Origin: Methylotenera sp.
GTDB taxonomy: Bacteria > Pseudomonadota > Gammaproteobacteria > Burkholderiales > Methylophilaceae
Reading direction: 5' to 3'
Length of the DNA: 64,000 nt
NCBI RefSeq assembly: GCF_029946165.1
Contig: NZ_JAQSDZ010000016.1
Span: forward strand, 62,001-126,000
A program made the translations under genes and the position numbers. The notes beneath the pieces were generated by a model. It was given only the letters and a program-made list of their open reading frames with translations, was not told the origin of the DNA and did no database searches. The stretch's first letter is position 1; every line of letters begins with the position of its first letter. Positions 1 through 64,000 of this stretch are shown here, in pieces.

Positions 1-1038
1 TAAACAAATATGAGGTAAGGCTTTAAAAATGGCTGTCAGCAAAGCTTCACCTGGCGCCACCACCCACTGACCATTAATCGCAGTCTCTTCACTCGCAGGA
101 ATTTCCCAAGCCGCTTCTAAGCCTCTAAAGTGGTCAATACGCACGATATCAAATAAGGCATTTTGTGTGGCCATCCGCTTAACCCACCAATTAAAGTCAT
201 CAGCCAACATGGCATCCCAATTATAATGAGGATTACCCCAACGCTGACCTGTCGTGGAGAAGTAGTCTGGCGGCACGCCTGCTACTACTCCCATATTCTT
301 ATATTCATCTAACTTAAATAAATGCGAGTGCGCCCAAACATCGGCACTGTCGTATGCAACAAAAATTGGAATGTCTCCAAACAAATAAACATTCTTATCT
401 GCAGCATAGGTCTTTAGCGCCTGCCATTGAGTGAAAAATATAAACTGCGTGAATTGGATAATGGTGATTTCTAATGCTAATTCTTTACGCGCCTGTTTAA
501 GTGTGGCTGCGCTTCTATTCCGATAGCCATCAGGCCAGTATTGCCAGCCAGCTTGGTTAAACTTATTACGTAATGCTAAAAATAAGGCGAAATCATTCAG
601 CCAATGCGCTTGTTTTTTGCAGAATTTTTTAAAATTTAGCTGTTCACTCTCAGCTAAAGATTCCGTTTGTTCAGCTTGGCTGCGAAAAGCCTCGTAGGCT
701 TTAGCAAGTAAATCGGTTTTACTGGTTAACTCGCCGCTTAAATCACCTTTAGTGAGCAGCCCTTGTGATTGCAAGCTTTCCAAGCTAATAAAGTCTGGAT
801 TACCTGCAAAAGCGGATAAACATTGATAAGGAGAGTTATCTGCGTGCGTCATATTAATTGGCAACATTTGCCAAACACTGATGCCAACGCTATTTAAGAA
901 ATCTACAAAGCGGTAAGCTTCTGCACCTAGATCGCCCATACCCAAATCAATTGCGTCAGGTGAGCTAGGCAAAGAGCTAATATGTAACAACACACCTGAT
1001 CGGCGCTGAGATAAAAGAGATAAATTAGTGTGTTTCAT
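1..1038 (-). CDS. malQ: 4-alpha-glucanotransferase (amylomaltase), C-terminus beyond left edge
   Basis: This GH77 enzyme transfers alpha-1,4-glucan segments between maltodextrins in the cytoplasm. The ATG at 1038 opens a frame with no stop before the left edge, giving 346 residues; the family is about 500 residues long, so the C-terminal third is missing. The N-terminus carries the family phrase RRSGVLLHISSLPS. Further on are GDIPIFVAYDSADVWAHS, GVPPDYFSTTGQRWGNPHYN and VRIDHFRGL; in GH77 the Asp of the last motif is the catalytic nucleophile. It lies 76 bp downstream of the GH57 gene on the same strand, so it probably shares a transcript with glgC and GH57 for glycogen/maltodextrin turnover. 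Confidence 0.95.
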   Translation of the reverse strand, partial: MKHTNLSLLSQRRSGVLLHISSLPSSPDAIDLGMGDLGAEAYRFVDFLNSVGISVWQMLPINMTHADNSPYQCLSAFAGNPDFISLESLQSQGLLTKGDLSGELTSKTDLLAKAYEAFRSQAEQTESLAESEQLNFKKFCKKQAHWLNDFALFLALRNKFNQAGWQYWPDGYRNRSAATLKQARKELALEITIIQFTQFIFFTQWQALKTYAADKNVYLFGDIPIFVAYDSADVWAHSHLFKLDEYKNMGVVAGVPPDYFSTTGQRWGNPHYNWDAMLADDFNWWVKRMATQNALFDIVRIDHFRGLEAAWEIPASEETAINGQWVVAPGEALLTAIFKALPHICL

Positions 1039-1114
1039 TATTACCTACATAAATTATGTTGACGTGAATCTGGTTAACACTAATTACATCTAAATGCATA
1101 CCCTTACATTGAGC

Positions 1115-2851
1115 TTAAACCTGCCCTCTACGCATTGTGCCAGCATTATCTGCATTACCACCGCCTGCACTAATCGATTTATTCAAAATCATTGGTACTG
1201 GTTGTTGCAACAAGGTATACAAGTTAATTAAATTGCGACGATAGAGTTGATCAAAGCTCGCCACGCTATCAGATGAGTTGTAATCTCCAAACCACCAAAA
1301 CCAATCTGATCCTTCACAAATAGACAACTGACGTTCACAGGCCTTCAATTGATTGGCGTCTAAAATATTACTCAACATCACATCATCGTAAGTTTTTTTC
1401 GCAGCACAGAGTAAATCCCATGCTAAGTTTTTATCTTTACTGCCAATCCAAGTACTAAATGTGCCGTATACCCAACTACCTGCCGCTATTTGCGACAATG
1501 CGGGGGCGGATATTCTATGAGTTTTATATTCTTTGGATTGATATAAATCAACGACATCACTAAAAGTTGTCATTTCAATATCTGGGTGATTGGTCAATGC
1601 CGCATACAATTCGTTCAAAAAGTAATAACCATTGTAGGGATAATATTCCCAAGCATTTTCACCATCTAGTATTACGCTAACAATCTTTGCGCTTCCATTT
1701 GAATTTGCTTGATGAATGCCCTCAAGTGTTTGAATGAAATCTCGCACCGCATCAGGCGTGTGCATTTTTGCATATTCAAAGCCAATTTTATCTGAAAGAT
1801 TATCGTCTCTAAAAAAGCATAAAATATCTTGTTTTCCGTTAGTCACACGATATGGTTGGTAGAGATATTCGCTTTTGTCTTGTAAACCCATCTGCGATTT
1901 CAACAAACTATTGGCCAATACTGCCTGGCCTGTAGCTGCCCATTCCACGCCTTGTTCCGCCATTAAGGAGAGCGTAGCATTCGATACTCCACCCTCTGCA
2001 GGCCACATTCCACGAGGTACTTGGCCAAATAAATTGGCATGATATTTACTCGCAGCAATCACATGTGCCGCAGCGCGTTCTTGCCCTCCCGCATATCTGG
2101 CAAATTTAGGTAAAGGGGCATACGGCATGGCATCTATCGTAGATTTAAAATCAATTAATAATGGCAATATTGGGTGATAGTATGGCGTGGTGGAAATCTC
2201 AATTTGCTTAGTTTTCATCAGCGCTTTATAGCGCGGAATCAAGTTTGTAATGGTTTCGGCTATCACGTCAAACAGTTCAACTCTATCCTCTAAAGTAAAG
2301 TTTAGCCCCTTTGTCATTAGCGCTTGCACTACTTTGTTATTACGTCGCAAACTCTCGCCACACCAAGCTAAGTGATACCACACTAATAAATCCGCTTTAT
2401 ATTGTGCTGATAAATAATGGAATTCCTCTTTATCATCCGCAATTGGCTCTATAAGCTGGTAAAGATGCAGTAAGCGTTGATAATGCGGAAACGGACTCAG
2501 CATTTTCTCGTGATGGCTCTTGAAGCAGCTTTTCACAATTAAATGACATTGTTCATAGCTAATATTGCCTAAATCTGGCTCTACTAACAAAGCCAATAGT
2601 GGATCACGAATATGCTTTTGTTTAAACTGAGTGGTGTAATCTTCTAACTGCTCAAGCAAAATGGGCACAAAATTAAAGCTGACGCGCGCTTTTGGGTTGG
2701 CTTCTAGGTGATATGCCATATCACTATAATCTTTTATCGCATGCAAATATGTCCACGGCAGCACGTATTCATTGCTGACAATGTCCCGGTAATCTGGCTG
2801 GTGCATGTGCCAATAAAGATTAATATAAAGTTTTGGGCGTGTTGGTTTCAT
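1115..2851 (-). CDS. Glycoside hydrolase family 57 protein (alpha-amylase/branching-type)
   Basis: A GH57 enzyme of 578 residues acting on alpha-glucans, hydrolytic or transglycosylating. Visible family motifs are HMHQP near the N-terminus (conserved region 1), GMWPAEGGVS with the expected catalytic Glu (region 3) and FFRDDNLSDKIGFEY with the expected catalytic Asp (region 4). No signal peptide is seen, so it should be cytoplasmic. A TTG 12 bp upstream (2863) is in frame, but the only purine-rich site (AAGG) abuts it with no spacing; the ATG at 2851 is preferred. The gene sits between glgC and malQ in one orientation, which supports a role in glycogen or maltodextrin metabolism. Exact specificity (amylase, branching enzyme or glucanotransferase) cannot be read from the sequence. 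Confidence 0.9.
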   Translation of the reverse strand: MKPTRPKLYINLYWHMHQPDYRDIVSNEYVLPWTYLHAIKDYSDMAYHLEANPKARVSFNFVPILLEQLEDYTTQFKQKHIRDPLLALLVEPDLGNISYEQCHLIVKSCFKSHHEKMLSPFPHYQRLLHLYQLIEPIADDKEEFHYLSAQYKADLLVWYHLAWCGESLRRNNKVVQALMTKGLNFTLEDRVELFDVIAETITNLIPRYKALMKTKQIEISTTPYYHPILPLLIDFKSTIDAMPYAPLPKFARYAGGQERAAAHVIAASKYHANLFGQVPRGMWPAEGGVSNATLSLMAEQGVEWAATGQAVLANSLLKSQMGLQDKSEYLYQPYRVTNGKQDILCFFRDDNLSDKIGFEYAKMHTPDAVRDFIQTLEGIHQANSNGSAKIVSVILDGENAWEYYPYNGYYFLNELYAALTNHPDIEMTTFSDVVDLYQSKEYKTHRISAPALSQIAAGSWVYGTFSTWIGSKDKNLAWDLLCAAKKTYDDVMLSNILDANQLKACERQLSICEGSDWFWWFGDYNSSDSVASFDQLYRRNLINLYTLLQQPVPMILNKSISAGGGNADNAGTMRRGQV

Positions 2852-2878
2852 TTCAATTAACAACCTTAAATTAAATAA

Positions 2879-2908
2879 AAATAGTTAAAAATTATTTTTT
2901 AACTATTT
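2879..2908. repeat. AT-only perfect inverted repeat between glgC and GH57
   Basis: Two 13-nt arms (AAATAGTTAAAAA and its exact complement) flank a TTAT loop. It lies in the 79-bp gap after the glgC stop and before the GH57 start, and could attenuate or process the glgC-GH57 transcript. With almost no G/C it would be weak as a terminator. Confidence 0.5.
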
Positions 2909-2930
2909 AATTTATATTCAATCAATTACA

Positions 2931-4211
2931 TTAAATTACCCTATACAAATCTTGTCCCAACATATCTGGCGTCACAAGAGTGATACCTTTTTCTGATACA
3001 TAAAAACGTTTAGCATCTAAAGCCAAGTCCACGCCTATTTGCATACCTTCAGGAATACTACAACCCCGATCTATCACTACATTTTTGAGTATCACATTAC
3101 GATGAATGGTCACTTTTGGCAAAATAACCGCACCTTCAATATCACAATAACTATGCACACGAACATCAGAAAACAGCACAGAATCAGTCACAGAGGCACC
3201 GCTAATTAAGCATCCGCCAGATACTAAGGAATCTGTTGCCTTGCCCGTTCTACCCTCGTCATTAAAGACAAATTTAGCTGGAGGTAACTGTTCTTGTGAA
3301 GTCCAAATCGGCCATTCTCTATCGTATAAATTAAGCTCTGGAATCACTCGAGTTAATTCCATGTTTGCTTCCCAATAAGCATCAATCGTACCAACATCGC
3401 GCCAGTAGTGGTTATCGTTTTTAGCGCCTACACAGCTTTCGGTAAAACGATGGGCTTGGACTTTATATTTTTTGATAATGTAAGGAATAATATCGCCACC
3501 AAAATCGTGGGTTGATTTTGAGTTGCCAGCATCGCGGATGAGTTGTTCATAGAGGAATTTAGCATTAAATACATAGATACCCATACTCGCAAAAGCCTTG
3601 GAAGTATCGCCAGGCATATGCTTTGGATTGTCTGGTTTTTCAGCAAATTCAATGACGCGGTCAGTATCATCTACCGCTAAAACACCAAAACCTTTGGCAT
3701 CTTCTAATGGCACGTTGATGCAAGCCACGGTCATATCAGCATTGCTTTTGACATGGGTGGCTAACATTTTACCGTAATCCATTTTATAGATATGGTCACC
3801 CGCTAAAATCAGAATATATTCACCGCCGCCTTCACGTAATATATCAATATTCTGATATACAGCATCTGCGGTGCCCTTGTACCACTCTTCAGAAATTCGT
3901 TGTTGAGCTGGAATAATATTCACATACTCATTAAATTCACCACGTAAAAATCCCCAACCGCGTTGCAGATGTTGAATTAAACTTTGCGCTTTATATTGAG
4001 TAGCTACGTTAATACGGCGAATACCAGAGTTGATACAGTTTGATAGGGGGAAGTCAATGATTCGGAATTTACCACCGAATTGAACGGCAGGTTTTGCGCG
4101 CCAATCGGTTAAGTTTTTTAAGCGGCTCCCACGTCCACCTGCAAGAATAATAGCAGTGGTGTTTTTGGTTAATGTACTAATAAAACGGTCTGAATGCTGA
4201 TCTTTCGGCAT
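2931..4211 (-). CDS. glgC: Glucose-1-phosphate adenylyltransferase
   Basis: GlgC makes ADP-glucose from glucose-1-phosphate and ATP, the committed step of bacterial glycogen synthesis. The 426-residue length is normal. The N-terminal nucleotidyltransferase domain shows [16 protein letters not shown] (about residues 20-35), the allosteric/substrate stretch [30 protein letters not shown], and EFAEKP with the sugar-phosphate-binding Lys. The last ~130 residues form the left-handed beta-helix ([20 protein letters not shown]). An SD-like AGGAGG-type stretch (GGAGGGCACC) precedes the ATG. It is divergent from glgB across a 182-bp promoter region and is the first gene of the glgC-GH57-malQ run. Confidence 0.97.
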
Positions 4212-4393
4212 GGTGCCCTCCTGAAGTTTAATTAATCATTACTTAACTAGCCGGGCTCACTAGTTTAATTTTTTGTTCTTACAGTGTTCGTTTACATTAT
4301 AATCAGCTTAAAGCACTATAATCCAGCTAATCACTAGCAATCTAGCAAATATTATTAAATATATTTTTTAGAAAAAATGAAGGGAAATGTATC
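4212..4393. promoter_or_regulatory. Divergent promoter region glgC/glgB
   Basis: The only space for promoters of both glycogen gene runs. Two TATAAT hexamers on the + strand (4298-4303 and 4317-4322) are candidate -10 boxes for glgB, but neither has a good -35 at standard spacing (TTTACA at 4291 is 20 bp from the second). No operator is recognised. Confidence 0.35.
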
Positions 4394-6652
4394 TTGGATA
4401 AATCTGAAGCGACTCCTGTTGATTCAACAACCAAAGTAGCCGCAAAAACACGCGCTAAAGCCACATCGGTCTCTAACGCAAATTCAGATGCTTTGAAACT
4501 GATTTTAAAAGCACAACATCACGATCCTTTTAGTTTTTTAGGTTTACATGCTATTGAAAACTCCTATATTTATCGGGTTTTTCTTCCAAGCGCATCTGAA
4601 GTTTGGATTAAGAACTCTAGAACATGGACCAAGCTAAATAAAACACACGCTGATGGTTTATTTGAATTTGTCAGCGAAACCGCTTTCAAAATGCCATGCC
4701 TTCTAAAAGTTAACACTGGTGCTAACGAGTACGAAACCTATGATCCATACACCTTTTCATCAAGCCTGACGCAAGATGAACTTCACTTGTTCGGCGAAGG
4801 CCGACTATTGCAAGGCTATAAAACGCTTGGTGCACAATGTATCTCTCAAAAAAATATTGAAGGCGTTCGCTTTGCCGTTTGGGCACCTAATGCTGAACGC
4901 GTCAGTGTAATTGGTAGCTTTAATAACTGGGATGGCAGAGTACACTCCATGCGGGCACATGGCTCTAGCGGTGTTTGGGATATTTTTATCCCTCATTTAA
5001 CCACAAATGACACCTATAAATTTGAAATTCGCAACCGTAACACTGGCCATATTTTAGCTAAAACTGACCCTTATGGCTTTGAGTTTGAACCTCGTCCTGG
5101 TACTGCTGCAAGAATCAGCAAAAGCAATCATCAATGGCAAGATAAAAACTGGTTAGATGCACGCCAAAAGCGTGACTGGCTTCATGCGCCATTCAACTGT
5201 TACGAAGTGCATTTAGGTTCATGGCAACGCAATGAACAAGGTCACTTTTTAACGTATCGCGAACTAGCAAGCAAATTAGTGCCTTATGTCACTGAAATGG
5301 GCTATACGCATATTGAGTTGATGCCAATTTCAGAACATCCGCTTACTGAATCTTGGGGCTACCAAACCACAGGTTACTTTGGCGTAACTAACCGATTTGG
5401 CTCTCCCGATGATTTACGTTTTTTGATTGATGCATTTCATCAAGCTAATATTGGCGTGATTTTAGACTGGGTGCCAGGTCATTTCCCAAAAGATGATTGG
5501 GCATTAGCACAGTTCGATGGCACAGCATTATATGAACACGCAGACCCGCGTTTAGGAGAGCATCAAGACTGGGGCACACTGATTTTCAATTACGGCCGTA
5601 ATGAAGTCCGTAATTTTTTGATGTCTAATGCCTATTTTTGGCTAAATGAATTTCATATTGATGGTTTACGTGTGGATGCCGTTGCATCTATGCTTTACCT
5701 AGACTACTCACGTAAAGCTGGTGAATGGTTACCAAACAAATTTGGTGGGCGTGAAAATCTAGAAGTTATTGATTTCTTAAAACAACTTAATGTGATGGTC
5801 GGCGAAGACTTCGCAGGCGTTTTAACTATCGCGGAGGAGTCTACCGCATGGCCTGGCGTATCACGTCCAGTATATTTAGGTGGTTTAGGCTTCAATATGA
5901 AATGGAACATGGGCTGGATGAACGACACCCTTGCTTACATTGAACATGACCCAATTCATAGACGTTATTATCACGACATGCTGACCTTTGGTCAGTTATA
6001 TGCTTATTCCGAGAACTTTGTACTGCCCTTCTCGCATGATGAAGTGGTACACGGCAAGCATTCACTATTAGACAAAATGCCGGGTGACGCATGGCAAAAA
6101 TTCGCTAACCTCCGTTTGTTAATGACTTATCAAATGACAACCCCAGGGAAAAAACTTAATTTCATGGGCAATGAGTTTGGTCAAGGACGTGAGTGGAATG
6201 TTAACAGTAGCCTTGATTGGCATTTGCTAGGCCAAGACTATGAAGGTCATCAGTGGCATCAAGGTGTTAAACAAGCCACAACTGACTTAAATAGAATTTA
6301 TAAGAGTATTAATGCGCTACATGCGCTTGATTTTGAAGTGCATGGTTTCGAATGGATAGACTGCCATGATAGCGATCAATCGATAGTTAGCTATATTAGA
6401 CGTGGCTTAGACAATAGTTTTGTTATAATAGTGTTGAATTTTACACCTGTGCTACGAAATGAGTATCGCATTGGTGTGCCGCAAGCAGGTAACTATCATG
6501 AAATTTTTAACAGTGACGCTCATTGCTATGGCGGTAGTAATCAAGGCAATGGCGCTGGACTACAAACTGAGAGCATTGCTTGGATGAATCAAAATCAATC
6601 GCTTGTCATCACACTGCCACCTTTAGCAGGTATCGTTTTACAATTAAACTAA
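4394..6652 (+). CDS. glgB: 1,4-alpha-glucan branching enzyme
   Basis: GlgB (GH13) introduces alpha-1,6 branches into glycogen. The protein has 752 residues. After a ~35-residue Lys/Ala/Ser-rich N-terminal extension come an N1-type domain ([11 protein letters not shown]), a CBM48 domain ([20 protein letters not shown]) and the TIM barrel. The catalytic nucleophile is Asp428 in DGLRVDAV, the acid/base Glu481 in IAEEST, and the transition-state stabiliser lies in [10 protein letters not shown]; the 53-residue D-to-E spacing equals that of E. coli GlgB. The start is TTG, preceded by GAAGGG at about 9 bp; an ATG at 4388 is out of frame. pgi follows 34 bp later, so co-transcription is likely. Confidence 0.96.
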
Positions 6653-6686
6653 TTTTTTTAACATCAAATTTAAAGTAATTTCACAA

Positions 6687-8339
6687 ATGGCTGCATTAAC
6701 TACTCTTCCAGTCTGGCAAAAACTTTGCCAGCATCAACTAGCAATCGCAAAAACTCATATGCGCGATTTATTTGCAAACGATGCAAATCGTTTTGATAAA
6801 TATAGCCTAAAATTTACCGATATATTGTTTGATTTTTCAAAACATCGCATGAATGACGAAACGCTACCTTTGCTTATGCAACTGGCACGCGAAGCGAATA
6901 TTGAAAACTGGCGTGATCGGATGTTTGCTGGTGAAAAAATCAATATTACTGAAAATCGTGCGGTGCTACATACAGCACTTCGTAACCGCAGCAATACCCC
7001 AGTATTGGTAGATGGCAAAGATGTGATGCCCGATGTAAACGCGGTACTTGCGCAAATGCGCCAATTTACAGACAAAGTGCGTAATGGCACATGGCTTGGC
7101 TACACCGGCAAGCGCATCACTGATATTGTTAATATTGGTATTGGTGGCTCTGATCTTGGCCCAGTAATGGTCTGCGATGCGCTAAAACCCTATGCGAGTC
7201 CAGATTTAAACGTGCACTTTGTATCAAATATCGATGGCGCCCATTTAATGCGCGCCTTGGAAAAATGTAATCCTGAAACCACCTTATTTATTGTGGCTTC
7301 AAAAACATTTACCACGCAAGAGACAATGACTAATGCGATGTCAGCGCGAACTTGGTTTTTATCTACAGCACAAGATAATGCGCATGTAGCAAAACACTTT
7401 GTTGCCCTCTCTACCAATGCAAAAGCTGTACAAGAGTTTGGTATCGATATTGCCAATATGTTTGCATTCTGGGATTGGGTTGGAGGTCGCTACTCACTAT
7501 GGTCAGCTATCGGCTTATCTATCGCCTTGTATGTTGGCATGGATAACTTTGAAGCATTGCTCACTGGTGCGCATGAAATGGATAACCATTTCAAAACTGC
7601 GCCTTTAGAGGAAAATATGCCTGTCATTATGGCGTTGATTGGTGTTTGGTATAACAACTTCTTCCATGTTGATACCAATGCAATATTACCTTACGACCAA
7701 GGTATGGCGCGCTTCCCTGCGTATTTACAGCAAGCCGATATGGAAAGTAACGGTAAATTTATTTGCCGCGATGGTAGTCGTGTTAAGTACAAAACTGGCC
7801 CAGTAATTTGGGGTGAAGCTGGCACCAATGGTCAGCATGCTTTTTACCAACTGATCCATCAAGGCACTCAAATTGTGCCATGCGACTTTTTAATGCCAGT
7901 GCATAGTCACTATGCGATTGGTAAACATGGTTATGCTCATCACAAGATTTTACTGGCTAACTTCTTAGCGCAAACACAATCTTTAATGCTGGGAAAAACC
8001 GCTGAAGAAGCTCGCGTTGAGCTTGAAAAACAGGGCATGAGCGGAGAAGCGCTAGAAAATCTATTGCCACACAAGGTATTTGAAGGCAACCGCCCTAGCA
8101 CTTCTATTATGTTTGATAAACTTACGCCAAACACGCTTGGTAAACTTATTGCTTTATATGAGCATAAAATATTCGTGCAAGGCATGATTTGGGACATTAA
8201 TAGCTATGACCAATGGGGCGTAGAATACGGCAAACAAATTGCCCAAGAAATTCTGCCTTTGTTAACCAACGATGACAAAATCAGCGACTTTGATAGTTCT
8301 ACAAACGGTTTAATTAATTACACCAAAGCACGTAAATAA
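6687..8339 (+). CDS. pgi: Glucose-6-phosphate isomerase
   Basis: Pgi interconverts glucose-6-phosphate and fructose-6-phosphate. In an organism building hexose from C1 units by the ribulose monophosphate route it would link fructose-6-phosphate to glycogen synthesis (inference). The 550-residue length is typical. Family motifs include [14 protein letters not shown], the phosphate-binding [21 protein letters not shown], and a C-terminal signature region [20 protein letters not shown], where one His is expected to open the ring. The gene is 34 bp after glgB and is closed by a strong terminator. Confidence 0.97.
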
Positions 8340-8372
8340 TTACATTATTTCCGCGTATTTTGTAATAAAAAG

Positions 8373-8401
8373 GCCCAACTAAACTTTAGTTGGGCTTTTT
8401 T
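8373..8401 (+). terminator. Rho-independent terminator of glgB-pgi
   Basis: Eleven-nt complementary arms (GCCCAACTAAA / TTTAGTTGGGC, 8373-8395) followed by TTTTTT. An A-run before the left arm mirrors the T-run, so the hairpin is extended and could work on both strands. Confidence 0.9.
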
Positions 8402-8450
8402 ACATATAGAATCAACGATGCTTCATTAACAAACTTAAGAGAGATTCACG

Positions 8451-9263
8451 ATGGCAAACTTCGATCAATATCGCGTTAACTCAAAAAAATTCTCGCTAAA
8501 AAATTACAATCCACAAGATAAAAGTGAGCGTTCGAAAACAAAGGAGCAAGACTTTTTAGAGTTAACGCAACTTGCCACTGAGATTAACAGCCTTCAAGAC
8601 ATTCTACATGCTGAAGGTAAACGTAAAATTTTACTAATATTGCAAGGCATGGATGCTAGCGGCAAAGATGGAACAGTGCGACATGTATTTAGTGAGTGCG
8701 ACCCACTTGGCATAAGGCTAGCAAGCTTCAAAACACCAAGCAGCGAAGAGCTAGCACATGATTATTTATGGCGTGTACATCAAGAAATACCCAAAGCTGG
8801 CGAATTGGTCATTTTCAACCGCAGTCATTATGAAGATGTGTTAATCGTAAAAGTGCACGACTGGATTGACGATGCCGAATGCAAGCGTCGCTATGCGCAG
8901 ATCAATGACTTCGAACGCTTACTCGCAGAAACTGGCACCGTTATTATTAAATGCTTTTTAAATATCTCTAAGGAAGAGCAAAAGGCTCGAATGCAAGAAA
9001 GACTAGCTGATCCAAGCAAAACATGGAAATTTAATCCTGGTGATTTGAAGGAACGTGAACTATGGCCGAAGTATATGCAAGCATATGAACAAGCGATTAA
9101 AGCCACATCCACAGAATATGCCCCGTGGTATGTGATACCTGCTGACTCTAAAACCAATCGTAACCTGCTAATTTCTAGACTATTACTAGATGCTTTAAAA
9201 AGCATGAACTTAAAATTTCCACCGGTACCTACAGAATACAAAAATATTGTCGTAAAAGACTAA
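8451..9263 (+). CDS. ppk2: PPK2-family polyphosphate:nucleotide phosphotransferase
   Basis: PPK2 enzymes transfer phosphate from polyphosphate to nucleoside mono- or diphosphates. The 270-residue protein has the single-domain size. The Walker A region is LQGMDASGKDGTVRHVF, the lid/DE region FNRSHYEDVLIVKVHDW, and there is a downstream KFNPGDLKERELWPKYMQAY stretch typical of the family. It is preceded by AGAGAG at a fitting distance from the ATG and separated from pgi by a terminator, so it has its own promoter. Whether it acts on AMP, ADP or both cannot be decided from sequence alone. Placement beside glycogen genes suggests a storage-polymer theme. Confidence 0.9.
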   Translation: MANFDQYRVNSKKFSLKNYNPQDKSERSKTKEQDFLELTQLATEINSLQDILHAEGKRKILLILQGMDASGKDGTVRHVFSECDPLGIRLASFKTPSSEELAHDYLWRVHQEIPKAGELVIFNRSHYEDVLIVKVHDWIDDAECKRRYAQINDFERLLAETGTVIIKCFLNISKEEQKARMQERLADPSKTWKFNPGDLKERELWPKYMQAYEQAIKATSTEYAPWYVIPADSKTNRNLLISRLLLDALKSMNLKFPPVPTEYKNIVVKD

Positions 9264-9320
9264 GTCTAGATTTTCATAGTGCCATGCAAATTATTATGAA
9301 AAAAATCCATACACAATATT

Positions 9321-9338
9321 CGTCAAACACATTTGACG
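9321..9338. promoter_or_regulatory. Inverted repeat upstream of the FadL-type gene
   Basis: Perfect 7-bp arms CGTCAAA / TTTGACG around CACA, 27 bp before the outer-membrane protein start. It fits a dimeric regulator operator or an RNA hairpin in the leader. No regulator is identified nearby. Confidence 0.35.
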
Positions 9339-9364
9339 TTATCACCTCCGGAAATTAATAATAA

Positions 9365-10615
9365 ATGAAACGCAACAATTTTATAGCATTGATCCTTTGT
9401 GGAATAACATTATCACCACAAAGTAATGCGACAAACGGCATCAATTTAATTGGTTACGGAGCAGAATCAACACTTATGGGTGGTGCAGATACTGCTGTAG
9501 CGCGTGACTCCAGTGCATTAAACACCAACCCAGCAGGTTTGGCGCAAATCAAAGGCAAGCTATTTGATGGTTATGGATCATTACTGCGTACTACCGATTT
9601 GGCGCATAAGGACGCACTCAATGATCAGCATGCCGACAATCGTTACGTTTTGCTCGCTGGCGGAGGTTATGCGCAACAATTGGAAGACTTGCCGTGCACA
9701 GCTGGCCTTGGATTTTTCTCTCAAGGTGGCGCAGGTGCAAAGTTTAAACATATCAAAACGCCATTTGGTACCGATGATGAAATGAACTCATTATTTGGCA
9801 TTGCCAAAGTGACGCCAGGACTTGGTTGTCAAGTAACAGACAAACTTTCAATAGGTGGCTCGGTTAGCTTAATCTACGCAAGTATTGAACAAAAGTTTTT
9901 TTACCACACGCCTCCTGTCGGTAATTTTGCAGGCTTTGAAAATACAGGCGCAGATACCATCCGCTTCGGCTTTAAGCTAGGCGCTCAATATAAATTAGAC
10001 GAGCAATGGACTTTGGGGGCAAGTTACACAGAAAAAACTGAATTACCGCTGACTGGCGGTACCGCCAAGTTTAATTTTGGCCCGCTAGGCATTGTTAAAT
10101 ATGACAATCTTAGTATTAAAGGATTTGCGCTACCACGCGAAGTAGCCATTGGTGCAGCGTTTAGACCCAATGCCGATTTATTACTATCAGCCAAAATCAA
10201 TTGGATTAACTGGGCGGACGCCATTAATGATGTAACGACTAAATGGAGCGACCCTTCAAATACGCTTGCACAAGCAACTATGATAAGTGTCACCCCGCAA
10301 GATTGGCACAATCAAATCGTATATGCGCTAGGTGCAGCCTATGCTTATGATGACAAAACCACCTTATATGCCGGCTACAACTATGGCAAAAATCCTGTGC
10401 CAAAGAAAAACTCGAGTGCTTTGCTTGCTGCAACATTAGAAGACCACATTACACTGGGCTTTGCTCGCAAGCTAGATGAGACGTGGAAGCTAACCAGTGG
10501 TATTGAATTCTTATTACCTAAGAAAGTGACTTACGATAGTCCATTATTTGGTAATAATACAGAAGTACGTAACGAAGGGTTTTTTATACATTCCATGTTA
10601 AGTAAAAGCTGGTAA
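9365..10615 (+). CDS. FadL/OmpP1/TodX-family outer-membrane transport protein
   Basis: A 416-residue outer-membrane beta-barrel of the long-chain fatty acid/hydrocarbon uptake family. A signal peptide is evident (KRNNF then a hydrophobic run, cleavage near QSNATNG). The mature start GINLIGYGAESTLMGGADTAVARDSSALNTNPAGL holds the family hatch signature, notably NPAGL. The rest alternates in the manner of beta strands, and the last residue is Trp (LSKSW) rather than the usual Phe. It would pass hydrophobic molecules into the periplasm; the substrate is unknown. It stands alone on the + strand, convergent with the next membrane protein. Confidence 0.88.
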   Translation: MKRNNFIALILCGITLSPQSNATNGINLIGYGAESTLMGGADTAVARDSSALNTNPAGLAQIKGKLFDGYGSLLRTTDLAHKDALNDQHADNRYVLLAGGGYAQQLEDLPCTAGLGFFSQGGAGAKFKHIKTPFGTDDEMNSLFGIAKVTPGLGCQVTDKLSIGGSVSLIYASIEQKFFYHTPPVGNFAGFENTGADTIRFGFKLGAQYKLDEQWTLGASYTEKTELPLTGGTAKFNFGPLGIVKYDNLSIKGFALPREVAIGAAFRPNADLLLSAKINWINWADAINDVTTKWSDPSNTLAQATMISVTPQDWHNQIVYALGAAYAYDDKTTLYAGYNYGKNPVPKKNSSALLAATLEDHITLGFARKLDETWKLTSGIEFLLPKKVTYDSPLFGNNTEVRNEGFFIHSMLSKSW

Positions 10616-10620
10616 TTGCT

Positions 10621-10654
10621 TTCCGTTATTCCCATCTACAAGTGAATAACGGAA
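10621..10654. terminator. Hairpin between convergent genes
   Basis: Perfect 11-bp arms (TTCCGTTATTC / GAATAACGGAA) with a 12-nt loop lie between the FadL-type gene and the convergent membrane protein. There is no clear T-run on either side, so it is a possible terminator or transcript-end stabiliser only. Confidence 0.5.
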
Positions 10655-10667
10655 GTAAAATTTACCA

Positions 10668-11828
10668 TTAGTGACCTTTGCCATCAGCCAGCAAGCTAGA
10701 ATTAAAATTGAATACCTTACCTGCCCAAATAAACACTACCCACACCAGCACGCCAAAGGGCAAGTAACCAAAAAATCCCAGTAATGGCATTTCCGCATGA
10801 ATATGAATCACGTTCACATATGGAATATCGTACACCCAGTAATTCGGGTTGCTGACGGGAAGCACTGGGTGTGCGCTGCCAAAATTCCAAATTTCCCAAA
10901 AAAATCCGTTAAATAACGAACTTAAAGCAATCAGTAAAGTTGGGCTCCAATTGCCATTTGATATTGCGGTGAATGGCGTCCAAACATTTTGCATCATTAA
11001 TATGCCTGCAATACCAATCAGCGGCGCAATCCACATTGCCCAAAATAGCGGATAAGGCCAAAAAGGAACTGCTGCAAACAAAATAAAGCTTAAATACAAC
11101 ATTGGCTTGCCTGGCAAGCTCAGTTTAGGACCTTGCGAATAACGATTGGCAATTTGAGGAAAGGCGTTAAGCAAGGTATACCACTCAAACACTGCTGGCC
11201 AAACGGTGCTGTAAGCAATGAAAAACAGCCCTACAATATTGGCATGACTTAAGCCAGGAATTACCGTGTTTGGGTAATACCAGTTACCTAATGCAAAATA
11301 GTCAAAATATTCAAAGAAAAACCAACCCCCAACAGACACAATCGCACTGATTAAAAATGTCTTTGGCTTACTTGCAAATAACGAATAACCGCCAGAATAG
11401 CGATAAGTCAGACCGTCTAATACAAAAATAAAACCCCACCATAAGGGGGTAAATGCATAGTAAACCAAGCTGCCAAATACTGTAGTACGTGTCCACATAA
11501 GCCACCAAAAAAACAAAGTAACGCCTAATCCCAGCCAGAACCAAATAGGCAAGGCTTTTAAAGTTGGTTTTGGAGGTGGCGCGACTGGCTTAAAACCAAA
11601 CCATTGTGGAAAGACAAGAAAGGTAACAAAGGCTGCTTCAATTAATGCCACCCCTATAAAAACTATTAGATTAAATCCTGGCGGATCTTGTACAAATAAT
11701 GGGGGAAATACCCCAAAACCTGGTGGCAAATGTATGACTGGGTAAGCGAACCAAGAGGCAATCAAGGGCAATATAATCATTGCAACCACGGCTGCTATTA
11801 AAGTTAGACGAGATGAGTCATTTGGCAT
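10668..11828 (-). CDS. Polytopic membrane protein with internal duplication, function unknown
   Basis: A 386-residue, very Trp/Phe-rich inner-membrane protein with roughly 9-10 hydrophobic segments. No family is recognised with confidence. Two halves look related: LDGLTYRYSGGY... then GWFFFEYFDYFALGNWYYPN in the first, and QNVWTPFTAISNGNW... then NGFFWEIWNFGSAHP with NPNYWVYDIPY in the second. Each pairs a helix ending in a polar turn with an FF(F/W)E aromatic motif. Conserved acidic and aromatic residues within membrane segments resemble small membrane enzymes or cyclase-like folds, but that is a guess. It starts 15 bp after the GGDEF gene stop on the same strand, so the two are probably co-transcribed. 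Confidence 0.75.
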   Translation of the reverse strand: MPNDSSRLTLIAAVVAMIILPLIASWFAYPVIHLPPGFGVFPPLFVQDPPGFNLIVFIGVALIEAAFVTFLVFPQWFGFKPVAPPPKPTLKALPIWFWLGLGVTLFFWWLMWTRTTVFGSLVYYAFTPLWWGFIFVLDGLTYRYSGGYSLFASKPKTFLISAIVSVGGWFFFEYFDYFALGNWYYPNTVIPGLSHANIVGLFFIAYSTVWPAVFEWYTLLNAFPQIANRYSQGPKLSLPGKPMLYLSFILFAAVPFWPYPLFWAMWIAPLIGIAGILMMQNVWTPFTAISNGNWSPTLLIALSSLFNGFFWEIWNFGSAHPVLPVSNPNYWVYDIPYVNVIHIHAEMPLLGFFGYLPFGVLVWVVFIWAGKVFNFNSSLLADGKGH

Positions 11829-11842
11829 ACGGTTTTCCTAAA

Positions 11843-13531
11843 TCATACCGATTTATTAAATTGAAAAAGTGCTCGTATATTATCTCTCTCAAGCTTGCGT
11901 AGTCGTTTATTTGCATACATGCGCTCATCAGACAAGCTCATAAGACTAGCAATATTATGCGCCTCATAGCTGTATGCCGAACCTACACTGGCACCTGCAA
12001 ACTCAAACCCAGTCGCTTTCATGGTTGCTAGCGCTTCGTCCAGCGCATTTTCAATGAGAGGTATTTCTCCTTCATGACTGAGCACTGCAAACTCATCTCC
12101 ACCAATTCGATATAATTTAAATGCATCACCAAGGCTATCTTGATAGCAATTAGCAAAACTCACTAATAACTCATCCCCACGAACATGCCCATAAGTATCG
12201 TTATAAAACTTTAAACCATCTAAGTCGACAATAGTAAGACTGCCGTGTGAGGGTAAGTGCACCACATCTTTGGTTAAGGCATGACGATTTGGTAAATTGG
12301 TTAATGCATCGGAGTATGCTGTTTTATAACTTGCATCGCGCTCTTCTAACGCTTTTTGTTTATCTGAATGCAAATCTGAAAATTGGAATGAGAGTACGAG
12401 CGCCAGTAAAATAACCTCAACAGCCACGCTAACTAAACCTATATGCTCAATATAATAGGTAAACTGACTGGTAATTTTATTGAGGCTGATAGCCACCAAG
12501 CCTAATATAAAGAAGATACCAATCGCTATAAGATAGCGCTTTGCAGTGGCATTGTTATTAAGGCTTTGTGTGATAGCAGCAATTAACCCATAACTTAAAA
12601 ACATTGCAACGCCATAGCGGCAAAATTCTAAAGCCCAATTTGGATAGCCTATTGCCAAGCCTAAAAATAGCAACATGATTGCAATGATACTAATGCCTGC
12701 CCAATACAAGTGTTTATGTATGTGTTTTTTAATTTCCAATAAATGCATTACAAATAGAATATAGGCAATATTTGATAGCAGAACAGGCATGGAAACTAAA
12801 TAAATTGAGTGAAAGCCTAAAATATCCGAAAATACTAATAAAGCAGCACTGTTAAAAATAAAGTTACCCGCAATAAAAATAGCATACATCGCCTCTACCT
12901 TTCGGTTGCGAGTAGTAGCCAGAGCTGCGTAGTAAATACCTAAGCCCAAAAATATGCCCAAACCAAAAAATGTAAGAGCGTTACCAACTTTAATCGCAAC
13001 TTGATAATGTGCTCTATCATCAATATAAGGCTCTGGAATCGCCAAATAGTTAGCGGAAATAAGCTCGGTCGCTAAAGTATAATGACCAGGCGCTAAAGTT
13101 AAATCACGCCCATGTCTTACAAAATAAGGGTTAGAAACGGTGTTCTCAATACCACCTTCTAAAGTATGAATTAATTGATTTTTATCATTAAATACCTGAT
13201 GCCTGAATTTTCCGATCGTGCTGGTATTTTTAAAGTCCAGTACGTATTCATCATATTTTGTGATGTTAATTGAAGCTATGTAAAGATAATGTCCGCCCGT
13301 GAGGCCAACGCTATTAACCACAGAGCTTTTTGATGCTAAAGGATTGTCAAGAAAATCGGCTTTGCTATTATCAGCCGAATAAGGGTGAATTAGATGCCAA
13401 GTACCTAGAAGGTGCTGTGGGGTTGCGTATGCAGATTGTATGCTGAGCTGAAGAGCTACAAGGCAAATAGCGATGGTGAGAATAAAATTGATGAGGGAGC
13501 GCAACTTGGCCATAAACACTTTATTATTCAA
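11843..13531 (-). CDS. 7TMR-DISM sensor diguanylate cyclase (GGDEF)
   Basis: A membrane receptor of 562 residues that should make c-di-GMP. In order: a signal/anchor segment (residues ~10-36), a periplasmic 7TMR-DISMED2-type beta domain (~40-185), seven or eight transmembrane helices (~190-390), and a GGDEF domain (~405-560) with LTNLPNRHAL, DLDGLKFYNDTYGHVRGDELL and an intact YRIGGDEFAVL. No RxxD inhibitory site is seen at the usual spacing before GGDEF, so product inhibition may be absent. A second in-frame ATG (13513) would give a more ordinary signal sequence. The downstream neighbour is the unknown membrane protein, 15 bp away. Confidence 0.92.
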   Translation of the reverse strand: MNNKVFMAKLRSLINFILTIAICLVALQLSIQSAYATPQHLLGTWHLIHPYSADNSKADFLDNPLASKSSVVNSVGLTGGHYLYIASINITKYDEYVLDFKNTSTIGKFRHQVFNDKNQLIHTLEGGIENTVSNPYFVRHGRDLTLAPGHYTLATELISANYLAIPEPYIDDRAHYQVAIKVGNALTFFGLGIFLGLGIYYAALATTRNRKVEAMYAIFIAGNFIFNSAALLVFSDILGFHSIYLVSMPVLLSNIAYILFVMHLLEIKKHIHKHLYWAGISIIAIMLLFLGLAIGYPNWALEFCRYGVAMFLSYGLIAAITQSLNNNATAKRYLIAIGIFFILGLVAISLNKITSQFTYYIEHIGLVSVAVEVILLALVLSFQFSDLHSDKQKALEERDASYKTAYSDALTNLPNRHALTKDVVHLPSHGSLTIVDLDGLKFYNDTYGHVRGDELLVSFANCYQDSLGDAFKLYRIGGDEFAVLSHEGEIPLIENALDEALATMKATGFEFAGASVGSAYSYEAHNIASLMSLSDERMYANKRLRKLERDNIRALFQFNKSV

Positions 13532-13680
13532 TTATTTTTTTAGTGGCTAACCTAGGTAACTATAAAGCAAAATACTCAAGCTGTACACATTAAATAATGT
13601 TGTGGTAACAAGCATTTAGCACTATAGAGATTGTATTAATGCCATAAAATCACCCTTAAAAGAATAAGGTTTTTAAGAGA

Positions 13681-13742
13681 TTTGAATGATGTAAGAGTGA
13701 ACAGGTTCACCCTTACATCACATTTCTTGCATATCATTCAAA
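13681..13742. repeat. Nested, mutually exclusive inverted repeats
   Basis: An inner hairpin pairs TGATGTAAGAGTGAAC (13687-13702) with GTTCACCCTTACATCA (13705-13720), 15 of 16 positions. An outer pair, TTTGAATGAT (13681-13690) and ATCATTCAAA (13733-13742), is perfect and shares four bases with the inner left arm, so the two foldings compete at the base. The site lies 25 bp after the sppA stop and upstream of the GGDEF gene. It may be the sppA terminator, a regulatory switch, or a remnant of a repeat element. Confidence 0.55.
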
Positions 13743-13766
13743 CAGAATCTATTACACCCTTATAAC

Positions 13767-14750
13767 TTATCGCAACTGTATGCCTTTTGTTAGCGCATCA
13801 AGACCAACCTCCTTTGCCATACTTGCCCCTATGCGCTTTGCGATGCGACTTGTAAAGTCTTCTTGAGCGGTAAAGTCGACGATCTTATCTTCTTTAATGA
13901 CATCTCTAGCAACATAATCTGTGCTACCGAGTGCATCTGCTAGACCCATTTTAATGCCTTCTTCGCCACTCCAGAACAAACCACTAAAGGTTTCTGGTGT
14001 TTCTTTTAAACGACTACCACGACCTTGACGCACTACTGTTATAAATTGTTCGTGGATTTGATTCAACATCGCTTGTGCTAAAACTTGATGTTTTGGATTC
14101 ACTGGTGAGAATGGATCTAACATCGCTTTATTTTCTCCAGCAGTCATCAAACGGCGCTCAACGCCAACTTTTTTCATCACCTCTGTAAAACCATAGCCAT
14201 CCATTAACACGCCTATTGACCCAACGATACTGGCTTTATCCACATAAATCTTATCAGTCGCCGCCGCAATGTAATAGCCGCCCGAGGCACAAATATCTTC
14301 CACTACCGCATAAACTGGTATTTTAGGATGCAATTTCTTTTGGCGCTTAATTTCATCATTAATAATGCCTGCCTGGACAGGGCTGCCACCTGGGCTATTA
14401 ATGCGTAAAATAATGCCTTTAGTATTTTTATCGTCATAAGCATCGTGCAGACTGCTCATAAACGAATCTGCGTTTACCGCACCACCCGCTTCAATCACAC
14501 CAGCTACTTCAATCAACGCAGTATGTGACCCAGTGCTAGCTTTGCCGCCACCTAACCAGCCTAGCGCATAAAATAAGATAATAAATAAATAAGCAAACAT
14601 GAGTCCCTTAAAAAAGATGCTCCAGCGTCGCGCTGTTCTTTGTTCGGTTAAGGCTGAACCAGCAAGCTTTTCAATTGCATCACGTTGCCATTTAGTATCT
14701 TCTGGCTTAGTGTTGTTTAGCGACGTATTTTGTTGGCTATCTTCTGACAT
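13767..14750 (-). CDS. sppA: Signal peptide peptidase SppA-type S49 protease
   Basis: A 327-residue, single-domain S49 serine protease anchored by one membrane helix (about residues 46-66, GLMFAYLFIILFYALGWLGG) with its catalytic part outside the cytoplasm; it degrades cleaved signal peptides. The nucleophile Ser lies in CASGGYYIAAA and the general-base Lys in the GENKAMLDPFSP region, as in the short Bacillus-type SppA. INSPGGSPVQAG is the oxyanion/substrate strand motif. It is the last gene of the leftward run rluC, gph, Rieske, sppA, with 46 bp to the Rieske gene. Confidence 0.92.
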   Translation of the reverse strand: MSEDSQQNTSLNNTKPEDTKWQRDAIEKLAGSALTEQRTARRWSIFFKGLMFAYLFIILFYALGWLGGGKASTGSHTALIEVAGVIEAGGAVNADSFMSSLHDAYDDKNTKGIILRINSPGGSPVQAGIINDEIKRQKKLHPKIPVYAVVEDICASGGYYIAAATDKIYVDKASIVGSIGVLMDGYGFTEVMKKVGVERRLMTAGENKAMLDPFSPVNPKHQVLAQAMLNQIHEQFITVVRQGRGSRLKETPETFSGLFWSGEEGIKMGLADALGSTDYVARDVIKEDKIVDFTAQEDFTSRIAKRIGASMAKEVGLDALTKGIQLR

Positions 14751-14796
14751 TATTAGCTTTCCTTAGTGTTTCTAAATGAATACTACTTAATTGAAT

Positions 14797-15150
14797 CTAG
14801 GTTATTGAATCTAGATTGATTAATATTTCTTGATTTTGTTCAGTCACTTCAATTGCTTTTAAACTTTTACCTTTACACGGCCCCATGACGCAAAAGCCAT
14901 TATCAGGTCGGTAATGCGCGCCGTGCGTAGAGCAAATCAAATAATCTTTTTGAGCTGTAAAAAAGTCGCCTTCGTTCCAGTCTAATTCTATTGGCACGTG
15001 CGCACATTGGTTAACATAAGCATAAGGCTTGCCATGAAAACGCACAACAAAACCTGAGACAAACTCACCTAATGCAGGTAAAGGAAATCTGATTCCTTTA
15101 GCACCATCTTCAAGTGCCTCACTTTTTAAAATAACGGTGTTTTGTGTCAT
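14797..15150 (-). CDS. Rieske [2Fe-2S] ferredoxin-like protein
   Basis: A 117-residue soluble Rieske protein. The cluster ligands are visible as CAH (in NQCAHVPIELDWN) and CSTH (in YLICSTHGAHY), the Cys-X-His...Cys-X2-His pattern of ferredoxin-type Rieske proteins. There is no signal peptide or membrane helix. Its electron partner is unknown. It lies between the HAD phosphatase (23 bp) and sppA (46 bp) in one orientation, an arrangement I recall as common in betaproteobacteria. Confidence 0.9.
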   Translation of the reverse strand: MTQNTVILKSEALEDGAKGIRFPLPALGEFVSGFVVRFHGKPYAYVNQCAHVPIELDWNEGDFFTAQKDYLICSTHGAHYRPDNGFCVMGPCKGKSLKAIEVTEQNQEILINLDSIT

Positions 15151-15173
15151 AGCACTTGCATCATATCAATGGA

Positions 15174-15830
15174 TTAAGCATGTTCAAGCAACCATGTACT
15201 CAAACCAGCAAAGTCATAAAACTGCTGCACAGGTTTGAAATGCTGCCATTGCTCAGCGGTTTGAGCGCCGTAAGTCACTCCCACAGCGCTAACACCTGCA
15301 TTTTGTGCCATTTGCAAATCATAACTGGTATCGCCAATCATCAAGGTACGTTCAGGCATAACAACCAAATGCTCCATCAACTCATCTAGCATTTGCGGAT
15401 GTGGTTTAGAAAAGCACTCATCAACGGTGCGGGTAGAGTGAAAATACTTAGTTAAACCAGAATGCTCTAAAGCTAGATTAAGCCCCCGCCGACCTTTACC
15501 AGTGGCGACCGCCAATTTAAATCCACGTTTATGAAGCGCCTTAATGGTATCAGTAGCGCCTGCAAATAGAGGAATCTCGCTTTCACCTGCATAGTAATTC
15601 GTCGTATATTGTGCAGCGAGCGCTTGTGCCTGCTCAACAGGAATATCACCATATAAGGACTGAATAGATTCACGCAAACCAAGCCCAATAATATTACTCG
15701 CAGCCTGAGGTGTTAATGCTGGCAGCCCTACTTGCTCTGCCGCTTTTAAAAGTGCATTGGTAATCATCCCTGTAGAATCGGCTAAAGTACCATCCCAATC
15801 CCAAACAATTAAATCAAACTGCTTTGTCAT
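15174..15830 (-). CDS. gph: HAD-superfamily phosphatase, phosphoglycolate phosphatase-like
   Basis: A 218-residue HAD hydrolase of the Gph/PGPase type. Motif I is VWDWDGTLADS with the nucleophile Asp, motif II appears in LAVATGKGRRGL (Thr), motif III Lys is in SKPHPQML, and motif IV is MIGDTSYDLQMA. The cap sits between motifs I and II. Motif I has Trp at the second position (DWDGT instead of the common DFDGT), a conservative change. The gene is 22 bp downstream of rluC. The substrate could be 2-phosphoglycolate or another small phosphate ester. Confidence 0.88.
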   Translation of the reverse strand: MTKQFDLIVWDWDGTLADSTGMITNALLKAAEQVGLPALTPQAASNIIGLGLRESIQSLYGDIPVEQAQALAAQYTTNYYAGESEIPLFAGATDTIKALHKRGFKLAVATGKGRRGLNLALEHSGLTKYFHSTRTVDECFSKPHPQMLDELMEHLVVMPERTLMIGDTSYDLQMAQNAGVSAVGVTYGAQTAEQWQHFKPVQQFYDFAGLSTWLLEHA

Positions 15831-15852
15831 TCAAACTTACTCTTTCTCGAAC

Positions 15853-16884
15853 TTAAGACTCTAATTTTACTAAAAACTTACTTAACTCAGCTGGCAACGG
15901 CGCAACTAACTCAAGTTTATCATTGGTCAAAGGATGGCGTATTTTTGTGACAGATGAATGTAAAAACATGCGTTTTAAGCCACTTTTTACTAATGATTTG
16001 TTCACGGCAAAATCACCATATTTATCATCGCCAACAATCTGAAAACCTAAATGCGCCAATTGAACACGTAGCTGATGCGTCCTACCTGTTACCAACTGTG
16101 CTTCAAGCAGACTAAACTTACCTAATACTGGATGACTATAGTTTTTTAACAGTTTAAACATCGTTTCAGAGGATTGACGCTCATTATATTTATCTTTTGA
16201 AATATCCGTCACCACGTTTACACGTCGCTCGCCATTAGGTAAGAGATACTTTTGCAAGTCTAATACCACGCGTTTCTTTGCTTCTAGCCACTCACCGCGA
16301 ACCAGCATTAAATAACGCTTATCTGTTTGGTTATTACGTATCGCTTGATGCAAAGCAACTAGCGCGCTACGTTTTTTTGCCAGCATCAGTACACCAGAAG
16401 TTTCACGATCTAATCTGTGCACCAACTCTAAGAATTTCGCTTTGGGGCGCTCTAAACGCATCTGCTCAATAACCCCTCGGCTCACACCACTGCCACCATG
16501 CACCGCAAACCCAGCAGGTTTATCGATGACCAACATCGCGTCATCTTCAAAAATAATCGTGTTTTCGAATTTAGAAACGGCTGGTACATTTGACTCAACA
16601 TGCTCAACAATCGTTGCACGTATTGGTGGTACTCTCACCACATCGCCAATCGTTAATCGGAAGTCGGCATCAATGCGTTTTTTATTAACGCGCACCTCAC
16701 CACTACGCAAAATTCTGTAGACATGGCTTTTTGGTACACCTTTAAGGGTTTTGGTCAAGAAATTATCAACACGCTGCCCCTCGCTCGCTTCATCGACCGT
16801 GAGAAAAGCTGCCGCTAATTCACTTACCTTATTCTTTAACTTATCCATACTATGATGCTGATTTTGTGGTGTTATATTGTTCAT
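15853..16884 (-). CDS. rluC: 23S rRNA pseudouridine synthase RluC
   Basis: This RluA-family enzyme (RluC modifies 23S rRNA positions 955, 2504 and 2580 in E. coli) has 343 residues. An N-terminal S4 RNA-binding domain is visible (GQRVDNFLTKTLKGVPKSHVY...RVNKKR), followed by the catalytic motif LVHRLDRETSGVLMLAKK, whose Asp is the nucleophile, and GRTHQLRVQLAHLGFQIVGD. It is divergent from rne across a long gap, the same pairing as E. coli rne/rluC, which supports the RluC assignment over RluD. Confidence 0.95.
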   Translation of the reverse strand: MNNITPQNQHHSMDKLKNKVSELAAAFLTVDEASEGQRVDNFLTKTLKGVPKSHVYRILRSGEVRVNKKRIDADFRLTIGDVVRVPPIRATIVEHVESNVPAVSKFENTIIFEDDAMLVIDKPAGFAVHGGSGVSRGVIEQMRLERPKAKFLELVHRLDRETSGVLMLAKKRSALVALHQAIRNNQTDKRYLMLVRGEWLEAKKRVVLDLQKYLLPNGERRVNVVTDISKDKYNERQSSETMFKLLKNYSHPVLGKFSLLEAQLVTGRTHQLRVQLAHLGFQIVGDDKYGDFAVNKSLVKSGLKRMFLHSSVTKIRHPLTNDKLELVAPLPAELSKFLVKLES

Positions 16885-17553
16885 ACTTTGCTTAAATGTT
16901 TGTAGTAGCCTATACTTACACGATTATCTATTAAGGTTAAAATTAATTGATAATAAAGAATACTCTCAATTACTTAAAAAGCGTTTTATAAAACGCAAGC
17001 TTATGTAATTAATAGTAAAACAGACACTTGGTTAACGCCGCTCGCCATAATTATAAAGTAGCAGCAAGTAAAATAGCGCTCAAGCCGCCGCAGATAAATA
17101 AACATAAAGCGCGACTTAAGGGAAAGTTTAATTTAGCTGTTAGCTAAATTTACATTTACTGAAGACAGAATTTTAACGAATTTAAGCCTCAACAGGCATA
17201 AATTTCAATAATTAGTTTGATTTAACGAAATAATAAACGCGTTTTAATCTGATTTATTCAATTAAAACAAGCCATTAAAAACTGAGGCTAGCTCTAAAAA
17301 CTTACTGAGGTAAGTTGCACACTTAGCAATTCTTTAAGCTAAAGCTTTTAAGAATCATTTTTTAAGAACTATATTAAGAGTACTGCGACATTTGTCACCT
17401 ACTCTGAATTTTATCGTTAGATTTCACATTTGCGCACCGCGCCTTCAGTATCTCGGCCAGCACCTCTGGCACCTACCCTTAATTAGCCTTCAATATCAAT
17501 CGCTTACTTAATAAGCATTGAATCTGCCACCTGAGCCTAACAGGAGCAAAAAA
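16885..17553 (+). promoter_or_regulatory. rluC/rne divergent region and structured rne leader
   Basis: This 669-bp gap has no convincing gene. It contains several perfect or near-perfect hairpin sequences: a 16-nt palindrome GCGTTTTATAAAACGC near 16981; AATTTAGCT-GTT-AGCTAAATT near 17132; AACTTAC-TGAG-GTAAGTT near 17300; an ATTCTT...AAGAAT structure near 17331-17356; and GCTTA-CTTAA-TAAGC just before the rne ribosome site. E. coli rne has a long structured 5' leader through which RNase E limits its own synthesis; a similar role is inferred. The translation signal is AGGAG 8 bp before the ATG at 17554. Confidence 0.55.
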
Positions 17554-20220
17554 ATGAAACGCATGTTATTTAATGCAACGCAATCTGAAGAGTTACGCGT
17601 TGCGATTGTAGATGGTCAAAAACTCATCGATTTAGATATTGAACACGCTGGTAAAGAACAACGTAAGAGCAATATTTATAAAGGTGTTATCACCCGTATT
17701 GAGCCTTCACTAGAAGCGGCCTTTGTCGATTATGGTATGGATAGACACGGCTTCTTGCCATTCAAAGAAGTAGCGCGTAGCTACTACAAAGAAGGCGCAG
17801 ATGGAAAATCTCGCATTCAAGACGCATTAAAAGAAGGTCAAGAACTCATCGTTCAAGTAGATAAAGATGAGCGCGGCAACAAAGGCGCAGCACTCACAAC
17901 ATTTATTTCACTCGCTGGTCGTTACTTAGTATTAATGCCAAACAATCCTCGTGGCGGTGGTGTTTCACGCCGCATTGAAGGCGAAGACCGTGACGAATTG
18001 CGTGATGTATTAGCGCAATTAGAAGTACCAAAAGGCATGAGCATCATTGCTCGTACTGCTGGTATTGGCCGCAATGCAGAAGAATTACAGTGGGATTTAA
18101 ATTATCTAACGCAGTTGTGGACAGCGATTGATGGTGCGTCCGCAATGCAAGCTGGTGCTTATTTAATCTACCAAGAGGGTAGTTTAGTGATTCGCGCGAT
18201 TCGCGATTACTTTAGCTCTGACATTGGCGAAATTTTAATTGATACGCCAGATATTCACGAACAAGCCGTGCAGTTTATGAATCACGTGATGCCTGGCAAT
18301 GTGAACCGTGTAAAGCTTTACCAAGACGAAATCCCACTATTCACGCGCTTTCAAATTGAACATCAAATTGAATCAGCATTTGCACGTGAAGTGCGCTTGC
18401 CTTCAGGTGGCGCAATTGTGATTGACCATACTGAAGCTTTGGTTTCTGTTGATGTTAACTCTGGCCGCGCAACCCGTGGTAGCGATATTGAACATACTGC
18501 TTTCAATACCAATATTGAGGCTGCTGAAGAAGTGGCTCGCCAATTGCGTTTACGTGATTTAGGCGGCTTGGTAGTGATTGACTTTATTGATATGGAAAGC
18601 CAACGCAATCAACGTGAAGTTGAAAATGCACTTCGTGACGCTTTACATGTTGACCGGGCGCGCGTACAAACAGGTAAAATTTCACGCTTTGGTTTACTAG
18701 AATTATCACGTCAACGCTTACGTCCAAGTTTGGGTGAAACTAACCATATCCCTTGCCCACGTTGTAGCGGTACTGGACACATTCGCGGTATTGAATCTAC
18801 CGCATTGCACATTTTGCGTATTACGCAAGAAGATGCAATGAAAGAAAACAGCGCAATTATTCAAGTGCAATTACCTGTTGAGGTCGCTACATTCTTACTT
18901 AACGAAAAACGTGCTGACATCCACAAAATAGAACAACGCATGGGTGTTGAAGTGGTGCTAATTCCAAACATTCATCTTGAAACGCCTAACTACAATATCG
19001 TGCGCATCAAACATGATGATGTAAATGAGGAAACTAATCGTGCAAGTTACCAACTGGTAGAAATGCCGGCTGAAACTACGTTTATTCCTACTGCAGAAGA
19101 AACAGCAAAAGCAGTAAGACCTGTGGCTGCCGTAAAAGGCATTACACCTGCGGCACCTGCGCCGATTGTGGAGGAAAAAGAAGCCGAAGTTGTCGCTGCG
19201 CCAAAAGTGTCATTCTTTGCGAAAATTAAACGCTTTTTTGGTGCTACGCCTGCCGTGGTAGAAACACCTAAAACTGAAGCGGAAAAAGCTGAAGATACGC
19301 GTCGCGAAAACAATCGTAATAGTCGCAACCGTAACAATCGTAACCGCAACGAACGCAGCCGTGGTGATCGCCCAGAAAAAGACATCAATCAACAAAATCG
19401 TCCAATTCGTAACAACGAGAACGCACGCCCTACAGAAGCTAAACCTCAAGAACCGCGTCAACAAAAACCTCAGCAAGCTAAAAATGAGCAAGTACGTCCA
19501 GACCAAAGTCGGGGTGAAAAGCCTCGTAATATCCAGCCGACCAATGTTCCGTCAGAGGCTCCTGCAAGTAACGCACCAGCTGCCATTGTAACTGCTGAGC
19601 AAACAGGTGAACGTGCTGGCACTCGTCGTAATCGCAATAACCGCCGTGGTCGTCGTGATCGCGACGATTCAGTGGCTCGTGATGCCAATCGTCCTTTCGT
19701 TCCCAATGAGGAAATGATTGCTGATCAGCCAAACGTGAATGTTGACATGGCAATGACAGCTACTGAACAGATCAAACTAGAAGAGCAAGCCAAACCAAAT
19801 GCTCAAGAAGTAATTACTTCAGTTGAAAATGTTGCGAATGAAAGTGCTCTACCAGCTTTAGAAACTAAAGTGAACGAAGCACCCAAAGCAAGTAGCAGAA
19901 AACCTAAAACAGCTAAAGCGCCCGCTCCTAAAGCCGATGTTAATAATGACATTGAAAAAGCCGAGACGGTAGAAGCTATTCCAGCCAAAGCGGACAACAA
20001 GCGCCCTGCACGCCCACGTAAACCAAAAGCTGAAGCGAAACCCGTTGACTTAACTGCTTCAGGTTTGCAATTAGTAGAAACTAAAGCAGACGCGCCAAAA
20101 GCAGCAACTGTTGAAGAGACTAAACCAAAAGCACCACGTAAAGCCGCAAACTGGCAGAAAAATGCTAAAGAAGATGCAAGCGCAGAACCTTTAGTCATGG
20201 TGGAAACACAAAATAAGTAA
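17554..20220 (+). CDS. rne: Ribonuclease E
   Basis: RNase E is the main endoribonuclease for mRNA decay and rRNA/tRNA processing. The protein has 888 residues from the ATG at 17554 ([17 protein letters not shown] is the standard family start; an upstream in-frame TTG at 17518 is unlikely). The N-terminal half holds the S1 domain (about residues 35-120), the 5' sensor/RNase H-like part, and the DNase I-like part with catalytic Asp residues in [13 protein letters not shown] and VVIDFIDM. The Zn-link CPRCSGTG follows. The last ~380 residues are low complexity, with [14 protein letters not shown] and [14 protein letters not shown] arginine-rich RNA-binding stretches and an Ala/Lys/Pro-rich tail, consistent with a degradosome scaffold. 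Confidence 0.96.
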
Positions 20221-20238
20221 AAAAATGCATTAAGGTGA

Positions 20239-20292
20239 GAACCTAGCAATAAAAAAGCCCTGAGTCTTCAGGGCTTTTTTATTGCTAGGTTC
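20239..20292. terminator. Bidirectional terminator rne/crcB with 25-bp perfect stem
   Basis: Two exactly complementary 25-nt arms (20239-20263 and 20268-20292) surround a GTCT loop. The GC core is AGCCCTGA/TCAGGGCT, bordered by A6/T6 runs and an outer GAACCTAGCAAT/ATTGCTAGGTTC extension. It serves convergent rne and crcB. The outer extension is more than termination requires. Confidence 0.93.
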
Positions 20293-20322
20293 TTAATGTA
20301 AAAAAATTAGTGCTAATGCATA

Positions 20323-20706
20323 TTAGCTGCGTATGATTTGCACTGTATATATACCCAATCCTGTCATAGCTAACGAGCCCAATACATGAATTAATATATG
20401 CATTGTTGCCCAGCCATATTCCCCTCGAGTTAAAAGAGTCACGGATTCAGAAGAAAAAGTAGAAAATGTTGTTAACCCGCCTAGCAATCCCGTCACCAAA
20501 AAAAGTCTAACTTCTGGTGCTAAAGTTGAAGAAAGTACCGAAACTCCCATGAATAACCCTATAAGATAACCGCCCACCAAATTGGCCACTAATGTGCCTA
20601 ATGGTAAAGCTGGAAAGCTTGCATTAAGCATGAGACTTAATCCCCAACGCATCCATGCGCCTATGGCAGCACCAATGCCAACTGCTAAAAATCCATTAAA
20701 TCCCAT
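20323..20706 (-). CDS. crcB: Fluoride ion channel CrcB/Fluc
   Basis: A 127-residue, four-helix inner-membrane protein that exports fluoride as a dual-topology dimer. Family features are GAAIGAWMRWGLS near the N-terminus, LGTLVANLVGGYLIGLFMG with the conserved Asn, and VTGLLGGLTTFSTFSSES, which includes the conserved phenylalanine-box residues. It is divergent from glgA with only 56 bp between starts. I see no fluoride riboswitch in that space. Confidence 0.94.
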   Translation of the reverse strand: MGFNGFLAVGIGAAIGAWMRWGLSLMLNASFPALPLGTLVANLVGGYLIGLFMGVSVLSSTLAPEVRLFLVTGLLGGLTTFSTFSSESVTLLTRGEYGWATMHILIHVLGSLAMTGLGIYTVQIIRS

Positions 20707-20762
20707 GCTCGCCCCTGAAACAATGTCATTGCTGTTATTTTATACAATATAATAAGGCATCT

Positions 20763-22247
20763 ATGTCATTTTGCAGAAAGTATATTTTGCGCGTTTTATT
20801 TGTCACCTCTGAAGTATTTCCATTAATAAAAACTGGCGGCTTAGCTGATGTAAGCGGCTCACTACCTTCCGCATTACAGAACTTAAATGTTGACGTACGT
20901 ATTTTAGTGCCTGGTTATCACTCAGTATTAAAGCAACTTGATGACTTACATCACCTCGCTATGCTAAAAAATTTACCCGTCATTGAAAATGCTGAACTTA
21001 TGATGGGAACAATTTTAGATACTGACATCAAAGTCATGGTGATAAAAGCAGCAGGTTTATATGAACGCGATGGTGGCCCTTATATGGATGCAACGGGGCA
21101 GGAGTGGTTAGATAACCCGGTGCGCTTTGGTATATTATCAAAAGTAGCTGCGGTGATTAGTGGCCCTAACAGCCCAATTCCTGATTGGCAACCTAACATT
21201 GTGCATTGTAACGACTGGCAAACAGGTTTAACACCAGCGTATATGAAGCTAGTAGAGCACTCGCCAGCAAAGTCGATTATTAGTTTGCACAATATGGCAT
21301 TTCAAGGCTGCTATGCGCCAGGTTGGCTGACAACCTTAGCTTTACCTCACAGCAATTTCACCTTGGAAGGTTTTGAATACCATGGTCAATTATCCTTTTT
21401 AAAAGCTGGCATTTTCTATGCGGATGCTATTACAACGGTAAGCCCAAGCTATGCAAAGGAAATTCAAACTGCAGAGTTTGGTTTTGGTCTTGAAGGCTTA
21501 CTCAGCAAACGCAGCAATGAACTAAAAGGCATTCTTAATGGCATTGAAACTGAGGAGTGGAGCCCTGAGACAGATTTTCATCTAAGCAGTAACTATAGCG
21601 CAAGTAAATTAGCTGGCAAAAAAGAAGTTAAAAAGGCTTTGCAGCAAAGACTTGGGCTTCAAATTGATGCAAATGCACCATTATTAGGCGTAGTTAGTCG
21701 TCTAACTCATCAAAAAGGCTTAGATATGCTGGTGCCTATCGTACAAAAACTGGTGGATGCTGGTTGCCAATTAGCCTTACTAGGGAGCGGCGAAAGTGCA
21801 CTTGAAAATGCCTTCCGTCATCTCGCGAATGATAATCCCAATAAAGTCAGCATCACTATTGGCTATAACGAACAGTTATCACATCAAATCATGGCTGGTT
21901 GCGATATGTTCATCATGCCATCACGTTTTGAACCCTGTGGATTAAACCAATTGTACGGCTTGGCATACGGCACCCCGCCTATCGTAAACGCCACTGGTGG
22001 GCTTGCTGACTCAGTGATTGATACCAATATCATCACCTTTAAAAACAAAACGGCGAATGGATTTGTGATGAGCGAAGCCAGCCCTGCAAGCTTGTTAAGT
22101 TGTATTAAACAAGCCTTAAATGTATTCACTAATGATACAAAAGCTTGGCAGCAGATTCAAAAGAATGGCATGCAACAGAATTTAAGCTGGGATAAAAGTG
22201 CTTTAGAATACTTGGCCGAATATAGAAAATTGCTTGTAGATAACTAA
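20763..22247 (+). CDS. glgA: Glycogen synthase (ADP-glucose-dependent)
   Basis: GlgA (GT5) extends alpha-1,4-glucan from ADP-glucose. The protein has 494 residues. The N-terminal fold shows VLFVTSEVFPLIKTGGLADVSG, with KTGGL as the ADP-glucose-binding loop; the C-terminal domain shows GVVSRLTHQKGLDMLVP and IMPSRFEPCGLNQLYGLAYG, which holds the conserved catalytic Glu. AAGG 5 bp before the ATG supports the start at 20763, which adds eight residues to the common family start. It completes the pathway with glgC and glgB, 14-16 kb away. A candidate small RNA follows directly. Confidence 0.96.
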   Translation: MSFCRKYILRVLFVTSEVFPLIKTGGLADVSGSLPSALQNLNVDVRILVPGYHSVLKQLDDLHHLAMLKNLPVIENAELMMGTILDTDIKVMVIKAAGLYERDGGPYMDATGQEWLDNPVRFGILSKVAAVISGPNSPIPDWQPNIVHCNDWQTGLTPAYMKLVEHSPAKSIISLHNMAFQGCYAPGWLTTLALPHSNFTLEGFEYHGQLSFLKAGIFYADAITTVSPSYAKEIQTAEFGFGLEGLLSKRSNELKGILNGIETEEWSPETDFHLSSNYSASKLAGKKEVKKALQQRLGLQIDANAPLLGVVSRLTHQKGLDMLVPIVQKLVDAGCQLALLGSGESALENAFRHLANDNPNKVSITIGYNEQLSHQIMAGCDMFIMPSRFEPCGLNQLYGLAYGTPPIVNATGGLADSVIDTNIITFKNKTANGFVMSEASPASLLSCIKQALNVFTNDTKAWQQIQKNGMQQNLSWDKSALEYLAEYRKLLVDN

Positions 22248-22288
22248 AACATAGTTAAAAAATTGTTAAATCCAAGGAGCTTATAAAC

Positions 22289-22305
22289 TTGGCACGCTAA
22301 ATGCT
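22289..22305 (+). promoter_or_regulatory. Candidate sigma-54 (-24/-12) promoter
   Basis: TTGGCACG, four bases, then ATGCT: eight of eight at the -24 element and four of five at -12 against the known consensus YTGGCACG-N4-TTGCW. The GG and GC dinucleotides are exactly 12 bp apart, as sigma-54 requires. It begins 42 bp after the glgA stop, and the predicted start falls near 22316. No enhancer-binding site was recognised upstream. Confidence 0.6.
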
Positions 22306-22315
22306 TTATTTATAC

Positions 22316-22377
22316 TATGCTTCTCCAAAGCAAGTTTCTCCTCCCTCTAGGGCGTCTTAACAGACGCCCTCTTTTTT
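22316..22377 (+). ncRNA. Candidate small RNA with CUCC/CCUCC anti-SD motifs
   Basis: From the predicted sigma-54 start to the T-run, the transcript is about 62 nt. It would hold a small 5' hairpin (TGCTT / AAGCA, 22318-22332) whose loop is CTCCA, then an unpaired pyrimidine stretch (22333-22348) containing TCTCCTCCCTCT, then the terminator. The exposed CUCC and CCUCC runs are complementary to Shine-Dalgarno sequences, the pattern of trans-acting translation repressors. There is no ORF in it. It could instead be only the 3' UTR and terminator of glgA; promoter quality and the compact architecture argue for an independent RNA. Confidence 0.5.
22349..22377 (+). terminator. Rho-independent terminator (glgA / small RNA)
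   Basis: Perfect 9-bp arms AGGGCGTCT / AGACGCCCT with a TAAC loop, followed by CTTTTTT. Strong terminator for + strand transcripts. Confidence 0.92.
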
Positions 22378-22416
22378 GCTTAAGCCATTTCTAATACTTA
22401 CTTAGCAATATAACTT

Positions 22417-22980
22417 TTACTTAACAATAAAGTGCTCACGATAATATTTTAATTCATCGATAGACTCATAAATATCAGCCAATGCCTCGTGCTTACTGGC
22501 CTTTTTAAATCCTGTGTAGATTTCTGGTTTCCAACGACGAGCCAACTCTTTAAACACACTGACATCCAAATTACGATAATGGAAATAGCTTTCCAAATCT
22601 GGCATATAACGCGCCATAAAACGTCTATCCTGACAAATTGAGTTGCCGCACATTGGTGATTTATTAGCAGGTACAAATTGCTTTAAAAATGCAATCATTT
22701 GAACTGTGGCTTGAGCTTCATCCAAAGTTGAAGCTTTCACTTTTTCAATCAAGCCAGAACGACCATGCGCCCCCTTATTCCATGCATCCATACCGTCTAA
22801 AACCGCATCACTTTGATGAATTACAAACACTGGTGACTCACCTAATACATTCAAGTCCGCATCGGTAACAACCGCAGCAAGTTCTAAAATACGGTCAGAA
22901 TCTGGCAACAAGCCACTCATTTCCATATCAAGCCAAATTAAATTATTCTGATTGGTACTACTAGTTGTTTCAGCCATCAT
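22417..22980 (-). CDS. orn: Oligoribonuclease
   Basis: Orn is the DEDDh 3'-5' exonuclease that degrades 2-5-nt RNAs and pGpG, the end product of c-di-GMP breakdown. From the ATG at 22980 the protein has 187 residues (MMAETTSS...[12 protein letters not shown]); a longer reading to 23031 adds residues unlike the family. DEDD residues are visible in WLDMEMSGL (D, E), [11 protein letters not shown] (D) and [11 protein letters not shown] (H, D). It complements the c-di-GMP enzymes nearby (11.8, 25.8 and 27.4 kb). Confidence 0.94.
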
Positions 22981-23145
22981 GATTTCCATTAAAATATAAG
23001 TTATTAAGCAAACTTGATGAACTAACATCAAGAAAATGCTTCACAATACCAACATATTAACTTATTTCACTTCACCTTACATTTAACGATTACACATATC
23101 TATCCATCAATGATAGTTAGATATTAATTAGAGACATTTAAACAC

Positions 23146-24408
23146 ATGCCTTTTGCACCAACATCAATCCTAACCTATACATTCGTCAGCTTACTTGTTG
23201 CCACGACTCTAGTTCGCATATGGCTAGCGCGCAGACATATTGCCCATGTACAGCATAATCGCAATCAAGTGCCTATGGCGTTTAAAGATAGTATTGCCTT
23301 GGACGCTCATCAAAAAGCGGCTGACTACTCCACTGCTAAAACAAAATTGGTCATTACCGAAACCGTAGTGCAAGCTTTGTTACTAGCAACGCTTACCCTA
23401 GGTGGCGGCTTACAGTGGATTGATGACATTTGGCGCAATATACTTCCAACACAGGAAATCATTCGCGGTGCATTGGTCATTTGTAGTGCAATGTTGGTTA
23501 GCAGCGCAATTGACCTGCCTTTTGAATACTACAAAACATTTGTTGTGGATGAAAAATTTGGCTTTAACAAAATGACACCCGTCATGTTTTTTAGCGACCT
23601 TGTTAAGCATAGCTTAGTAGGATTAGCGCTAGGCGCACCCATTTTATTTGCGGCTTTGTGGCTTATGCAAGGTGCGGGGCAATACTGGTGGTTGTACCTT
23701 TGGGTAATCTGGAGTGTGTTTAATCTTTTGATGTTGGCGGTATATCCCACATTTATTGCACCCTTATTTAACAAATTTTCTCCATTAAAAGATGAAAATC
23801 TAAAACACCGCATTGAAACCTTACTCACAAAATGTGGCTTTAAGTCACAGGGTTTATTTGTTATGGACGGTTCATCACGTAGTAGTCACGGCAATGCTTA
23901 CTTTACTGGCTTCGGCTCGTCAAAACGCGTTGTGTTCTTCGACACCTTACTCGAAAGATTAAATGTAGACGAGATTGAAGCGGTGCTTGCGCATGAATTA
24001 GGTCATTTCAAACATCACCATGTCATCAAACGCATTATCTTATTGTTCTCTATGAGCTTTTTAGGCTTGGCTTTATTGGGCTGGTTAATAAATCAACCAT
24101 GGTTCTACGCAGGCTTAGGCGTAACACAAATCAGCAATTACATGGCATTGATACTCTTTTTGCTCGTCTCGCCCATCTTTTTGTTTATACTACGTCCGCT
24201 AATGGCTAGTTACTCACGTAAAAATGAGTTCGAGGCCGATGACTATGCTGCCAATCATGCTAGCGCTAATGACTTAGTAAAAGCCTTGGTTAAACTTTAT
24301 CGAGATAATGCCTCTACACTGACGCCAGATCCCTTGCATTCAGCTTTTTATGACTCACACCCACCTGCTAGCATTAGAATTTCTAAGTTAGCAGCGTATA
24401 CTAGCTAA
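23146..24408 (+). CDS. M48-family zinc metalloprotease (Ste24/CAAX-protease-like)
   Basis: A 420-residue inner-membrane protease with about seven hydrophobic segments. The zinc motif HELGHFKHHH (about residue 283) and the downstream Glu in KNEFEADDYA are those of M48A peptidases; a DEKFGFN element lies upstream as in Ste24/HtpX relatives. It would act in membrane-protein quality control; prenyl-protein processing is not expected in bacteria. The stop codon touches the next reading frame, and the cytochrome start lies ~20 bp on, so the two are probably co-transcribed. Confidence 0.92.
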   Translation: MPFAPTSILTYTFVSLLVATTLVRIWLARRHIAHVQHNRNQVPMAFKDSIALDAHQKAADYSTAKTKLVITETVVQALLLATLTLGGGLQWIDDIWRNILPTQEIIRGALVICSAMLVSSAIDLPFEYYKTFVVDEKFGFNKMTPVMFFSDLVKHSLVGLALGAPILFAALWLMQGAGQYWWLYLWVIWSVFNLLMLAVYPTFIAPLFNKFSPLKDENLKHRIETLLTKCGFKSQGLFVMDGSSRSSHGNAYFTGFGSSKRVVFFDTLLERLNVDEIEAVLAHELGHFKHHHVIKRIILLFSMSFLGLALLGWLINQPWFYAGLGVTQISNYMALILFLLVSPIFLFILRPLMASYSRKNEFEADDYAANHASANDLVKALVKLYRDNASTLTPDPLHSAFYDSHPPASIRISKLAAYTS

Positions 24409-24428
24409 TGCAGAAATGTAAGGAAGTA

Positions 24429-24740
24429 ATGATGAAGTCAATAATTTTGAGCTGTTTAATATCAATAAGTTGTTTCGCATCTGCAGAAACGCTTATATCT
24501 GCAGACGCTAACGCGGGCAAGGCACTTGTCGAAAAGAATTGTGTTAGTTGCCATGCTGAAAGTTTCGGTGGCGATGGTTCGGGCATTTACACGCGTGAAT
24601 TACGCAAGGTAAAAAATTTGAAGGAATTAGTCGCACAAATACGTAGTTGCCATACTATGATTGGCCTCAAATGGTTTGAAGACGAAGAATTGAATGTCGC
24701 CAAATATCTTAACCAAAGCTACTATAAGTTTACAGAATAA
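24429..24740 (+). CDS. Small periplasmic c-type cytochrome
   Basis: A 103-residue monoheme cytochrome c. MMKSIILSCLISISCFASAE is a signal peptide with a probable AxA-type cleavage site, and the mature N-terminal region has the heme site CVSCH. HTMIGLKWFEDEEL could provide the distal Met (class I-like). The start was placed at 24429 or 24432 because AGGA lies 4-8 bp upstream; a longer frame opening at 24408 would break the signal peptide. It sits between the M48 protease and rsgA, both on +. The electron partner is unknown. Confidence 0.88.
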   Translation: MMKSIILSCLISISCFASAETLISADANAGKALVEKNCVSCHAESFGGDGSGIYTRELRKVKNLKELVAQIRSCHTMIGLKWFEDEELNVAKYLNQSYYKFTE

Positions 24741-25653
24741 TTTGACTAATATTCCAGTGCTAACAAGCAACAAAACCTCACACAACAAAGACTCAATTAT
24801 TAAAGGCACAGTAGTTGCTGCTTATGGCAAACGCTTTCAAGTTGAGTTAACCGACAAAAAACGAATTAGCTGTGTGACTCGAGGCAAAAAAACCGATTTA
24901 GCATGCGGCGACGTCGTTATAATAAAACTCACCGATAAACACGAAGGTGTTGTTGAATCAACATTGCCACGCAAAACCTTGTTATATCGTAGCAACGCCT
25001 TCAAAAGTAAGATGCTTGCTGCTAATGTGACACAGATTATTATTGTTCTTGCCACACAACCCAGTTTTTATGAAGCTTTGCTCAACCGCTGCCTGATTGC
25101 TGCGGAAGCAGCAAATATCAAGGCATTAATAGTGTTAAATAAATGTGACTTAGCTGACAATGATGATGCTAAACAGAAACTAAAGCTTTATACGGATTTA
25201 GGTTATCGCGTACTTTCACTTTCAGCAAAAGAAGATATTTCAATACTCAGACCTTACTTGCAGAATGAAGCGAGTATTTTAGTTGGTCAGTCTGGCATGG
25301 GTAAATCGACCATTATTAATGCGCTTTTACCTAATGAGGATGTGCGCACGCGCGAAGTCAGCCATGTTTTAGATAGTGGAAAGCACACCACTACGGCCGC
25401 ACATCTATATCATCTAGATGAGTATAGCCAATTAATTGATTCACCCGGCTTGCAAGAGTTTGGTTTGCATCACCTCAGCACCGATGAGCTTGAACACGCA
25501 TTTCTAGAATTTAGACCGTATTTAGGTAAATGCAGGTTCAATAACTGTAAACATTTACAGGAGCCAGATTGTGCGATTACATCTGCGGTAGATGCTCACA
25601 AAATAAGACCTGAAAGACTCGCTACTTATAAAATGCTGCGTTTAGAAATTTAA
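24694..25653 (+). CDS. rsgA: Ribosome small-subunit GTPase RsgA
   Basis: RsgA is a circularly permuted GTPase that checks late 30S assembly. In this frame of 319 residues the OB fold comes first (GTVVAAYGKRFQVEL), followed by G4 VLNKCDL, G1 GQSGMGKST, G3 DSPGLQEF and the C-terminal Zn motif CRFNNCKHLQEPDC. The permuted order G4-G1-G3 is diagnostic. The ATG at 24694 overlaps the cytochrome gene by 47 bp and has no clear ribosome site. A TTG at 24742, just after the cytochrome stop, is a reasonable alternative; the OB fold only begins near residue 36, so either start keeps it. Confidence 0.93.
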   Translation: MSPNILTKATISLQNNLTNIPVLTSNKTSHNKDSIIKGTVVAAYGKRFQVELTDKKRISCVTRGKKTDLACGDVVIIKLTDKHEGVVESTLPRKTLLYRSNAFKSKMLAANVTQIIIVLATQPSFYEALLNRCLIAAEAANIKALIVLNKCDLADNDDAKQKLKLYTDLGYRVLSLSAKEDISILRPYLQNEASILVGQSGMGKSTIINALLPNEDVRTREVSHVLDSGKHTTTAAHLYHLDEYSQLIDSPGLQEFGLHHLSTDELEHAFLEFRPYLGKCRFNNCKHLQEPDCAITSAVDAHKIRPERLATYKMLRLEI

Positions 25654-25836
25654 CCAGAGCAATCTTTAAACTTACTAAAATAAAATTTACTATAAGCGCT
25701 TGGAAAAAGGCAAAACGCAGATAAGTACATGTAAAATTACAGGCTATGAAATTTAAAAATTCAATAAATTAATGACATGCAATATAATTTCATTGTCTAT
25801 GCACGTAATGACTGAACCAACAAAAAGCGACTTTGC

Positions 25837-27441
25837 ATGATCGACATTAGACGCGAAAAAATACAAGTATCCTTACTAGATATCGGGATGTTTGTATGTG
25901 AGCTGGACAGGCCTTGGTTGGGTACACCTTTTATGCTTGAAGGCCTACTTATTGATGACAATGAGCAAATCAACACGATTGCATCGTTGTGCGATTTTGT
26001 CTATATTGACCGAACCGTATCGGTTGGCCAGCATTTTGCTGCGGTGCCTAAAGAACAGGTTGCTATAAAGCGTGAAGGCACCATTAATAGAGTGATTTTA
26101 GACTCTAGCACAGTCAATAAAGCCAAAAACTCAACGAAACTCGATGCACCAAACGTTAAGTTTTCTTTTCTTGAAATTCTTAAAGAAATTCACTCGGGAA
26201 ATCAAGCAGTGCTATCTGGTGAAACCAAAACGTCTAATTCTGAGGACATATTTAAAGTACAGTATATCAGTGATAAACAAATCATTGAAATCAGTGATGA
26301 TAAAATTGCGGATACCACAACACTAGGCTCACAAATTAAAACTGATTTTTCTAATTTCATTTCTGGATTAACTAGTTGGGGTGGAAAACAGAGAAAACTA
26401 AAGTCTAATAAAGATAATAAAAATTCAAAAGCTGATTTAGCAAAAAATGAAAATATTCAGGATGGTTATTCAATCACTATCTTTGATGATGCCCCGCCCG
26501 TTGAGGACGAAATAGCCGCTATTTACCCGATTTATGAAAAATCACAAATTGCTACCAAAGAGATGTTTGAAGCGTTAGCGCTAGATCATGAAATTGATTT
26601 AACAAAAATTCATGAAGCCCTAGATGGTATGGTTGAAAGCATAGAGCGAAACCCTGACGCATTATTATGGCTTGCTAAACTGAAGCAAACTGACGATTAT
26701 TCCTACAATCATGCTATGAGTGTGTCAATTACGTTAATGGCATTTGCAAACTTTGTGTCGTTGCCTAAAAACCAGGTGAAAGATTTAGGCTTGGCCGGAT
26801 TACTACAAGATATAGGCAAAGCAAAAATTCCAATTGAGCTTTTAAATAAACAGGACAAAATTTCGCAGGAAGAATTTGAGATTCTGAAGCAACATGTTGA
26901 ACATGCACTTACTTTATTAGCTGACACACAGAATATTTCTAACACTGTTATTCGGACGGTTGCGGAGCATCATGAGCGCATTGATGGAAGCGGCTACCCT
27001 TATAAGCTATCAGGCAACCAAATTAGTTTGACAGGTCAAATGGCAGGCCTGATAGATACATATTGTGCGCTGACCACAAATAAAGTGTATGCAAGAGGTG
27101 TTTATAATCAAATTGCTTTAGAGGAAATTCACACTATGCGTGGTGTGAAATTTAACGGCGTTTTAATTGACCAACTTGTTCAATTTTTAGGTATTTATCC
27201 AGTAAGCTCACTAGTAGAGCTCAATTCTGAAGAGGTTGGCGTTGTCATACAACAAAATAGCGTTCGTCGCCTTTTACCAAGAGTAATGATTTTACTCAAC
27301 CCAGACAAAACTAGAAATGAATTCCCTGCGATTATAAATTTAATCAATTCCCCATCTACACCTTCAGGTGAGCCTTATAAAATTATAAGAGGATTGCCGC
27401 CAGATAGTTACGGTTTGAGTGCTAACAATTACTATGCCTAA
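25837..27441 (+). CDS. DUF3391/HD-GYP domain protein with degenerate HD motif
   Basis: A 534-residue cytoplasmic signalling protein. Residues ~1-140 resemble DUF3391 (IRREKIQVSLLDIGMFVCELDRPW...FVYID), ~150-230 are a polar linker, and ~270-450 form an HD-GYP domain with HHERIDGSGYP intact. The HD dyad reads LLQDIGKAKIP: Gln324 replaces the metal-binding His (codon CAA). HD-GYP enzymes need that His for c-di-GMP hydrolysis, so activity is doubtful and a binding or regulatory role is more likely. The next gene (EAL) overlaps the stop by 8 bp, which implies tight coupling. Confidence 0.9.
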   Translation: MIDIRREKIQVSLLDIGMFVCELDRPWLGTPFMLEGLLIDDNEQINTIASLCDFVYIDRTVSVGQHFAAVPKEQVAIKREGTINRVILDSSTVNKAKNSTKLDAPNVKFSFLEILKEIHSGNQAVLSGETKTSNSEDIFKVQYISDKQIIEISDDKIADTTTLGSQIKTDFSNFISGLTSWGGKQRKLKSNKDNKNSKADLAKNENIQDGYSITIFDDAPPVEDEIAAIYPIYEKSQIATKEMFEALALDHEIDLTKIHEALDGMVESIERNPDALLWLAKLKQTDDYSYNHAMSVSITLMAFANFVSLPKNQVKDLGLAGLLQDIGKAKIPIELLNKQDKISQEEFEILKQHVEHALTLLADTQNISNTVIRTVAEHHERIDGSGYPYKLSGNQISLTGQMAGLIDTYCALTTNKVYARGVYNQIALEEIHTMRGVKFNGVLIDQLVQFLGIYPVSSLVELNSEEVGVVIQQNSVRRLLPRVMILLNPDKTRNEFPAIINLINSPSTPSGEPYKIIRGLPPDSYGLSANNYYA

Positions 27442-29266
27442 CCTTACCAATATCACCTTACATGATGCGCATCAATCAAACACTACAACACTATATCAAG
27501 ATTTTGTAATTGAATTAGACTCAAACTTACTTTTGCAGTTGATGGCTAGTTACAGCCTAAAAGCAGCTGATGTCACAGGTGATTATGTTTTTAACGCTCT
27601 TGTGTTCGAGCAGTTTATTAAAACTGAGCCTTACAACAGTGGAAATAGTGTTTTAAAAAACACCACAAACGCTATAAGCAGTTGGCCGCAGAACTTAAGT
27701 TGGTCTCATCTTAATCAACATATCAACCATTTTTTGCTTGCTTGGCTTAATGATTACAAACTAGGTGCAAATATAGATGCAGCCTTTCTACTATCGCGCT
27801 GTTTAGAATTAAAATCTAACAAGAACACTCAATTTCAAAGCTTGCTTATCCATTTAATTGCGCGGGTCACACATCAACTAGAGCAATATAAATTCAGTTA
27901 TGTACAAAATTTTGATTTAGATACTGGTCTCCCCAATCAACGTTTATTAATCAACTTACTTAACTTAGGTTTAAGCCATAGCCCGAATTTAAATAACAAC
28001 TTACAGAGTAATTTATCTAGCTCGGATGATTTAGTTGAATCAACTCATTTAGGGTTAATATTAATCAATCTTAATATCAACTTTGGCGAAGTTTCCCAAC
28101 AAATCTCAGCATCTTCCACCTTAATGCTGGCGGTTATGCATACCATACAACGACACTTAAATGAAGATGCTACCTTATTTCACATAGGAGCCACAGACTT
28201 AGCAATTTTGATTAACCCGCTGAAGTCGCCATCGCAATTGAATATCATTGCAACGAAACTCTTACACGCATTTGAAACAGCCCTACCACTAGACAATGTA
28301 ACTTTAATTTTAAACCCTCACTTTGGTGCAATAAGTACTTTTAACGTTCATACAAATGGCATTTCTCTATATGAATACGCTAGATTGGCTCTAAATCAAG
28401 CCATCGCAAATAATGAACAAATTAAAATTTACGACAAGAATATATCCTCATCATTCGTAAGTTCCCAACTTCTTGAAGAAGCTATTATTGAAGCATTCCA
28501 GCAAAATGAGCTATCGCTGTTTTTACAGCCTATAGTCTGTATTAATGATAAAGTTAATAACAAAGGAATTCGTAATTCCGAATTCTGCAATAGTGCAGAG
28601 GGTTTATTGCGTTGGCCAAGCCAACAAGGGCAATCAGTTTCACCTCAGAGGTTAATTGATGTTATTTATAAAAAAGGTTTCGGCAAAGTATTTATACGCT
28701 GGTTAATTAATAGTGCGTGTCAACATTGCGCTGAATTAGCATCTACCTATCAGCACCAAATATCCTTAACACTGAATTTTAGTAGTAGCGACTTATTAGA
28801 TTCCGACTTACCCGAATTACTTTCACAATCTATTACGCTTTGGGGAATCTCTGCAAGCAGCCTAACCATTGAAATTACTGAGAGTGACATTCTAGCTGAC
28901 GAAGTAAAGGTATTGCAGGTACTTGATGACATTGTACAATTAGGTTGTAAAATTGCGCTAGATGACTTTGGAACGGGCTACTCATCCATGACACGTCTAC
29001 GCAATTTGCCCGTAAGCATCGTCAAAATTGATCAGAGTTTTGTGCGGAATATTTCAAACTCAACTCAAGACCAAGCCATTGTTAAATCTATCATTAAATT
29101 AGCCCATAGTTTAGATAAAGAAGTGATTGCAGAAGGTGTTGCAGATTTAGCATGTTTGAATATATTAAAAGAAATGAAATGTGAAAAGATGCAAGGTTAT
29201 TACTACGGAAAACCCATGTCGTTCAATGAGTTTGTCACTTGGCTAGACGCATTTAAAACGCTATAG
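27434..29266 (+). CDS. EAL-domain c-di-GMP phosphodiesterase with degenerate GGDEF
   Basis: A 610-residue protein from the ATG at 27434, which overlaps the HD-GYP stop by 8 bp (a GTG at 27419 is less likely). Residues ~1-150 match nothing known. A GGDEF-like domain starts at FDLDTGLPNQRLL, but its signature reads IGATDLAIL, so it cannot be a cyclase. The EAL domain has EGLLRW in place of EALLRW, plus TLNFSSSDL, IEITESDI, LDDFGTGYSS, VKIDQSFV, VIAEGV and MQGYYYGKP; all metal and catalytic positions are present, so it should cleave c-di-GMP to pGpG. No membrane segment is seen. Confidence 0.92.
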   Translation: MPNLTNITLHDAHQSNTTTLYQDFVIELDSNLLLQLMASYSLKAADVTGDYVFNALVFEQFIKTEPYNSGNSVLKNTTNAISSWPQNLSWSHLNQHINHFLLAWLNDYKLGANIDAAFLLSRCLELKSNKNTQFQSLLIHLIARVTHQLEQYKFSYVQNFDLDTGLPNQRLLINLLNLGLSHSPNLNNNLQSNLSSSDDLVESTHLGLILINLNINFGEVSQQISASSTLMLAVMHTIQRHLNEDATLFHIGATDLAILINPLKSPSQLNIIATKLLHAFETALPLDNVTLILNPHFGAISTFNVHTNGISLYEYARLALNQAIANNEQIKIYDKNISSSFVSSQLLEEAIIEAFQQNELSLFLQPIVCINDKVNNKGIRNSEFCNSAEGLLRWPSQQGQSVSPQRLIDVIYKKGFGKVFIRWLINSACQHCAELASTYQHQISLTLNFSSSDLLDSDLPELLSQSITLWGISASSLTIEITESDILADEVKVLQVLDDIVQLGCKIALDDFGTGYSSMTRLRNLPVSIVKIDQSFVRNISNSTQDQAIVKSIIKLAHSLDKEVIAEGVADLACLNILKEMKCEKMQGYYYGKPMSFNEFVTWLDAFKTL

Positions 29267-29369
29267 TTCGCTTAAGCTCCAAAACCGCCTTAAATTTTTG
29301 AATTGCACTTAACTCAAAATAATTAACAGTCAGCGTATAATTGCCATAACTCACAATTAAGTCGTTACC

Positions 29370-29810
29370 ATGCAAATTACCACCCGCCTAGAATTTGACG
29401 CTGGGCATCGTATTCCAAGCCATAAAAGCCAATGTAAAAACTTACATGGGCATCGCTATGCTATTGAAATCACCCTCTCGGGCGATATCATTCGGCTTGA
29501 AAACGCTTCTGAGAATGGCATGGTCATGGACTTTTCTGATGTGAAAGCCATAGCAAAAAGTGCCGTTGTGGACGTTTGGGATCATGCATTTCTAGTATAT
29601 CAACATGATAAAGAAATATTGGACTTTTTAAACTCTCTACCTAACCATAAAACGGTGGTATTCCCTACCGTTCCAACTGCAGAAAACATGGCTGCTGAAG
29701 CATTTAAAATACTTAAAAGTCAGTATCAAGATACTTATGGCAACCATTTAAAGTTAGAAAAAGTAAGGTTATATGAAACACCCAATAACTGGGCAGATGC
29801 ACTAGGTTAA
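29370..29810 (+). CDS. queD: 6-carboxytetrahydropterin synthase QueD family
   Basis: A 146-residue PTPS/QueD-type enzyme that converts dihydroneopterin triphosphate to 6-carboxytetrahydropterin for queuosine. Zn ligands are FDAGHR and LHGHRY, the catalytic Cys is in SQCKNLHGH, and GMVMDFSDVK, DHAFL, PTAENMA and VRLYETPNNWA are family motifs. It is a lone gene with its own promoter space. A role in another pterin pathway cannot be excluded in an organism that also makes H4MPT, but the catalytic Cys pattern favours QueD. Confidence 0.92.
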   Translation: MQITTRLEFDAGHRIPSHKSQCKNLHGHRYAIEITLSGDIIRLENASENGMVMDFSDVKAIAKSAVVDVWDHAFLVYQHDKEILDFLNSLPNHKTVVFPTVPTAENMAAEAFKILKSQYQDTYGNHLKLEKVRLYETPNNWADALG

Positions 29811-29915
29811 GTTTATATACTAAGTTAAGTCCTATATTTCAGCTTAAATCCTGATTCTTATTATTCTTAATTAGCTCTGGAAGCTTATATTTATATCGCT
29901 TCCAGAAACTTATTC

Positions 29916-31001
29916 TTAAGCCAACTCTTCGCCACGCTCGGCATAGTGCTTGGCTACCCAGTGACGGTACTCACCACTTGTCACATTAGCCACCCATTCT
30001 TGATGATCAAGATACCAATTTACGGTTTTCTCAATCCCCGTCTCGAAGGTTTCTTTTGGTTTCCAGCCTAACTGTGTTGCTATTTTTGTAGCGTCAATCG
30101 CATAACGTTGATCATGCCCTAAGCGATCTTCAACATATGTAATTTGATCGATATATGACAAACCATCTGCGCGTGGTTTTTTTACATCCAGCATTCTGCA
30201 AAGTATTTTTACCACCTCAATGTTAGGTTTTTCATTCCAGCCACCTATATTGTAGACCTCACCTACCTGCCCTGCTTCTAAAACACGTCTGATTGCTGCA
30301 CAATGATCCTCCACGTACAACCAATCACGAATCTGCTGACCAGTACCGTAGATTGGCAATGGTTTGCCAGCAAGTGCGTTATGAATGACTAAAGGTATCA
30401 GTTTCTCGGGGAAATGATGAGGGCCATAGTTGTTAGAACAATTTGTGGTTAAGGTTGGCATGCCATAAGTATGGTGATAAGCCCGCACCAAATGATCTGA
30501 AGCCGCTTTAGAAGCCGAGTAAGGGCTATTTGGTGCATAAGGATGAGTTTCAGTAAATGCAGCATCTTCTTTACTAAGGGAGCCGTATACTTCATCAGTT
30601 GAAACGTGTAAAAATCTAAAGTCTTGACGATTCTCTAAACTTAAGCCAGCCCAATAAGTACGCACGGATTCTAACAAATGGAACGTACCCACCACATTGG
30701 TTTGAATAAAATCTTCAGGGCCATGAATAGAGCGGTCTACATGGCTTTCTGCAGCAAAATTGACCACTGAACAAGGCTTATGTTTGGCTAATAACTCAGC
30801 GACCAGAGCGTGATCACCAATATCACCATGAACAAAAATATGCTCAGGATTATGCTGAACTTCGACAAGGTTTTCTAAGTTACCTGCATAAGTCAATTTA
30901 TCAAGATTAACTACTGGACCTAAGCACTGCTTAATCCAAGCTAATACAAAATTTGCACCAATAAAACCAGCGCCGCCAGTCACAATAATCGTTTTGTTCA
31001 T
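29916..31001 (-). CDS. rfbB: dTDP-glucose 4,6-dehydratase
   Basis: RfbB/RmlB makes dTDP-4-keto-6-deoxyglucose, precursor of rhamnose and other deoxysugars. From the ATG at 31001 (GAAAG 8 bp upstream) it has 361 residues; a TTG at 31016 would add five. Motifs: NAD-binding [11 protein letters not shown], active site STDEVYG, Tyr-Lys pair in [10 protein letters not shown], and [10 protein letters not shown]. rfbA, rfbC and rfbD are not adjacent, unlike the usual rmlBDAC cluster; they may be elsewhere, or another deoxysugar route may use this product. Confidence 0.95.
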
Positions 31002-31073
31002 ACAATTAACTTTCAATATTTTGGATTTAATTTATTAGATATCATATTGATATATTTAGTATTTTTATGTTTA

Positions 31074-31778
31074 CTACTCTGTCGCATTTACTTCTAATTT
31101 AGCCCATAAACAATCGCTAGACTTTGCTAATGATGCGATGTATTCATCATGCGCAGTAATCTCTGCTTGATTAGCTAACTTAACTAATACTGGTTGCTTA
31201 ATCTGTTGCAATGCATCGCTACTTTTTTGTTGGGGTTTATCCAACTCCATCATTAAGCTGTCTTGACCGCGCGTCATCGCCATATAAACATCGGCAAGTA
31301 ACTCAGCATCTAGCAATGCACCATGCAGCGTACGCTTAGAGTTATCAATGCCATAATGTTTGCATAGCGCATCTAAACTATTACGCTGACCTGGGCGCAT
31401 TTCTTTGGCAATTTTAAGCGTATCGGTAATTTTTGCAGTAATCGACTCAACGGATTTCTGCTCGATTAAGCCAAACTCTCTGTTCAGAAAGCCTACATCG
31501 AACGGCGCGTTATGCATGATTAACTCAGAATCTGCAATAAATGCAATTAACTCATTCGCAATATCAGCAAACCGTGGTTTGTCTTGCAAAAACTCCAATG
31601 AAATGCCATGAACTTCTTGGGCACCTTGGTCAATTTCGCGGTCTGGATTTAAATAATAATGAAAGTGTTGCTTAGTTAACCGACGATTAATGACCTCAAC
31701 TGCTGCCACCTCTATTACACGGTGCCCTTGCGCATGATACAAGCCGGTGGTTTCGGTATCTAAAAAGATTTGACGCAT
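31074..31778 (-). CDS. dnaQ: DNA polymerase III epsilon subunit (proofreading exonuclease)
   Basis: A 234-residue DEDDh 3'-5' exonuclease that proofreads for the replicative polymerase. Motif I is IFLDTETTGL, motif II MHNAPFDVGFLN, and motif III ends HGALLDAELLADVY. The start overlaps the rnhA stop by one base (TAATG), and the order methyltransferase-rnhA-dnaQ, with gloB divergent, matches E. coli gloB/yafS-rnhA-dnaQ. The C-terminal ~50 residues are the expected polymerase-binding tail. Confidence 0.95.
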   Translation of the reverse strand: MRQIFLDTETTGLYHAQGHRVIEVAAVEVINRRLTKQHFHYYLNPDREIDQGAQEVHGISLEFLQDKPRFADIANELIAFIADSELIMHNAPFDVGFLNREFGLIEQKSVESITAKITDTLKIAKEMRPGQRNSLDALCKHYGIDNSKRTLHGALLDAELLADVYMAMTRGQDSLMMELDKPQQKSSDALQQIKQPVLVKLANQAEITAHDEYIASLAKSSDCLWAKLEVNATE

Positions 31779-32236
31779 TATGCTACAACTCCTTGTAAAA
31801 CTTGCTCTACACCTTTATTTGCGAGCATATCTGCCCGCTCATTTCCTACATTACCCGCATGCCCTTTAACCCAAATCCATTGCACGGTGTGTTGCTGTGC
31901 TAACACATCCAAAGCACGCCATAGATCATCATTTTTAACTGGTTTTTTATCTGCCGTACGCCAATTACGCGCTTTCCAGCCGACCATCCATTCCGTCATC
32001 CCCTTTTGCACATACACAGAATCGGTAAATACTTTAGCGTGACACGATTGATTTAGCGCTTCTAAGGCTCGAATAACTGCAGTTAATTCCATACGATTAT
32101 TAGTCGTCAATAACTCTCCGCCAAACAATTCTTTTTCACGTCCTGCGTAGCTAATCCAAGCCCCCCAACCACCAGGACCCGGGTTACCTTTACATGCGCC
32201 ATCTGCATAAATTTCAACTTCTTTACTGTTGCTCAT
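31778..32236 (-). CDS. rnhA: Ribonuclease HI
   Basis: RNase HI cuts RNA in RNA:DNA hybrids. At 152 residues it is close to E. coli RnhA. Catalytic residues are in [17 protein letters not shown] (Asp), [10 protein letters not shown] (Glu), [10 protein letters not shown] (Asp) and the C-terminal GNERADMLA (Asp), with the basic [10 protein letters not shown] loop. AAGAG precedes the ATG. It overlaps dnaQ by one base and follows the methyltransferase by 6 bp. Confidence 0.97.
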
Positions 32237-32242
32237 AACTCT

Positions 32243-33031
32243 TTAGTTTTCTTTACCACTTTGTTTTAATAAATTTTTTTGTGTAGGTTTTGACTGGGTT
32301 GGACTTGGAATCAATGTCGACTTCAAAGGTGAACGCTTCCAGTTTGGTTTAATTGGCATCATACCCACTACGCGCTTTTTAGCGACAATGAAATACACGC
32401 CGCCAAGCATAGCACAGCGTCTACTGCTAATCTTATCAAAAAATGAAAAACGCTTTTGCCAAGACGGCTGTTCAAAAGGTGGAATATGGCAGCACATTTC
32501 AACCGACACCACTTCAAAACCGAGTAATGCCAACCAATCTTTTAAACGTGTTAAGCCTATAAATTTGCCATTCCAAGGATAGGATAGTTGATTTGAAACT
32601 TTTTTCTTAAAGCCTGCCGTTACTCCCCATAAGCTTAAGCGATTGAAACCTGAAATTACTAGATGCCCGTCAGGCATCATCACCCTCGCCGCTTCACGCA
32701 AGGTTTGATGGGGGCGCTCACTGAACTCAAGTCGATGCGGTAATAACAATAGGTCTATGCTCATATCTGCAAAAGGTAAAAAGTCATCGCTACAACTAAG
32801 CTGATAATTTGCAGTATCAGTAGCAAATTCAGAAGCTACAAATCGATTAGGAATTCGTGAGTTTCGTAATAAATTCATTTGAGCACAACCCATTTGCAAG
32901 GCATTAAAGCCAAACAAATCCACTACTGCTTGGTCGTACAAAACCTGTTCTTTAGCTTGTAAATATTGACCCGCTGTAGAGGAAAGCCATGCCTGCAGTT
33001 GTTGCTGATTTGAGCGATACGCTATTGACAT
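32243..33031 (-). CDS. Class I SAM-dependent methyltransferase (YafS-like)
   Basis: A 262-residue protein with a methyltransferase_11-type fold: a weak motif I region near VVDLFGFNALQMGC, DMSIDLLLLPHRLEF (motif II region) and VMMPDGHLVISGFNRLSLWG (motif III). The canonical GxGxG is not obvious, so S-adenosylmethionine binding is inferred from the family. It has the position of E. coli yafS between gloB and rnhA. The C-terminal ~40 residues are basic and low complexity. The substrate is unknown. Confidence 0.82.
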   Translation of the reverse strand: MSIAYRSNQQQLQAWLSSTAGQYLQAKEQVLYDQAVVDLFGFNALQMGCAQMNLLRNSRIPNRFVASEFATDTANYQLSCSDDFLPFADMSIDLLLLPHRLEFSERPHQTLREAARVMMPDGHLVISGFNRLSLWGVTAGFKKKVSNQLSYPWNGKFIGLTRLKDWLALLGFEVVSVEMCCHIPPFEQPSWQKRFSFFDKISSRRCAMLGGVYFIVAKKRVVGMMPIKPNWKRSPLKSTLIPSPTQSKPTQKNLLKQSGKEN

Positions 33032-33048
33032 TTGAGTACACAGGCCAA

Positions 33049-33831
33049 ATGATAGATAGTATGAATCATAATCTGCAAATTATACCAATTCCAGCATTTA
33101 AGGATAATTATATCTGGCTTATGCATAACGGTGCGCAATGCACTGTAGTAGATCCAGGAGATGCAGCGCCTGTGATTGAAGCTTTAAAGCGTTTAAACTT
33201 AATACTGACGACCATTTTAATCACCCATCATCATCATGACCATATTGGCGGTGTGACAGAGTTGCTTGAAGCTTTTCCCAAGGCGCTCGTTTACGCACCC
33301 GCACTTGAGCAATACGATTTTAACCACATCGCCATTAACGAAACGAACACAATTGAACTAAAAGACTTAAACATCCCGTTTACTATTTTAGATTTACCAG
33401 GACACACATTAGGTCATATTGCTTATTATTCTGCCGCCCATAAACTTTTATTTTGTGGTGATACTTTATTTGGTGCGGGTTGCGGACGATTGTTTGAAGG
33501 CACTCCAACTCAAATGTATCACTCACTTCAAAAACTAGCGGTATTACCATCTAACACCGCCGTTTACAGCACGCATGAATACACCCTGCATAACCTTAGC
33601 TTTGCATTAATGTTTGAGCCTCACAATCACAAGTTGCTAAATCGACAAAAAAGCACGCAAGAACTACGTGGAGCTGGTATTCCAAGCTTACCATCTACCA
33701 TAGAACTAGAATTAGCAACTAATCCTTTTTTGCGCTGCAATAATAAGGAAATCCATTCGGCGCTTAAACTAACAAGCGCAACAGAAATTGAAATTTTTAG
33801 TAAATTAAGAGAACTTAGAAATCATTATTAA
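33049..33831 (+). CDS. gloB: Hydroxyacylglutathione hydrolase (glyoxalase II)
   Basis: GloB hydrolyses S-lactoylglutathione (and related thioesters) to free glutathione. The dinuclear metal motif is ITHHHHDHIGG, with further ligands in LPGHTLGHIAYY, FCGDTLFGAGCGRLFEG and STHEYTLHN; the C-terminal arm ends in the family manner. The ATG at 33049 (CAGG upstream) gives 260 residues; 33061 is the next choice, and a longer frame from 32989 would overlap the divergent methyltransferase and has no family support. Relevant to detoxification alongside gor at 57 kb. Confidence 0.94.
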   Translation: MIDSMNHNLQIIPIPAFKDNYIWLMHNGAQCTVVDPGDAAPVIEALKRLNLILTTILITHHHHDHIGGVTELLEAFPKALVYAPALEQYDFNHIAINETNTIELKDLNIPFTILDLPGHTLGHIAYYSAAHKLLFCGDTLFGAGCGRLFEGTPTQMYHSLQKLAVLPSNTAVYSTHEYTLHNLSFALMFEPHNHKLLNRQKSTQELRGAGIPSLPSTIELELATNPFLRCNNKEIHSALKLTSATEIEIFSKLRELRNHY

Positions 33832-33960
33832 TCATATAGTTAAATGATATTATTAAAGTTAATTTTAATAATAATTAACTTGACTTTAAACGTCACATTT
33901 TGTTAACATTTGCCAACTTTTTGACAATAGTGCTTAAATATTAAATTAAATTTTGCACTA

Positions 33961-35718
33961 ATGCATCAATTTAACTTCAACCAACATCGAATTATCTCGA
34001 GAACTCATATCAAACTTTCACGCAAGTTAATTTGGTCAACATTAATGGCTATTTCCGCTGTATTACCTAGCTTAGCAGCAATTGCGGAGACCAATGTATT
34101 GGGCGAAGAAATCATTATCTTTGCTGATGATAGCTTTAAACCTGCACCAAAAGACTTAGGCCCAACTGATAAATCTAACAACGAAAAAGTTAGCAGCGCT
34201 AAAAAACCAGAGGTAAATCACTTAGGCGATTCGTTTGAAACAGAGCTTCACGTCAACGATATCGAGACGCAAGAATCGATTGTAGTTAACAACGATGATT
34301 TATGGCAACGCATACGTAATGGTTATGCGATACCTGACAGCACTTCTAGATTAGTTTCAAGGCATGAAGAATGGTATAGCACCCGCCCTGACTATATAAA
34401 ACGCATGGTTGAACGTAGCCAAAAATACTTATTCCATATAGTAGAAGAGGTTGAAAAGCGCAAAATGCCAACGGAAATTGCGCTATTGCCAATGATAGAA
34501 AGTGCCTACAACCCTCAGGCCAACTCTACTAGCAGCGCTTCTGGCATTTGGCAATTTGTACCCGCAACTGGCAAACACTTTGGGCTTAAACAAAATTGGT
34601 GGGTAGACAATAGACGCAATGTGACATTTGCTACTGACGCCGCACTGACTTATTTGCAAAAACTCTATGGCATGTTTGGCGCTTGGGATTTAGCATTAGC
34701 TGCGTACAACGCTGGCGAAGGTACGGTTGGCAGAGCCATAGAGCGAAACCGCAAGTTAGGTTTGCCTACTGATTATGAAAGCCTAGATCTCCCCGCAGAA
34801 ACAAAAAATTATGTGCCTAAGTTACAAGCCATTAAGAATCTAATGACCAATCCCGAGAAATACGGGCTCAAAATTCAAACCATTGCTAATACACCTTACT
34901 TTGCTAAAGTTTCTGCTCCCGCGCAAATTGATGCGCATTTAGCAGCAAAACTTGCCGAAATTAGCGATGAAGAGTTTTTAGCACTTAATCCAAGCAGCAA
35001 GCGTCCTGTTATTACTAGCAATGGTGAAAAGCATGAGTTGCTATTACCGATATTATCTGCACAAACGTTTAGAAACAATCTTGCTGGCTATGACAAGCCC
35101 TTAGTGAGTTGGCGCACGTATTTAGCTAAACGTGGGGAGCGCATGGAAAGTATTGCTTCTAAATTCGGCATGCAACTTTCTCAGTTGCGCATAATTAATA
35201 ATCTACCCAGCCAGAATAAAATTAAAAATTCTGGCACTATTTTAGTACCAAATGGCAATAAAAACGATTTCTACACAGCTAAATCTATCCCTAAATCCAA
35301 CGATGTTATAGCGTTACCACCTTTGGAGAATAATGAAGAGATCAACGCTAAACAAGGCTCAGCAAATATTGACCTTAACAACACTGAAAGCCCTGTCGAA
35401 AACTATATTGAAAGAATTGAACCTGCTAAACAAGTCAGCGTCACACACAAAGTTAAAAAAGGTGAGAATATACAAACGCTCGCTAAGCGCTACGATGTTA
35501 GTGTAAAGCAAATCATGACTGCAAACTCACTTAAAAATGACAAGCTAAAGATTGGTCAAACTATAAAAATAGAGCTTGAAACGGTGAATGCGGCATCCCC
35601 AAAGAAAGTACCAAAAAGTAAGTTAAACGATAAAAACGCCAAATATAAACTAATTAAAAAAAATCAAAACATCAGTGAAAGTAAAATTAAGAAGAAAAGC
35701 AAAACGACACCAAAATAA
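33961..35718 (+). CDS. mltD: Membrane-bound lytic transglycosylase MltD-like with LysM repeats
   Basis: A 585-residue periplasmic peptidoglycan lytic transglycosylase. After a signal sequence (KLIWSTLMAISAVLPSLAAIAE, no lipobox) the GH23 domain (~150-300) shows LLPMIESAYNPQANS with the catalytic Glu, ASGIWQFVPATGKHFGLKQN and ALAAYNAGEGTVGRAI. Two LysM modules follow, near SWRTYLAKRGERMESIASKF and THKVKKGENIQTLAKRYDVS. The C-terminal ~45 residues are Lys-rich. No ribosome site is visible before the ATG at 33961; a TTGACA lies 35 bp upstream, so a very short leader is possible. Confidence 0.93.
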   Translation: MHQFNFNQHRIISRTHIKLSRKLIWSTLMAISAVLPSLAAIAETNVLGEEIIIFADDSFKPAPKDLGPTDKSNNEKVSSAKKPEVNHLGDSFETELHVNDIETQESIVVNNDDLWQRIRNGYAIPDSTSRLVSRHEEWYSTRPDYIKRMVERSQKYLFHIVEEVEKRKMPTEIALLPMIESAYNPQANSTSSASGIWQFVPATGKHFGLKQNWWVDNRRNVTFATDAALTYLQKLYGMFGAWDLALAAYNAGEGTVGRAIERNRKLGLPTDYESLDLPAETKNYVPKLQAIKNLMTNPEKYGLKIQTIANTPYFAKVSAPAQIDAHLAAKLAEISDEEFLALNPSSKRPVITSNGEKHELLLPILSAQTFRNNLAGYDKPLVSWRTYLAKRGERMESIASKFGMQLSQLRIINNLPSQNKIKNSGTILVPNGNKNDFYTAKSIPKSNDVIALPPLENNEEINAKQGSANIDLNNTESPVENYIERIEPAKQVSVTHKVKKGENIQTLAKRYDVSVKQIMTANSLKNDKLKIGQTIKIELETVNAASPKKVPKSKLNDKNAKYKLIKKNQNISESKIKKKSKTTPK

Positions 35719-35791
35719 TCAGAGTGAAAATAAGACAGTGTATAAATAATTCAGCGTAAGAGTCTTCATATAAACTACAACGAGTTAGGCA

Positions 35792-37495
35792 ATGTTGATA
35801 AAGGCAAGAATAAGAATGATGTATAGATACATTAATTTAGGCAGCATTAAACTAGCATTTATTGCCCTACTCACGCCTTTAATAATTGCAGCTTGCGGTG
35901 ACTCATCCTCAAGCAATCAAACTAACAATAAGATTGATTACACAAAAAACTACCCTGCTAGTAACAGCGGCACTCTCATAGATGCAATGACGGGTGAACC
36001 CAGCGGTTTGATTGCCATGATTGCAGGTGAATCAGCGGCATCTGCGATTGCAAGCAATATTTTTAACAGTTTATTAAAATATGATAAGAATCTTGAATTA
36101 ACAGGCGAGTTAGTCGAATCTTGGGATGTATCAAACGACCAAAAGACTATTACCTTTCATCTAAAGCCAAATCTTAAATGGGCAGACAATCAACCATTAA
36201 CCAGCAATGACGTGCTATTCACTTGGCAAAAAGTCACTGATGAAAAAACCCGTACACCTTATGGTTCAGACTTCAAATTAGTCACTAAAGCGGAAGCTCC
36301 AGACGCTAATACTTTTCGAGTGACTTATGCTGCACCTTATGCACCAGCGCTGGATACATGGGCAGGCTTACATATTTTGCCTAAGCATTTACTTAAAGAC
36401 CAAGATATCAACACGACTGCATTTGCACGTAACCCTGTCGGCAGCCATTACTACAAGTTAGAAAAATGGAAGAATGGTCAATTTTTAAAATTGACACGTA
36501 ACGAAAATGCTAGTCAAGGCCAAGCTAAGATAAACAAATTACTATCACGCATCATTCCAGACAAAGCTGCACAATTCTTAGAGTTAAGTGCGGACAATAT
36601 TGACTCGATGGGCTTAAACCCAATTCAGTATGCAAGAATCTTTCCTGCAAGACCTGACCTCAACAAAAACATAGCACTTTACAAAGAGCTAGGTAATAGT
36701 TACACCTATTTAGGCTTTAATCTTAAGCGTAAGCCGTTTGATGACGTTCGTGTGCGTCAGGCGATTAATTACGCTATTAATAAGCAAGAAATCATAGACG
36801 GCGTACTCTTAGGCCTTGGTGAACCTGTGGCTTCACCTTACAAGCCAGGTACCAGATGGAGCAATCCTGAACTTAAACCTTACCCGTACGACCCCAACAA
36901 AGCAAAGGCATTATTAAAGACAGCTGGATATGAAGATCATGATGGTGATGGCGTTTTAGATAAAGATGGCAAACCTTTCACGTTTGAAATTCTAACTAAT
37001 CAAAATAAAGAACGTGAAATGACTGGTGTATTAATACAGCGCCGCCTGAATGAGATTGGGATTAAAGCTAACATTCGTGTATTAGAATGGGCAAGTTTCC
37101 TAGGTCGTTTTATCAAACCTAAAGAGTTTGATGTAGTCGTGCTAGGCTGGAGTTTGTCGTTAGATCCTGATCAATACAGCATTTGGCACTCTAGTCAGCA
37201 AGCACCAGGACAGTTCAATTTTATAAGCTACAGTAATCCGCGCGTAGATAAACTGCTCGAAGAAGGTAGGCTAGAACTTAATCCAGATAAGCGCATGAAA
37301 ATTTATCACGAGTTTTCAAAAATCTTGTTGGAAGACAGTCCTATCGTTTATTTATCAGCAGGTTACGGCTTAACAGCTATTCATAAACGAGTCCGAGGCA
37401 TTAGTAACCCTGCTCCACCCGCAGGCATTGGTCACAACACATATGAATGGTATATTCCGAGTGCCTACGCCCGCAATGAAATGAGTGATCATTAA
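35792..37495 (+). CDS. Peptide ABC transporter substrate-binding lipoprotein
   Basis: A 567-residue SBP_bac_5 (DppA/OppA/SapA) family protein. The N-terminus is a lipoprotein signal with LLTPLIIAAC as lipobox, so it is tethered to a membrane. The core shows KPNLKWADNQPLTSNDVLFTW and FDDVRVRQAINYAINKQEI, typical of the family. An ATG pair at 35816-35819 would give a more usual signal length. It is followed by two permeases (19 bp, then an ATGA overlap) and fabI. The substrate may be di/oligopeptides; no specificity can be read. Confidence 0.92.
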   Translation: MLIKARIRMMYRYINLGSIKLAFIALLTPLIIAACGDSSSSNQTNNKIDYTKNYPASNSGTLIDAMTGEPSGLIAMIAGESAASAIASNIFNSLLKYDKNLELTGELVESWDVSNDQKTITFHLKPNLKWADNQPLTSNDVLFTWQKVTDEKTRTPYGSDFKLVTKAEAPDANTFRVTYAAPYAPALDTWAGLHILPKHLLKDQDINTTAFARNPVGSHYYKLEKWKNGQFLKLTRNENASQGQAKINKLLSRIIPDKAAQFLELSADNIDSMGLNPIQYARIFPARPDLNKNIALYKELGNSYTYLGFNLKRKPFDDVRVRQAINYAINKQEIIDGVLLGLGEPVASPYKPGTRWSNPELKPYPYDPNKAKALLKTAGYEDHDGDGVLDKDGKPFTFEILTNQNKEREMTGVLIQRRLNEIGIKANIRVLEWASFLGRFIKPKEFDVVVLGWSLSLDPDQYSIWHSSQQAPGQFNFISYSNPRVDKLLEEGRLELNPDKRMKIYHEFSKILLEDSPIVYLSAGYGLTAIHKRVRGISNPAPPAGIGHNTYEWYIPSAYARNEMSDH

Positions 37496-37514
37496 ATGAT
37501 AGACATAAATCCTA

Positions 37515-38534
37515 ATGCTTAAATACTTAATCAAACGTATTTTTTGGATGATTCCGCTACTCATTGGAATCAGCTTAATTTCATTCTTTATTATGCACTT
37601 AGCGCCTGGCGACATTACCACCAGCGAAGCCGGCTTCAACCCAAAAGCGAGCGAAGAGTCACGACAAAAACTACTTGAACTCTATAGCCTAGATAAACCC
37701 GTAATTGTGCAATATAGCCTGTGGATTAAACGCATGGCTACGCTAGACTTTGGTAGCTCATTTGCATCACATCAACGTCCTGTGTTTTGGCAAACAAGAG
37801 ATAAGGATGGAAATATCACACTGGGCATGATTCAAGAAGCATTACCTATCACATTGTTAATAAATGTACTCAGTTTAATACTTATTATCAGCGTAGCCCT
37901 GCCGCTTGGCGTGATTTCCGCACTAAATCAAAATCAGCCAACAGATCGGGGTATCACCCTATTTGTATTCATAGGTTTTGCTATACCAGGCTTTTGGCTT
38001 GCTTTAATGCTGATGTATTGGACTGGCGTACAGCATACTTGGCTTCCAATTTCTGGATTGCAAAGCATTGGGCATGAAAACATGAATTGGTTCGGGCAAA
38101 TCAGAGACACTTTAAAACACTTAGTTCTTCCTGTATTTATTTCTGGAATTACGGGCTTGGCTGGTATTTCGCTATTTGTAAGAAACGGTATGCTTGAAGT
38201 ACTGCATCAAGATTACATCACGACTGCCCGTTCAAAAGGTTTAAGCGAAAAACGCGTGATTTATGGTCACGCCTTGCGCAATGCGCTATTGCCGCTCATT
38301 ACCATTTTCGGGTTAAGTATTCCAGGCTTAATTGGCGGCTCTGTCATTGCTGAAAGCATTTTTGCTATTCCAGGCATGGGCAAGCTGTTTTACGATGCAG
38401 TATTAATGCGCGACTTCCCAGTCATTATGGGCATTCTTACCATAGGTGCAGTGTTAACTTTAATTGGTAATTTAATAGCTGATCTGGCTTATGCATGGGC
38501 CGACCCCCGCGTAAGACGTGGAGTTGTGCAATGA
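37515..38534 (+). CDS. Peptide ABC transporter permease (DppB/OppB type)
   Basis: A 339-residue inner-membrane permease with about six helices. The family N-terminus is LKYLIKRIFWMIPLLIGISLI, followed by FFIMHLAPGD; the EAA-type cytoplasmic loop is DYITTARSKGLSEKRVIYGHALRNALLPL, where the ATPase would dock. It lies 19 bp after the binding protein and overlaps the next permease by ATGA, so the three are an operon. Confidence 0.94.
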   Translation: MLKYLIKRIFWMIPLLIGISLISFFIMHLAPGDITTSEAGFNPKASEESRQKLLELYSLDKPVIVQYSLWIKRMATLDFGSSFASHQRPVFWQTRDKDGNITLGMIQEALPITLLINVLSLILIISVALPLGVISALNQNQPTDRGITLFVFIGFAIPGFWLALMLMYWTGVQHTWLPISGLQSIGHENMNWFGQIRDTLKHLVLPVFISGITGLAGISLFVRNGMLEVLHQDYITTARSKGLSEKRVIYGHALRNALLPLITIFGLSIPGLIGGSVIAESIFAIPGMGKLFYDAVLMRDFPVIMGILTIGAVLTLIGNLIADLAYAWADPRVRRGVVQ

Positions 38535-39352
38535 GAAAGCTTTTTTCCAACCCATTAGTTCTAATCGGCTTTATTATAATTGCCAGTATTCTCTTACTTG
38601 CAATCATAGCCCCATTGATTGCGCCATATGACCCCGACGCGATTGATGTAAAAGCGATATTGCTTTCCCCCAACTCTCAACATTTAATGGGCACAGATGG
38701 TTTAGGCCGAGATGTATTCTCCCGCATGCTATACGGTGCCCGTATATCGCTAATGGTCGGCTTTGTAGCTGTTGGTATTGCTACAGCCATTGGCATCGTC
38801 CTAGGCGCAATTGCAGGCTTTTATAGAGGCTGGGTAGATACTCTAATCATGCGAATTGTTGATGTGATGTTGTCTATTCCCACATTCTTTTTAATTTTAG
38901 CGGTCATCGCATTTTTAACGCCATCGATTTGGAACATTATGATTGTGATTGGCTTAACGTCATGGATGGGAGTTACTCGTTTGGTTCGTGCGGAATTTTT
39001 AAGCTTACGAAATCGAGAGTTTGTATTAGCGGCACAAGCACTAGGCGCCAAAGATGGCCGCCTTATTTTCACTCATTTACTACCAAACAGTTTAACGCCA
39101 ATTATTGTCAGCTCAATTCTGGGCATCGCAAGCGCGGTACTTGTAGAATCTGGCTTAAGCTTTCTCGGCTTAGGCGTACAAGCCCCACAAGCGTCATGGG
39201 GTAATATCTTAACGGATGGCAAAGAGTATATTCAGTTTGCTTGGTGGCTTTCACTTTTCCCGGGCCTTGCAATATTGATTACGGTGTTAGGGTATAATCT
39301 GCTTGGAGATGGTTTGCGCGAGGCGTATAACCCCAGAAGCAGTCAACATTAA
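38531..39352 (+). CDS. Peptide ABC transporter permease (DppC/OppC type)
   Basis: A 273-residue permease, partner of the preceding protein. The ATG at 38531 overlaps the previous stop (ATGA); an upstream frame opening at 38495 is not credible. Family features: LIAPYDPDAIDVKAI, HLMGTDGLGRDVFSRMLYGARISL near the N-terminus and the EAA loop EFVLAAQALGAKDGRLIFTHLLPN. The ATP-binding subunits (DppD/F-type) expected next are absent; fabI follows after 39 bp. Confidence 0.94.
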   Translation: MRKLFSNPLVLIGFIIIASILLLAIIAPLIAPYDPDAIDVKAILLSPNSQHLMGTDGLGRDVFSRMLYGARISLMVGFVAVGIATAIGIVLGAIAGFYRGWVDTLIMRIVDVMLSIPTFFLILAVIAFLTPSIWNIMIVIGLTSWMGVTRLVRAEFLSLRNREFVLAAQALGAKDGRLIFTHLLPNSLTPIIVSSILGIASAVLVESGLSFLGLGVQAPQASWGNILTDGKEYIQFAWWLSLFPGLAILITVLGYNLLGDGLREAYNPRSSQH

Positions 39353-39391
39353 TATTCAACATATTTAAGAGTTAAACATAGGAATAATGTC

Positions 39392-40177
39392 ATGGGATTT
39401 TTAGCAGGTAAAAAAGTATTAATCACAGGTTTATTGAGTAACCGCTCAATAGCTTACGGTATTGCAGCCGCAATGAAGCGCGAAGGTGCCGAACTAGCTT
39501 TCACTTACCAAATGGAAAAACACCAAGAGCGTGTTGCAAAACTAGCCGCAGACTTTGACTCAACATTAGTATTTCATTGTGATGTTGCCGAAGACACCTT
39601 GATTGATGCCCTATTCCCTCAAATTGCTAAACATTGGGATGGCATAGATTCAATTGTTCATTCAATTGCGTTCGTACCAAAAGACGCGCTTGATGGCGAT
39701 TACCTAGAAAAAGTAACACGTGAAAATTTCCGCATCGCGCATGATATCAGTTCATACAGCTTCGCTGCGCTTGCTAAAGCCGCATTGCCAATGATGCAAG
39801 GTAGGAATGGCAGCTTATTAACATTGAGCTATTTAGGTGCAGAGCGCACAATGCCTAACTACAACGTCATGGGCTTAGCGAAAGCCAGCCTTGAAGCCAA
39901 TGTACGCTATATGGCACAAAGCTTAGGCCCTAAAGGCATACGTGTTAACGCAGTATCTGCAGGTCCCATTAAAACACTCGCAGCTTCTGGTATTGGTGAT
40001 TTTGATAAAATGATTAGCTTTAACGAAAAACATGCAGCGTTGCGCCGCAATGTAACAATTGAAGAAGTTGGTAACGTATCTGCATTTTTATGCAGTGATT
40101 TAGCCTCAGGTGTTACAGGCGAAATCACTTATGTTGATGGTGGTATGAATATTACGGCTGCGGGCGTGATTGATTAA
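39392..40177 (+). CDS. fabI: Enoyl-[acyl-carrier-protein] reductase (NADH)
   Basis: FabI reduces enoyl-ACP in the last step of each fatty-acid elongation cycle. The 261-residue SDR protein has the FabI-type N-terminus [21 protein letters not shown] and the catalytic Tyr/Lys in [19 protein letters not shown] (Tyr-X6-Lys spacing). [17 protein letters not shown] is the substrate-loop region. It is close behind the peptide transporter, as fabI is behind sap genes in E. coli. An IS remnant begins ~20 bp after its stop. Confidence 0.96.
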
Positions 40178-40196
40178 AAGTGGGTTAAGTTTAACG

Positions 40197-40818
40197 GTAC
40201 CGTCCTAAAATAAGTTGACAGTTATTCACCTGTTTTAGGTCTATTTAAAAACGCCTGATGTACTGCATCGGGCGTTTTGCATATTAGGCTTAGATGCTGA
40301 CTGCCCTCATTATAAATCTGGATGGATTATTTCACCATCTTTCTAGCCTCTACCAAATCCCTAGGTTTACTGAGTAGAAACTCGTTCTTTAAGATGCCAT
40401 TCATGCTCTCAGCTAATGCATTTTGATAATAATCATACCCCTCTGTTATTGAACGCCTGATTTGATGAAGCTGATGACCGGTTTGATATTCGGCTCAACA
40501 ATACTGAATACCCCGATCAGAACGGTGAGTCAATGGCGATGCATAGCGTCTTGTAGTAATCGCCATTTTCAACGCTTGACTCTCCGCACTGGTCTGCATA
40601 TTCTGGTCTTTCAGATATAACTTGTGCAGTCCTAGCTTGAGCAAGTTGGGGGGGTAAAAGCGATGACAGCTGTGCGTAGTAAGCTATAAACAGTGCACAC
40701 GGCCCATCTTAATCTGGCGCTCAGCTAGCGGAGCTTAGAACTGATGTTGCAACTTGCGAGTTCATTTGACTCTCCTTAATTTGATTCAGAAAGTGTCAAC
40801 TTATTTCAGGACGGGTCA
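40197..40818 (-). mobile_element. Eroded IS3-family insertion sequence remnant
   Basis: A ~622-bp element with terminal inverted repeats near 40200-40220 (CCGTCCTAAAATAAGTTGACA) and 40796-40816 (its complement with one change, CCGTCCTGAAATAAGTTGACA). The right end reads TGACCCGTCC, with the TG terminus common in IS3; the left end differs at the extreme bases. The interior, read on the minus strand, holds the C-terminal part of an IS3 OrfB transposase with stops. Full IS3 elements are 1.2-1.5 kb, so about half is deleted. No clear target duplication is seen. Confidence 0.88.
40222..40640 (-). pseudogene. IS3-family transposase OrfB fragment (disrupted)
   Basis: On the minus strand the frame reads ITTRRYASPLTHRSDRGIQYC, stop, AEYQTGHQLHQIRRSITEGY, DYYQNALAESMNGILKNEFL and later YNEGSQHLSLICKTPDAVHQ. 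These are the rve core around the second Asp (HSDRGIQY-type) and the catalytic Glu (NALAE-type), plus the family C-terminus. At least two in-frame stops (TGA after QYC, TAA after KMVK) and loss of the N-terminal part with the first Asp make it non-functional. Confidence 0.88.
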
Positions 40819-40820
40819 TA

Positions 40821-40862
40821 GGCAATAAAAAAAGGCACTCTAGAGTGCCTTTTTTTATTGCC
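40821..40862. terminator. Perfect 20-bp palindromic terminator of ppiD
   Basis: Arms 40821-40840 and 40843-40862 are exactly complementary around TA, with GGCACTC/GAGTGCC core, A7/T7 runs and an outer GGCAAT/ATTGCC. It ends ppiD on the minus strand and abuts the IS remnant; it can work in both directions. Confidence 0.92.
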
Positions 40863-40871
40863 TAAATTAAA

Positions 40872-42773
40872 CTATTTAGCGGCATTACTTAACAACAGGC
40901 TTTCGTTCACTGTCACTTTAGCTTTTTCACGAAGTGACTGTTTATATGCCGCAAGATATTCATTTGCTAAAGCCGCGTTTAACTGTGCCTTAGCTGCCTT
41001 TTTAGCTTCTTCATTCGCTAATGAAGATGTATCAACTTTAATCACCTTAACCAACAAATAACCTTGCTTACTATCAGCCAATCCTGAGTAAGCCGGCAAT
41101 TTTGCAGTATTGGTTTTGAATACTTGATTCATAGCCAAATCTGTTAGGCCTTGAGCATTTTTACGATCTACCGTTACTTCATTAATCCACTCGATACCTT
41201 CAACATTTTTGCCATCACGCAAGTCTGTAAGTGCGGCCTCACCTTTTTTGACTGCAAGCTTAGACGCTGCCTCTAATTTAAGCAAAGCTTCAATACCTGA
41301 TTTCACTTCATCAAAGCTCTTTGGAGCAGCAGCTTTATAATCTATTACACGTGCTGCAACCATATTATCTGTAGAAACTTCTATAGCCTCAGTATTACGA
41401 CGCTCTTTAAGCACTTCATTTGAAAAAACCAAACTCATGATTTTGTCATTATTTTTAAAGAACTTAGCTCCCGATTCACGACTAAGCCAATCAGACTTCT
41501 GCACCTGACCACCGAAAGCTTTAGCAGCGGGCTCTAAACTACCTGATTCCGTATAAACAAGGTCACTAAATACTTCTGCTTGTTTAGCAAATTCATCTTT
41601 AGCTTTTTGAAACATTAAATCGCCTTTGATTTGCGGTTTTAAGCTATTGAAATCAGCAGTTTGACCAGAAATTTCTGTGACTTTAATAATGTGATAGCCG
41701 AACTCAGACTCAACTAAATCGCTCACTTGATTAACTTTCATGCTAAATGCAGCATCTTCAAATGGCTTTACCATCGCACCATGACCAAAGCTGCCTAAAT
41801 CACCACCTTTAACTGCAGAGCCAGGGTCTTGTGATTCCTTAATAGCTAATTGCTCAAACTTGCGTGGGTCTTTTTTTATTTGAGCTAAGATATCCTCAGC
41901 TTTAGCTTTTGCTTGTTGTTTTTGCTCAGGCGTAGCGCTCACGCCGAAGGCAATTAAAATATGACTAGCACGTCTTTGCTCGTTACCCTGAAATTTCGCA
42001 GCGTTATCATCATAGTATTTCTTAACGTCCTCATCGCTAACATTCACATTGCGCATAAAGTTTACTGGCGCAAGTGATAAAAACTCAATTTTCACTTGTT
42101 CTGGAACGATAAGTTTACTTTTGTGTTGCTCGTAATAAGCCTTAACGTCTTCAGGCTTAACTGTAACTTGATCAACAAAATCTTTTGTTTTGATTTCAGA
42201 CACAGTTACTACACGTTGTTGATTAGCCAATTTAAGCACTTCATCAGCGCGCGTGTTAGAAATAAAGCCTAATCTAGTAATACCATCCTGTGCTTGTTGC
42301 GCTAGCAAATCAGTACGCATGGCCGCTTCAAATTTAGTAGGTGATAGTTGATTCTGTGACAAGGTAAGATCATAAAGCTCTTGTGAAAACTTACCATCTT
42401 TCTGAAACTCAGGCATTCCAGTAACGTAAGTAGCCAACTGTAAATCACTGATAGCGTAATTAGCATTATGTATTTCATCATTTAATAATTGCTTATTAAT
42501 AAGCTGATCTAACACTAATGACTTTACTTCAGGACTATCTAATTGAGCTTGCTCAAATTTGCCCTCAGACTGCAAGCGATTACGCATATTTTTTAAAGCG
42601 TTATCATATGCTTGCACAGAGATATTATTACCGCCGACTTTAGCTACAGTGGCATTATTACCAGCGCTACTCAAATACGAGTCAATACCAAATAATGCAA
42701 AAGGAATAGTAATTAAAGCTAATAGAGCTTTGCCAACCCAACCTTGGGCTACGGTACGAATTTGATCTAACAT
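40872..42773 (-). CDS. ppiD: Periplasmic folding chaperone PpiD (SurA_N/parvulin)
   Basis: PpiD is anchored in the inner membrane by one N-terminal helix (GKALLALITIPFALFGIDSYL) and helps proteins leaving the Sec translocon. The 633-residue protein has a SurA_N-like region (~30-190), a parvulin domain at ~270-370 (RRASHILIAFGV, GGDLGSFGHGAMVKPFEDAAF, SEFGYHIIKV) and a C-terminal domain. The parvulin domain is well preserved, though in E. coli PpiD it has little activity. It lies downstream of tRNA-Asp, tRNA-Val and hup in the proteostasis block. Confidence 0.95.
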   Translation of the reverse strand: MLDQIRTVAQGWVGKALLALITIPFALFGIDSYLSSAGNNATVAKVGGNNISVQAYDNALKNMRNRLQSEGKFEQAQLDSPEVKSLVLDQLINKQLLNDEIHNANYAISDLQLATYVTGMPEFQKDGKFSQELYDLTLSQNQLSPTKFEAAMRTDLLAQQAQDGITRLGFISNTRADEVLKLANQQRVVTVSEIKTKDFVDQVTVKPEDVKAYYEQHKSKLIVPEQVKIEFLSLAPVNFMRNVNVSDEDVKKYYDDNAAKFQGNEQRRASHILIAFGVSATPEQKQQAKAKAEDILAQIKKDPRKFEQLAIKESQDPGSAVKGGDLGSFGHGAMVKPFEDAAFSMKVNQVSDLVESEFGYHIIKVTEISGQTADFNSLKPQIKGDLMFQKAKDEFAKQAEVFSDLVYTESGSLEPAAKAFGGQVQKSDWLSRESGAKFFKNNDKIMSLVFSNEVLKERRNTEAIEVSTDNMVAARVIDYKAAAPKSFDEVKSGIEALLKLEAASKLAVKKGEAALTDLRDGKNVEGIEWINEVTVDRKNAQGLTDLAMNQVFKTNTAKLPAYSGLADSKQGYLLVKVIKVDTSSLANEEAKKAAKAQLNAALANEYLAAYKQSLREKAKVTVNESLLLSNAAK

Positions 42774-42986
42774 AAAAACTTTCTATCCTTAATAATTACA
42801 CATTCTCTAGACTTTAAGTCCACTCAAAATTCAGACTTTAAGCTTTAATAGTCATTGAAAGCTTTGGATTAGGACTACGTGAAAATCCAAAACGTCACTA
42901 ATATATCATAAGATAGGCTTAGTAATTTTCTTAGCTGCACAATAGATTTGATTTACACAGTTGCTTGTCGGTATACAGCAAAAGTA

Positions 42987-43028
42987 CAAATAAAAATAGC
43001 GAGTCATAAGACTCGCTATTTTTATTTG
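42987..43028 (-). terminator. Terminator after tRNA-Asp (19-bp perfect stem)
   Basis: Arms 42987-43005 and 43010-43028 are exact complements with an ATAA loop; GC core TAGCGAGTC/GACTCGCTA and A/T flanks. The hairpin begins at the tRNA CCA end on the minus strand. Confidence 0.88.
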
Positions 43029-43103
43029 GCGGAGCGGACGGGACTCGAACCCGCGACCCCCTGCGTGACAGGCAGGTATTCTAACCAACTGAACTACCAC
43101 TCC
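43027..43103 (-). tRNA. tRNA-Asp (GUC)
   Basis: A 77-nt tRNA including an encoded CCA. The reverse complement starts GGAGTGGTAGTTCAGTTGG, has anticodon loop CTGTCAC (GUC, Asp) on a CTGCC...-type stem, T-loop GGTTCGAGTC and ends in CCGCCA. It closely matches the well-known bacterial tRNA-Asp. Confidence 0.97.
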
Positions 43104-43183
43104 ATAAAACTTTAAGTATCAACGAACCTAAATTAATACGTTTTTACAAATATCACTTAAAATGTGTGCTTTTATTTTTTACA

Positions 43184-43214
43184 AAATAAAAGAGTGCTTA
43201 AAAACCAGCACTCT
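43184..43214 (-). terminator. Terminator after tRNA-Val
   Basis: AGAGTGCT (43191-43198) and AGCACTCT (43207-43214) form a perfect 8-bp stem; on the minus strand it is followed by TTTTATTTTG. It separates tRNA-Val from tRNA-Asp. Confidence 0.82.
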
Positions 43215-43258
43215 CAAATTTGAAATCAGGAACGGCTTAGTCACACTTTTTGTATTTT

Positions 43259-43334
43259 TGGTGGGTGCTAACGGGGTCGAACCGCTGACATTCGCCTTGT
43301 AAGGGCGACGCTCTACCAACTGAGCTAAGCACCC
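43259..43334 (-). tRNA. tRNA-Val (UAC)
   Basis: A 76-nt tRNA with encoded CCA. The reverse complement starts GGGTGCTTAGCTCAGTTGG, has anticodon loop CTTACAA (UAC, Val), T-loop GGTTCGACCC and ends AGCACCCACCA, pairing with the 5' arm. It lies 19 bp downstream of the hup gene on the same strand. Confidence 0.97.
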
Positions 43335-43353
43335 TGCTTAACCAACAAAAACG

Positions 43354-43626
43354 CTAGTTTACAGCATCTTTAAGAGATTTACCAGCCCTAAATTTAGGAG
43401 AGTTTGCTGCGCTAATCTTAATAACTTCACCTGTACGCGGGTTACGACCATTACGTGCTTCGCGCTTACCCACATAAAATGTACCAAAGCCAATTAATGT
43501 TACTAAATCGCCTTTTTTCATTGCAGCTGTAATTGCGGCTGTAGTAGCATCTAACGCACGACCAGCTGCAGCTTTTGAAATGCCCGAAGCACTTGCAATA
43601 CTGTCTATCAGTTCTGATTTATTCAC
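43354..43626 (-). CDS. hupB: DNA-binding protein HU
   Basis: A 90-residue nucleoid protein that bends DNA as a dimer. The sequence is a textbook [22 protein letters not shown], then [20 protein letters not shown] in the beta arm, then [13 protein letters not shown]. The Arg-Asn-Pro arm tip is intact. Its position downstream of lon matches E. coli lon-hupB, hence the symbol. Confidence 0.97.
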
Positions 43627-43757
43627 GAGTAGTCCCCTCTTAAAGGTTGTTAATAAAAACTAATTTGATTTGGGGTATTTACTACCCGTTTAGCTTTATA
43701 TCAAGCCTTTAAAGGCTATGTCAAGCGTTTTAAATTGAAGATTCACACTTATTGCCA

Positions 43758-46217
43758 CTAGTGCTTAATAGCCTCTACATCTGCACTTTTATTTTCCACT
43801 GACTTATCAGCAGCTTGCACGTCTTTTGTAACAATGTCATGAACTTGGGGTATTTCTGACAATGGTATTGGCTGTGAAGCCAGCGCGAGCGCTAGCACTT
43901 CATCAATCCATTGCACAGGATGAATATCTAAATGGTTTTTGATATTCTCAGGGATATCAGCCAAGTCTTTCACATTCTGACTAGGAATTAACACAGTTTT
44001 AATGCCGCCGCGATGCGCTGCCAGCAACTTCTCTTTTAATCCACCAATGGGTAAAACTTCACCACGCAAGGTAATTTCGCCTGTCATCGCAACATCCGCA
44101 CGTACAGGAATGTTAGTTAAAATTGATACTAAGGCGGTAGTAATAGCAATCCCTGCACTTGGACCATCTTTAGGTGTAGCGCCTTCAGGAAAGTGAATAT
44201 GGATGTCGTTTTTTTCGTAGAAGTCATCGCTAATACCAAGACGTTTAGCGCGACTACGAACAACACTCATTGCAGCCTGAGTTGATTCTTTCATCACCTC
44301 ACCCAGTTTACCGGTAGTAGTCGTTTTACCTTTACCCGATAACAAAACAGCTTCAATCGTTAATAACTCTCCACCAACGGATGTCCAAGCCAAGCCTGTC
44401 ACTTGCCCAATCTGATTTGCTTTTGCTGCAACTCCATAGTCGTAGCGTTGCACACCTAAGTATTGATCTAAATTTTTAGGTATAACAGTGATTTTTTTAG
44501 GTGCTTTTGCACCTTCTTTAGCTTTAACCGTAATCAGCTCTTTAACTATTTTACGGCATACTTTTGCAATCTCTTGCTCAAGTTTACGCACACCAGCTTC
44601 ACGTGAATAATAGCGAATGATATCGCGCACAGCAGCCTCAGAAACGCTGGCTTCCTGCTCTTTTAAACCGTGTGATTTAAGTTGCTTAGGCAATAAATAA
44701 CGCATTGCTATATTCACTTTTTCATCTTCGGTATAGCCAGAAAGATGAATGATTTCCATACGGTCTAATAAAGCCGCAGGTATATTCATTGAATTGGCAG
44801 TTGCCACGAACATCACATCTGATAAGTCATACTCAACTTCGACATAATGATCTGCAAATGTATGGTTTTGCTCAGGATCCAACACTTCCAATAATGCAGA
44901 AGAAGGATCACCACGCATGTCTTGACCCATTTTATCGACTTCATCGAGTAAAAATAATGGATTTTTAACACCTACTTTACTCATGCTTTGCAAAATCTTA
45001 CCTGGCATAGATCCAATGTAAGTACGTCTATGACCGCGTATTTCAGACTCATCACGTACCCCACCTAAAGCCATACGCACAAACTTGCGATTTACAGCTT
45101 TTGCAATACTTTGACCTAATGAAGTTTTACCGACACCTGGTGGGCCAACCAAACATAAAATAGGCGCTTTAATTTTTTCTACACGCTGCTGAACTGCTAA
45201 ATACTCAACAATGCGTTCTTTAACTTTTTCTAAACCATAGTGGTCATCGTCTAAAACTTTCTCAGCGGCTAACAAATCCTTACTGATTTTCGTCTTTTTC
45301 TTCCAAGGCAAATTAATCAGAATATCAATATAGTTACGCACCACTGAAGCTTCCGCAGACATCGGTGACATCAATTTCAGCTTTTTAAGCTCACTGGCAA
45401 CTTTAGTCAGCGCTTCTTTAGGCATGCGAGCCGCTTCTATGCGCTTCTCAAGCTCTTCCATTTCGGCATTTTCATCTTGCTCGCCCAATTCTTTTTGAAT
45501 TGCTTTTACTTGTTCATTTAAGTAGTATTCACGCTGAGTTTTCTCCATTTGGCGTTTTACACGCCCGCGAATACGCTTCTCAACTTGTAAAATATCAATC
45601 TCACCCTCCATCAAATGCAGCAAATGTTCTAAACGTTCAGCTACACTAAACATTTCTAATATTTTCTGTTTTTCATCTAACTTAAGTGTTAAATGTGCCG
45701 CAATAGTGTCAGCTAAGCGCCCTGCCTCATCAATAGTAGCAAGTGAAGTTAATATTTCAGGTGGAATTTTTTTGTTAAGCTTAACGTATTGATCAAACTG
45801 AGCGAATACGGTCCGCATTAAGGCTTGAATCTCTACATCATTGACAGATTCGGCGATAAGTTCAGCATTAGCGGCAAAGCACTCTTCAGTCTCAATAAAG
45901 CCTGTAACCTTGGCGCGTTGTACGCCTTCAACTAATACCTTAACCGTGCCGTCAGGCAACTTCAACATTTGAAGTACAGTTGCTATGGTGCCGACTTCAT
46001 ACAAGTCAGCAGCATCTGGTTCATCTTTATTAGCTGATTTTTGTGCAACCAATAAAATCTGTTTATTACCTTCAGAGGCAATTTCTAAGGCCTTTACAGA
46101 CTTTGTGCGTCCAACGAATAATGGAATTACCAAATGCGGATAAACAACCACGTCTCGCAACGGCAATACTGGCAATAAGCCATTATCAGGAGTATATACA
46201 GGTAATGATTTTGTCAT
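43758..46217 (-). CDS. lon: ATP-dependent protease Lon
   Basis: Lon degrades misfolded and regulatory proteins. From the ATG at 46217 (GGAAG 6 bp upstream) the protein has 819 residues; a TTG at 46229 would add four. N-terminal LON domain ([20 protein letters not shown]), AAA+ domain with Walker [10 protein letters not shown] and Walker [13 protein letters not shown], and the C-terminal protease with the nucleophile Ser in PKDGPSAG and Lys in [13 protein letters not shown]. The last ~40 residues are a poorly conserved polar tail. Heat-shock control is usual in the family but no sigma-32 promoter was identified. Confidence 0.97.
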
Positions 46218-46374
46218 GGAGACTTCCAAATTAAGCTAAAGAGTAAGCCATTTATGCCTACAGAATCATTTATGGGGCTGAAACCTTAGAGTTCAAGTCT
46301 AAAGCTTCAGCAGATGCTTTAATTTTCAAACAAAATAATTTAAAGACAAAAGCAATGAAGTGAATTAACTACGC

Positions 46375-47655
46375 TTAACCAACCGCTTCTTCTGTAGGTT
46401 TATCTGCATAAATTAAAATGGCTGGCGAGTCGCCACGAACAACACCTTCGTCAACCACAACTTTGCTCAAATTCTCTAAAGAAGGTAGCTCATACATAAT
46501 ATCAAGTAGAGAGTGCTCTAGAATTGAACGCAGGCCTCGCGCACCTGTTTTACGTTCGAGTGCTTTTTTAGCAATTAACAGTAAGGCTGATTCTCTAAAC
46601 TCCAACTCTACGCCTTCCATCTTGAATAGCTTGATGTATTGTTTAGTAAGCGCATTTTTAGGTTCAGTTAAAATAGTCATGAGCGCCGCTTCATCAAGAG
46701 ACTCTAATGTTGCGACTACTGGTAAACGACCAATAAACTCTGGAATTAAACCAAACTTAATCAAATCTTCAGGCTCTACATCGCGTAGCACTGCGCCAAC
46801 CTGACGAATATCTTTTTTACCTTTTACTTCGGCACCAAAACCAATACCACCCTTTTCAGAGCGCAAGCGTATCACTTTTTCTAAACCGTCAAAAGCACCG
46901 CCACAGATAAAGAGTATATTTGTTGTATCAAGTTGAACAAACTCTTGATTTGGATGCTTACGGCCGCCTTGTGGGGGGATAGAAGCAACTGTACCTTCTA
47001 TCAACTTGAGCAAGGCCTGTTGTACGCCTTCACCTGAAACATCACGTGTAATAGAAGCGTTTTCAGATTTACGTGAAATTTTATCCACTTCATCAATATA
47101 AACAATACCTCGTTTGGCTTTTTCAACATCGTAATCACATTTCTGCAATAGTTTTTGCATGATATTTTCAACGTCTTCACCTACGTAACCCGCTTCAGTC
47201 AAGGTGGTAGCATCAGCCATCACGAATGGCACATCTAGTAACCTAGCCAATGTTTGCGCTAATAATGTCTTGCCTGAACCTGTTGGTCCAATCAAAAGAA
47301 TATTACTTTTCGAAATTTCAACTTCGTCTTTTTGACCACCATCTGACAGATTATTATGACCCAGACGTTTATAGTGGTTATACACCGCAACCGCTAAGTT
47401 CTTTTTAGCGTGCGTTTGACCAATCACGTATTGATCTAAAATTTTACAAATTTCTTGCGGCGTAGGTAAGCTCTGATCCGTTGATTTCAAACCATCAGTA
47501 CTCTTTACTTCTTCTCTGATGATGTCGTTACACAAATCTACACACTCATTACAAACGAACACTGAAGGTCCAGCAATGAGTTTTTTTACTTCATGTTGGC
47601 TTTTGCCACAGAATGAACAATAGAGTAGCTTGTCGCCGTCGGCTTTATTCGCCAT
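46375..47655 (-). CDS. clpX: ATP-dependent Clp protease ATP-binding subunit ClpX
   Basis: ClpX unfolds substrates and feeds them into ClpP. The 426-residue protein has the N-terminal zinc finger (CSFCGK...CNECVDLC), Walker [18 protein letters not shown], Walker [11 protein letters not shown], and the IGF loop (GGIGFGAEV) that docks on ClpP. It is 81 bp downstream of clpP on the same strand, in the standard tig-clpP-clpX-lon order. Confidence 0.98.
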
Positions 47656-47736
47656 GTGTAATTCCTATTTAAATGGTAACTTTTTTAACAACATCACTAT
47701 CATTACAACTTCAACACTTTGAACTTTAAAGTAATA

Positions 47737-48396
47737 TTATGCCGCTTCTGTACGACTTTCAATCACTTTATCAATCATGCCATACTCCACTGACTGCGTA
47801 GCGCTCATAAAGTTATCACGCTCAGTATCACGGTCAATCTCTGCAGAGGTTTTGCCTGTATGGTGCGCCAAAATATCATTTAATCTCGCACGCAAATACA
47901 AAATTTCTTTTGCATGAATCTCAATGTCGGTAGATTGACCTTGGAAGCCACCAGACGGCTGATGAATCATCACTCGTGAGTTTGGCAAACTAAAGCGTTT
48001 ACCCTTTGCGCCAGCAGCTAATAAGAACGCACCCATACTTGCTGCTTGACCAATACACAAAGTGCTTACATCGGCTTTAATGAACTGCATAGTGTCATAA
48101 ATCGACATACCCGCAGTCACAGAACCACCTGGAGAGTTAATATAGAGAGAAATATCCTTATCTGGATTTTCAGCCTCTAAGAATAGTAATTGAGCAACTA
48201 CAAGGTTTGCTGACATATCATTGACTGGGCCAACAAGAAATATCACACGCTCTTTTAGTAAACGCGAATAGATGTCATAAGAACGCTCACCACGACCACT
48301 CTGCTCCACAACCATTGGGATATAACCCAAACCCTGAGGGCTCAGATCTAACGTTGACTGCGATTGTTGCAATCCATTCATATTAAAACCTGTCAT
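47737..48396 (-). CDS. clpP: ATP-dependent Clp protease proteolytic subunit
   Basis: ClpP is the tetradecameric serine protease core used with ClpX. The 219-residue protein shows the nucleophile in [11 protein letters not shown], the His in VMIHQPSGG, and the usual N-terminal region [27 protein letters not shown]-type loop is [13 protein letters not shown]. The ATG directly follows the tig stop codon (TAAATG), so translation is probably coupled. About 20 N-terminal residues precede the mature start. Confidence 0.98.
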
Positions 48397-49701
48397 TTAG
48401 GCATTTCCCATTAAATCATCGAATTTAACTTTTTTATCAGATACTTTAGCTTTGGACAACACATACGCCACGGCGTTCTCTTCAGTAGCCAAAGCTGATG
48501 GTTCATCTAAACGTTTAGGATCTGCGTAGTACCAAGTCACCACGTCAGCTGGACGCTCAAAACTTTGTGAGAACACATCAACCATCGCACGAATTTGATC
48601 TGCATTGGCGTGTAAACCATTAGTATTGATTAACTCGCCTAAAATTAAACGAAGAGTAGTGCTACGTTTAGCCTGCTCTTCAAACATTGAAGGCTCAAGT
48701 TTTATGGTACTCAAATCAGCGCCACGTTGTTTTAGATTTTGCGCAGTCGTTTCCATCATGCGATTAATTTCAGAACCAAGCAATATACGAGGAATCTCAA
48801 AGTCAGCGCTATCGACCAAAGCTTGGAATACTTGCTCTTTCAATTTAGCACTTACGCGCTTAGTTACTTCTTGATTCAAACTTTCAGTGATTTCGGCTTT
48901 CATTTTTTCAACATCACCATCTTCAATACCGAGACTTTTAGCAAAGTCAGCATCTAATTCAGGCAATTTTGGCTCAGAAACGCTCACATAAGTCACATCA
49001 TAAGTAACAGTTTTACCAGCTAATTGTTCTGGTGTGTGGTCTGCTGGGTAGCTAATATCAAACTGTTTTGAAGTACCAGTTTTGCCACCAGTAAGTTCCG
49101 CATCGAATGTCTCTACACGACCAGCCTCACCCAACACTAAATCAATGCCTTTATCGCCAGTTGATTCAACCTCTTTACCATCAATAGAAGCTTTAAGTGT
49201 CACGTTAACGCGATCACCTTTTTTAGCCGCGCGTTTAACAAGTGAATAGCTCACGCGTTGCTTTACTAAAACGTCTAATGTTTTTTTAACATCAGCCTCA
49301 CCCACTTCAATCACTGGGCGCTCAATTTTCATTTTAGCTAAATCGCCATAAACAACGTCAGGAAATACTTCAAAAGTAGCCGTATATTCTAAATTCTGAG
49401 TAGCAGCATCGAACGGCTTATGTTCAATATTCGGATAACCTGCAACGCGCAATTTAGCTTCATCCACTGCATCACCAAAGCTTTTTTCAACCGCACCAGA
49501 ATATACTTCATCACGCACTTGGTCACCATAATGCTGATTCACCAAACCCATAGGTGCTTTACCTGGCCTAAAACCAGCGAATTTTGCAGTACGTGACATT
49601 TGAGACAAACGCTGATGAATCTGCGCCTGAAGTGGTTGGAGTGGAACTGAAATCGTGATACGACGTTCTAGTTTACTGATAGTTTCAACATTCAATGCCA
49701 T
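48397..49701 (-). CDS. tig: Trigger factor
   Basis: Ribosome-bound folding chaperone and prolyl isomerase. From the ATG at 49701 (AGGA about 9 bp upstream) it has 434 residues. The ribosome-binding signature FRPGKAP appears in AKFAGFRPGKAPMGLV, the FKBP-like PPIase domain spans ~160-245 (AAKKGDRVNVTLKASIDGK), and the rest is the helical chaperone body. It is the first gene of the tig-clpP-clpX run. Confidence 0.97.
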   Translation of the reverse strand: MALNVETISKLERRITISVPLQPLQAQIHQRLSQMSRTAKFAGFRPGKAPMGLVNQHYGDQVRDEVYSGAVEKSFGDAVDEAKLRVAGYPNIEHKPFDAATQNLEYTATFEVFPDVVYGDLAKMKIERPVIEVGEADVKKTLDVLVKQRVSYSLVKRAAKKGDRVNVTLKASIDGKEVESTGDKGIDLVLGEAGRVETFDAELTGGKTGTSKQFDISYPADHTPEQLAGKTVTYDVTYVSVSEPKLPELDADFAKSLGIEDGDVEKMKAEITESLNQEVTKRVSAKLKEQVFQALVDSADFEIPRILLGSEINRMMETTAQNLKQRGADLSTIKLEPSMFEEQAKRSTTLRLILGELINTNGLHANADQIRAMVDVFSQSFERPADVVTWYYADPKRLDEPSALATEENAVAYVLSKAKVSDKKVKFDDLMGNA

Positions 49702-50029
49702 GCGGTTTATTCCTAAAGTCAATATTCTAAGTTTTCAAGTACGAATGTGGATAACACTCTATTACAGGTGATAACCAAAGCCGTTCTTACAAGTAAGTTG
49801 GTACGAAAAAGAGAGCGTCAAGACCATGCTAAGCAGCAACTATACTAGACTTTAAACAAGCCTTGTCTATTTTTGCCATTCTCAATAACTCTATTGGCTC
49901 AAAAATTCGCGTAAATTAAGCGGGAAACTATAGCATATTAGACTTTCCTTCACAAACAACACCTGCATTTTTTCACTATGACTTTAACATCATTTAGAAA
50001 AGTGTTGATTCTTAGTTTTAGGCGGAGTA

Positions 50030-50260
50030 TTTAATCTAAACATCCGTTAAAACTCTGAAGTTAAGTATAGCTGCAGAAGCTTCAAAAGAATCCTCAGCTT
50101 TATTAGCAATTTGATGATTACCCATAAAAATGCCAACACCATTATCAAAGTAGCTGCATAGACAGAGAAGTCAGCTTCAAGAAGATTCCGCTCTAGACTT
50201 AATGGCATCGCCGAATGTAATATCAAACCCAGAATAGTTTGTATGCGAATTTTTAAAACT
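50030..50260 (-). pseudogene. Possible frameshifted gene remnant
   Basis: On the minus strand one frame gives LEADFSVYAA and, after a one-base shift, another continues YFDNGVGIFMGNHQIANKAE then DSFEASAAILNFRVLTDV before a stop. Joined, these read like a natural, beta-strand-rich protein end, whereas each frame alone has stops or an odd Leu-rich tail. No start, ribosome site or family is seen. It may equally be chance. Confidence 0.22.
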
Positions 50261-50291
50261 TGTTTTAAAAATTAGGATGATCTTAGGTAAC

Positions 50292-50318
50292 AAAAAGGGC
50301 TTCCCTTGGGAAGCCCTT
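50292..50318 (-). terminator. Terminator after tRNA-Leu
   Basis: Arms AAGGGCTTCCC (50295-50305) and GGGAAGCCCTT (50308-50318) are perfect complements; on the minus strand the stem is followed by a T-run (TTTTTG). Confidence 0.88.
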
Positions 50319-50323
50319 ATATA

Positions 50324-50408
50324 TGGTGCGAAAGGAGAGACTCGAACTCTCACGCCTTACGGCGCTGGAACCTAAATCCAGTGCGTCTACCAATTCCGCC
50401 ACTCTCGC
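50324..50408 (-). tRNA. tRNA-Leu (UAG)
   Basis: An 85-nt class II tRNA with encoded CCA. The reverse complement starts GCGAGAGTGGCGGAATTGG, has anticodon loop TTTAGGT (UAG, Leu CUA/CUG family) on a CTGGA/TCCAG stem, a long variable arm (GCGCCGTAAGGCGT), T-loop AGTTCGAGTC and ends CTTTCGCACCA. The first acceptor pairs are GCGA/TCGC. Confidence 0.96.
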
Positions 50409-50629
50409 AGGTAGATAACGACTAAAATAACCGTCGTTTCAAACAAGCGGGCATTATATATCAACTAGTGAAAATGGGAATAGATAAAATAAAATATTTC
50501 TTTATTTAAGCATAAATGCATTTTTGCCTGTGTTTGTGGCTGATTTTCTAGCAGAGCGAGCTACGATTATGCGAGAATGTCACCTAAAGTTATATGAATC
50601 ATTAATACCATTAATATAGAGTCGAGACC

Positions 50630-50878
50630 ATGCAAACTAACATCAATCAAAACGAAATCAATATGCTGCGTGCTGAATTAGAGCTATTAATGCGCGAACG
50701 TCAATCATTGTTGAAAGTAACGGGTGCTGCTGCAGGCTTGATTGCAGAAATGGATAGTCATGACTTATCTGTTTCTACTATAGAAGCCGCAGACTTACTA
50801 GCTACGACAATTAACGGCTTAAATGAAGAGACTCTGCAAGATGCTTTAACTGCTGTACATGCAGAAATCATCGATTAA
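50630..50878 (+). CDS. Small hypothetical protein, N-terminal coiled coil
   Basis: An 82-residue acidic protein of unknown function. Residues ~8-30 (NEINMLRAELELLMRERQSL) form a heptad-like helix, followed by GAAAGLIAEM and a second helical region (STIEAADLLATTINGLNEET). No signal peptide, metal site or membrane segment is present. Codon usage and the compact helical pattern suggest a real gene. It stands between tRNA-Leu and the RND operon, 65 bp before the latter. Confidence 0.7.
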   Translation: MQTNINQNEINMLRAELELLMRERQSLLKVTGAAAGLIAEMDSHDLSVSTIEAADLLATTINGLNEETLQDALTAVHAEIID

Positions 50879-50943
50879 CTCTCCTTAATAATGATGCCTA
50901 AATTACTGCATTCATTATTTATACTATCGCCATTGCTACTGTT

Positions 50944-52398
50944 TTGATTAAGCACGCGCATCTAAACACATACGATCAACTCAGGCCAATTAAAATAATT
51001 GCCTTAGCAGCTTGCTTTTCAACAGTTTTAACAGCATGTAGCTTTCAAAAATATGTTGCTAAACCCATTGAACCTTCAACTGCTATAGCCAAATTTGAAT
51101 TAAAAGATCCTTTTGGCAAGCCGTTTATTGAATACCTCTCAATTAATGGTTATACAAGCGATGAATTGCCAGTTCGTCAATGGGGGCTAGATGAGCTTAC
51201 TTATTGTGCCCTTTTCTTTCATCCCAGTTTAGATGTTGCCCGCGCACAGTGGCGTGCTACTCAAGCATCAGGAGCCAGAGCTGCACAACGCTTAGCGCCT
51301 ACACTTAATGGTAACTTAGCACACAGCGATGATCCCGATCCATCAAAAAAGCCATTTGCCTTCGGCTTAAGCATTGATATACCAATAGTAACCGCGAATA
51401 AACGTGAAATACGTATAGAGAACGCCCAACATTTATCAAAAGCAGCCAAGCTTAAAATTGCGCAAATCGCTTGGCAACTACGCAATAACATTGCGCAAAC
51501 GCTGACTGAATATGCATTCAATGAAACTCAATTACACTTACTGCATATAGAAGAGTTACGCCACGAAGAAATAGTGAATATCTACCAAAAGCGTGTCAGC
51601 GTTGGCGTAGCCTCTAATATTGAGTTAAGTAATGCTAAACTACGATTACAAACCATCAGCTCTACAGTCAACTCTGCGCAGCAAACTAAACTGATTCTGC
51701 TATCTAAACTTGCTAGCAATATAGGAGTCCCGCTTGCAAATGTAGTAACAATGTCACTAGATATTGATCAGAAGCGACCAGAATACAACCTCACTAACAC
51801 CGAGCTTCAAACCACGACATTACTTAACCGTCTTGATATTAGAATTGCGCTAGAGCGCTATGCGGCGGCAGAAGCTAAATTGAAATTGGAAATTGCTGGG
51901 CAGTATCCTGATCTGGTTATTAGTCCAGGTGCAGCTTATGAATTTGGCGATAACATCTGGTCACTTGGTTTATCTGGTCTGCTTAGCTTGCTGAATAAAA
52001 ACAAAGTGGCAATTGCTGAGGCAACTATGTTACGCGAGGTTGAGGCTGCCCAATTTGAAGACTTGCAAACCAAAGTCATTTTAGAGGCAAATATTGCTAA
52101 TGCAGAAGTCATTCAAGCTAAGAAGGCGCTAGAAAATCAGCAGCGCTTACTGGCTCAACAGCAATCTAACACCCAACGCATGCAACGCAAGTTTACCGCA
52201 GGGGATATTGACAGGTTAGAAATGACTTATGCTCAACTAGAAGTTATAAATGCGGAGAAGAATGTAGCCTTAGCCAACTTTCAGCTAAACAAATCATTAG
52301 ACCAATTAGAAAATACTTTGCAAAAGCCGCTAGCGAGTGAAGTTTCTGCGAGTTCAAAAAGTGTTAACGCTGCGTTTAATTTAGAGGGTGAGAAATGA
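50944..52398 (+). CDS. TolC/CusC-type outer-membrane efflux lipoprotein
   Basis: A 484-residue outer-membrane factor of an RND efflux system. A lipoprotein signal ends in STVLTACS (lipobox Cys), and the mature part has the duplicated long-helix organisation of TolC proteins, with YCALFFHPSLDVARAQWRA and LLNRLDIRIALERYAAAEAK marking the two repeats. The start is TTG (MIKHAHLN). The stop overlaps the adaptor start (ATGA), so the three efflux genes are an operon. Confidence 0.9.
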   Translation: MIKHAHLNTYDQLRPIKIIALAACFSTVLTACSFQKYVAKPIEPSTAIAKFELKDPFGKPFIEYLSINGYTSDELPVRQWGLDELTYCALFFHPSLDVARAQWRATQASGARAAQRLAPTLNGNLAHSDDPDPSKKPFAFGLSIDIPIVTANKREIRIENAQHLSKAAKLKIAQIAWQLRNNIAQTLTEYAFNETQLHLLHIEELRHEEIVNIYQKRVSVGVASNIELSNAKLRLQTISSTVNSAQQTKLILLSKLASNIGVPLANVVTMSLDIDQKRPEYNLTNTELQTTTLLNRLDIRIALERYAAAEAKLKLEIAGQYPDLVISPGAAYEFGDNIWSLGLSGLLSLLNKNKVAIAEATMLREVEAAQFEDLQTKVILEANIANAEVIQAKKALENQQRLLAQQQSNTQRMQRKFTAGDIDRLEMTYAQLEVINAEKNVALANFQLNKSLDQLENTLQKPLASEVSASSKSVNAAFNLEGEK

Positions 52399-53480
52399 AC
52401 CGTAAGGCAACCATTATTATCGGCCTGCAAGCGGCTTTAATTGTCATTTTGTTTTGGTTTTTAATTTTCTACGGTAAAGACGAATATGAAGCAGCGACCA
52501 CCAATGGCGAAGAAGAAGTTGAGACTAAAACACTGGTAGTCGATAATCACGTAAATGAAAAAGGTGTAGCAACGCTCATTTTACCTGTCGCATCACAACA
52601 GCAAAGCGGCATACAGACTATTAAACTGCACGCCACTCAATATCAAGCGGTAACAGCCTCATTCGGCACGGTTGAAGCTATGAGCAGCTTAATTGAAATG
52701 CGCACCCGTTATTTAGCCGCGCTTGCCGAAGGCAATGTGACACGTTCAACCATGACAAGTGCTGAGCAAAATTTACAACGTTTGCAGTTATTAAACCAAG
52801 ATGATAAGAACGTGTCCGACCGCGCAGTACTAGAAGCACAAGCAATTTTAAATGGTGAAAAAGCAAAATTAAGCACTTCCGCTACATTAGCCAATGGCAT
52901 TCGCGATAATATGCGCCAGCAATGGGGCGCCACGCTCGCTAATTGGGCAACACAAACTACAAGCAATCCTGAGTTTGAATCACTTTTGCAGTCACAAGAT
53001 GTCTTATTAAAAATCTCATTACCTTTTGATGTGACGCCAAGTAAAAATACCACACTACAAATTGTACCAATGGGTTCGCAAACGCAAGTGATTAAAGCGC
53101 AATTTATCTCAGATGCCCCACAAGCTGATAGCACCCTTCAAGGTAAAACATACTTTTATCGCGCGCCAGCTGGCAGTCTGCGTGCTGGAATGCGCGTAAC
53201 AACGCGCCTTAGCACAGAGGGCAAAGCTAGTTCTGGCGTGATTGTGCCGCACGAGGCTGTGGTTTGGTACGCTAACCAAGCATGGGTTTACCAAAAAATT
53301 GGTGCAGATAAATTTGTTCGCAGACGGATTAGTACTGAAGTTGAAATTGAAAGTGAAGCGATTAGTGGTTGGTATAACACTTCGGGTTTGGCGGTGAATA
53401 ATGAGCTAGTCAATAGCGGTGCACAGTTGCTGTTATCTGAAGAGTTGAAATACCAAATTAAAAATGAGAACGAGGACTAA
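52395..53480 (+). CDS. RND efflux periplasmic adaptor, divergent (no clear lipoyl halves)
   Basis: A 361-residue membrane-fusion protein judged by context and C-terminal similarity. One N-terminal anchor helix (IIIGLQAALIVILFWFLIFY) is followed by ILPVASQQQSGIQTIKL, as in HlyD/CusB-type adaptors. A helical region covers residues ~95-185 (TMTSAEQNLQRLQLL). Beta-barrel and membrane-proximal domains appear after ~195 (AGSLRAGMRVTTRL, VIVPHEAVVWYANQAWVYQK). I do not find the usual biotinyl-lipoyl half-motifs (GxV...GdxVkkGqxL) on either side of the hairpin. It lies between the outer-membrane factor and the pump. Confidence 0.82.
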   Translation: MNRKATIIIGLQAALIVILFWFLIFYGKDEYEAATTNGEEEVETKTLVVDNHVNEKGVATLILPVASQQQSGIQTIKLHATQYQAVTASFGTVEAMSSLIEMRTRYLAALAEGNVTRSTMTSAEQNLQRLQLLNQDDKNVSDRAVLEAQAILNGEKAKLSTSATLANGIRDNMRQQWGATLANWATQTTSNPEFESLLQSQDVLLKISLPFDVTPSKNTTLQIVPMGSQTQVIKAQFISDAPQADSTLQGKTYFYRAPAGSLRAGMRVTTRLSTEGKASSGVIVPHEAVVWYANQAWVYQKIGADKFVRRRISTEVEIESEAISGWYNTSGLAVNNELVNSGAQLLLSEELKYQIKNENED

Positions 53481-53488
53481 GCTACAGC

Positions 53489-56400
53489 ATGATGTCCGCC
53501 CTCGTTCGCTTTTCCATTCGTTTTCATGGTGTCATTATTGGCTTGGCTTGCCTACTCATTGTGTATGGCTTATATGGTCTTAGCCGCACCAATTTAGATG
53601 TTTTTCCAGAATTTTCACCCACGCAAGTGGTCATTCAAACAGAGTCTCCAGGTTTATCCTCTAGCCTGGTCGAGCAGTTAGTCACACAGCCTATAGAAAC
53701 TACGCTGTCGGGCACAGTGGGTATTGAGTCCATGCGCTCTCAATCCATCCCAGGCTTGTCTATAATCACCATTATTTTTGACGAAAACACTGATATCTAT
53801 CGCAATAGACAAGTGGTCGCTGAACGATTGGCCACACTTAACAATCAATTACCAAAGAACATCGTACCTACTATCACGCCATTAGCTTCGAGCGCCAGCA
53901 CGGTTTTAGGGATGGGTCTTACCTCCGATAAACGCAGCTTAATGGAGCTGCGAACATTGGTCGATTGGACAATACGCCCACACATTATGGCTGTACCTGG
54001 CGTGGCAGATGTGAACGTATTGGGCGGCGATGTAAGACAATTTCAAATTCTGGTGGATCCTAGCAAACTCATACGCTACAACTTATCAATTCAAGAAGTG
54101 TTAACGGCAACGGCACGTGTTACAGGCGTGCGCGGAGCTGGTTATATTGAAAATAATAATCAACGTATTTTAATTAATACTGAAGGCCAAGCTAAAAATG
54201 TAAGGCAACTTGGACAAATGCCCATTATGCATCGCAATGGGCAAACCGTGCGCCTGAGCGACTTAGGCCAAGTGGTAGAAGGTGCGGCACCAGCAATTAG
54301 TGCGGCAGCCATTAACGGTAAGGAAGGTGTGTATTTTTCGGTACAAGGTCAACTTGGGGCGAATACTAAAGCCGTGACCGAAGCGGTTGAAAAAGCCATG
54401 CAGGAATTGGCACCCGAACTTAAAGCGCAGAATATCACATTTTATCCTGCATTGTTCCGCCCTGCTAATTTTATTGAAACTGCTATTGATGGCGTTAAAA
54501 CTGATATTTTAATTGGCTCAACACTGGTCATCGCCGTGTTATTTTTATTTTTGTTTAATGTACGGACCGCGTTTATTTCCGCCACTGCTATCCCACTTTC
54601 ATTACTCGCAGCCACCATTGTATTGGGCTACTTTGGCACTGGCTTGAATATTATGGTGCTAGGCGGTTTAGCTATTGCATTAGGCGAAGTGGTCGATGAC
54701 GCGATTATTGATACTGAAAATATTTTTAGGCGCTTACGTGAAAATCGACTGCTTAGCAATCCGCTTCCTGCACATCAAGTCGTATTTAATGCCTCTATGG
54801 AAGTGCGCAGTTCAGTTGTATATGCCACGATTATTGTGGTGCTGGTATTTTTACCGCTACTAACTTTATCAGGTGTTGCTGGAAAACTGTTCGCACCATT
54901 AGGCTATGCTTATATCAGCGCGATTGTCGCCTCTTTAGTGGTCGCACTCACCTTAACCCCTGCTCTTTGCTACCTATTGTTCTCGCGTGGAAAGCTTGAT
55001 AGTAATGACCCGCCACTTATCGCGTGGATGAAGAAAGGCTACGTGCGCTTATTGAAACGCATCGAGCGCAACTACGTGATGGTGATAAGCCTAACAACCA
55101 TCTTTATTGCGCTAGGGCTGGGTATTTTACCGTTATTCAAAAGTCAGTTTATTCCAAATCTACATGAAGGTCATTACATCATGCACATGACTGCCGTGCC
55201 TGGGACGTCTGCACGAGAATCTTTACGTATCGGTGAAAAAGTGTCAAAAGTTGTGGGTAACATCAAAGGCGTTACATCCGTAACGCAATGGGTTGGTCGC
55301 GCACCTAATGCTGCGGATACATTTGGCACACATTACAGCGAATTTGAAATTGAGTTAGATAACTTGTCAGGACCTGAACAAAACCGCGTACTCAACAATA
55401 TACGGGAGGAGTTAGCGGGAGAAACTGTAGATGACGACAATGATGGAAAGGCTGAAATTGGTTTTATAGGGGTGACTTTTGCCATCAATACTTTTTTAAC
55501 CGAACGTATTGAAGAGACCATTTCAGGCTTTACTGCTGCCATGGTGATTAATATTCATGGGCAAGATTTAGATGCTTTAGACCGAGATGCACGCGAAGTA
55601 GCCGATTTACTTAGCAACATTTCAGGCGCGTCAGAAGTACAAATTCAATCGCCTCCAGGCACTCCAGAGCTCACCATACGCTTACGCCCAGAGCGACTTG
55701 CATTATATGGCTTACAATCGCTAGACGTTCTGGAGAACATACAAGCGGCCTACGAAGGAGTACAAGCGACACAAATCTATCAAGGCAATCAAGTGACCAG
55801 CGTGAATGTGATGTTCAGCCGCTCAGTGCGCGATGATTTGCGTGAAATTGGCTCGTTACCGCTTAAAAATCCTGACGGTAAGATTGTGTACCTCAAAGAT
55901 ATAGCAGATATTAGTCAAGAAAATGGTCGCTCAAAAATATTACACGCTGGGGCTAAACGTATCCAAACAGTGACTTGCAATATTCATAACCGTGACATTG
56001 CGAGCTTTTCAAGTGAATTGAAAAAGCGCATGAATATTGATGTTAAGCTCTCAAACGGAAACTTTGTGACTTACACAGGCGAAGCTGAAGCGAATGCAAA
56101 ATCTCGTGAAGATTTAATTGTGCATTCATTGCTTGCAGCCGTGGGTATCTTTCTGATGCTCTATATTGCCTTCGGCAGATTACGCAACCTGTTGCTTACT
56201 TTCGCTAACCTACCCTTTGCACTCATTGGTGGTGTAATTGCTGCGATGTTTACTGGCGGCTGGATTTCACTAGGTTCATTGGTGGGCTTTGTCACACTAT
56301 TTGGCATCACCCTTAGAAACTCAATCATGATGGTGTCGCATTACCAACACCTCGTCGACGAAGAAAATTGCGTTTGGGGATTAGAAACCTGCATACGTGG

Positions 56401-56620
56401 TGCATCTGAACGGCTACCATCAATATTAATGACAGCTCTGGTCACTGCGCTGGGCTTGCTACCGCTTGCCCTCGGTAGCGGTCAGCCAGGGCGAGAAATC
56501 GAAGGCCCAATGGCAACGATTATTGTTGGAGGTTTAGTAACCTCTACGATTCTAAATTTATTAATCTTACCTACTATCATGTTGCACTTTGGGCAATTTA
56601 AAAAAGAGACCTTTTCTTAA
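53489..56620 (+). CDS. RND efflux pump, CzcA/heavy-metal-type (HME) family
   Basis: A 1043-residue inner-membrane proton-driven exporter with the twelve-helix, duplicated RND layout. The N-terminal helix and porter domain (NLDVFPEFSPTQVVIQTESP, SSLVEQLVTQPIETTLSGTVG) are typical of the CzcA/CusA group. The TM4 relay region is LGEVVDDAIIDTENIFRRL, with acidic residues in the HME position, and the second half has GFVTLFGITLRNSIMMVSHY. Heavy-metal export is the family expectation, but no metal-binding partner or metalloregulator is next to it, so the substrate is open. Confidence 0.92.
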   Translation: MMSALVRFSIRFHGVIIGLACLLIVYGLYGLSRTNLDVFPEFSPTQVVIQTESPGLSSSLVEQLVTQPIETTLSGTVGIESMRSQSIPGLSIITIIFDENTDIYRNRQVVAERLATLNNQLPKNIVPTITPLASSASTVLGMGLTSDKRSLMELRTLVDWTIRPHIMAVPGVADVNVLGGDVRQFQILVDPSKLIRYNLSIQEVLTATARVTGVRGAGYIENNNQRILINTEGQAKNVRQLGQMPIMHRNGQTVRLSDLGQVVEGAAPAISAAAINGKEGVYFSVQGQLGANTKAVTEAVEKAMQELAPELKAQNITFYPALFRPANFIETAIDGVKTDILIGSTLVIAVLFLFLFNVRTAFISATAIPLSLLAATIVLGYFGTGLNIMVLGGLAIALGEVVDDAIIDTENIFRRLRENRLLSNPLPAHQVVFNASMEVRSSVVYATIIVVLVFLPLLTLSGVAGKLFAPLGYAYISAIVASLVVALTLTPALCYLLFSRGKLDSNDPPLIAWMKKGYVRLLKRIERNYVMVISLTTIFIALGLGILPLFKSQFIPNLHEGHYIMHMTAVPGTSARESLRIGEKVSKVVGNIKGVTSVTQWVGRAPNAADTFGTHYSEFEIELDNLSGPEQNRVLNNIREELAGETVDDDNDGKAEIGFIGVTFAINTFLTERIEETISGFTAAMVINIHGQDLDALDRDAREVADLLSNISGASEVQIQSPPGTPELTIRLRPERLALYGLQSLDVLENIQAAYEGVQATQIYQGNQVTSVNVMFSRSVRDDLREIGSLPLKNPDGKIVYLKDIADISQENGRSKILHAGAKRIQTVTCNIHNRDIASFSSELKKRMNIDVKLSNGNFVTYTGEAEANAKSREDLIVHSLLAAVGIFLMLYIAFGRLRNLLLTFANLPFALIGGVIAAMFTGGWISLGSLVGFVTLFGITLRNSIMMVSHYQHLVDEENCVWGLETCIRGASERLPSILMTALVTALGLLPLALGSGQPGREIEGPMATIIVGGLVTSTILNLLILPTIMLHFGQFKKETFS

Positions 56621-56683
56621 ATATTGCGTATTAGCCTAAATTTTTGCCTTTCATTTCGGAAGTAATTATTTAGACGGCGTAAG

Positions 56684-58039
56684 TTAGCGGACAGGCTTAC
56701 GCATCGTCACAAACTCCTCAGCCGCAGTCGGGTGTATGCCGATGGTACTATCGAATATTGCCTTGGTAACGCCTGCACGCATAGCTATTGCCATACCTTG
56801 AATAATCTCCCCTGCATCGGTGCCAACCATGTGAATACCCACCACGCAATCAGTACTTTTGACCACAATCATTTTCATGAAGGTGCGCTCGCTACTGCCA
56901 GAAATAGTATTTTTCATTGGCTTAAAATTGGCAATATAAATATCAATATCTGCACCATACTTTTGCTTCGCTTGCTTCTCAGTTAAACCAACAGTGGCTA
57001 TATTCGGCTGACTAAAAACCGCTGTAGGTATGAGGTCATAATCTACTATTGCGCTCTTGTCTGCATATAGTTTATTTACAAGTACTGAACCTTCAGCCGT
57101 TGCTAGTGGGGTAAGTTTAACGTGATTGGTAACGTCACCAAGTGCATAAATTGAAGGGATGTTTGTTTGGTAATCTGAATTTACAATAACTGCGCCTACT
57201 GGGTCTAACTTAACACCAATTTTTTCTAAGCCGAGACCTTTAGTATTTGGCACACGACCTGTAGCGTACATTACCAAATCCGTGGAAATATAATTGCCGA
57301 CGTCAGTATGGGCAATTAAGCCATCTTGTACTTTTTCTATATGTTGAATGATGCTATTAAATCTGAAATTAATGCCTTTTTTGGTCATTTCTTCAACCAA
57401 GAAATCGCGCACATCTTCATCAAAGCCATTTAGCAATTTTGCATTGCGCTCACATACGGTCACTTCAACTCCAAGACCATGCATAATGCCAGCAAATTCA
57501 GCTGAGATATAACCACCGCCTACAATGAGCAAACGCTTAGGCAACTCTTTGAGAAAAAACATTTCGTTAGAGGTAACAATGAATTCTTTACCTGGAACAT
57601 CAGGGATATAAGGCCAACCGCCAGTTGCTATAAGAATACGCTCAGCGGTATAGGTTCTACCGCCAACACTCACGGTATGAGCATCAATTAAATGTGCGCG
57701 GGCTTCAATAATTTCAACACCGCTTTCTTTCAATAATCGCTCATAAACCCCCTGCAATCGCTCGATTTCCTTATTTTTACTCTTTAATAAGGTTGTCCAA
57801 TCAAAAGAAGATGCTTGTAATTGCCAGCCATATCCCTTAGCAGCCGCAAAATTCTCGCTAAATTGTGAGGCGTATACAAATAGTTTCTTTGGTACACAGC
57901 CCACATTTACACAAGTGCCGCCGAAATACTTTTCTTCCGCAATAGCTACACGTACACCCATCCCAGCGGCTGTGCGTGCTGCGCGCACACCGCCTGAACC
58001 TGCACCAATGACAAACAAATCAACATCATATTTAAACAA
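56684..58039 (-). CDS. gor: Glutathione-disulfide reductase
   Basis: Gor reduces GSSG with NADPH. The 451-residue flavoprotein has the FAD motif VIGAGSGGVRAARTAA, the redox-active disulfide GGTCVNVGCVPKKLF, the NAD(P) motif LIVGGGYISAEFAGI with following Arg in VTVCERNAK, and the C-terminal His-Glu pair in IGIHPTAAEEF. It is 84 bp downstream of the peroxiredoxin on the same strand; the pair fits glutathione-dependent peroxide removal. Confidence 0.95.
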   Translation of the reverse strand: MFKYDVDLFVIGAGSGGVRAARTAAGMGVRVAIAEEKYFGGTCVNVGCVPKKLFVYASQFSENFAAAKGYGWQLQASSFDWTTLLKSKNKEIERLQGVYERLLKESGVEIIEARAHLIDAHTVSVGGRTYTAERILIATGGWPYIPDVPGKEFIVTSNEMFFLKELPKRLLIVGGGYISAEFAGIMHGLGVEVTVCERNAKLLNGFDEDVRDFLVEEMTKKGINFRFNSIIQHIEKVQDGLIAHTDVGNYISTDLVMYATGRVPNTKGLGLEKIGVKLDPVGAVIVNSDYQTNIPSIYALGDVTNHVKLTPLATAEGSVLVNKLYADKSAIVDYDLIPTAVFSQPNIATVGLTEKQAKQKYGADIDIYIANFKPMKNTISGSSERTFMKMIVVKSTDCVVGIHMVGTDAGEIIQGMAIAMRAGVTKAIFDSTIGIHPTAAEEFVTMRKPVR

Positions 58040-58123
58040 TTAACTTTCTCATTTCAATGACTATAAAAAACTGGGCGATACATGATATGCATCGCCCATA
58101 TTAAATAAATCCCATTTAACCAA

Positions 58124-58648
58124 TTACTTGTTTTTCAAGTAATTCAGCATAGTATCTACATCACTCACTGTAAATGAATCATCGCCACAGTTATCGCATA
58201 TGCCTGGCTCTTGTAATAGTTTCACAATTTTTTTGTTATCCACAAACATTGAGTAGCGCCAAGAGCGCTCGCCAAATCCTAGGTTTTCTTTTTTCACAAG
58301 CATACCCATCATACGAGTAAAGTCAGCATTGCCATCTGGTAGCATTTTTACATGGGTAACACCTAGATTTTTAGCCCATTGAAACATAGTAAAAGCATCA
58401 TTAACGCTGATGCAGTAAATCTCATCGATACCTAGGCTTTTAAATTCAGAGAATTTAGCATCAAAACCAGGTAAGTGCTTGCTGGAGCAAGTTGGCGTAA
58501 AAGCGCCTGGAAGTGCAACAATTACAATTTTTTTTCCAGTAAAAATTTCATCTGTACTTACATCTTGCCAGCGAAATGGATTCTCACTTGCAACACTTTC
58601 ATCACGAACACGCGTTTTGAAAACTACATTAGGCACAATATCTGTCAT
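58124..58648 (-). CDS. Prx5-type peroxiredoxin
   Basis: A 174-residue thiol peroxidase. The peroxidatic Cys is in LPGAFTPTCSSKHLPGF and the conserved Arg in GERSWRYSMFV; the Prx5 pattern (ISVNDAFTMFQWAK) is clear. A CDNC pair in EPGICDNCGDDSF near the C-terminus could act in resolution. The ATG at 58648 has AGGAA 7 bp upstream; the ATG at 58654 would sit directly on that site. Co-orientation with gor suggests glutathione (perhaps via glutaredoxin) as reductant. Confidence 0.93.
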   Translation of the reverse strand: MTDIVPNVVFKTRVRDESVASENPFRWQDVSTDEIFTGKKIVIVALPGAFTPTCSSKHLPGFDAKFSEFKSLGIDEIYCISVNDAFTMFQWAKNLGVTHVKMLPDGNADFTRMMGMLVKKENLGFGERSWRYSMFVDNKKIVKLLQEPGICDNCGDDSFTVSDVDTMLNYLKNK

Positions 58649-58944
58649 GACCATTTCCTTTTACTGATTAAAAAATTTAAATGATTAGTCTAAAACATGA
58701 AGGCAATATTAAATGAATTTTAAAGATGTGGTTAAATTATTGATTATATTGGTTTTCAAAAATTAAAATTATAACCAGAGAAGATATTATTGAGCTTATA
58801 TAACCATAGTTTTTAAACCTCTAGACTCACATTAAACTTTAGACATTTTTTTGTGGAAATATCTTGTATAACCAAACGCCGAGTAGTTTAGAATCAATAC
58901 TCTTGTGATACCTTGCTAGCAAAGAAATGCTGATCCTATAAATC

Positions 58945-59490
58945 ATGAAAACCAACACTTTATCACCACATCAACTTGAACTGCGTGTTTGTGACTTTGC
59001 ACAAATGTTTAACTCAATGGATCCAAGCCCCTTTCTCGTCAAAGATCTTGATAAAGAGGCCGAGACATTTATAGAAACTTGGGCGCTGGGACTTTCTCCA
59101 AAAAGCAAATTACAAATCATTATTCATATTGAGCATATGCCAACTGATGGCGACCCTAGCTCACTCTTGACGGAAGCAATTCATAATCATTTCAACTTCA
59201 AGGCGGAACTAGTACGCCGAGAATTCAAACAGCTCTTAAGACGGGGCCGTACTAGCTTAATAATTGGTATGGTCTTTGTTTCATTATGTTTAGTAGCGGC
59301 AGACATTATTGGGCAATTCGGATCCAGCACCGCTTTGACTATTGCGCGCGAAAGCTTAACAATCATTGGCTGGGTTGCCATGTGGCGACCACTACAAATC
59401 TTTCTTTATGATTGGTGGCCTTTTGTTCATCGCATTCGTATTTATAAAATGCTTGGTCATGCGCATATTAGAGCCTTGCAAGGTAAGTAA
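58945..59490 (+). CDS. Hypothetical membrane protein
   Basis: A 181-residue protein of no recognised family. The N-terminal ~90 residues are soluble and largely helical, with acidic WALGLSPKSKLQIIIHIEHM-type content and a basic border FKQLLRRGRTS. Two hydrophobic segments follow (~105-123, LIIGMVFVSLCLVAADIIG; ~135-155, SLTIIGWVAMWRPLQIFLYD), then a basic Arg/His/Lys-rich tail. It stands alone, divergent from the peroxiredoxin across 296 bp. The amphipathic layout suggests an inner-membrane protein with a cytoplasmic N-domain. Confidence 0.75.
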   Translation: MKTNTLSPHQLELRVCDFAQMFNSMDPSPFLVKDLDKEAETFIETWALGLSPKSKLQIIIHIEHMPTDGDPSSLLTEAIHNHFNFKAELVRREFKQLLRRGRTSLIIGMVFVSLCLVAADIIGQFGSSTALTIARESLTIIGWVAMWRPLQIFLYDWWPFVHRIRIYKMLGHAHIRALQGK

Positions 59491-59491
59491 A

Positions 59492-59514
59492 TAGCCTGAA
59501 ACTGCTTCAGGCTA
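59492..59514 (+). terminator. Hairpin after the hypothetical membrane protein
   Basis: Perfect 9-bp arms TAGCCTGAA / TTCAGGCTA with an ACTGC loop begin 1 bp after the stop codon. No T-run follows, so factor-independent termination is uncertain. Confidence 0.5.
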
Positions 59515-59621
59515 AACTATTAATTACTTCTAATTTAAGATTGGTGACTTGGGATTAAGTCCAGCATCCGTCCCGTAACTTCAATTTTATGTATTCACCT
59601 CGATTATTTTCTCTTTTACAC

Positions 59622-59641
59622 TTAAACTCAGATGAGTTTAA
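59622..59641. repeat. Inverted repeat at the end of the C1-cofactor operon
   Basis: Perfect 9-bp arms TTAAACTCA / TGAGTTTAA around GA overlap the dehydratase stop codon. It is probably an mRNA 3'-end hairpin; no clean T-run follows on the minus strand. Confidence 0.4.
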
Positions 59642-60009
59642 TCATACTTAATATACTTAAAACGTGCGTCTTCATTAGGGGTTCCTTTTAACGCACCTCC
59701 TTCTAATGCAGGTTGCCAAGCAATCACAGATTCAATTTTTGCTGCCAACTCAAAATCTTTATCGGTGATGCCTTTAGCGTCATGCGTGCATAACTTCACA
59801 ATGACAAAAGCATATGAAACCGTTAAATCAGGATGATGCCATGCCGCTTCAGCCAAATGCCCTACCGTATTTACCACCATCAATGTTGCTTTCCAGCCGC
59901 TAGTTCTATACTTGCGACGTATCCAACCATTTTCTAAGAACCAATGTGGGAGGTCTGCTTTTAATTTATCCTCAACCTCTTGATCTGAATACACTTTACT
60001 TGTTGTCAT
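59638..60009 (-). CDS. Pterin-4a-carbinolamine dehydratase-like protein
   Basis: A 123-residue PCD/DCoH-fold protein. The signature AAWHHPDLTVSYAFVIVKLC holds the His-His-Pro active-site trio, and THDAKGITDKDFELAAKIE completes the family C-terminus. In classical metabolism it dehydrates 4a-hydroxytetrahydropterin. With no phenylalanine hydroxylase visible, its place at the end of the methylofuran/H4MPT run suggests a role with pterin C1 carriers, as for PCD-like genes in other methylotrophs. It follows the kinase-like gene by 18 bp. Confidence 0.9.
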   Translation of the reverse strand: MTTSKVYSDQEVEDKLKADLPHWFLENGWIRRKYRTSGWKATLMVVNTVGHLAEAAWHHPDLTVSYAFVIVKLCTHDAKGITDKDFELAAKIESVIAWQPALEGGALKGTPNEDARFKYIKYD

Positions 60010-60027
60010 AGCTTCACCTTTAACTGA

Positions 60028-60657
60028 TTATTTATTGAGCTGCAAGCCTTTTTCTTGCAGCTTCTGCACACTAAAACCTTGCTCAAAAATAGTATAGTCT
60101 GCCTTATTCAATGCCCATGCTTGAAAACTCTTATCCGTAGAAAAGTGAACAAATTGACTATCAATCAGTTCATCCTCCACTAGATGTTGCAACTTGCTTG
60201 GCGCTTCTTTTTGATAGGTAATTAAAGACTTAGACTTGACTAATATCAAATGCTCCGCACCTAATTTATTGGCAAGCCAAGCACTCAAGCTATCGGATGT
60301 CACGTCCCAATTTTGCGGAATACTAGAGTCAGCCAAAACCATTTTGCTGGGTAACCAAATAATTCCGCGATGCTGCCAGCCGCGCTCGGCAATCTCTAAC
60401 TCACTACTAGCAGTCACCAAGTCAGTATTCAAACCAGCAAGTAATAAACCAAATTGATCCATTGCCAAAAGTGCCAACTGATGGGCAACTTCATCGCTAG
60501 TATTTGAAATTTGCTGCGCCTCGCGCACAGCGTTTGCGAACAAGCCACCACCGGGCACAATGACTACTTTACCATCGCCAAATTTCACTACCAGCGCTAG
60601 CCAGTGTAACAATTCTGGTGCGCCTAATAAACTACCGCCTAACTTGATTATCAACAT
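60028..60657 (-). CDS. mfnE: Amino-acid-kinase-fold protein, MfnE-like
   Basis: A 209-residue amino-acid-kinase-family protein. Visible motifs: MLIIKLGGSLL (phosphate-binding Lys/Gly), VIVPGGGLFANAVREAQ, WDVTSDSLSAWLANKLGAEH and LILVKSKSL. In methanogens the homologue MfnE phosphorylates (5-aminomethyl-3-furyl)methyl phosphate to the diphosphate during methanofuran synthesis. Methylotrophs with methylofuran carry the same gene type. The neighbouring MfnF- and MfnD-like genes support this over a true amino-acid kinase. Spacing is 20 bp after pabB. Confidence 0.82.
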   Translation of the reverse strand: MLIIKLGGSLLGAPELLHWLALVVKFGDGKVVIVPGGGLFANAVREAQQISNTSDEVAHQLALLAMDQFGLLLAGLNTDLVTASSELEIAERGWQHRGIIWLPSKMVLADSSIPQNWDVTSDSLSAWLANKLGAEHLILVKSKSLITYQKEAPSKLQHLVEDELIDSQFVHFSTDKSFQAWALNKADYTIFEQGFSVQKLQEKGLQLNK

Positions 60658-60677
60658 GTGATTTCCTCAAAGGCTAG

Positions 60678-62084
60678 CTAATCCGCAGGTGTAAAAAACC
60701 GCATAGTCTTCATCATACTTGAAGCTTTATCCAAAGTTTCATCGAACTCTTTTTCCAAAACAGAATCGGCCACAATGCCGCCGCCAGCATAGAAATTGAT
60801 TTCGCCAGCGCCATTCTCATCTGTTGAATAGACAGCGGTTCGAATCGCAATATTGGTATCCATATTGCCATCAAAACCAATATAACCAATAGCGCCACAA
60901 TAAACACCACGTCTGTTGGGCTCTAATTCCTCAATAATTTGCATAGATCTTAATTTTGGCGCTCCAGTAATGGAGCCGCCTGGAAAACAACCACGGAGTA
61001 AATCAATCACAGATTTACCTGGTTTTAATATGCCTGTGACAATGCTCACCAGATGATGCACATTAGCAAAACTTTGTAGTACAAACAATTTATCAGCTTT
61101 TACAGAGCCGATCTCACAATTTTTGCTAATATCGTTGCGCAATAAATCAACAATCATCAAATTTTCAGCACGGTCTTTAATACTTGCTTGCAAATCATCC
61201 GCATATTGCTGGTCTTGTTTCGCATCTTCAGAACGCGGCCGAGTGCCTTTAATTGGCCGCGTCTCTACATGATTAGCCACCACTTGCAAAAATCGCTCTG
61301 GCGAGCCTGAAAGTACCTGCAAATGACCAAAGTTCATATAAGCCATAAATGGTGCGGGGCTAATCTCTCTCAATTTATTGTAAGCAATCCAAGCATTTCC
61401 ATGCGCTTTAGCTGAAAAACATTGCGCTAAATTCACTTGATAACAATCGCCTTCAGTAATATAACGTTTAATCGCGGTAAACGCTTTGGCATACTGGTTA
61501 AAATCCATATTGCTGGTGACAGCAGTTGTTAATTCAAAAGTGTCTTTATGTTCTTGATTAACAGGCGCATCAAATAAGGCACACAAATCCGCCCAACCAT
61601 CACGTGTAGACTGCTGAAAACCATTTGAAACCAAGCAAGCTGTTTTCTCACGATGATCAACCACCACTGCCCAATCGTAAATACCCACCATCATGTGCGG
61701 AATAGTCGGATTGGGTAAACTCAAGTTGGGCAAAGTTTCAACTTGCCGCGCTAAATCATAAGCGAAATAGCCAACCGCACCACCGCAAAATGGCAAAGCG
61801 CCTTGTGCGGCTTTGTAGGGTGCCAACAATCTATTCAGAATCTCAAATGGATCTTCAGTACTCACTTCTACCTGACCTTGCCGATTAATTTCCGTCTTGG
61901 TATGAGTGCCAATTTCAGTGGTAGATACAGTGATGAATGGGTCTGCAACAATAATGTCATAGCGCCCATATTGGCTTTGAGGCTGACCGCTATCAAGTAA
62001 TATCGCCCATGGTTGATGACTTAAGCGTGCAAATAACTGCGCTGTATTCACTTGATATTTTAAATTGTGTTTAAGCAAATTCAT
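60678..62084 (-). CDS. pabB: Aminodeoxychorismate synthase component I
   Basis: PabB aminates chorismate to 4-amino-4-deoxychorismate, the precursor of p-aminobenzoate for folate and for H4MPT. The 468-residue chorismate-binding protein shows the conserved ETRPIKGTRPR (with the PabB-type Lys nucleophile), FPGGSITGAPKLRSMQIIE, LSGSPERFLQV and FYAGGGIVADS. Position inside the C1-cofactor operon (8 bp after the MfnF-like gene) suggests dedication to H4MPT supply. PabA and PabC are not seen here. Confidence 0.95.
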   Translation of the reverse strand: MNLLKHNLKYQVNTAQLFARLSHQPWAILLDSGQPQSQYGRYDIIVADPFITVSTTEIGTHTKTEINRQGQVEVSTEDPFEILNRLLAPYKAAQGALPFCGGAVGYFAYDLARQVETLPNLSLPNPTIPHMMVGIYDWAVVVDHREKTACLVSNGFQQSTRDGWADLCALFDAPVNQEHKDTFELTTAVTSNMDFNQYAKAFTAIKRYITEGDCYQVNLAQCFSAKAHGNAWIAYNKLREISPAPFMAYMNFGHLQVLSGSPERFLQVVANHVETRPIKGTRPRSEDAKQDQQYADDLQASIKDRAENLMIVDLLRNDISKNCEIGSVKADKLFVLQSFANVHHLVSIVTGILKPGKSVIDLLRGCFPGGSITGAPKLRSMQIIEELEPNRRGVYCGAIGYIGFDGNMDTNIAIRTAVYSTDENGAGEINFYAGGGIVADSVLEKEFDETLDKASSMMKTMRFFTPAD

Positions 62085-62092
62085 GTCCGCTT

Positions 62093-63163
62093 CTAATTAT
62101 TATGGAATGCTAAATAAGCTACAGCATAGGCAGGCAAACAAACTGTTGCCCAATGGTTTAACTCACGCTCGTTAAGCGTTTGTGAGTTAATAATAAAATC
62201 TGAGACATTTAGATATGGTAAGTTCATATGCTTAGCAATTTCTCGTGCCAAAAAACTCCCAGCACCAGCCCCTACTATACTTAACTTAGCAGCACTGTTA
62301 ACGCGCAAACTATGTTTAGTTGCGACCTCTTGCAAGCGCGATAGTTGTTGCTGTTTAAATGCTTGCGCTAACGCTATCCATGTATCTAAAGGCTTATCAA
62401 CAGCATCGTGCCCTATCATACGTGCAATGCGCTGTGCACTTGCTTGGACAGTCTTTTCCTTACCATCTGCAGTGTCAGTCATATCGTCTTCATCTACTAA
62501 ATCATGAGTCAAACGATACACATCAGCCGTAGTAGAAAAATATTCTGCAGCAACAGAAGTGACGGTGTTCTCAAACTGAATTTTTTGCGTTAGCGCCATC
62601 AGCGGCGTGCGTATCACGCCAGTGTAAACCAACTCCTCGGTCTGCATACGCGCCGCATCGGTTAAGCCCAAGCAAACTGGCTGATGCGCTGTCACCAGAA
62701 CAAAGTCTGAGGTTGTACTGCCAATATCAATCAACAAGGCATGCTCTACTTGCTTCGCGACAAAACCAGCACTTGCTAACCAATTAGCAGAGGCAATGTG
62801 TTGCCAATTGGTATTTACTTTATCAATCGTAACAAATCCTGAAAAATCTGAATCATGTGCGCCTGTATAAAACTGCTTACTACCTACAAGTTTGGCGTGC
62901 ATTACGCGACTAATTTCATTAACGCCAGTTTGACGATTAGCGAATAAATCGACCAGCTCGCCTGTCATGGTAATTGCATGTGTTACATTAGATATTGGAA
63001 ATTGACTTAACACATCATCGATGGCAGCTTCTAATTCATTTAAACCTCGCCACAATGCACAAGAGACTTGAAGCACCTGCAATAAGTTACCTTCCGCATC
63101 AAGCAAAGCCGCTTTAAGATGCGCCCCACCGACATCCCAGCCTATGATAGGTGATTTTTTCAT
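62093..63163 (-). CDS. mfnF: Hydantoinase/oxoprolinase-like protein, MfnF-like (H4MPT-linked C1 pathway)
   Basis: A 356-residue actin/ASKHA-like protein. Its start IIGWDVGGAHLKAALLDAEG is a phosphate-1-type loop, MTGELVDLFANRQTGV and LLIDIGSTTSDFVLV (phosphate-2) follow, and IVGAGAGSFLAREIAK (adenosine-type) lies near the C-terminus. In methanogens MfnF joins aminomethylfuran diphosphate to tyramine-glutamate in methanofuran synthesis. Bacterial homologues occur only in C1-cofactor clusters and are annotated as H4MPT-linked C1 transfer pathway proteins. The start overlaps the ATP-grasp stop by ATGA. Confidence 0.83.
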   Translation of the reverse strand: MKKSPIIGWDVGGAHLKAALLDAEGNLLQVLQVSCALWRGLNELEAAIDDVLSQFPISNVTHAITMTGELVDLFANRQTGVNEISRVMHAKLVGSKQFYTGAHDSDFSGFVTIDKVNTNWQHIASANWLASAGFVAKQVEHALLIDIGSTTSDFVLVTAHQPVCLGLTDAARMQTEELVYTGVIRTPLMALTQKIQFENTVTSVAAEYFSTTADVYRLTHDLVDEDDMTDTADGKEKTVQASAQRIARMIGHDAVDKPLDTWIALAQAFKQQQLSRLQEVATKHSLRVNSAAKLSIVGAGAGSFLAREIAKHMNLPYLNVSDFIINSQTLNERELNHWATVCLPAYAVAYLAFHNN

Positions 63164-64000
63164 AATGAAATTTCAACCATGTTTCTCTGCAGCACAGGCA
63201 TCGTAAACTTGGTATCTTTAATACTTTCTAAAATTAATTTGGCGGGATTATGCCCGATTGCTTTGCGCAAGCCGACATAACTAGTAGTGAGTCGTGGATT
63301 AATTTCAACCACATAAATTTTGTCGTTTTCAACATCGACAATCACATCGACCCCTATATAACCAGCGGCGTCTGGCAACATTTTAGCAACTTTTCGGGCG
63401 AGTGTTTCAAATCGCTGCCAATAAGCCTGCATGCCGTTTAGTGCAACGCCACTTAGGCTAAACGTATCGGCATCAAAACGAATATGTTGTTCATTACAGC
63501 TCAATAACCAGCCCTTACCTGCTCGACATATCATTGATAAGCTCGCAGCAATACCTTGCTGATATGGCTGAACGATGTAGTTTAAATATCGATCATCTTG
63601 TTTTAACCAAGCCATTAACTTTTGTAGATTATCAAATATTTTAATGCCATCGCAGCCTGCGCCATCTTCAGGCTTGGCAACCCATCGATTGTGGCTAGAT
63701 GTTGCTAGAGATTGAACCGCCAAGAAAGCCTCATCTTGTACAAAGTCATCACCAGTTACAGTTGGTATTGTAAATATTTTAGCTTCTTGTAAAGCCTCGT
63801 AAGCTAGAGATTTACTGGTGCCAATCAAAGTGGAATCAAACTCACAGCCTAAAAAAACCACATCGGCTTGATAACACAGCTCACTTAATTTTAATAAAGT
63901 ACCATTAGACTCTGGTGCAATCAGCCAAACCAAATCAACCTGAGTGAGTATATTCTTGAAGTAGTCTTCAAAATTGCTGTCAATTGGCAAGCTGCTTTTG
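63160..64000 (-). CDS. mfnD: ATP-grasp ligase, MfnD-like, N-terminus beyond right edge
   Basis: The frame stays open to the window end (a TTG at 63990 is not a convincing start), leaving about 280 residues. ATP-grasp features: SKSLAYEALQEAKIFTIPTV (substrate loop), RWVAKPEDGAGCDGIKIFDN (ATP-binding glycine-rich loop), IVQPYQQGIAASLSMICRAG and the metal-binding VYVVEINPRLTTSYVGLRKA. In methanogens MfnD is an ATP-grasp tyramine-glutamate ligase of methanofuran synthesis; that assignment fits the neighbours, but other ATP-grasp genes also occur in H4MPT clusters. It is the first visible gene of the leftward operon. Confidence 0.78.
   Translation of the reverse strand, partial: KSSLPIDSNFEDYFKNILTQVDLVWLIAPESNGTLLKLSELCYQADVVFLGCEFDSTLIGTSKSLAYEALQEAKIFTIPTVTGDDFVQDEAFLAVQSLATSSHNRWVAKPEDGAGCDGIKIFDNLQKLMAWLKQDDRYLNYIVQPYQQGIAASLSMICRAGKGWLLSCNEQHIRFDADTFSLSGVALNGMQAYWQRFETLARKVAKMLPDAAGYIGVDVIVDVENDKIYVVEINPRLTTSYVGLRKAIGHNPAKLILESIKDTKFTMPVLQRNMVEISL

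Follow-up and report, generated by a model that had tools for sequence, protein, structure and literature searches.

Qrr of Vibrio and NrsZ of Pseudomonas are small RNAs (sRNAs) tied to sigma-54, and GlnZ of the enterics likewise depends on this factor. The CcsR/cuckoo RNAs, which lie next to DUF1127 genes, carry CCUCC loops. The described RNAs closest to the one reported here are summarized below. MmgR of Sinorhizobium is a 77-nt RNA that was reported to be induced by NtrC and repressed by AniA and that limits PHB granules; a review table gives both RpoD and RpoN for it (PMC7143759). SisA of Caulobacter represses many mRNAs via a 10-mer anti-Shine-Dalgarno (anti-SD) motif, with one target proved by compensatory mutation (PMC12559287). 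NcS25 of Burkholderia represses a porin and contains a 7-nt region complementary to the porin SD sequence (PMC10117139), and S17S of Bordetella pairs at or near ribosome-binding sites and represses via anti-SD sites (PMC11722255). GlnZ, which derives from the glnA 3' UTR, links nitrogen state with carbon flow (PMC9731577), and CJnc230 of Campylobacter, which depends on RpoN by way of flgE, contains a putative anti-SD stretch (PMC11187230). A literature search under Methylophilaceae and "sRNA" returned no bacterial sRNA as judged by titles and the starts of abstracts, and there was none among the matches listed in broader searches.

Here we describe a predicted sRNA gene between glgA and orn in Methylotenera sp. 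The analysis was centered on a window, the whole stretch of 64,000 nucleotides of contig NZ_JAQSDZ010000016.1, which also carries rne and crcB. The features of the locus are as follows.

20763..22247, + strand: glgA (glycogen synthase), the upstream neighbour, over the NF001899 cut-off and supported by synteny.
22289..22305, + strand: predicted sigma-54 promoter, with TTGGCACG as the -24 and ATGCT as the -12 element; its TGGCA and TGCTT blocks are conserved at fixed spacing in the family loci.
22316..22316, + strand: predicted transcription start, counted with C22304 as -12 and consistent with a near-fixed distance from box to hairpin.
22316..22377, + strand: predicted small RNA gene of about 62 nt, from fold, alignment and covariance model.
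22318..22332, + strand: hairpin 1, UGCUU-CUCCA-AAGCA, a 5-bp stem with the loop CUCCA; first anti-SD site, UUCUCC.
22335..22348, + strand: unpaired stretch with UUUCUCCUCCCUCU, the second anti-SD site; its UCUCC is conserved.
22349..22377, + strand: intrinsic terminator, a perfect 9-bp stem (22349-22370) with the loop UUAA, followed by C and T6.
22417..23031, - strand: orn (oligoribonuclease), the convergent downstream neighbour, over the NF003765 cut-off and supported by synteny.

The gap between glgA and orn is 169 nt long and holds both the sigma-54 box and the RNA. The box, which reads TTGGCACG-CTAA-ATGCT, begins 42 nt downstream of the glgA stop (22247), and its GG (22291-22292) and GC (22303-22304) are 12 nt apart, so that it fits YTGGCAYR-N4-WTGCW. 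Counting from C22304 places the predicted +1 two nt ahead of hairpin 1, in agreement with the 5' end near 22316 that was given in a preliminary description made from the letters of this DNA. Sequence and fold also bore out the coordinates of that description and its account of the box, the hairpin with its CUCCA loop, the unpaired segment and the terminator. The segment 22316-22377 folds with z = -5.46, and none of 200 shuffled versions reached equal stability.

To determine how widely the locus is kept, we searched 150 genomes of the family. With 101 bases that included the promoter, blastn gave a match at E <= 0.1 in 65 of the 150 genomes (55 of the 109 of good quality). Thirty sites found in this way were aligned without the promoter to build a covariance model of the RNA alone, R1, which matched 89 of the 150 genomes at E < 1e-6, the false match in G049 being among them, and 139 at the loose threshold of E <= 1. 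We scored 94 loci, consisting of the 30 training sites, 60 further places and four more R1 loci; they span 84 of the 89 genomes with E < 1e-6, seven weaker genomes and three second hits, and five of the E < 1e-6 genomes (G075, G081, G099, G125, G142) lie outside the loci read. All 30 training sites carry the box, a count that is not independent because the query that selected them contained the promoter. Among the 64 loci outside the training set, which were picked by the RNA-only R1 and represent related species and not 64 independent events, 59 have TGGC-N8-TGC upstream. In these 59 the box lies 27 nt from model position 1 in 46 loci, 26, 28 or 29 nt in six, and 34-35 nt in seven.

Five loci outside the training set lack the box. 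Three of them (L143, L149, L151) were rejected as family members; they are not at the glgA/orn locus and look false. The other two, in genomes G043 and G010, are L115, with no box, and L119, with TGT in place of TGC; both keep the RNA in syntenic position, and a promoter switch is possible there. The RNA core, again without the promoter, was searched for as an exact pattern in 84,980 species genomes and found at 48 places. Forty-five of these carry the box no more than 45 nt upstream, and the same 45 have glgA or orn nearby (both in 38). The other three places belong to a planctomycete, an archaeal MAG and a member of the Opitutaceae; they lack the box, and neither a terminator in the roughly 70 nt inspected nor glgA or orn on the surrounding DNA retrieved was seen there. 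Alignment across Methylophilaceae, a check proposed in the preliminary description, thus found the -24/-12 box, the CUCC motifs and the terminator conserved in the family loci. These comparisons confirmed that the observation is far beyond chance and point to a real syntenic sRNA family.

The distribution has gaps in the reduced genera g13 and g15, where the RNA was not found adjoining orn in ten genomes. Nine of these ten have an rpoN match, and an NtrC-like activator was present in all four that were checked. No box was found next to orn in G122, G009, G021 and G031 either, and G078 and G024 have divergent forms next to orn. One locus, L194, comes from a MAG labelled Sulfuritalea, on a contig that carries the RNA together with a GlgA 82% identical to that of the window; this contig is probably mis-binned.

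We next consider whether selection has maintained the structure of the RNA. In 96 model-aligned matches (90 distinct), 91.7% of cells pair and 12 of 13 pairs have changed on both sides; none of 500 shuffles reached any of five covariation measures, and all slid versions scored far lower. The matches include the 30 training sites, two weak antisense hits and the three false loci, and the values lean towards the model, because the alignment was fitted to it. Hairpin 1 has 95.9% of its cells paired, with both-side change in four of five pairs, and the terminator 89.2%, with both-side change in all eight modelled pairs. In 30 aligned sequences the letters of the terminator are highly variable, UCUCC in the unpaired strand is invariant, and the UCC of the hairpin 1 loop hardly varies; among 42 diverse sequences both have more exceptions, UCUCC still being nearly invariant. 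A coding peptide was rejected, as an ATG near the 5' end occurs in just 11 of 89 loci and no ORF is conserved. Alignment and covariation thus agree with the short terminated RNA presenting CUCC motifs that had been described, and the locus has the traits of a trans-acting sRNA, namely its own promoter, a terminator, a covarying structure and a conserved unpaired CU-rich seed.

The promoter was examined in the 89 box-bearing loci. They had been selected by TGGC-N8-TGC, so that these letters are fixed by choice, and only the others are informative. Beyond the selected letters, A follows TGGC in 100% of loci and the next base is C or T in 99%, while the two T after TGC are kept in 97% and 94%; linker positions 7-11 and the 40 nt upstream carry less than 0.8 bit. 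Two conserved blocks, a fixed spacing and a variable linker across the family loci support the assignment to sigma-54 made in the preliminary description, and rpoN is present in 141 of the 150 family genomes, including that of the window. The same bases also contain a sigma-70-like sequence, TTGGCA-16-TATACT, which matches at 10 of 12 positions in 22289-22316. This could be the real promoter of an ordinary sigma-70 sRNA, the -24/-12 match being fortuitous. However, its -10 half is not conserved, with at least five of six matches in 20 of the 89 loci against 14.6 +- 3.5 when the stretch was shuffled, whereas the TT after the -12 TGC is. Moreover, a start about 7 nt past this -10, near 22323, would fall inside the covarying hairpin 1 and destroy it.

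The same alternative would hold if the RNA were a piece of the glgA 3' UTR. In the window no separate glgA terminator precedes the box, and read-through could yield a 3' end. In genera g3, g14, g16 and g17, however, a terminator-like hairpin closes glgA between its end and the box, which makes the RNA a unit of its own in these genera. Read-through from glgA was therefore rejected as the sole source, given such hairpins in several genera, and we regard an ordinary sigma-70 RNA or a 3'-UTR fragment as highly improbable. Synteny with glgA is strong, since glgA before and orn after the RNA are found in 84 of the 94 loci and glgA only in four, but it is not universal. Two loci, L136 and L147, have orn after the RNA and crcB in place of glgA before it, and four have neither gene beside them, namely L121 and three false loci. 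G026 has the RNA twice, and its second copy, L121, lies away from glgA and orn and has a sigma-54 box. The RNA thus looks like a unit of its own for which an adjoining glgA is dispensable. A link to carbon storage through glycogen, as had been suggested, is not supported: two genomes keep the RNA without glgA alongside, and a second copy lies elsewhere in one genome.

We then compared the RNA with described families. A scan of the window with Rfam gathering scores returned three tRNAs alone, and none of 20 homologous loci reached an Rfam threshold. Below threshold, the RNA matched suhB/MmgR (RF00519) over its full length with 22.7 bits against a gathering score of 41 (E 0.0095 for 251 bases against all of Rfam) and NcS25 (RF02869) with 22.3 bits against 46. 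For RF02278, with a gathering score of 50, the best match in the genome of the window had 19.9 bits and lay at another place, and there was none at the locus at E <= 10. Membership in RF00519, RF02869 and RF02278 was rejected accordingly, all scores being below gathering. In a search of 299 genomes of the phylum, RF00519 had an over-threshold match in 62, and none in the genome of the window under stricter filters.

The closest likeness is to the alpha-r8 RNAs (MmgR of Sinorhizobium, RF00519 "suhB", and SisA-D of Caulobacter), which likewise consist of a first hairpin, an unpaired CCUCCC-type anti-SD stretch and a terminator. Both groups share UCCUCCCU, alpha-r8 loci reading GUUUCCUCCCUA and the glgA-orn RNA GUUUCUCCUCCCUC. 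The first hairpins differ, being of the GCUU-CUCCA-AAGC type in the glgA-orn RNA and mostly GCCC-UYCUU-GGGC in alpha-r8; in the 30 best alpha-r8 loci the hairpin, mostly GCCC-GGGC, comes with GUUUCCUCCCUA and a terminator. In these 30 loci no sigma-54 box was found in promoter position, the two pattern matches spanning the RNA start. The glgA-orn RNA could be a distant true member of alpha-r8 that was moved or inherited into Methylophilaceae, in line with the identical order of hairpin, CUCCC stretch and terminator and with the full-length sub-threshold match. On the other hand, the gathering score was missed in the window and at all 20 homologous loci, the box is absent from alpha-r8 promoters, and short CU-rich RNAs with terminators may converge. 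We consider common membership improbable. The preliminary description had known of no counterpart; none was indeed found at the glgA-orn site, but MmgR shares the layout and is reported to be NtrC-induced (PMC7143759).

Other RNAs are more remote. NfeR1 (alpha-r14) of Sinorhizobium, likened here by description, is also tied to NtrC and exposes the anti-SD motif CCUCCUCCC in unpaired regions; it differs in having three hairpins with the motif in each and in being repressed by NtrC and activated by LsrB (PMC10746234). NcS25 of Burkholderia is likewise conserved and shares the small first hairpin, the UCUCC stretch and the terminator; it differs in lacking a sigma-54-like motif upstream and in not responding to nitrogen depletion (PMC10117139). 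S17S of Bordetella and the bdhR1 "toxic sRNA" (RF02278) are likewise short CU-rich RNAs of beta-proteobacteria; the S17 RNA differs in having a sigma-A promoter and RNase E processing (PMC11722255). GlnZ and the main form of CJnc230 are cut from mRNAs, in contrast to the glgA-orn RNA, which appears to start at its first base from a sigma-54 promoter of its own.

To identify the likely activator, we sought enhancer-binding proteins in 18 selected genomes with PF00158 and read the matches with E below 2e-7. In five reduced genomes that have both the RNA and the box (G003, G020, G037, G067, G076), the sole strong match with GAFTGA is NtrC-like, and the NCBIfam ntrC model was over its cut-off in the three of these in which it was run (G003, G037, G067) and in G013 as well. 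G020 and G076 have one additional degenerate protein without GAFTGA. G058 had no strong PF00158 match, and G049 was not counted, its model hit being false. These genomes are drafts of 92-99% completeness, in which a further activator could be missed. The genome of the window has 13 PF00158 matches.

Upstream of the box no conserved NtrC site was found: scores of at least 7.5 were reached in 3 of 89 regions there, no more often than in the controls, where the counts were 22 of 89 for stretches inside glgA and 3 of 89 for orn. An exact NtrC-type site precedes the box in G020 only, no enhancer site is conserved family-wide, and the words enriched upstream read as glgA codons. Two local features were noted. 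In six loci of g10 (L106, L112, L115, L116, L119, L131), the region some 100 nt ahead of the box holds an inverted repeat of the type AGCAAACTGTTA-N8-TAACAGTTTGCT, whose L115 version is imperfect and differently spaced; it is a possible activator site and is not NtrC-type. Five g20 loci (L126, L129, L130, L134, L135) have TGCAYTTTATGAGTGC-type palindromes that resemble NtrC sites some 1030-1045 nt before the box, inside glgA, which may be a coding coincidence.

Enhancers can sit far away or be weak. For this reason, and because NtrC is the only strong GAFTGA match in the five reduced genomes bearing the RNA, we hold NtrC to be the likely activator, with moderate confidence, despite the missing conserved site. 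The nitrogen control proposed in the preliminary description is therefore plausible on indirect grounds: the activator survey agrees with it, but the upstream sequences do not contribute a conserved NtrC site. Alternatively, sigma-54 would make the RNA on activation by another enhancer-binding protein that responds to stress, carbon or a surface signal, in which case it would not be a nitrogen-status RNA in the larger genomes. The absence of a conserved upstream NtrC site, the 13 PF00158 matches in the genome of the window and the non-NtrC-type repeat of g10 favour this view, whereas the sole activator found in the five reduced genomes and a promoter of the same type throughout speak against it. 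We rate it as less likely than NtrC, though the most serious of the competing possibilities.

Taken together, we propose that the locus is a stand-alone gene encoding a trans-acting sRNA. Sigma-54 RNA polymerase would initiate at about 22316, most likely upon the signalling of nitrogen shortage by phosphorylated NtrC, and the transcript would end at its own terminator, at 22377. Hfq, for which the genome has the gene hfq, probably would sit on the U-tail. Two UUCUCC-type anti-SD sites, in hairpin 1 and in the unpaired CU-rich stretch, would be exposed, and pairing with purine-rich ribosome-binding sites would block the translation of several mRNAs. By analogy with SisA and S17S, the two CUCC sites and the U-tail probably serve anti-SD repression. 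Promoter, RNA architecture, conservation and place are supported directly by comparison of sequences; NtrC as activator, Hfq binding, the repressive action and the targets are what we infer. Overall, we have good, though not firm, confidence in a sigma-54 (probably NtrC) controlled, probably Hfq-dependent anti-SD repressor RNA.

The searches for targets, which covered a small part of the genome's genes, gave no convincing candidate. The sequence GGGAGGAG before ATG occurred zero to one time per genome in six genomes, against zero to three times for the reversed pattern. In a pairing screen of 48 window genes, read for the 14 of lowest energy, the lowest-energy gene had z = -1.74, and the mean z was +0.35; in a syntenic screen of 29 orthologue groups, each with copies from at least three relatives, none held up, and its best conserved partner was rejected, its start being mis-set. 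The lowest-energy partner, the start of a gene at 52395, the second in an operon with a CusA/CzcA-like RND pump (TAGAGGGTGAGAAATG), pairs with the RNA at -21.3 kcal/mol; it was rejected as a target, the pairing being within chance for 48 genes.

The conserved bases also bear on a different mode of action, in which the RNA is a sponge or decoy for other sRNAs or for the 3' end of the orn mRNA and not a repressor at ribosome sites. The end of orn is about 40 nt away and convergent, and there is a precedent for sponges of anti-SD RNAs in CrfA of Caulobacter (PMC12559287). A sponge of such RNAs would need purine-rich sequence, however, while the conserved bases are CU-rich and anti-SD, and the terminator letters that face orn are highly variable. 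This reading is very improbable, and the anti-SD repressor is preferred.

Finally, we asked how far similar arrangements extend in the class. R1, which lacks the promoter, had a match at E <= 0.1 in 84 of 274 genomes; 29 loci were returned, 25 were read with their upstream sequence and four short ones were not properly read. TGGC-N8-TGC occurred in six of the 25 (L066, L071, L073, L075, L082, L087). Three of them look real, with a TGGCAC box, a hairpin, a CU-rich stretch and a terminator: L066, L071 (f152) and L073 (f35). L075, L082 and L087, the last two with boxes inside the RNA match, and the other R1 class loci read were judged to be chance. A second model, R2, was built with the promoter, for which it therefore selects; it is in effect a sequence model because its automatic structure paired the two promoter blocks. 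It matched 25 of 369 class genomes at E <= 0.01, including that of the window, and gave 25 new loci, of which 21 were read and four short ones skipped. The box was present in 10 of the 21, and seven (L256, L257, L265, L266, L273, L274, L275) had the full set of -24/-12 box, first hairpin, CU-rich stretch (CUCC or CCCUC type) and terminator; L258, L259 and L271 were rejected, having a box but no terminator. The seven full-set loci fall in six other families (f35, f38, f66, f68, f120, f152), with L257, L273 and L274 at the same sites as L073, L066 and L071, and the letters of their hairpins are unrelated. As a wider class these loci are suggestive only. A wide, undescribed class in Pseudomonadota, of short anti-SD RNAs that start from sigma-54 just before a first hairpin and curb translation generally when nitrogen is limiting, is therefore a tentative and rather doubtful idea. 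If it were true, the unrelated hairpin letters would mean either repeated invention or very old descent.

What has been found from the sequence alone is a new small-RNA family in Methylophilaceae with a clear promoter class. If NtrC drives the RNA, it would form an MmgR-like, post-transcriptional arm of the nitrogen response in this family. The likely dependence on a single activator in the reduced genomes makes control by NtrC directly testable there, and the finding also raises the question of whether sigma-54 and anti-SD RNAs were joined several times.
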